Source: DASVDK01 sp036381125 [NCBI: Thermodesulfobacteriota bacterium] | GTDB taxonomy: Bacteria > DASVDK01 | Assembly: GCA_036381125.1 (NCBI GenBank) | Contig: DASVDK010000302.1 | Coordinates: forward strand, 1-23,029 | DNA: 23,029 nucleotides | Direction: 5' to 3' | Position numbers and translations under genes: made by a program | In this document: positions 1-23,029 of the stretch, one piece after another | Position numbering within the stretch: the stretch's first letter is position 1 | How the letters are laid out: every line of letters starts with the position of its first letter | Notes under the pieces: model-generated | Databases searched by the model: none | The model's input: only the letters and a program-made list of their open reading frames with translations | What the model was told of the DNA's origin: nothing

Positions 1-1818
1 GGCGGCGCAGAGCGCGGCGCCGATGGCGCCGGCCTCGCCCGAGTAGGGGTGCACGACGATCTCGGCGTCGGGCACCTTGCTCGTGATGAAGTCGACCTGG
101 GCCTTCACCACGGCGAGGTTCCGGTGGGTCCCCCCCTGCAGGACGAACTTCCGGCCGGCGGCGCGCAGGTTCTGGAGCTGGCCCGCGTAGACCCACACGT
201 TGAGGGGGAGGACGGCCGCGAGCGACGCCATGATCTCGTCGGCCGACCAGCCCTTCCGCTGCTGGTTCACGATGTCGGACTGGAGGAAGACGCCGCAGCC
301 CATCGTGAGGGTCGGCATGGCGCGCGCCCGGAAGGCCCGGTCGGCGTACCGGTCGAGGGGGACGCTGTAGCGCTCGGCGACCCCCTGCAGGAAGGCGCCG
401 TTGCCCGAGGAGCACTGGGAGTTCAGGCGGAAGTCGGCGACGGTCCCCTGCCTGAGGATCATGATCTTCACGTCGCAGCCGCCGACGTCGCAGATCACGT
501 CGGCGTCGGGGAAGAAGTGGAGCGCCGCGGTCGCGTGGGCGACGGTCTCGACGATCGCCAGGTCCGCCCCGAGGATGTCGGTGAGGAGGTCCTTGCCGTA
601 CCCCGTGAGGGCGAGACCGCCGATGTCGTGGAAGCCGGCCTCGCGGATCTGCCGGAAGAGCGCCTTGGCGTCCTCGATCGGGTTGCCCTTCGACGGCGCG
701 TAGCAGCTCGACAGCAGCTCCCGGTCGGGCGAGAGGACCACCGCCTTCGCCGTCGTGCTGCCGAAGTCGCAGCCGACGAGCACGCCGGTCCGCCGCCCGG
801 CGGCGGGCGCGGCGCGCGGCGCCGGGATCGCCCGCGCGAGGCTCCCGTACCGTCCGAGGAACCGTGTCAGCTCGTCCTCGTCCGTGGCGAGCCCCCTCGC
901 GCCGTCCTTCGCCTTCTGCGCGTGCTGCCCCTCCTCGATCCACCACCGGAGCCGTTCGGTCCCCTGGTAGACCCCGACGCCGTCCGCCTCCTGCCGGCCG
1001 ATCTCGACGCACCCGAGGCAGGCGTAGTAGAGGGCGTCGGGCGGCACGTGGACGAGCGACGCGGGATCCACCCCGTCTGGCAGGGGGACGCGGCGCTGCG
1101 CCCAGAGCGCCGCGAGGTGGTGCCGCCAGGCCTCCTGGAGCCCGGCGAAGAAGAGGTTCGGCCCGCCGAGGAGCAGCACCTCCGGCATGGGGGTGTTGCC
1201 CTTGGTCAGGGTCGCGAGGTTCTGGTAGACCACGGCCTCGAACAGGCTCGCGATGATCTCCTCGACCGGCACGCCTCCCTTGACGAGCGTGTTCGCGTCG
1301 GCCTCGGCGAAGATGCCGCACTTCGAGCTGATCTTGTGGAGGGAGAGGCCCGCGTAGCCCATCCGCGCGAGCCGCTCGGGCGCGATCTGCAGCTTGCGGG
1401 CGGTCTTCTCGATGAAGGTCCCGGTCCCGCCGCTGCAGGCCGACTGCATGTAGACCTGCTTCGACTTCCCGGCGCCGGTGGCGGTGAAGAAGACGGTCTT
1501 CATGTCCTCCCCGCCGATCTCCGAGACGAACCGCACGCCGGGGTGCAGGCGCTCGACCGAGGCCGCGACGGCGACGACCTCCTGCACGAACTTCCCCCCG
1601 ACGAGCGGCGCGATGAACCCGGCGCCGGAGCCGGTGAAGAAGACGCGGTCGCGCCCGGGCGCGAGCGCGCAGTCGGCCTCCATCCGGCCGAGGAAGTCGA
1701 GGACCGTCTCGGCCTGCCGGGTGTCGTGCCGCCGGTAGTCCTGCCAGAGGACGCGGCCGTCCTCGACGACCGCCGCCTTGACCGTCGTCGAGCCGACGTC
1801 GACGCCGACGATCTTCAT
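1..1818 (-). CDS. BadF/BadG/BcrA/BcrD-type activase of 2-hydroxyacyl-CoA dehydratase, two tandem ATPase domains (C-terminus off window)
   Basis: ATP-dependent Fe-S protein of the acetate-kinase/Hsp70/actin superfamily. Such activases pass one electron to a 2-hydroxyacyl-CoA dehydratase or a benzoyl-CoA-reductase-like partner. The minus frame is open for 606 codons from ATG 1818 to the window edge, so the end is missing. Domain 1 begins with the phosphate loop GVDVGSTTVK (residues 5-14). It carries the cluster cysteines C128 (SACSGG) and C167 (SSKCGIF). A second copy starts near residue 345 (GCDFGSTTAK), with C469 (SQCSSG) and C508 (MGCGVF). So both halves keep their own cysteine pair, as expected for two fused activase units. 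The start ATG overlaps the upstream stop in ATGA, which implies translational coupling with the dehydratase-like gene. The physiological substrate cannot be read from the sequence. The family call is firm. Confidence 0.9.
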   Translation of the reverse strand, partial: MKIVGVDVGSTTVKAAVVEDGRVLWQDYRRHDTRQAETVLDFLGRMEADCALAPGRDRVFFTGSGAGFIAPLVGGKFVQEVVAVAASVERLHPGVRFVSEIGGEDMKTVFFTATGAGKSKQVYMQSACSGGTGTFIEKTARKLQIAPERLARMGYAGLSLHKISSKCGIFAEADANTLVKGGVPVEEIIASLFEAVVYQNLATLTKGNTPMPEVLLLGGPNLFFAGLQEAWRHHLAALWAQRRVPLPDGVDPASLVHVPPDALYYACLGCVEIGRQEADGVGVYQGTERLRWWIEEGQHAQKAKDGARGLATDEDELTRFLGRYGSLARAIPAPRAAPAAGRRTGVLVGCDFGSTTAKAVVLSPDRELLSSCYAPSKGNPIEDAKALFRQIREAGFHDIGGLALTGYGKDLLTDILGADLAIVETVAHATAALHFFPDADVICDVGGCDVKIMILRQGTVADFRLNSQCSSGNGAFLQGVAERYSVPLDRYADRAFRARAMPTLTMGCGVFLQSDIVNQQRKGWSADEIMASLAAVLPLNVWVYAGQLQNLRAAGRKFVLQGGTHRNLAVVKAQVDFITSKVPDAEIVVHPYSGEAGAIGAALCAA

Positions 1819-3335
1819 CGGCCCGCCCCCCGGCTCGCGAGGTGGAGCACCAGGTTCGCGGCCGTCCCGGCGACGCCGTCGCGCGGCACGCGGTAGGTCG
1901 CCCGGCGCATCTCGGGGTGCGCGGCAAGGTAGGCCCGCGCCGCCTCCGGCGTGAGGCCCGTCCGGGCGAGCGTCTCCTCGTACTCGCGCTGCGCCCGCTT
2001 CCTGGCCTCGGCGAGCACCATCTGGCAGCGCGAGAGGACGTGCACCTCGGCATCGCCCTTGATCTCGAGCGGCGCGTAGAGCAGGTCCGGGTGCTTGCCG
2101 AGGACGCCGGCCATCGCGCCCACGCTCATGGTGTTGGGCATGCAGGCGTAGGGCGACAGCTCGCACGTCATGTGGGCCTTCTTGTGGTGGTAGGCCCAGA
2201 GCGCCTTGCCGACGAGCATGTCGCCTTCGCCGCCGGAGAGCCGGCTGTGGAAGTACGGCGCGGCGAGCCGTTGCAGCTCGTACTGGTCCGGCAGCTCGTG
2301 CGGCAGCCCGCCCAGCGCGCGGCGCAGCCGGTCGTACGCGCCGCGCAGCAGCCGCTGCAGCGCCCGCCCGGCCGCGGCCTTGAGGCGCGCGTACCGGTCG
2401 ATGCCGATCCGGTCCTCGAAACGCTGCACGCGCGCGCGGATGATGTAGTCGAGCCAGACCGCGATCGCCGCCGGGTGGACCTCGGCCCCCTCGGCCTCGA
2501 GCCAGCGGTGGATGTTGTGGTTGGGCTCCCCCTCGACGGTCTGCAGGTAGAACTCGCCGGTGATCTTGACGGCCGGCTTCACCCGGAGCCGGTCCACCTC
2601 GATGGCGTCGAAGCGCCGGCGGACCTCGCGCAGCGCCGACACGAAGTAGTCGGTGGTGAGGTGCCACGCGACCGCGCCCCACTTCTTGCCGCGGTGCGGC
2701 CGCTTGCGGAAGACCTCGCAGAGGAGGTCGACGCTCTCGGCGACCGCCCGGTCGGTCCGGCCTGCCTCGACCTCGTAGGGGCGCGTCTGGTACTCCAGGT
2801 CCTGGAGCACGTCGGTGCAGAGGATCGCCCAGAGGGCGCCCATGGTGAAGGGCATGTTGATGTCGAGGCCGCCCCCGGTGGCCTCGGCGCCCTGGTCGAG
2901 GTCGTCCTGGGCCATCAGGAAGAGCCGGAACGCCTCGAGGCCGGTGTTGCGCAGCGCCAGCTCGTAGCTCTGGTGGTATTGACCGAAGCGGCAGGCGCCG
3001 CAGGCGCCGGCGGTCAGGTAGACGTAGTCCCGGACCACCGAGTCGCTCCCGATGCGTGCGGCCTCCGCCCGGAGGAAGTTCACGAGGTTTCCGGTCGTGA
3101 AGCTCGTCGGGCAGCACTGTCCGATGTCGGCCGCCTCACGTCCCGTGAGGAGGTCGTCCTTGTTCGCCGCGGGCAGGGCCCGCGCCCGGTACCCCAGGTT
3201 CTCGAAGACCGCTTCGAGCACCCGTTCGGCTCGCCAGTGTAGACCGCCGAAGAGCACGATCACGCGGTCTCGCTCGTCTCTCGTGAACGGACGCGGGCGG
3301 TACGCGCGATACGGCGGAGCGCTCGCAACTGCCAT
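1815..3335 (-). CDS. 2-hydroxyacyl-CoA dehydratase-like protein (COG3581-type), activase partner
   Basis: 506 aa. Known relatives are the dehydratase-like modules that often sit with, or are fused to, activases. The cysteine signatures of that group are present: GQCCPTSF with C74-C75, GACGACRFGQY with C112 and C115, and CELSPYACMPNTM with C391 and C398. These probably ligate a [4Fe-4S] cluster. The start is ATG 3335, preceded by GGGAGAG about 5 nt upstream. The TGA stop overlaps the activase ATG by 4 nt, so the two are almost certainly made together. In many genomes the equivalent module is part of one very long polypeptide; here it is a separate gene placed upstream of the activase. The substrate is unknown. 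A role in reductive or radical chemistry on a CoA thioester is inferred from the family. Confidence 0.82.
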   Translation of the reverse strand: MAVASAPPYRAYRPRPFTRDERDRVIVLFGGLHWRAERVLEAVFENLGYRARALPAANKDDLLTGREAADIGQCCPTSFTTGNLVNFLRAEAARIGSDSVVRDYVYLTAGACGACRFGQYHQSYELALRNTGLEAFRLFLMAQDDLDQGAEATGGGLDINMPFTMGALWAILCTDVLQDLEYQTRPYEVEAGRTDRAVAESVDLLCEVFRKRPHRGKKWGAVAWHLTTDYFVSALREVRRRFDAIEVDRLRVKPAVKITGEFYLQTVEGEPNHNIHRWLEAEGAEVHPAAIAVWLDYIIRARVQRFEDRIGIDRYARLKAAAGRALQRLLRGAYDRLRRALGGLPHELPDQYELQRLAAPYFHSRLSGGEGDMLVGKALWAYHHKKAHMTCELSPYACMPNTMSVGAMAGVLGKHPDLLYAPLEIKGDAEVHVLSRCQMVLAEARKRAQREYEETLARTGLTPEAARAYLAAHPEMRRATYRVPRDGVAGTAANLVLHLASRGAGR

Positions 3336-3661
3336 CTTTCTCTCCCAAGCGTGCCCTGCGCGCCGAGGACCGTACGGCCGCCGGCGCAGCAGGGCGCCAC
3401 GTCTTCTGAGCGTCCCTGTTGCGGTGCGTCAGGCTGCCGGTTCCCGAAGATGCGGTCGACCGTGCGAGAGACGAGCCGGTCCCCGGTGATCGGCCAGGCC
3501 GGCGCGGCCGATGCTGATCGGGCGTCTGCTCGAGGGGCGAGTCCAGCCCGAGGGCGACCCGGTGGCCCGGCGGACCTCGCGGCGGAGGGCGGGGCGGCCG
3601 GCAAGCCGGGGCTCCCGACCGCGCCGGCGTCGTGGCCCGGGTCTTGGATCGCGGGGACGGG
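3336..3661. other. Divergent intergenic region with no recognisable gene
   Basis: This 326-bp gap lies between the divergent dehydratase-like gene and the alpha/beta hydrolase. Both strands are open in several frames because of the high GC, but the translations are Arg/Pro/Ala-rich and I recognise no domain. It should hold the two outward promoters; I could not identify convincing -35/-10 pairs. The only clear element is the ribosome-binding sequence next to 3335. Confidence 0.5.
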
Positions 3662-4516
3662 ATGGCGATCGAGGAGCGGATCCTCGAGGTGGGCGGCGCG
3701 CCGGCCCGGCTCCTCGCGGCGGGGCCTCGGGCCGGCGGCCGTGCGCCCCTCCTCCTCGTGCACGGGCTCCAGGGCCTGGCCGACCTCTGGATGCCGAACC
3801 TGGAGGCGCTCGCCGCACCCGGCCGGCGCGTCGTGGCGCCGGACCTGCCGGTCCACGGGGGGACGGCCGCCCCGCGGCGCCCGGCCGATCTCTCCGTCGG
3901 CGGCTTCGCCCGGTTCCTGGCCGAGGCGCTCGACCGCCTCGCGCTGGCCCGCGTCGACGTCGTCGGGCATTCCCTCGGCGGGCTCCTCGCCGCGCGGCTC
4001 GCGCTCGACCAGCCCGCGCGCGTGCGACGGCTCGTGCTCGTCTCGTCGGCCGGCCTCGGCCGGCAGGTGCCGCTCGGCACGGCCCTCGCGTTCATGGGGA
4101 CGGCCGTGCGCTGGGTCGTCGTCGGCCCCGGTCGCACGCCCCCCGGCCGCGTGCTCCGGCGGATCTGCTACGACCCCACGTCGATCGACGTGCGCCTCGT
4201 CGCGCGCCTCCAGGGGCGATGGGAGGATCCGCTGCGCCGGCGGGCCCTGGTCCGGTTCGCGGCGCGCCTCGTCCTGCGCGAGGCGGACGTGACGCGCGAC
4301 CTGCACCGGATCGAGGCGCCGGCCCTGCTGGTGTGGGGCCGGCACGATCGCCTGATCCCGTTCGCGCTCGGGGAGCGCGCGGCGGCGCGGCTGCCGCACG
4401 CCAGGCTCGTGGTGCTCGAGGCGTGCGGCCACCTGCCGAACCTCGAGTGCCCCGACCTGTTCAACGAGATCGTGGGCCGCTTCCTCGACGAGGCCGACGC
4501 GGCGTCGAGCGGATAG
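3662..4516 (+). CDS. Alpha/beta-hydrolase fold protein (serine nucleophile)
   Basis: 284 aa from ATG 3662, which has a GGGGACGGG ribosome-binding-like stretch just upstream. An in-frame GTG at 3632 would add ten residues and is less likely. The fold markers are the oxyanion-hole segment LLLVHGLQG (about residues 30-38), the nucleophile elbow GHSLGG with Ser104, the acid Asp229 in GRHDRLIP, and His257 in CGHLPNLE. That is a complete Ser-Asp-His triad in the usual order. The lid region (about 140-200) has no feature I can link to a substrate. Relatives include meta-cleavage-product hydrolases, esterases and lipases. It is a lone plus-strand gene, so the neighbours do not narrow the function. 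Confidence 0.88.
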   Translation: MAIEERILEVGGAPARLLAAGPRAGGRAPLLLVHGLQGLADLWMPNLEALAAPGRRVVAPDLPVHGGTAAPRRPADLSVGGFARFLAEALDRLALARVDVVGHSLGGLLAARLALDQPARVRRLVLVSSAGLGRQVPLGTALAFMGTAVRWVVVGPGRTPPGRVLRRICYDPTSIDVRLVARLQGRWEDPLRRRALVRFAARLVLREADVTRDLHRIEAPALLVWGRHDRLIPFALGERAAARLPHARLVVLEACGHLPNLECPDLFNEIVGRFLDEADAASSG

Positions 4517-5016
4517 CCCTGGCCTCTCGCGCTCCTCGGCGTCCGTGCGCGACCGAACGGCGGCTCCACGGCAGCAGCGGCTGTGCCCGGTGGCGGTCAG
4601 GCCTCTTGCCGGGCTCTGCCTGGCGAGCGACTGCCGGGTGCACGAAATGGCCGCCCGTATCGGTCGGCGCGCCACGCCTCGCGGCGGCCGATCCGATCCT
4701 CGCCGCTCGCGCGGCGCCGATCGACGATGCCGCGGACGCGCAGGTTGCCGGGAGTCGGCACGCACATCGGCGGCGCCGGGCGCCGGCGTCGCCCGTGGCG
4801 AGGAGGCCGTTGCCGAGCCGGTGACGCATGAGGCGGTAGCCCGGACTCTCGACGAGGTTGCGGCCCCCCGTCGACAGGACGTGTTCGGCGTGGTCGGGAT
4901 GGCAGAGCAGGACGGCGCAGCGCTCGAGGACGCCGAGGGGATCGCAGCGGCCTTCACCCGAGGGCGGTCCGGCACTTGCTCGCGGCGGCAGCCCGGATCG
5001 GGAGAGGGAGCGAGCG
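4517..5016. other. 500-bp gap without an intact gene; holds P450 fossil on the minus strand
   Basis: No intact coding region fits here. On the minus strand, 4767-4943 encodes a recognisable cytochrome P450 N-terminal fragment (listed separately). The rest (4517-4766 and 4944-5016) shows Arg/Ala-rich translations with no domain I recognise. A purine-rich stretch at 5001-5010 serves as ribosome-binding site for the next plus-strand gene. Confidence 0.5.
4767..4943 (-). pseudogene. Decayed cytochrome P450 fragment
   Basis: The minus strand encodes a stretch beginning DPLGVLERCA, then HPDHAEHVLS, ESPGYRLM and LGNGLLATGD, ending in an Arg run. This is the order and spacing of the P450 region before and into helix B/C: 'DPLGFLERCA...', 'HPDLVEEVL', 'KSPGYRLL', 'LGNGLL', then WRRxRRL. 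About 15-20 residues that normally lie between LERCA and the HPD motif are missing. After the Arg run the similarity fades, and I find no intact ExxR or FxxGxRxCxG heme-binding motif between 4517 and 4766. I read it as the remnant of a minus-strand P450 gene whose 3' part is deleted or scrambled. The call rests on remembered family motifs, not on a search. Confidence 0.55.
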
Positions 5017-6870
5017 ATGACACGACGAAGGGGCATGACGCGGCGCGAGATTCTGGGCACCGCCGCGCCTCTCCTGCTGCTTTGGCCGCCTCTCGCCGCA
5101 TGCGGCAGCGACGGCGGCGCCTCCGCGCCCGCCGCAGGCCAGGGTCCCGAAGGGCCGGGTGCCGGGGCGCCAACCGGCGGCTCGGCCGGGCCGCCGCCCG
5201 ACGGGGCCATCGCCTCGCGTCGATCGGGGGACTGGGGGAGTCCCGATACCTGGGCCGGCGGGCGGGTGCCGGGCGATGGACGGATCGCCTACCTGGGTGC
5301 CGGCCACACCGTGACGCTCCGCGAACCGGCGACGGTGGGCGTGGGGCGCGCAACGGCGGTGATGGTGGGCAGCGGCGGCACCCTCGTCGTGGCCTCGGAC
5401 CTGACCCTTCGCGGCAGCCTCGGGTACGAGCGGGGCGCCGCGGTGCGCGTCGACCCGCCGGCCGGCGGGCTCAGGATCGACCTCGACGCGCCGGCCGGCG
5501 AGACCTTCCGCATCGCGCCGCTCCCCGGCGGCACGGGAACGCCGAGCCTCGAGGCCGCCGGGGACGTCGACCGCCGGATCACCATCGCGACGACCGGCCG
5601 CGGCGGCCTCGGCCGGATCGACGCCGCGGCGGTGCCGTCCGCGCTCGAGCTGAGTTGCGTGACGCTCGAGGGGCTCGGCAGCGACCGCGAGGCGGCGCTC
5701 GCGGCCGAGAGCCGCGACGGCGGCTCGGCCGTGGTCTGGCGGCGCCTGCGGGCGAAGGACTGCGGCCGCCTCCTGCTGCGCTGCCGCGCCGGCGGGCGGG
5801 TGGAGATCGACCGCCTCGACATTCGGGCGCCGCGCGGCCGGACCGCGGCCGAGGTCGACGCCCGGGAGGACAAGGCCCCGGGAGGGAGCCGGCGGCTCGC
5901 GCGGATCACGCTCGCGTCGGCCTCGCGGCGCAGGCTGAACTTCTACGTCCGGGACCTCGACCGTTGCCGCGACCTCGTGCTCGTCAACGGGAGCCTCGTG
6001 GCCAACGGCGACCGCCGCAACGTGATCGAGCGCCTCTGGCTTCTCGCCACGGCCGACGGCAGCTACATCGGCATGGCGCCGAACGCCGGCACGACGCTGC
6101 GCGACTCGGCGATCGTGACGCGGGGCGACAACCCGCATCCGGTGCAGGACTCGGGCGCGGACGCGGGCGTCGGCGCGAACGCCGTGGAGGGCTGCGTCTT
6201 CGACGGCGACGGGTTCGTGGGGTCGGACGCAGGCGACTGCGTCCTGCCGGCTGGCGAGGTCGTGATGCGCCGGAACATCGTCGTCAACAAGGCCGGCACC
6301 ATCGCCTCGCTCATCACGAAGACCGGCTCGATCACCGTCGTCCGCAACACGGCCCACGAGGCCTTCGGTCTCGCGCTCGGCGAGACCAGGGGCCATCCGA
6401 AGCAGTGCCGCGCGTTCCGGAACAACCTGATCGTGCGGCAGCGCTACGCGGTGCGCCAGCGCTCCGCGATGGTGCCGCAGGCCGCCTTCGAGTACGACGA
6501 CAACGTCACCTTCGCCCTCACGGGCGACGGCCTGATCGGCGGAGGGCTGGGCCCCGCGCGCTACGCGCCGTGGTGGGCCTCGGGACCGGGGTACGGGGCG
6601 CCGGGTCGGGGGGCCGGCAACCGCGAGGCGGACCCCCGGTTCCGGGACCCGTCGCGGACGGCGCGCCGCTTCGACGCGGCGAACGGCGGGCCCGGGACGC
6701 TCGAGCACCTCGCGGCGGAGATCGTGAAGCTCAACGGATGGGACGCGGCCGGCAACGAGGCGCCGTTCGACGAGCGGTACGCGGTCGCCCGCTTCCTGGC
6801 CTACGTCCGCGAGGGCTTCACGCCGACGAACCCCGCCGTGTCCGGCGCCGGCGCGGTCGAGGTCGGCTAG
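5017..6870 (+). CDS. Tat-exported lipoprotein with G8-like domain and right-handed beta-helix
   Basis: 617 aa. The start ATG 5017 is preceded by GGAGAGGGAG. A longer frame from 4858 is open, but it would bury the export signal. The N-terminus holds a twin-arginine motif TRREIL (residues 8-13), a hydrophobic run and a lipobox LAAC with Cys29. A flexible Gly/Pro/Ala linker follows to about residue 65. Residues 70-190 resemble a G8 domain: the pattern GDWGSPDTW, GGRVP and HTVTL, then regularly spaced V/G strands. The remainder (about 200-560) is repetitive, with Asn- and Asp-rich turns typical of parallel beta-helix or pectate-lyase-like proteins. It is probably a surface-anchored polysaccharide-binding or -degrading protein; the substrate is unknown. 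Its TAG stop overlaps the stop of the converging dehalogenase gene. Confidence 0.8.
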   Translation: MTRRRGMTRREILGTAAPLLLLWPPLAACGSDGGASAPAAGQGPEGPGAGAPTGGSAGPPPDGAIASRRSGDWGSPDTWAGGRVPGDGRIAYLGAGHTVTLREPATVGVGRATAVMVGSGGTLVVASDLTLRGSLGYERGAAVRVDPPAGGLRIDLDAPAGETFRIAPLPGGTGTPSLEAAGDVDRRITIATTGRGGLGRIDAAAVPSALELSCVTLEGLGSDREAALAAESRDGGSAVVWRRLRAKDCGRLLLRCRAGGRVEIDRLDIRAPRGRTAAEVDAREDKAPGGSRRLARITLASASRRRLNFYVRDLDRCRDLVLVNGSLVANGDRRNVIERLWLLATADGSYIGMAPNAGTTLRDSAIVTRGDNPHPVQDSGADAGVGANAVEGCVFDGDGFVGSDAGDCVLPAGEVVMRRNIVVNKAGTIASLITKTGSITVVRNTAHEAFGLALGETRGHPKQCRAFRNNLIVRQRYAVRQRSAMVPQAAFEYDDNVTFALTGDGLIGGGLGPARYAPWWASGPGYGAPGRGAGNREADPRFRDPSRTARRFDAANGGPGTLEHLAAEIVKLNGWDAAGNEAPFDERYAVARFLAYVREGFTPTNPAVSGAGAVEVG

Positions 6871-7739
6871 TCGCGGAAGAAGCGGAGGAACTCGTCGATC
6901 GTCTCCTCGGGCGCCTCCTCGACCACGAAGTGCCCCGAGGGCATGGCCCGGCCGCGCACGTCCACCGCCCGGTCGCGCCAGGTGTCGAGCACGTCGAAGA
7001 GCCGGCCGATCCGCCCCTTGCCGCCCCACAGGACCAGCACCGGGCGCTCGATCCTGCGGTCGAGGTCGGCCTCGTCGTGCTCGAGGTCGATCGAGGCGGC
7101 GGCGCGATAGTCCTCGGTGGTGGCGTGGATGGCGGCCGGGTCGCGGAAGCAGCGGAGGTACTCGGCGACGGCCGCCTCGTCCCACCGGTGCCCGGGCGCG
7201 GCCCAGCGCTCGAGCAGCGTGCGCAGCCAGAAGTCCGGGTCCGCGCCGATCATCCGCTCGGGCACGGGCGCCGGCTGGAGGAGGAAGAACCAGTGGAAGT
7301 TGGCGCGGGCGAGCGCCTCGTTCGTGCTCCGGAACATGCGATGCGTGGGGACGATGTCGAGGACGGCGAGGCGGCGCACCCGCGCCTCGTGGTCGAGCGC
7401 GAGGCGGTGCGCCACGCGCGCGCCGCGGTCGTGGCCGGCCAGGTAGAACCGCTCGTGCCCGAGCGCGTTCATCACCTCGATCATGTCGCCGGCCATGGCG
7501 CGCTTCGAGTAGGCGGCGTGGTCGTCGCCCCCGTCGGGCTTGCTGCTGTCCCCGTACCCGCGGAGGTCCGGGCAGATCACCGTGTAGTGCTCGGCGAGGC
7601 GAGCGGCCACGGGAGCCCACATGACGTGGGTCTGCGGATAGCCGTGCAGCAGGAGCAGGGCCGGGCCTCGCCCGCCGTGGCGCACGTGGATGCTGGCCCC
7701 GGTCGTGTCGATCCGGGTGCGCTCGAAGCCTTCGAACAT
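6867..7739 (-). CDS. Haloacetate/fluoroacetate dehalogenase-like alpha/beta hydrolase
   Basis: 290 aa. Start ATG 7739 has GGGAGG 7 nt upstream. The family hydrolyses the carbon-halogen bond of haloacetates through an aspartate ester. Residues known from fluoroacetate dehalogenase structures all appear, nearly with the same numbering. Nucleophile Asp104 is in GHDRGAR. Arg105 and Arg108 would bind the carboxylate. Asp128 is in LDIVPT. The halide pocket is His149-Trp150 (FHW), with Tyr211 in EDYRA. The catalytic His270 is in SGHF. The oxyanion segment LLLHGYPQT and the WGGKGRIGRLFDV stretch also match the DehH1-type group. An epoxide hydrolase would share the Asp nucleophile but not the HW/Arg pair. 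It lies 22 bp after the small secreted-protein gene on the same strand. Chloroacetate or fluoroacetate as substrate is inferred. Confidence 0.85.
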   Translation of the reverse strand: MFEGFERTRIDTTGASIHVRHGGRGPALLLLHGYPQTHVMWAPVAARLAEHYTVICPDLRGYGDSSKPDGGDDHAAYSKRAMAGDMIEVMNALGHERFYLAGHDRGARVAHRLALDHEARVRRLAVLDIVPTHRMFRSTNEALARANFHWFFLLQPAPVPERMIGADPDFWLRTLLERWAAPGHRWDEAAVAEYLRCFRDPAAIHATTEDYRAAASIDLEHDEADLDRRIERPVLVLWGGKGRIGRLFDVLDTWRDRAVDVRGRAMPSGHFVVEEAPEETIDEFLRFFRD

Positions 7740-7761
7740 CGGCCACCTCCCGAGCCCGCGC

Positions 7762-8097
7762 TTACGGCGGGGAGCCGCCCGCCCCGAACGGCGCGCTGCC
7801 TCCGGCCCCGAAGGGGGTCGGCCCGCCGGCCCCGAACGGGGTCGGTCCCGGCGCGCCCGACGGGACCTGAGGCAGGCCGGCGGCCGGCCGGTCGACCTGT
7901 CGGCGGCGCGCGTCGTCGAACCGGCGCGGCGGACGCCTGAACACACGGTGAGGGCCCGGCTGCCCCGGGTCGCCGAAGCGCCGCGCGTCGGCATGGCGCC
8001 TCACCTCCTCCCCGGCGACGGGCGAGGTGTCGGCTGCGGCCCGAGCGCCGACCAGGACGACGAGAGCGGCGAGACCCATGATGACGAGCGTGCGCAT
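7762..8097 (-). CDS. Small secreted protein with PFGAGG repeats
   Basis: 111 aa, start ATG 8097 with GGAG about 8 nt upstream. The N-terminus is a clear signal peptide: MRT, a hydrophobic core to about residue 18, and a probable cleavage after ARAAA. The mature part is Arg/Pro-rich. It ends in three near-identical units of eight residues (PTPFGAGG, PTPFGAGG, SAPFGAGG), then SPP. I know no domain for it. It precedes the dehalogenase gene by 22 bp and may be co-transcribed. A TATAGT at 8120-8115 could be its -10 box. The repeats suggest a structural or envelope role, but no function can be assigned. Confidence 0.6.
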   Translation of the reverse strand: MRTLVIMGLAALVVLVGARAAADTSPVAGEEVRRHADARRFGDPGQPGPHRVFRRPPRRFDDARRRQVDRPAAGLPQVPSGAPGPTPFGAGGPTPFGAGGSAPFGAGGSPP

Positions 8098-8186
8098 GTG
8101 GTGCTCCGTGGAGGACTATACCACCGGTCACCTGGAGCAGAGGGCGTGCCGCGAATGGGCCGGGGCTGCCCCCGGAGCGACGGCGC

Positions 8187-8213
8187 TTGATTCGCCGGTG
8201 GAACGGGTATAGC
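8187..8213 (+). promoter_or_regulatory. Possible sigma70-type promoter for the secreted hypothetical gene
   Basis: TTGATT at 8187-8192 and TATAGC at 8208-8213 are separated by 15 bp, a short spacer. They lie 65 bp before the ATG at 8278. Both hexamers stand out in GC-rich surroundings, but the spacing is below optimum. Confidence 0.35.
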
Positions 8214-8277
8214 GTCCCGTTATGGAGGCGCCAGCCTCGGCGTTTCCGGCACCACATGCCCCACATGAGGAGGTCCC

Positions 8278-8901
8278 ATGTCGCGCTCGTCGACGGGCGC
8301 GTCGGTCCTCGCGCTTCTCGCCTGCCTTGCCTGGTCGAGCACCGGCTCCGCCCAACCCAAGCACACCCCGCCGAAGACCGATCAGCAGAAGATCGCCAAC
8401 GCCCTCTCGGCCGCTCCGGCCGCTGTGGCGCGGGAGGCGAAGGTCGTCGACATCGACGCGAAGGGGAACATGCGCACCCTCCGGGAAGGGAAGGGCACGT
8501 TCACCTGCATGCCCGACAACCCGATGACGCCCGGCAACGACCCCATGTGCCTCGACCCGAACGGCATGGCGTGGGCCGAGGCGTGGATGCAGAAGAAGGA
8601 CCCGCCGGCGGACAGGGTGGGATTCGGCTACATGCTCCAGGGCGGCTCGGATGCGAGCAACGAGGACCCTTACGCCACGAAGCCGGCCCCCGGCAAGAAA
8701 TGGGTCGACACCGGCCCTCACGTGATGCTCTTCAACGTGAAGGGAAAGATGGAAGGCTACCCGAAGCAGTCGGGCGACGCCTCGAAGCCTTATGCCATGT
8801 GGGCCGGCACACCGTACGAGCACCTGATGATCCCGGTGGGGCCGCCGGCCTCCTCGACGCCGGCGAGCGGCGCGCAGCGCCCCGCGGCCAAGACCAAGTA
8901 G
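8278..8901 (+). CDS. Secreted conserved hypothetical protein
   Basis: 207 aa. Start ATG 8278 follows GAGGAGG by 4-5 nt. The N-terminal 25 residues form a signal peptide (hydrophobic core VLALLACLAW, likely cleavage GSA-QP). The mature part has two cysteines in a conserved-looking Pro/Asp/Met-rich stretch (FTCMPDNP and DPMCLDP), which could form a disulfide. There are no CxxCH heme motifs. Later segments (GFGYMLQGG, GPHVMLF, YAMWAGTPYEHLMIP) have the evenly mixed composition of a folded domain, followed by a disordered Pro/Ala/Lys tail. I do not recognise a named family. It is probably periplasmic. The gene is divergent from the small repeat-protein gene. Confidence 0.72.
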   Translation: MSRSSTGASVLALLACLAWSSTGSAQPKHTPPKTDQQKIANALSAAPAAVAREAKVVDIDAKGNMRTLREGKGTFTCMPDNPMTPGNDPMCLDPNGMAWAEAWMQKKDPPADRVGFGYMLQGGSDASNEDPYATKPAPGKKWVDTGPHVMLFNVKGKMEGYPKQSGDASKPYAMWAGTPYEHLMIPVGPPASSTPASGAQRPAAKTK

Positions 8902-8918
8902 CGCCGGCCCCCTGTCTC

Positions 8919-9791
8919 TCAGCCGTCATCGTCACCGCCGTCGGGTGACGGTTCCGGCGTCGGAGCGAGCGTGGGCGTCGGCTCCGGGCCGGGCGTCGGT
9001 GTCACGACCGACGTGGGGGTGGGCGTCGGCGCGGGCGCAGCGGTCGGTGTCGGCTCCGGCGTCGGGGTGGGCGTCGGCTCCGGCGTGGGCGTGGGCGTCG
9101 GTTCCGGCGTCGGGGTAGGGGTCGGCGTCGGAGTCGGTTCCGGAGTTGGCGTGGGTGTCGGCGTGGGTGTCGGCTCAGGCGTGGGCGTCGGCGTCGGCCG
9201 AGGCGTCGGCGTCGGGCTCGGCGTGGGTGTCGGCGTCGGCACCGGCTCGGGGGGCGGCGGAGGCGCCGCGCAGGCGTCGACGCCGAAGAGGCCGCGCTCG
9301 GCCGCCGCCGCCTCCGCCTGCCCGGCCTCGAGACGGTCGTCGGCCGCCGGACCGCCGCAGGCCCCGACCGTTCCGCGGAACTGCGCGAGGCCGGCGCGGA
9401 GCAGCTCGAGGTTCACGAAGCTCTCCCCGGGCACCACCACGTACGCGGCCGCCCCGCCCCGGGGCACCGGCTGCCCCGGGGGAGGCGTCGGGCAGACGGT
9501 CACCTCGACGGTGCGGCCCCGCACGAGGCGGTCCAGGTAGGCCCGCGACTCCACGCCGCAGGCCTCGCCCTCCTCGGGCGCGTCGACCCCGAGGAGCGCC
9601 ACCTCGCGTCCGTCCTCGAGCCGGAGCGTCTCGCCGTCGGTCACCTGCGAGACGCGCGCGCGCTCGCCGCCGGACGGGTGGAACGGTCCCTCGGGCTCGC
9701 CGCTCGAGCCGCCGGGCAGCGAGTCCCCGCTTCCACATGCGGCGACGAGGCCCGCGAGGGCGACCAGGAGCGTTCGAACGCGGCGGCCCAT
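8919..9791 (-). CDS. Lipoprotein with degenerate staphylococcal-nuclease (SNase) domain and Pro-Thr tail
   Basis: 290 aa from ATG 9791, chosen because it places a lipoprotein signal at the N-terminus: MGRRVR, a hydrophobic run, and LVAAC with Cys19. A longer frame to 9905 would hide it. Residues 45-175 follow the SNase pattern: [26 protein letters not shown], and a C-terminal AAERGLFG. The Asp and Glu of the DAPE motif are kept (Asp70, Glu73). The positions of the two catalytic arginines of the family are Ala65 and Gly113, so nuclease activity is doubtful. Extra cysteines (78, 100, 145, 174) suggest disulfides outside the cytoplasm. Residues 178-290 are an almost pure PT/PTPEPT repeat ending in an acidic tip, like a cell-wall or envelope spacer. 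No strong ribosome-binding site is visible. Confidence 0.75.
8945..9262. repeat. Low-complexity coding repeat (Pro-Thr / Pro-Glu-Pro-Thr)
   Basis: A 320-bp run of short units such as gtcggcgtgggc and gtcggctccggc on the plus strand encodes the PT/PEPT tail of the lipoprotein on the minus strand. Unit length is 6-18 bp and copies are imperfect. It is prone to slippage and to assembly collapse, so the copy number may not be exact. Confidence 0.85.
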
Positions 9792-9888
9792 GACCCGTGC
9801 GCGTGCTCGGGCCGTGCCGCGCTCGGGGGAGAGCCGGGCCGCGAGGAGCGCCGGGCGAGGCGGCCGCTTCCGCGCTAATGTCAGGGTC

Positions 9889-10815
9889 ATGAAGATCGCC
9901 ATCATGGGAAGCGGCGGCGTCGGGGGCTACGTCGGCGCACGCCTTGCGAAGGCGGGTCACGATGTGCGCTTCATCGCGCGCGGCGCACACCTCCGGGCGA
10001 TGCGCGAGGAGGGGCTCGGGGTGGAGAGCCCGAGGGGCCGGATCCACCTCCACCCGGTCGAGGTCACCGACGACCCGGCCGCCGTCGGCCCGGTCGACCT
10101 GGTCGTCTTCGCGGTCAAGCTGTGGGGCGCCGAGGCGGCGGCGCGCCAGATCCTGCCGATGCTCGGGCCGGACACGGCCGTCGTCACCTTCCAGAACGGG
10201 GTCGAGGCGAACGACATGCTCGGCGCGGTCGTCGGCCGGGAGCGCCTCGTGGGCGGGGTCTGCTACATCGCCACCGTCATCGAGCGGCCGGGCGTGATCC
10301 GCCACACGGGGCAGATGGCGCGCTTCGTCATGGGGGAGTTCGGCGGCGGCCGCACGAAGCGGATCGAGGCGATCGAGGCGGCCTTCCGCCGGGCCGACGG
10401 CCTCGACTTCGAGGTGAGCGCCGACATCGAGGCGGCCATCTGGCAGAAGTTCGTCTTCCTCACGGCTCTCGCGGCGCTGACCGCCATGACACGCATGCCG
10501 ATCGGGCCGATCCGCGAGGACCCGGATGCGCGGGCGTTCTTCCTCGACCTGATGCGCGAGGTGGTGGCGGTGGGCCGGGCCAGGGGGGTGCGACTCGACC
10601 CGGCCTTTGCCGACGAGCGGCTCGCCTTCGCCGACACGCTGCCGGCCGAGATGAAGGCCTCCATGGCGCACGACCTCGAGCGCGGCAACCCGCTCGAGGT
10701 CCACTGGCTCTCCGGGGCGGTCGTCCGCCTCGGCGCCGAAGCCGGCGTGCCGACTCCGGCCAACCGCGCGGCCTACGTCGCGCTGAAGCTCCACGCCGAC
10801 GGCCGGCCGCGATGA
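9889..10815 (+). CDS. Ketopantoate reductase (ApbA/PanE) family oxidoreductase
   Basis: 308 aa. The start ATG 9889 is chosen because the Rossmann motif follows at once: [12 protein letters not shown] (residues 2-13), an NADPH-binding GxGxxG. Downstream are the family's VFAVK (about 65-69), QNGVEAND (about 103-110), a catalytic-lysine helix IWQKFVF, and the C-terminal [11 protein letters not shown] with the substrate-binding Glu. The usual Asn a few residues after the Lys is not obvious. The family reduces 2-oxo acids such as ketopantoate with NADPH. Here the gene opens a catabolic-looking operon and overlaps the racemase-like gene by ATGA. A 2-oxo/2-hydroxy acid other than ketopantoate is therefore plausible, and true PanE function is not assumed. 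Confidence 0.87.
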
Positions 10816-11903
10816 CCCCCACGCTCACCATCCGCGACCTCCGGACGCGGGCGGTGCGCGTCCCGATGCGGCGGCCGCTCGGCACGTCGCGCGGCGTGGT
10901 GCGCGAGGCGCCGCTCGTCCTGGTCGACCTCGACACCGACCAGGGCGTCACCGGTCACGCCTACCTCTGGGCCTACACGGACAACGGCGCCCGGGCGCTC
11001 TGCATCCTCGCGGCCGAGGTCCTCTCGATGGTGCGCGGCGACCAGGTGGCGCCGGCGGCGCTGCACCGGAAGGTCTCGGCGCGCTTCACCCTGATCGGCC
11101 GCGAGGGGCTGCCGCAGATGGCGCTCTCGGCGCTCGACGTGGCGGCCTGGGACGCGCTCGCGCGCGCGGCGGGGTTGCCGCTCGTGCGGATGCTCGGCGG
11201 CGAGGTTCGCCCGGTGCCGGCGTACAACAGCAACGGGCTCGGTCTCGTGGGCGCGGAGGCCGCGGCGGCCGAGGCGCAGGAGATCGTCGGCGAGGGCTTC
11301 CGGGCGATCAAGCTCAGGCTCGGCTACCCCACGCTCGCCGAGGACCTCGCGGCGGTGCAGGCCGTCATGGGCGCCGTGCCGGCCGGCACGCGCGTCCTCA
11401 CCGACTACAATCAGGCGCTCTCGGTGGCCGAGGCGATCCACCGCGGCCGCGCCCTCGACGGGGAAGGCGTTGCCTGGATCGAGGAGCCGGTCCGCCACGA
11501 CGACTACCTCGGCTGCGCGCGGGTCGCCCGGGAGGTGGCGACGCCGGTCCAGATCGGCGAGAACTTCATCGGCACGCACCAGATGGCCGCCGCCATCGAG
11601 GCGGAGGCGTCGGACTTCGTCATGCCCGACCTCGCGCGCATCGGCGGCGTCACCGGCTGGCTCCGCGCGGCCGGGCTCGCCGAGGCGGCCGGCCTCGAGA
11701 TGTCGTCGCACCTCTTCCCGGAGGTGAGCGCGCACCTCCTCGCCGTCACGCCGACGGCGCACTTCCTCGAGTACGTCGACTGGGCGGCGCCGATCCTGAA
11801 GGAGCCGCTGCGGGTCGAGGAGGGCATGGCTGAGATCCCCGACCGTCCCGGCACCGGGGTCGAGTGGAACGAGGACGCCGTCCGGCGCTACGCCCTCGAA
11901 TGA
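10812..11903 (+). CDS. Mandelate racemase/muconate lactonizing enzyme family protein (enolase superfamily)
   Basis: 363 aa. The start ATG overlaps the previous stop (ATGA) and the stop overlaps the next start. The sequence lines up with Pseudomonas mandelate racemase, as I remember it, at a constant offset of +3. The Mg ligands are Asp198 (DYNQ), Glu224 (WIEEP) and Glu250 (IGEN). Asp273 (MPD) and His300 (SSHLF) form the His-Asp dyad, and Glu320 (FLE) is the electrophilic acid. The KxK motif reads Lys167-Leu-Arg169, so the usual (R)/(S)-face base Lys166 is replaced by Arg. The capping-domain segment is residues 1-130. It probably acts on a 2-hydroxy acid, by dehydration or by epimerisation with changed base chemistry. 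The family is certain and the reaction is not. Confidence 0.9.
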   Translation: MTPTLTIRDLRTRAVRVPMRRPLGTSRGVVREAPLVLVDLDTDQGVTGHAYLWAYTDNGARALCILAAEVLSMVRGDQVAPAALHRKVSARFTLIGREGLPQMALSALDVAAWDALARAAGLPLVRMLGGEVRPVPAYNSNGLGLVGAEAAAAEAQEIVGEGFRAIKLRLGYPTLAEDLAAVQAVMGAVPAGTRVLTDYNQALSVAEAIHRGRALDGEGVAWIEEPVRHDDYLGCARVAREVATPVQIGENFIGTHQMAAAIEAEASDFVMPDLARIGGVTGWLRAAGLAEAAGLEMSSHLFPEVSAHLLAVTPTAHFLEYVDWAAPILKEPLRVEEGMAEIPDRPGTGVEWNEDAVRRYALE

Positions 11904-12781
11904 CGGTCCCCCTGTCGGGGATCGTCCTCCTTGCCGTCCTCACCCTCGCCTACGGCGGCAACTGGGTGGCGATGAAGGCGGCGGTGGCGGAGATCCCGGT
12001 CTGGACCTTCCGGAGCGTCTGCCTCGTGGTCGGGGGCGCGATCCTGCTCGCCGCGGCCCGCCTGCGCGGCCTCTCACTCGCCATCCCGGCCGGCGAGCGC
12101 GGCCCGCTCCTCCGGGCGGCGCTCCTCAACGTCACCGGCTGGCAGATCTGCTCCGCCTACGGCCTCCTGCTCATGGAGGCGGGACGGGCCTCCATCATCG
12201 GCTACACGATGCCGCTCTGGGCGGTGCTCCTCGACCGCGTCCTCCACGGCGCGCCGGTGTCGCGGCCGACGGCGGCGGCGCTCGCCCTCGGGCTGGTCGG
12301 TCTCGCGGCCCTCGTCGGTCCCGACCTCGTCCGCCTCGCGGCGGCGCCGATCGGCGCCCTCTTCATGCTCGCGGCGGCCGTCGCGTGGGGGGCCGGGACC
12401 GTCGTCCTCCAGCGCCACCGCTGGACCATGCCGACGGCGAGCCTCACGGCCTGGCAGATCGTCCTCGGCAGCCTGCCGGTCACGGCGGGGGCGCTCCTCC
12501 TCGAGCGAAGCGGGCTGCCGGGCGACATGTCGGCCGCGGCGACGGCGGGGCTCGCCTACGCGACGCTCGTGGGGATCGTCTTCTGCCACTACCTCTGGTT
12601 CCACCTCGTGCGGGTGCTGCCCCCCTCGGTGGCCGCGATCGGCGTGATCGGGGTGCCGATCGTCGGAGTGCTCCTGAGCGCCCTCGTCCTCGGCGAGGCG
12701 ATCGGCGCCCGGGAGCTGATCGCGCTCGCCTGCGTCCTGCCGGCGCTCGCCATCGTCCTGATCGGGCCGAAGAGATCCTGA
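11900..12781 (+). CDS. EamA (DMT superfamily) transporter
   Basis: 293 aa, start ATG 11900 within the ATGA overlap with the racemase-like gene. It is hydrophobic throughout, with about ten transmembrane helices in two related halves, as in drug/metabolite transporters. Typical features are YGGNWVAMKAA in helix 1, a GYTMPLWAVLLDR stretch at the end of the first half, WGAGTVVLQR at the start of the second half, and a final GARELIALACV helix. As the last gene of the operon with a 2-oxo acid reductase and an enolase-superfamily enzyme, it may export or import the hydroxy- or oxo-acid handled there. The direction of transport is unknown. Its stop lies 8 bp from the stop of the converging aminotransferase gene. 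Confidence 0.9.
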   Translation: MTVPLSGIVLLAVLTLAYGGNWVAMKAAVAEIPVWTFRSVCLVVGGAILLAAARLRGLSLAIPAGERGPLLRAALLNVTGWQICSAYGLLLMEAGRASIIGYTMPLWAVLLDRVLHGAPVSRPTAAALALGLVGLAALVGPDLVRLAAAPIGALFMLAAAVAWGAGTVVLQRHRWTMPTASLTAWQIVLGSLPVTAGALLLERSGLPGDMSAAATAGLAYATLVGIVFCHYLWFHLVRVLPPSVAAIGVIGVPIVGVLLSALVLGEAIGARELIALACVLPALAIVLIGPKRS

Positions 12782-12789
12782 CGCGCGGG

Positions 12790-13950
12790 TCACCGGCCGA
12801 GGACGGCACGCACCCGTGCGAGCCCGCGTGACAGCTCCTCCAGGGACCGCGTGAAGGTGAGCCGCAGGTGCCCCTCGCCACGGGCCCCGAACGCTGCGCC
12901 CGGCACGACGGCGACGTGGGCCTCCTCCAGCAGGCGATCGGCCAGCGCGGCGGACGACTCGCCCAGGGCGGAACAGTCGGGGAAGGCATAGAAGGCGCCG
13001 TCCGGCGGCACGCATCGCACGCCGCGAATCCGGTTCAGCTCGCCCACCACCAGGTCACGCTTGCGGAGGTACGAATCCCGGAGCGCGTCGAAGAAGGCCG
13101 CCGGGGCGTCGAGCGCCGCGAGGGCGGCCAGTTGCCCCTGCGACGGCGCACAGGTCGTCGTGTGCTGCTGCACGAGCGCCGCCCGCTCGACGACGGCGCG
13201 AGGCCCCGCGAGCACGCCGACGCGCAGCCCGGGCATCACGTAGCTCTTCGAGAAGCTCTGCACGGTCAACGTCCGGCCGCGCCCCTCTTCCAACGCCGCG
13301 AGGCTCACGTGGCGGGCGCCGGGGTAGACGATCTTCGCGAAGCTCTCGTCGACGAGCACCCACGCGTCCGCGCGCGCCGCCGCCCGCCCGACGGCGCGCA
13401 GCGCCGCCTCGTCGAAGACCGCGCCCGTCGGGTTGTGCGGCGTGTTGAGGAGGACCATCCGGGTGGCCGGCCCGATCCGGCTCGCCAGGGCCTCCGGGTC
13501 GAGCGCCGATCGGCCGTCCGGCAGCACGCGCATCGGCACGGGGACGGGCGTTGCGCCGGCCAGCCGTACGGCCGGGTCGTAGCTGACCCAGGATGGATCG
13601 AGGAGCAGCACCTCGTCACCAGGCCCGACGCAGGCCATCAGCGCGAGATAGACGGCATACTTGGCACCGACGGTGACGAGGATCTCGCCGTCCGGGTCCG
13701 CGGTGATGCCGTACTCGCGGGCGAGCGCCCGGGCGAGCGCCGCGCGCAGTTCCGAGATCCCGGCCGCGCCCGTGAGGAAGTTGAAGCCGTCGTCGGCGGC
13801 GCGATGCAGCGCCTCGCGCAGGAAGGCGGGCGCGGCGTCCTCGGGGCGGCTTCCGGCGAAGTCGGCCACCGCGATGCCGGCCGCACGAAGCGCGGCGGCC
13901 CGCTCGGCGACGCGCAGGGTGCCCGAGGGTTGCAGCCAGGAGCGGCTCAC
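12790..13950 (-). CDS. PLP-dependent aminotransferase, class I/II (aspartate aminotransferase fold)
   Basis: 386 aa. The start is GTG 13950, overlapping the dehydrogenase TGA as GTGA. Markers of fold-type I aminotransferases appear in order: GAKYAVYLAL (about 95-104), LNTPHNPTGAVFD (168-180), VDESF (200-204) with the pyridine-nitrogen Asp201, and SFSKSYVMPGLRVG with the PLP lysine Lys235. Near the C-terminus is HLRLTFTRS, where Arg would bind the substrate carboxylate. The length fits the family. It is the last gene of the selenoprotein operon. It would transfer an amino group to or from the operon's substrate or product, but the specific amino acid cannot be predicted. Confidence 0.92.
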   Translation of the reverse strand: MSRSWLQPSGTLRVAERAAALRAAGIAVADFAGSRPEDAAPAFLREALHRAADDGFNFLTGAAGISELRAALARALAREYGITADPDGEILVTVGAKYAVYLALMACVGPGDEVLLLDPSWVSYDPAVRLAGATPVPVPMRVLPDGRSALDPEALASRIGPATRMVLLNTPHNPTGAVFDEAALRAVGRAAARADAWVLVDESFAKIVYPGARHVSLAALEEGRGRTLTVQSFSKSYVMPGLRVGVLAGPRAVVERAALVQQHTTTCAPSQGQLAALAALDAPAAFFDALRDSYLRKRDLVVGELNRIRGVRCVPPDGAFYAFPDCSALGESSAALADRLLEEAHVAVVPGAAFGARGEGHLRLTFTRSLEELSRGLARVRAVLGR

Positions 13951-15011
13951 GGCGTCATCGAGACCTTGATCGCGTGCTCGAGCCGCTTCGACGCGATCTC
14001 GAGCGCCCGCTCGAATTCGCGCAGCGGGATGTCGTGCGTGACGATCTCGTCGAGCCGGATGGCGCCGCGCCGCACGTACTCGATGGCCAGCGGGAAGGCG
14101 TCGGCCTCCGCCCCGCCGGACATCGTCCGCCCGATGAAGGTCAGCTCCTTCTGGTTGCAGACCGCTCCGAACTCGATCTTCGGTGCGACCGTGCTCGCGT
14201 AGGCGGCGCCCACGACGAACCGCCCCCGCTTGCGCAGCAGCCGGGATCCCACCTCGATCGCCTCGGTCTGTCCGTGATCCACGACCAGGTCGACCCCGAG
14301 CCCATCGGTCAGCGCCCGCACCTCGGCGACGACGTCCGTGCTCCGGAGGTTGAGCACGACGTCCGCGCCGAGGCGCTTGCCGACTTCCAGACGGTGGTCG
14401 TCGTCCTCGACGTAGATCGTGAGTGCGGCCCCCCGGAGCCGGCAGACCTGGACCATGATGAGCCCCAGGAAGCCCCCGCCGAGGACCACGACCGTCTCGC
14501 CGAGGCGCAGCCCTCCCCGGTCGACCGTGTAGATGCCGCACGCGGTCGACTCGAGGGCGATGGCGGCGCGCCAGGAGACCTCGGGCGGCAGTCGGTGCAC
14601 GATCGCCCCCGCCGGGAAGATCATGTACTCCGACCAGCAGCCGTCGATCTCGAGCCCGAAGTGCGCCTGCCGGTCGCAGAGGTGATACCAGCCGCGCCGG
14701 CAGTACCAGCAGAGGCCGCACGAGACGACCTGCTCGGCGACGACGCGGTCGCCCACCGCGATGCGGTGCCGCTCGCCCGCGCCGGCGCCCAGGGCCGCGA
14801 CGGTCCCGGCAAACTCGTGCCCGGCGACGCCGGGCCGGTTCCTGCCGATCGGCCACTCGCCGCGCGAGATGACCGGGTCGTTGATGCCCACGCCGACCTT
14901 GGCCACCTTGACGAGGACCTCCCCGGGGCCCGGCGCCGGCACCGCGACCTCCTGGTACCGGAGGTCGCGCGGTCCGTGCACGAGCACGGCGCGCATGCTC
15001 TGCGGAATCAT
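13947..15011 (-). CDS. Medium-chain zinc-type alcohol dehydrogenase lacking the first catalytic-zinc cysteine
   Basis: 354 aa from ATG 15011, which overlaps the previous TGA (ATGA). A second Met at codon 6 is a possible start. The structural-zinc cysteines are intact: C98, C101, C104 and C112 (CGLCWYCRRGWYHLC). His65-Glu66 (GHEFAG) and Glu154 (LESTACG) correspond to catalytic-zinc residues. The segment that normally reads GICGTD or GICGSD is GVGIND here, so the first zinc-binding Cys is Gly42. The NAD(P)-binding GGGFLG motif follows (about 179-184). The enzyme should oxidise or reduce an alcohol/carbonyl intermediate of the pathway, perhaps with altered zinc use. Both neighbours overlap it by 4 nt, so co-production is likely. 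Confidence 0.9.
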   Translation of the reverse strand: MIPQSMRAVLVHGPRDLRYQEVAVPAPGPGEVLVKVAKVGVGINDPVISRGEWPIGRNRPGVAGHEFAGTVAALGAGAGERHRIAVGDRVVAEQVVSCGLCWYCRRGWYHLCDRQAHFGLEIDGCWSEYMIFPAGAIVHRLPPEVSWRAAIALESTACGIYTVDRGGLRLGETVVVLGGGFLGLIMVQVCRLRGAALTIYVEDDDHRLEVGKRLGADVVLNLRSTDVVAEVRALTDGLGVDLVVDHGQTEAIEVGSRLLRKRGRFVVGAAYASTVAPKIEFGAVCNQKELTFIGRTMSGGAEADAFPLAIEYVRRGAIRLDEIVTHDIPLREFERALEIASKRLEHAIKVSMTP

Positions 15012-16063
15012 AGGCCCTCGATCCGCCGGCTGGCGGCGTACGTGTTGCCGAACGTCGTGATGAGCATCGTGTGTTTGCCCGCCCCGCCCGTGACCAGGAA
15101 CATGATGGCCTCGGCGGAGTCGGCCACGGGGATCGCGCCGGTGTCGCCGTGGCGCTCGAGCCAGGCCGCGCGCAGCAGGCGGATCCGCCTGGCGTTCTCC
15201 GGCGAGAAGCGCTCCCACGGCACCCGGGCCCGCTCGTAGAGGAACCGCTTCGCGTCGGCTTTGGACCAGCCGTCGCGCGCGATGAGGTCGGCATGCTCGG
15301 GGCTGAAGACGAGGAGCGGCTCGCCGCCCCGGAGCGCGTTGTTCGAGCCTGGCGTGATCATGGCGGACGCGATGCTGTGGAGGACCCCTTCGGCGGAGGT
15401 ACTGCTCGCGTCGTTGATGTTCATCGGCGCGTCGGCCCCGACCACCGTGACGACGCTCTCCTCCGGCCGGAAGCCACGCTCCACGTGAAGCGGCTCCCAG
15501 GGGCTCTCGGCCTCGTTCTCCGCGACGCAGTAGCTGTACTTCCCCGCGTGGCCGTGCGTCGCCCGGTCGTTCTTGCCCGGGTCGGCGCCGCCGATGTTGA
15601 GCAGCACGAAGCGCACCGCGCGTCCCACCGTGGCGTTGGCGCGCGTTCCCTGCCCGAAGCAGTTCTCGCGGCAGTTGAAGCCGAGCCGCGTCACGACCGG
15701 CCCGTTCAGGATGGCGAGCGGGGCGACGGCGTTCGTGGTGGACTGCACGGAGTTGAGGTTGAAGCGCGGCTCGAGGATGGCCCGCACGACGGCCACCACC
15801 ACCGGGAGGTACTCCGGCCTGCAGCCGGCCATCACGGCGTTCACGGCGATCCGCTCGACCGTCGCCTCGCCGTTGAGGTGCGGGATCACGCCGATGACCT
15901 CGGACGGGTCGCCGGCGTAGCCGGCGAGCATCCGGCGGACCCGCTCCGGCGTGGGCGGGACGATGGGCAGGCCGTCGGTCCAGCCCTGCTGGTAGAAGTG
16001 CTCGGTGACGGCCTCGAGGTCGTCGGGAAGCTCGAGGGTCGGCGAGGCGAGGTCGACCGACAT
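15008..16063 (-). CDS. Conserved protein of unknown function, partner of the UGSC selenoprotein
   Basis: 351 aa, start ATG 16063 sharing one base with the selenoprotein TGA stop (TGATG). I recognise no characterised domain. Conserved-looking stretches are FYQQGWTDGLPIVPPT (residues 23-38), IPHLNGEATVERIAVNAVMAGCRPEYLPVV in two parts around 60-89, FNCRENCFGQG with Cys131 and Cys135, YSYCVAENE with Cys179, and MITPGSNNA. There is no signal peptide and no transmembrane helix. The tight coupling to the UGSC gene suggests the two proteins form one enzyme. The CxxxC pair could exchange electrons or thiols with the selenocysteine, though this is inference. I see nucleotide-binding glycine motifs only weakly. 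Confidence 0.7.
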   Translation of the reverse strand: MSVDLASPTLELPDDLEAVTEHFYQQGWTDGLPIVPPTPERVRRMLAGYAGDPSEVIGVIPHLNGEATVERIAVNAVMAGCRPEYLPVVVAVVRAILEPRFNLNSVQSTTNAVAPLAILNGPVVTRLGFNCRENCFGQGTRANATVGRAVRFVLLNIGGADPGKNDRATHGHAGKYSYCVAENEAESPWEPLHVERGFRPEESVVTVVGADAPMNINDASSTSAEGVLHSIASAMITPGSNNALRGGEPLLVFSPEHADLIARDGWSKADAKRFLYERARVPWERFSPENARRIRLLRAAWLERHGDTGAIPVADSAEAIMFLVTGGAGKHTMLITTFGNTYAASRRIEGL

Positions 16064-16617
16064 CAGGCGTCCTTCCAGATCGGGGCGGACGTGAGGGCCG
16101 CGACGATCTGCGGCACCGTGGCGGTCGCGATGGCCGCCATCTCGTCCGCGCGCCGACCCGTCAGCGGGTGCGGGATGGTGAGGATCGGCAGGCCGATCGC
16201 GTTCATCGCGCGCGCCTTCTCGACGGCGAACGGGAGGAAGCGGTCGGTGCAGACGGTCACCGTCGGGATGCCCAATCGTTCGAGTGCGATCGAGTCGTGG
16301 ATACTCCACGGCGTGCACGACCCTCAGTCGGGGACGGCGTTGACGACGACGTCCGCCTCCTTCGCCATCTCGGCGATCAGCTCGGGTGCGGCAGGACTGC
16401 TCGAGTCCCGCTTGCGGCGGTGGATTCGCGCGGCGAGTCCCACGCGCCGGTCGAGCGCGTCGGCGACCGTGCGGAGATAGAGGTCCGAATTCGGCTTCGT
16501 GTTGTCGAGGAAGCCGACCCTGAGGCCGCCGAGCGCGGCCGGCCGCGGCACGAAAGCCACGGCCGGCGCGCGCTCCGCCTTCGGGGTCGCCCTCGGGATC
16601 AGGACGATCATCGGCAT
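16063..16617 (-). CDS. UGSC-family selenoprotein (in-frame TGA decoded as selenocysteine)
   Basis: 184 aa if TGA 16326-16324 is read as Sec98. Start ATG 16617, 15 nt after the tctC stop, has GGGAGGG just upstream; Met3 is an alternative. The N-terminal part has GFLDNTKPNSD (35-45), then ADVVVNAVPD, Sec98, GSC with Cys101, and TPWSIHDS. The same frame continues as a well-formed domain: LGIPTVTVCTDRF, ending in IWKDA and TGA 16065-16063. UGSC-containing proteins are a described bacterial selenoprotein family whose reaction is, to my knowledge, unsettled. U-x-x-C is a redox motif. A hairpin suited to SECIS function lies 18 nt downstream. Codon use and homology on both sides of the TGA argue against a pseudogene. 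The family name is recognised from the motif. Confidence 0.88.
16296..16310 (-). promoter_or_regulatory. Predicted bacterial SECIS hairpin of the UGSC gene
   Basis: On the minus strand CGTGG, AGTAT, CCACG form a perfect 5-bp stem and 5-nt loop. One further A-U pair would close it to a 3-nt loop. The loop begins 18 nt after the TGA, and its G is second in the loop, matching the rule known for bacterial SECIS elements. The structure was found by eye. Confidence 0.65.
16324..16326 (-). other. Selenocysteine codon TGA (Sec98 of UGSC protein)
   Basis: The TGA is in frame with conserved protein on both sides and is followed directly by Gly-Ser-Cys. A Cys homolog would read CGSC. Decoding needs SelB, SelA/SelC and SelD, none of which is in this window. 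Confidence 0.85.
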
Positions 16618-16631
16618 GAGCCCTCCCGCGA

Positions 16632-17594
16632 CTACTTCCTGACGCCCATCTCCTTGACCAGGTTCCCGTAGGCCGTGAACTCGGCCCTGATCGACTCGCC
16701 GAACGCCTGCGGCGGGAGGTAGCCCGGCAGGAGCTTCGCCTCCTCCGTGTACTTCACGAAGGAGGGCTCCTTGATCGCCTCCTGGACGAGGTCGTGGAGC
16801 TTCTTCACGACGTCGTCCGGCGTGTCCTTGGGCGCCACGAGGCCCCGCCAGATCTCGCCGACGACGTCCATCCCCATCTCCTTGAGCGTGGGGACGTCCG
16901 GGTAGGTCTTCAGGCGCTCGGGCGAGGCGATGCCGACGATGCGTACCTTGCCCGCCTCGACCTGCGGCGTGACTTCCGAGAGGCTCGTCATGAGGACGGC
17001 GACGTGCCCGCCGAGGAGCGCGGTCATCGCCTCGGCGCCGCCGTCGAAGGGCACGTAGGAGAACCTGAGATCGTTCTTCCGGAAGACCTCGTAGGTCAGG
17101 AGGCTGTCGAGGCTGCCGAGGAACGCCCCGCCGAACTTGACCTCCGAGGGCTGGGCCTTGGCCGCGCCGAGGACGTCCTCGAGCGTCTTCCACGGGGCGT
17201 CGGCCCGCACGAGGAACGCCTCCGGGTCGGTCTGGATGCGGATCACCGGCTTGAAGTCGGCCAGCGAGTAGCGCGAGCCGGCCACGTGCGGCGTGATGAC
17301 GCCGGAGGCGGTGCCGACGAGGAGCGTGTAGCCGTCGGCCGGCTGGCTGGAGACGTACTCCATCGCCGTGGCCCCGCCGCCGCCCGGCCGGTTGACCACC
17401 ACCACCGGCACCCTGGCGTGCTTGCTGAGCGGCTCGGCGAGCTGGCGCGCGAGGACGTCGCCGCCGCCCCCGACGCTCGACCAGGTGACGAGCCGGATGG
17501 GGGCGGACGGGAACTCCGCCGCCGCGGCCGGCGCGGCGAGCGCCGCGACGAGCGCGACGGCGAGCGACGTGAGGATTCTCCCGGGGCGTCGCAT
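16632..17594 (-). CDS. tctC: Tripartite tricarboxylate transporter substrate-binding protein
   Basis: 320 aa of the TctC/Bug family of periplasmic carboxylate-binding proteins. Start ATG 17594 has AGGAGG six nt upstream. An Ala-rich signal peptide ends near residue 26 (APAAAA-EF). The mature protein has the family's hallmarks: FPSAPIRLVTWSSVGGGGDVLAR (27-49), VVVNRPGGGG (64-73), YTLLVGT, YVPFDGGAEAMTALLGGHV (about 188-206), RIVGIASPERL, and DVPTLKEMGMDV. Bug proteins bind dicarboxylates, amino acids or aromatic acids, usually through main-chain and water contacts, so the ligand cannot be predicted. It immediately follows tctA and precedes the selenoprotein gene, which makes uptake of the pathway substrate its likely role. 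Confidence 0.95.
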   Translation of the reverse strand: MRRPGRILTSLAVALVAALAAPAAAAEFPSAPIRLVTWSSVGGGGDVLARQLAEPLSKHARVPVVVVNRPGGGGATAMEYVSSQPADGYTLLVGTASGVITPHVAGSRYSLADFKPVIRIQTDPEAFLVRADAPWKTLEDVLGAAKAQPSEVKFGGAFLGSLDSLLTYEVFRKNDLRFSYVPFDGGAEAMTALLGGHVAVLMTSLSEVTPQVEAGKVRIVGIASPERLKTYPDVPTLKEMGMDVVGEIWRGLVAPKDTPDDVVKKLHDLVQEAIKEPSFVKYTEEAKLLPGYLPPQAFGESIRAEFTAYGNLVKEMGVRK

Positions 17595-17596
17595 GT

Positions 17597-19081
17597 CTAC
17601 CTCCTGGAAAGGGCGCCGTACGCGGCGCGGACGAGCGGAAGGCTGAAGGTGAGGACGGCCACGAGCAGGAGCACGGCCGCCACCGGGCTCGTGACGAACA
17701 CCATGAGGGAGCCGTCCGACAGGATGAGCGCGCGCCGGAAGGCCGACTCGATGATCGGGCCGAGGACGAAGCCGAGCACGCAGGCGGCCGGCGAGAAGTC
17801 GTAGCGGCTCATGACGTACCCGGCGACGCCGAAGCCGAGCGCGGTGCCGACCTCGAAGAGGCTCTGCTGGTGGCTATAGGTGCCGACCACGACCAGCGTG
17901 AGAACGGCGCCAAGCAGGATCGACTTGTCGACGCTCACGATCTTGAGGAGAGGCTTGATGCACAATCGCCCCATGGCGAGCATCATGAACGTCGCGACGA
18001 AGAGGCCGGCGAAGAGCCCGTACACGACCTGCGGGTCCTTCTCGAAGAGCATCGGGCCGGGGGTCACCCCGTGGAGCATGAGGGCCGCGATCATGATGGC
18101 GGCGGAGTTCGACCCGGGGATGCCGAAGGCGAGGAGCGGCACCATGGCGCCCGGCACGCAGGCGTTGTTGGCCGTCTCCGGAGCGGCGACCCCTTCGAGC
18201 GACCCCTTCCCGAAGAGCTCGGGGTGCTTCGACCAGCGCCTGGCTTCGGAGTAGGCCAGCAGGCTCGCCACGGTCGTCCCCGCGCCCGGGAGGACGCCGA
18301 TCACCATCCCGAGGACCCCCGTGAGCAGGGTGATCGGCAGGAGTGGCCGGAACTCCCGCCAGGTGACGAGGGCGCGCGAGACGGTCCCTGTGAAGCGCTG
18401 GACCGGGGTCGCGTCGCGCGCCTGCACGAGCACCTCGCCGACGGCGAGGAGGCCCACCAGGACGGCGGTGGCCTCGAAGCCGTTGGTGAGATCCTGGCTG
18501 CCGAACGTGAACCGGGCGGTCCCCGTGAAGGGGTCGATCCCGACGGTGGCCGCCATGACGCCGAAGGTGGCCGACGCGAGCCCCTTGATGACGCTCTTGC
18601 CGCCGAGGCTCGAGACGAGCGCGAGGCCGAGGCAGGCGAAGGCGAAGTACTCGGCCGGCCCGAAGCTGAGCGCCACTCGCGAGAGCGGCAGCACGAGCGC
18701 GATCAGCATGACGTTGCCGATGATCCCGCCGATGAAGCCGCCGTAGAGCGACACGCTCAGCGCCTTGCCGCCCTTGCCCTGGAGCTGGAGCGCGTAGCCG
18801 TCGAAGGTGGTGACCACGGCGGCCGAGGTGCCGGGCGTCTTGATGAGGATGGCGGGGACCGAGCCGCTGTACTCCGCCGCCACGTAGACGGCGGCGAGCA
18901 TCATGAGGGCGCCCGCGGGCGGCATGCCCCAGGTGAGCGGCAGGACGAGCGCCATCGCGGTACTGGCCTGGATGCCGGGCAGCGCGCCGCCGATGAACCC
19001 CCAGACGGTCCCGAGGAGCATGAGGCCGAGGCTCTGCCAGGTGAGCGCCTCCTGGATGCCGAGGGCGAGGTTGTCCCACAT
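17597..19081 (-). CDS. tctA: Tripartite tricarboxylate transporter large membrane subunit
   Basis: 494 aa, the usual length for TctA. It has about 11-12 transmembrane helices. The signature GALPGIQASTAMALVLPLT appears near residue 32. An inverted counterpart around 265-280 reads GVLPGAGTTVASLLAYSEAR, followed by PETANNA and AFGIPGSNSAAIMIAAL. These two repeats form the transport core in the family. Start ATG 19081 lies 11 nt after the tctB stop. The GGGAGG upstream is rather far away (about 15 nt), so coupling with tctB may matter. It ends 2 nt before tctC. It is a sodium- or proton-driven secondary uptake subunit that depends on TctC for specificity. Confidence 0.96.
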   Translation of the reverse strand: MWDNLALGIQEALTWQSLGLMLLGTVWGFIGGALPGIQASTAMALVLPLTWGMPPAGALMMLAAVYVAAEYSGSVPAILIKTPGTSAAVVTTFDGYALQLQGKGGKALSVSLYGGFIGGIIGNVMLIALVLPLSRVALSFGPAEYFAFACLGLALVSSLGGKSVIKGLASATFGVMAATVGIDPFTGTARFTFGSQDLTNGFEATAVLVGLLAVGEVLVQARDATPVQRFTGTVSRALVTWREFRPLLPITLLTGVLGMVIGVLPGAGTTVASLLAYSEARRWSKHPELFGKGSLEGVAAPETANNACVPGAMVPLLAFGIPGSNSAAIMIAALMLHGVTPGPMLFEKDPQVVYGLFAGLFVATFMMLAMGRLCIKPLLKIVSVDKSILLGAVLTLVVVGTYSHQQSLFEVGTALGFGVAGYVMSRYDFSPAACVLGFVLGPIIESAFRRALILSDGSLMVFVTSPVAAVLLLVAVLTFSLPLVRAAYGALSRR

Positions 19082-19092
19082 GGTGTTGCGCC

Positions 19093-19560
19093 TTACCTCC
19101 CGAAGAGACCGAGCGGCACCGGGACCGTGAAGAGGCGGAAGAAGACGAGGTACACGACGACGGTGGCGGCGAGCGACACCGCGACGATCTGCGCCGGGCG
19201 CCGCGCGCCGTTGGCCACCATCGTGCCGGCCATGATGAGGGGCGTGGCGAAGAGGCCGAGGACCGACCAGGCGGGGATCGCAAGGAGGATGACCGCGAGG
19301 GTCCCGTAGAATGCCTGCCGATCAGGGGGCTCGTCCTCGATGACCTCGTTCGCCTCGGCGGGAAGAAGGCGCGCCGACGCCATGAGCAGCACCGAGAGGA
19401 CGGCGAGGAAGCCGGCCAGCAGCTTGGGGAAGAAGGCCGTCCCGACCTGCTCGAAGAGCGCACCGGGCGGCAGGTTGTCGGCGGCCACGTAGAAGGCCGC
19501 CGCGATCGCGAGGAGGACCGCCCCGCTGCAGAGGCGTCAGAGACGCGTTCCGGGCTTCAT
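19093..19560 (-). CDS. tctB: Tripartite tricarboxylate transporter small membrane subunit, with in-frame TGA at codon 8
   Basis: 155 codons if translation begins at ATG 19560, which overlaps the gntR stop (ATGA). There are four predicted transmembrane helices. The first is the run SGAVLLAIAAAFYVAA, followed by the family's GTAFFPKLLAGFLAVLSVLLM. The frame is interrupted by TGA at 19539-19537 (MKPGTRL, stop, RLCSG). The next in-frame start codon is a GTG at 19488, which would remove most of helix 1 and is unlikely. The TGA is therefore a nonsense mutation or sequencing error (for example Trp TGG to TGA), a non-standard start, or a recoded codon. As selenocysteine it would create U-R-L-C, the same spacing as in the two other selenoproteins here. 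The subunit's identity is safe; the reading of codon 8 is open. Confidence 0.78.
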
Positions 19561-20258
19561 GCGTCGAGGTCCCCAGGTCGCCGGCGGCCCCATGAGGCAT
19601 CGATGTACGCCGCCACCGCTCGACTGGTGGCGAGGACGTGCTCGCGCGCGAGCCGCTCGGCCTCGTCGGGGCGGCGGCCGCGGACGGCGTCGAGGATCGC
19701 GACGTGGCCGCGGTGCGCGGCCTCGAGGTGGCTGGTGAGGTCGACGGCGAGGTTTCGGAACCGCTGCGCGCGGTCCCAGAAGACGCGAAGCGTCACGAGC
19801 AGCTCCGGGTTGCCGCACTGCTCGTGGATGGCTCCGTGGAAGTCGCGATTGAGCGCGACGGACTCGCGGTAGGCTCCCGCGGCCAGGTGCGCCGCCATCC
19901 GGTCCACGATCGCCTCGAGGCGTCTCGCGAGGGATTCGTCCGCGTTCTCCGCCGCGAGCCGGGCGGCGAGCCCCTCGAGCACGCTGCGGACCTGGTAGAC
20001 CTGCCGGACCTCGCGGGCGGAGAAGGGGGCGACGATGGCGCCTCGGTTCTGGCGCCAGACGACGAGCCCGTCGGCCGCCAGCCGGATGAGCGCCTCACGG
20101 ATCGGGGTGGCCGACACGCCGATCTCCTCGGCAAGGACGGCCGCCTTGAGGGGCGTTCCGGGGGTGAGGCGGTTGTCGACGATCATGGCCCGCAGTCGCC
20201 GGTAGGCCACGTCCTGGGCAGAGAGGGGACCGTCGCTGTCTGGCCGCACCGAGGTCAA
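19557..20258 (-). CDS. GntR-family transcriptional regulator, FadR/FCD subfamily
   Basis: 233 aa. The chosen start is TTG 20258, with GGGGGA 4-5 nt upstream; a GTG at 20249 is the alternative. Residues 12-78 form the winged helix-turn-helix: DVAYRRLRAMIVDNRL, LAEEIGVSATPIREALIRL, DGLVVWRQNRGAIVAPF. Residues 85-215 are an FCD ligand domain with VRSVLEGLAARLAAEN, NRDFHGAIHEQCGN and HRGHVAILDAV, whose Asp/His residues usually bind a metal and a carboxylate effector. It is the first gene of the transporter/selenoprotein operon and overlaps tctB. It most likely represses its own operon, and possibly the divergent glutaredoxin gene, until the substrate or a derivative binds. Confidence 0.93.
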   Translation of the reverse strand: MTSVRPDSDGPLSAQDVAYRRLRAMIVDNRLTPGTPLKAAVLAEEIGVSATPIREALIRLAADGLVVWRQNRGAIVAPFSAREVRQVYQVRSVLEGLAARLAAENADESLARRLEAIVDRMAAHLAAGAYRESVALNRDFHGAIHEQCGNPELLVTLRVFWDRAQRFRNLAVDLTSHLEAAHRGHVAILDAVRGRRPDEAERLAREHVLATSRAVAAYIDASWGRRRPGDLDA

Positions 20259-20290
20259 GGGATCCCCCGTTGATCGGACATTAGAACGTC

Positions 20291-20318
20291 TTTACATTCC
20301 TTGCGTATATTCTATAAT
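20291..20318 (+). promoter_or_regulatory. Sigma70-type promoter of the glutaredoxin-DinB selenoprotein gene
   Basis: TTTACA (20291-20296) and a consensus TATAAT (20313-20318) are spaced by 16 bp. They sit in the only clearly AT-rich stretch of the area, 35 bp before the ATG. Confidence 0.7.
20306..20316. promoter_or_regulatory. Possible regulator operator (TATA-TTC-TATA palindrome)
   Basis: An 11-bp inverted repeat, TATATTCTATA, overlaps both -10 boxes. GntR/FCD regulators bind short palindromes in such positions, but AT-rich -10 sequences can be palindromic by chance. Confidence 0.3.
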
Positions 20319-20339
20319 CTCGCCCAGACGGCAAGTCAA
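20311..20339 (-). promoter_or_regulatory. Sigma70-type promoter of the gntR-tct-selenoprotein operon
   Basis: Read on the minus strand, TTGACT (20339-20334) and TATAGA (20316-20311) are separated by 17 bp, about 50 bp before the TTG start. The -10 box overlaps that of the opposite promoter, so the two transcription directions should compete. Confidence 0.6.
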
Positions 20340-20352
20340 GAGGAGGCCTGAC

Positions 20353-21117
20353 ATGGCCGACGTCAAGGTCTACGTCCGCCCCGGCTGATTCACCTGCGGG
20401 ACAACGAAAGAGTTTCTTTCGTCCAACGGCATCCCGTTCGAGACCCGTGACGTCGAGCACGACGCCGAAGCGCGCGCGGAACTCGCGGCGCTCGGGCTGA
20501 AGACCCTCCCGGTCACCGTCGTCGGCGACCAGGTCGTCGTCGGCTTCAACCGGCCCGCGCTCGCGGCGGCGCTCCGCCTGGGCGAGGGGGCGGGGAAGAA
20601 GCCCGCGGTCGACCGCGAGGTGCTGCTCGAGCGTTACCAGAGGATCTTCGGTGCCTTCTCACGCGCGGCGCGCCAGGTCCCCGACGACAGGCTCGTCACC
20701 TGGAAGTCGCCGGAGCGGGACCGGGACCTCAGGCAATTCCTCTTCCACGTCTACGATCGGCCGGACCTCATGCTCCAGGGGCTCGAGACCGGGGTCTACC
20801 GCTACGAGGACGTCCTCAAGGCCTACGACCGCGCGGAGGCGTACGAGACGACGTCCGCGCTCGTGGACAGGGGCGACGAGCTCATGGCCGGCGTGTACGC
20901 GTTCCTGCGCACCGCCACGCCGGAGAGGCTGGCCCAGCCGATCGACTCGTACCAGGGGGTGCTCGCCATCGGCGAACTCCTCACGCTCGCGCTCGGCCAC
21001 GCCGCGCACCACCTGCGCCAGCTCTATCACTACTTCGGGATCCTGGGCATCACGCCAGATCGGCCGCTCGTCGACCGCGACTTCGAGGGGATCGCGATGC
21101 CGGCGAAGCTCTTCTGA
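20353..21117 (+). CDS. Glutaredoxin-DinB fusion selenoprotein (active-site UFTC)
   Basis: 254 aa if TGA 20386-20388 is read as Sec12. ATG 20353 follows a perfect AGGAGG at 20341-20346. Residues 3-75 are glutaredoxin-like: VKVYVRPG, Sec12, FTC with Cys15, GIPFETRDVEHD, the cis-Pro segment TLPVTVVGD, and VVVGFNRPAL. The redox motif that is usually CPYC is thus U-F-T-C. After a short linker, residues about 88-245 resemble a DinB/YfiT four-helix bundle with possible metal ligands His132 (FHVYDR) and His216/His220 in the helix GHAAHHLRQLYHYF. DinB folds occur in thiol-dependent transferases and in the N-terminus of EgtB. A soluble, thiol- or selenol-dependent reductase/transferase is inferred. Without recoding, the gene would encode only 11 residues, while the downstream frame is clearly a protein. 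Confidence 0.88.
20386..20388 (+). other. Selenocysteine codon TGA (Sec12 of glutaredoxin-DinB protein)
   Basis: The TGA is at codon 12, exactly at the first active-site cysteine position of a glutaredoxin fold, with Cys three residues later. Confidence 0.85.
20404..20422 (+). promoter_or_regulatory. Predicted bacterial SECIS hairpin of the glutaredoxin-DinB gene
   Basis: ACGAAAG, AGTTT, CTTTCGT form a perfect 7-bp stem with a 5-nt loop starting 22 nt after the TGA. G is the second loop base. The stem is AT-rich compared with its surroundings, which suggests selection for the structure and not only for GC content. Confidence 0.7.
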
Positions 21118-21124
21118 CCCGGCT

Positions 21125-21156
21125 CCGCGCCGCCTGATCCGCCGCCGCCGGCGCGG
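21125..21156. terminator. Weak hairpin between convergent genes
   Basis: CCGCGCC (21125-21131) and GGCGCGG (21150-21156) could pair around an 18-nt loop in the gap between the convergent selenoprotein and egtD genes. There is no T tract on either side, so it is not a classical intrinsic terminator. Confidence 0.25.
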
Positions 21157-21160
21157 GCGC

Positions 21161-22144
21161 TCAGGCCCGGAAGAGCGACAGGGCGAATCGGGCATCGGGG
21201 TCGACCCACTGGGCCTCGCCCTCGAACCCCGCGGCCCGACCCAGCGCGACGAGCTCGTCCGGCTGATACTTGTACGAGCTTTCCGTCCAGATCGTCTCGC
21301 CCGGCTCGAACGCGAACGAGCCGCCGGCGCCGGGGACCGAGACCCGCTGTCGCTGCCGGCTCACGAGGTGCATCTCCACCCGCGAGTGGCTCGCGTTCCA
21401 GACGGCTCGATGCTCGAACGCGTCGAGCGCGAAGTCGCCGCCCAGCTCGGCGTTGATCCTGACCAGCAGGTTCTTGTTGAAGGCGGCCGTCAACCCGAGC
21501 GGGTCGTCGTAGGCGATCCGCAGCTCGGCCTCCGGCTTGACGAGATCGGCCCCGAGGAGCAAGCCGTCCCCGGGCCGGAGGCCCTCGCGGATCACGCGCA
21601 GCAGGGCGAGCGCGTCGGGCGGCTCGAAGTTGCCGACGTTCGAGCCGAGGAAGAGGACCAGGGTTCGGTCGCCGGCAGGACGAGACGGGACCTCGCGCAT
21701 CGCGCACGCGTACGTGGCTCTGTGAGGGACGACGGAGACGTCGTCGAAGCGCGCGAGCCGCTCGGCCGCCGCGGCGAGCGCGCCGGCCGACACGTCGACC
21801 AGGTGGACCTCCAGGGCACGACCTCGGCCCCTGTTGGCCTCGACCACGATGGCCGTCTTCTCTCCACTGCCGGGGCCGAGGTCGGCGAGCGTGTCGCAGT
21901 GACCGAGCCGGGCGAGGGCCGCCGGGACGTGTCGGGTCAGGAGCCGGGTCTCGGCCCGGGTGATGTGGTACCAGGGCAGGCAGCAGATCGCGTCGAACAG
22001 CCTGGAGCCGAGCGCGTCGTAGAGGTACCGGGACTGCAGGCGCTTCGGCCGCGACCCCAGGTCCCGTCGGACGTCGCGGCCGAACGCGTGACGCTCTTCG
22101 GGGGCGTCGCCGGCGTCGCCGGGTCGCGGCACCACGGCAGCCAC
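21161..22144 (-). CDS. egtD: L-histidine N-alpha-methyltransferase (ergothioneine synthesis)
   Basis: 327 aa, start GTG 22144, one base after the egtB stop. EgtD trimethylates histidine to hercynine with three SAM. Family features in order: SRYLYDALGSRLFDAI (about 38-53), the SAM loop DLGPGSGEKT (about 88-97), VHLVDVSAGAL, LVLFLGSNVGNF (family: LGSTIGNF), NKNLLVRINAELGGDF, WNASHSRVEMHL, and the C-terminal ESSYKY which binds the substrate. Length and order are typical of the family. With egtB upstream it forms a compact two-gene unit. The same enzyme would also supply hercynine for selenoneine where that pathway exists. Confidence 0.93.
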   Translation of the reverse strand: MAAVVPRPGDAGDAPEERHAFGRDVRRDLGSRPKRLQSRYLYDALGSRLFDAICCLPWYHITRAETRLLTRHVPAALARLGHCDTLADLGPGSGEKTAIVVEANRGRGRALEVHLVDVSAGALAAAAERLARFDDVSVVPHRATYACAMREVPSRPAGDRTLVLFLGSNVGNFEPPDALALLRVIREGLRPGDGLLLGADLVKPEAELRIAYDDPLGLTAAFNKNLLVRINAELGGDFALDAFEHRAVWNASHSRVEMHLVSRQRQRVSVPGAGGSFAFEPGETIWTESSYKYQPDELVALGRAAGFEGEAQWVDPDARFALSLFRA

Positions 22145-22145
22145 G

Positions 22146-23029
22146 TTACGTCCGCCCTCCGCCGGACGCCGTCGCCCCGGACGCGACGCATCGGAAGGTC
22201 GCGTAGACGAAGGGATAGCGGGGCCGGAACCAGTTCCGGAAGGTCCGGCGCACCAGCGGCCCGGCCGTTGCCGGCGAGGCGCCCTTGAGGACGTAGTGCT
22301 CGCCGTCGAAGAAGTCGGCCGAGTACTCGGGGTAGGCCCACATGGGCCGAAAGCCCGGGAAGCCCTCGAAGGGCGTGCTCGTCCACTCCCAGCCGTTGCC
22401 CACGAGGTCGTGCACGCCCCAGGCGCTTCGCCCCGCGGGGAACGACCCCACCGGCACCGGGTCCCAGTGGCGGAAGTCGAAGTTGCCCCGGGCGGCGTCG
22501 GCCGGCGCGTCGCCCCACGGATGCGGCCGCTCCCCGCCCGACGGCGTCCCGTACGCGGCCCGGTGGAACTCGGCCTCGGTCGCTAGCCGCCGGCCCTGCC
22601 ACCGCGCGTATGCCGTGGCCTCCGCGTGGCTGACGTACACCGGCCAGTGCGGCGGGAGCGGGACGGGCTCGAACAGGCCGCGCCAGTACCACCGGTCGTC
22701 GCGTCGCTCCCAGAACGGGGGATGCCGGTCCGGCTTCCCCTCGAGCCAGCGCCAGGCCTCGGCGTCCCACCACCGTGCGTCCCGGTAACCCTCCGCCTCG
22801 ACGAAGGCGAGATACTCCGCGTTCGTGACGTTGTGCGCGTCGATCTCGAACTCGGCGACCTCGGTCCGGTGCGCGGGGAACTCGTTGTCCCACCCGAAGG
22901 CCGTCCGTCCGGGCTCGGCTCCGAGCGTGGCGGCGCCCGCGGGGATGCGGACCGGTCCGGCCGGGGGCCGCTCGCCGCCGACGACCGGGTCGGCGCCGGG
23001 CGGTCGTCGCTTCTGCTCGTAGGGGAGGC
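22146..23029 (-). CDS. egtB: EgtB-type sulfoxide synthase, C-terminal FGE-sulfatase domain (N-terminus off window)
   Basis: 294 codons are visible, open to the window edge; the N-terminal DinB-like domain with the iron-binding histidines lies outside. The visible part is a formylglycine-generating-enzyme/sulfatase-modifying-factor domain: VRIPAGAATLGAE, FGWDNEFPAH, IDAHNVTNAEYLAFVE, WPVYVSHAEATAYARWQGRRLATEAE (in two parts), HDLVGNGWEWTSTPF, ending TFRNWFRPRYPFVYATFRCV. EgtB joins hercynine with gamma-glutamylcysteine or cysteine using O2 and iron. It directly precedes egtD. A SenA-type selenoneine synthase has the same architecture and cannot be excluded from this half. The stop TAA is followed one base later by the egtD GTG. 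Confidence 0.87.
   Translation of the reverse strand, partial: LPYEQKRRPPGADPVVGGERPPAGPVRIPAGAATLGAEPGRTAFGWDNEFPAHRTEVAEFEIDAHNVTNAEYLAFVEAEGYRDARWWDAEAWRWLEGKPDRHPPFWERRDDRWYWRGLFEPVPLPPHWPVYVSHAEATAYARWQGRRLATEAEFHRAAYGTPSGGERPHPWGDAPADAARGNFDFRHWDPVPVGSFPAGRSAWGVHDLVGNGWEWTSTPFEGFPGFRPMWAYPEYSADFFDGEHYVLKGASPATAGPLVRRTFRNWFRPRYPFVYATFRCVASGATASGGGRT

What the first reader, a model, noticed from the sequence alone, without database searches (positions are those of the whole stretch)
16063..16617. UGSC selenoprotein embedded in a transporter/dehydrogenase/aminotransferase operon
The minus frame contains TGA directly before Gly-Ser-Cys, with protein of the same family on both sides. An 18-nt-distant perfect hairpin has the G of its loop in the required position. 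The UGSC family is known as a selenoprotein family, but as far as I know its reaction is not established. Here it is locked between tctC and a 351-aa unknown protein, with overlapping or near-overlapping frames. This gives a concrete pathway context.
Basis: partly seen in the sequence, partly recalled or inferred. Interest (0 to 1): 0.9.

Follow-up and report, generated by a model that had tools for sequence, protein, structure and literature searches.

The report
Two-part selenium enzyme in catabolic operon
A bacterium of unknown identity carries a selenium-containing protein of a known but unexplained family, and comparison with other genomes shows that it nearly always comes with one unnamed partner protein, so the two are probably one enzyme, perhaps for breaking down imported compounds.

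Summary
Minus strand 16617-16063 reads as one 184-aa protein across a TGA (codon 98) in the motif UGSC and passes the cut-offs of the known UGSC family. A 6-bp hairpin with loop GUA starts 13 nt after the UGA; outside one genome such hairpins far exceed synonymous shuffles.

What is new lies beside it. The 351-aa 'unknown' (here PT) is a near-obligate partner: of 151 distinct UGSC domains fetched, 143 have PT on the same strand within 1.5 kb, 45 frames fused. In 95 genomes of one phylum, presence agrees in 94. UGSC is a distant relative of the selenocysteine domain of glycine/proline reductases; PT is not GrdE-like and matches no solved fold clearly.

One Chloroflexi MAG has 150 scored UGSC matches; the 93 printed all carry an in-frame TGA. 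A review gives 63 genes as the largest bacterial selenoproteome.

Best reading: a two-subunit selenoenzyme acting on an imported carboxylate by GrdB-like chemistry. The pairing is well supported, the chemistry inferred. No genome is held for the window.

The parts
16063..16617 (-). UGSC selenoprotein gene, 184 aa plus TGA stop; Sec98 in motif UGSC
   Evidence: NF041046 147 bits, PF24696 171.8 bits
16324..16326 (-). in-frame TGA read as selenocysteine (codon 98)
   Evidence: Sec motif in 148 of 151 distinct homologous domains
16296..16310 (-). bSECIS-like hairpin CGUGGA-GUA-UCCACG, 13 nt after the UGA
15008..16063 (-). PT: 351-aa partner protein, overlapping the UGSC stop (TGATG)
   Evidence: no match in Pfam or NCBIfam at E 0.01; beside UGSC in 143 of 151 distinct cases; AlphaFold pLDDT 96.5
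16632..17594 (-). TctC, solute receptor of a tripartite tricarboxylate transporter
   Evidence: PF03401 193 bits
17597..19081 (-). TctA, large membrane subunit
   Evidence: PF01970 463 bits
19093..19488 (-). TctB, small membrane subunit
   Evidence: PF07331 54.7 bits
19557..20258 (-). GntR/FCD transcriptional regulator, likely regulator of the operon (inference)
   Evidence: PF00392 and PF07729
13947..15011 (-). zinc-dependent alcohol/threonine dehydrogenase family protein, ATGA overlap with the PT stop
   Evidence: PF08240, PF00107; start read
12790..13968 (-). PLP aminotransferase class I/II, start uncertain
   Evidence: PF00155 232 bits

Best explanation
UGSC and PT are the two subunits of one selenoenzyme. 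UGSC carries the catalytic selenocysteine on a Rossmann/flavodoxin-like domain that is a distant relative of the Sec domain of GrdB/PrdB (glycine and D-proline reductases). PT is the second, probably substrate-shaping subunit; some loci have more PT than UGSC genes. In the window the substrate would be a carboxylate (amino acid or hydroxy acid) imported by TctABC; the selenolate of Sec98 attacks an activated carbon, a leaving group departs reductively or by transfer, and Cys101 with a cellular thiol resets the enzyme; the dehydrogenase and aminotransferase process the product. Shown by computation: Sec decoding, pairing and fusion, distant kinship to GrdB/PrdB, operon. Inferred: nucleophilic or reductive chemistry, substrate class, roles of PT and of Cys101. 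Sub-claims: selenoprotein 0.97; one two-subunit enzyme 0.9; GrdB-like chemistry about 0.45.
For: Pairing: 143 of 151 distinct UGSC domains have PT on the same strand within 1.5 kb; 45 frames of G012 scored as fused UGSC-PT (one cut by the stretch end); both gene orders occur. Co-occurrence in 95 genomes of one phylum: UGSC in 72 (E 1e-3), PT in 71 (E 1e-10), agreement in 94 by my reading of the two tables. Four tandem PT frames on the strand of a single UGSC in L207, about 2.7 kb from it; two PT near one another in L128, L134, L168, L170, L174, L176. A natural fusion folds with pLDDT 92.8, pTM 0.93. Kinship: hhalign of UGSC against 13 PF07355-type proteins, Prob 92, E 6.5e-7, Sec sites in register; 11 of 40 UGSC members match TIGR01917, best E 1.7e-6. 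Catabolic setting: TctABC, GntR, dehydrogenase, aminotransferase here; in 19 stretches of G012 chosen for richness, 49 of 65 UGSC units have an SBP_bac_5 gene within 2.5 kb, 49 of 49 on the same strand; neighbours elsewhere include CoA transferases, enoyl-CoA hydratases, 2-hydroxyacid dehydrogenases, amidohydrolases, LigB.
Against: The window UGSC does not itself match PF07355; the GrdB link is distant, and 29 of 40 UGSC members give no TIGR01917 match at E 0.01. GrdE/PrdA-type genes (PF09338) have no match in G006, G011, G012, G129 and G146, all with UGSC, and PT is unrelated to GrdE (Prob 0.1) and to GrdB (Prob 1.4), so the Schiff-base step known for GrdE/PrdA (recalled) cannot be assumed. 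Neighbours vary strongly between lineages; transporter pairing is marked in G012 but weak in 20 stretches of the Rokubacteria phylum (Peripla_BP_6 in 4 of 138 genes). Seven UGSC domains with full flanks lack PT within 1.5 kb. G012's hairpins do not exceed the control by my rule. No substrate was identified.
Confidence: 0.5

Rival explanations
1. UGSC is a general thiol/selenol redox protein (antioxidant, disulfide reductase), as is supposed for many such families, and PT is its client or reductase.
For: UxxC motif; [quoted passage not shown] the 2026 review names it among families whose functions are largely uncharacterised (passage read).
Against: The model's UGSC domain matches Rossmann and flavodoxin-like chains (BdcA Z 10.6); no thioredoxin is among the rows shown, though that excludes nothing. 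Many divergent paralogs, 49 of 65 with a solute-binding gene within 2.5 kb, fit substrate-specific catabolism better than redox housekeeping.
Confidence: 0.12
2. UGSC-PT is a non-redox enzyme: Sec as covalent nucleophile in a hydrolase, lyase or dehalogenase, regenerated without a reductant.
For: In 40 UGSC proteins the invariant columns are P8, D89, Sec/Cys98, G99, G116, F127; Cys101 is conserved in 90% or more but not in all, so an obligatory Sec-Cys couple is not certain. Neighbours are mixed hydrolases, CoA enzymes and dehydrogenases.
Against: UGxC in 62 of 65 G012 domains and UGTU in one point to a redox pair; kinship to GrdB/PrdB.
Confidence: 0.2
3. PT is the catalytic subunit (weakly like class I fumarase or cyclic amide hydrolases) and UGSC delivers electrons or selenium to it.
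For: Best, weak Foldseek rows for PT are a two-subunit fumarate hydratase (E 3.1e-3, prob 0.57) and cyclic amide hydrolases; PT has invariant R148 and E182 and a nearly invariant C81 in 62 sequences.
Against: VIA-align Z at most 5.6, rmsd 5 to 6 A for the fumarase rows; only one nearly invariant Cys, so no obvious iron-sulfur site.
Confidence: 0.15
4. The TGA is a real stop or a sequencing error: two short frames or a pseudogene.
For: No sel genes can be checked in the window's genome.
Against: Sec motif in 148 of 151 distinct homologs, hairpin at a fixed distance, family match on both sides, sel machinery in relatives.
Confidence: 0.02

Closest known systems
UGSC family (seleno)protein, NF041046 / PF24696
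   Same: Same family by curated score; UGSC motif; SECIS; mostly a Sec form (255 Sec and 21 Cys in GOS, PMC2398784, passages read)
   Different: Described there as one protein, likely Trx-like; here it appears as one subunit of a pair, with a Rossmann-like predicted fold and distant kinship to GrdB/PrdB
UGSC/Unknown_1 fusion of the 2008 GOS paper (PMC2398784; Figure S1A not seen)
   Same: A UGSC protein fused to an unknown conserved domain; Unknown_1 may well be PT
   Different: Reported as one of several domain fusions; here PT is the near-universal neighbour, separate or fused
Glycine/sarcosine/betaine reductase selenoprotein B (GrdB, GrdF, GrdH) and D-proline reductase PrdB, PF07355
   Same: Sec domain in register; Sec subunit plus a second subunit; carboxylate substrates (last two recalled for Grd/Prd, inferred here)
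   Different: No PF07355 match; partner is not GrdE/PrdA
Tripartite tricarboxylate transporter TctABC
   Same: All three subunits in the operon
   Different: Ordinary; only its linkage to UGSC-PT is of interest, and that linkage is not conserved in the loci scanned

Membership tests
UGSC family (NF041046, PF24696) | score above curated cut-off | tested here: met
   147 vs 125 bits; 171.8 vs 25 bits
UGSC family (NF041046, PF24696) | Sec (TGA) in U-G-x-C | tested here: met
Bacterial selenoprotein | SECIS hairpin just downstream of UGA with G at the start of the loop (rule recalled) | tested here: met
Bacterial selenoprotein | selA, selB, selC, selD in the same genome | not testable with these tools
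   no whole genome held; relatives: selB 12 of 12, tRNA-Sec 11 of 12, selA above cut-off in 8 of 10; selD not sought
GrdB/PrdB (PF07355) | match to PF07355 | tested here: not met
   only PF24696 reported for the window UGSC at E 0.01
GrdB/PrdB (PF07355) | homologous Sec domain by profile comparison | tested here: met
   hhalign Prob 92, E 6.5e-7, Sec in register
Glycine/proline reductase complex | pyruvoyl-type partner GrdE/PrdA (PF09338) | tested here: not met
   PT vs GrdE Prob 0.1; no PF09338 match in 5 of 11 genomes, all five with UGSC
Thioredoxin-fold selenoproteins | thioredoxin fold | tested here: inconclusive
   best rows Rossmann/flavodoxin-like, none of the rows shown a thioredoxin

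The most novel reading that the evidence does not exclude
UGSC-PT is a large, unrecognised superfamily of substrate-specific two-subunit selenoenzymes, a third branch beside glycine and proline reductase, used by uncultivated Chloroflexi, Rokubacteria-type and Nitrospinota-type bacteria to attack many different imported carboxylates; one Chloroflexi MAG would carry on the order of 100 to 190 of them, which would make it the largest selenoproteome known.
Probability: 0.4. Interest if true: 0.92.

Novelty: new variant of a known kind. Interest (0 to 1): 0.74.

Why it matters
UGSC has been on record as a major selenoprotein family of unknown function since at least 2008 (PMC2398784). A near-obligate partner, natural fusions, a link to GrdB/PrdB and catabolic operons turn 'unknown redox protein' into a testable two-subunit enzyme with a named partner and a candidate substrate class (Tct-type carboxylates). 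If the Chloroflexi count stands, selenium-dependent catabolism has been scaled up in one lineage beyond the 63 selenoprotein genes that a 2026 review gives as the upper bound (passage read).

Tried and rejected
Own genome: not held, so sel genes were sought only in relatives. The window's species was not identified: printed DNA matches in 95 genomes of the Rokubacteria phylum are 65 to 72% identical, strongest in PT. A single-sequence fold of the SECIS region gave no significance; the synonymous-shuffle test replaced it. By the hairpin rule (G in the first two loop bases) G012 does not exceed its control (site 30 of 62, 25.0 expected; 60 nt further on 28 of 62, 20.0 expected), though its mean z is -0.91 against 0.03. 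Inspection shows a strong hairpin with loop CUUGC at the same place, a post-hoc reading. For Nitrospinota-type loci the count is clear (15 of 16) but mean z is -0.45 against -0.36 in the control. The group labels are mine: L001 and L002 are titled only 'bacterium', and the mostly Rokubacteria-phylum group includes a few archaeal and Chloroflexi loci. The Sec-bearing archaeal locus L031 shows no such hairpin after its UGA.

PDB sequence searches gave no credible relative of UGSC, PT or the fusion. Foldseek/VIA for PT gave no clear fold: weak fumarase and amide-hydrolase rows were not taken as kinship; 'no clear match' does not mean a new fold. Thioredoxins were not among the rows shown for UGSC, which excludes nothing. 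PT as a GrdE or GrdB relative: rejected. A solute receptor as constant partner: held for the chosen G012 stretches only; in the Rokubacteria-phylum scan TctC is not among the 25 commonest of 167 families.

G012 doubts. Its tRNA-Sec was not found; the best hit is tRNA-Ser. I read this as MAG incompleteness because selA and selB are there and TGA also ends 62 of 201 called long genes with a visible stop. Strain mixing as the cause of the copies: within the 19 fetched stretches 0 of 64 UGSC and 0 of 66 PT domains are over 90% identical to another fetched copy, though 19 of 66 PT are over 80%. The stretches were chosen for richness, so rates from them are not genome-wide. score at most 150 candidates per genome, and an in-frame TGA there is not shown to be the Sec site. 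Of seven UGSC domains without PT within 1.5 kb, five are one ortholog group; only G001's was widened (four PT frames about 2.7 kb upstream, L207); L174's nearest PT is about 2.4 kb off; L049's wider stretch L208 has none. G019, the one discordant genome, was not examined.

Literature: searched 'UGSC' with 'selenoprotein', 'UGSC' alone, Methylomirabilota (28), Rokubacteria (93), SAR202 (94), Chloroflexi selenoproteome (23); in the listings and the passages read I saw nothing on a UGSC partner beyond the 2008 fusion. Subscription journals are mostly not held. Haft and Tolstoy 2025 (not held) and Deng 2026 were not read.

Full report
The observation. The minus strand from 16617 to 16063 reads as one protein of 184 residues across a TGA at codon 98. 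NF041046 (UGSC family) matches residues 31-176 at 147 bits against a cut-off of 125 and PF24696 at 171.8 bits, so family sequence lies on both sides of the TGA.

Is it more than chance? A plain fold of 62 nt is not unusual (z -0.19). I therefore tested 145 distinct UGSC sites against synonymous shuffles that keep the protein. Over all, 111 of 145 have a hairpin by a bSECIS-like rule of my own wording (recalled, not taken from a program) against 59.4 expected. By group: 65 of 66 (27.9 expected) in mostly Rokubacteria-phylum loci, 15 of 16 (7.2) in Nitrospinota-type loci, the window 1 of 1 (0.2), and 30 of 62 (25.0) in genome G012. The same rule applied 60 nt later gives 33 of 66 (34.1), 3 of 16 (5.9), 0 of 1 (0.1) and 28 of 62 (20.0). 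So the excess is clear outside G012 and absent in G012 by this rule. Outside G012, 19 nt lie between UGA and loop in 75 of 83 counted hairpins, and the loop is GUN in 75 of 83. In G012 the commonest loop is CUUGC (16 of 62), which my rule rejects, and the first hairpin loop lies 18 or 19 nt after the UGA in 48 of 62. Across all fetched UGSC loci 148 of 151 distinct domains have Sec in the motif, one (archaeal, L007) has Cys, two have neither.

Selenium machinery. The window's own genome is not held. In 12 relatives with UGSC, selB passes the cut-off in 12 of 12 and tRNA-Sec in 11 of 12. selA passes in 8 of 10 genomes tested; not in the Archaeoglobi genome G007, nor in G008.

The partner. The 351-aa frame beside UGSC has no Pfam or NCBIfam match. 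I call it PT. It was found beside UGSC in 36 of the first 42 loci (some are the same place fetched twice). Over all loci, 143 of 151 distinct UGSC domains have PT on the same strand within 1.5 kb, 7 with full flanks do not, 1 is truncated. Five of the seven are one ortholog group; in G001 its wider stretch L207 holds four PT frames in tandem upstream on the same strand, about 2.7 kb off. Starting from PT instead, 41 of 42 loci fetched hold a PT frame (the other, L132, was fetched for TctA): UGSC is beside PT in 40 of 41, one of them a fragment at the locus end with E 1e-3, and the 41st locus ends 21 bases past PT. In 95 genomes of the phylum of a Rokubacteria genome, UGSC occurs in 72 and PT in 71; the tables agree in 94, the exception being G019. 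Many of these genomes have more PT than UGSC matches (G099: 13 and 8), which fits one UGSC serving several PT but may also reflect the family model's limits. In G012 many pairs are one fused frame of about 510-590 aa; 45 frames were scored as fused. In the window the two genes overlap (TGATG), as do PT and the dehydrogenase (ATGA).

Structure. A natural fusion from G012 was predicted with pLDDT 92.8 and pTM 0.93. Its UGSC part resembles Rossmann and flavodoxin-like chains (best Z 10.6, rmsd 3.0, 136 aligned). The window's PT was predicted at pLDDT 96.5; it has no clear match among solved structures (Foldseek best E 3.1e-3 with prob 0.57; VIA Z at most 5.6). In 62 PT sequences the invariant residues are G80, G121, G147, R148, E182, G326, with C81 nearly invariant.

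Kinship. 11 of 40 UGSC proteins match the GrdB model TIGR01917 at E 0.01, best E 1.7e-6. A profile comparison with 13 PF07355-type selenoproteins from related genomes gives Prob 92, E 6.5e-7, with the Sec sites in register. PT is not related to GrdB (Prob 1.4) nor to GrdE (Prob 0.1). GrdE-type genes were found in 6 of 11 genomes; these six are the six with a full-length GrdB-type match, while G006, G011, G012, G129 and G146 have none.

The expansion. G012, the genome of L012 (titled Chloroflexi bacterium NC_groundwater_644), has 150 scored UGSC matches out of 193 candidates; by my count 93 are printed, and all 93 have an in-frame TGA, one of them two. PT gives 150 scored of 222 candidates there and 56 in G129, a genome of the same class. 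In that class 77 of 245 sampled genomes have a UGSC match. In 19 stretches of G012 chosen for richness, 63 of 65 UGSC domains have Sec, none is over 90% identical to another fetched copy, and 49 of 65 have an SBP_bac_5 solute-binding gene within 2.5 kb, all 49 on the same strand. SBP_bac_5 accounts for 43 of 116 neighbour genes scanned (116 of 152 called). The caveat is that tRNA-Sec was not found in G012. A 2026 review puts the largest bacterial selenoproteome at 63 genes (passage read).

Context in the window. The operon on the minus strand runs GntR, TctB, TctA, TctC, UGSC, PT, zinc dehydrogenase, aminotransferase. This looks like a regulated catabolic operon for an imported carboxylate (inference). 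Elsewhere the neighbours differ: 2-hydroxyacid dehydrogenases, CoA transferases and enoyl-CoA hydratases in G012, amidohydrolases, LigB, thiolases and luciferase-like monooxygenases in the Rokubacteria phylum. So PT is nearly constant and the rest is variable, as expected of an enzyme with many substrates.

Mechanism. GrdB and PrdB (established knowledge, recalled) use Sec as a nucleophile on a carboxylate substrate held by a second subunit. UGSC shares the Sec domain and also comes with a second subunit, but a different one. I therefore propose that Sec98 attacks the substrate held at the UGSC-PT interface, and Cys101 helps to reset it. Only the kinship and the pairing are shown; the chemistry is inferred. 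The codons for W-S-I/V-H-D after the motif form the SECIS stem, so part of that conservation may be RNA and not enzyme.

Verdict. The gene is a new member of a known family. The system, a GrdB-related Sec subunit with a new, near-obligate partner and a huge paralog expansion in one lineage, is a new variant of a known kind. The 2008 paper's Unknown_1 fusion may be the same partner; I could not see its figure.

Noticed in passing
L083-L101 (G012), L012: A Chloroflexi MAG with 150 scored UGSC and 150 scored PT matches, many near SBP_bac_5 genes; G129 of the same class has 56 PT matches and two tRNA-Sec matches over the cut-off.
   Followed up: partly
L207 (G001): Four PT frames in tandem upstream of a single UGSC gene on the same strand, suggesting one Sec subunit shared by several PT subunits.
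   Followed up: partly
L092 and L097 in G012: Two paralogs lack the Sec motif; possible inactive or differently acting copies.
   Followed up: no
L031, L007 (Archaeoglobi MAG): An archaeal genome with one Sec and one Cys UGSC, each with PT; the Sec one lacks the downstream hairpin, as expected if its SECIS lies in an untranslated region (recalled for archaea).
   Followed up: no
L109-L113, L116-L119, L121: Ten proteins that match only the C-terminal half of PF07355 and have an in-frame TGA in the motif UPxC; those of G006 and G012 are in genomes without a GrdE match.
   Followed up: partly
window 1815-3335 (-): 506-aa protein without Pfam match; by eye it resembles 2-hydroxyacyl-CoA dehydratase-type proteins (recalled, not tested).
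   Followed up: no
window 21161-23027 (-): Histidine-specific methyltransferase (PF10017) next to an FGE-sulfatase domain protein (PF03781), an EgtD/EgtB-like pair for ergothioneine (names recalled).
   Followed up: no
window 8919-9905 (-): Protein with an SNase domain (PF00565) and a long Thr-Pro repeat tail.
   Followed up: no
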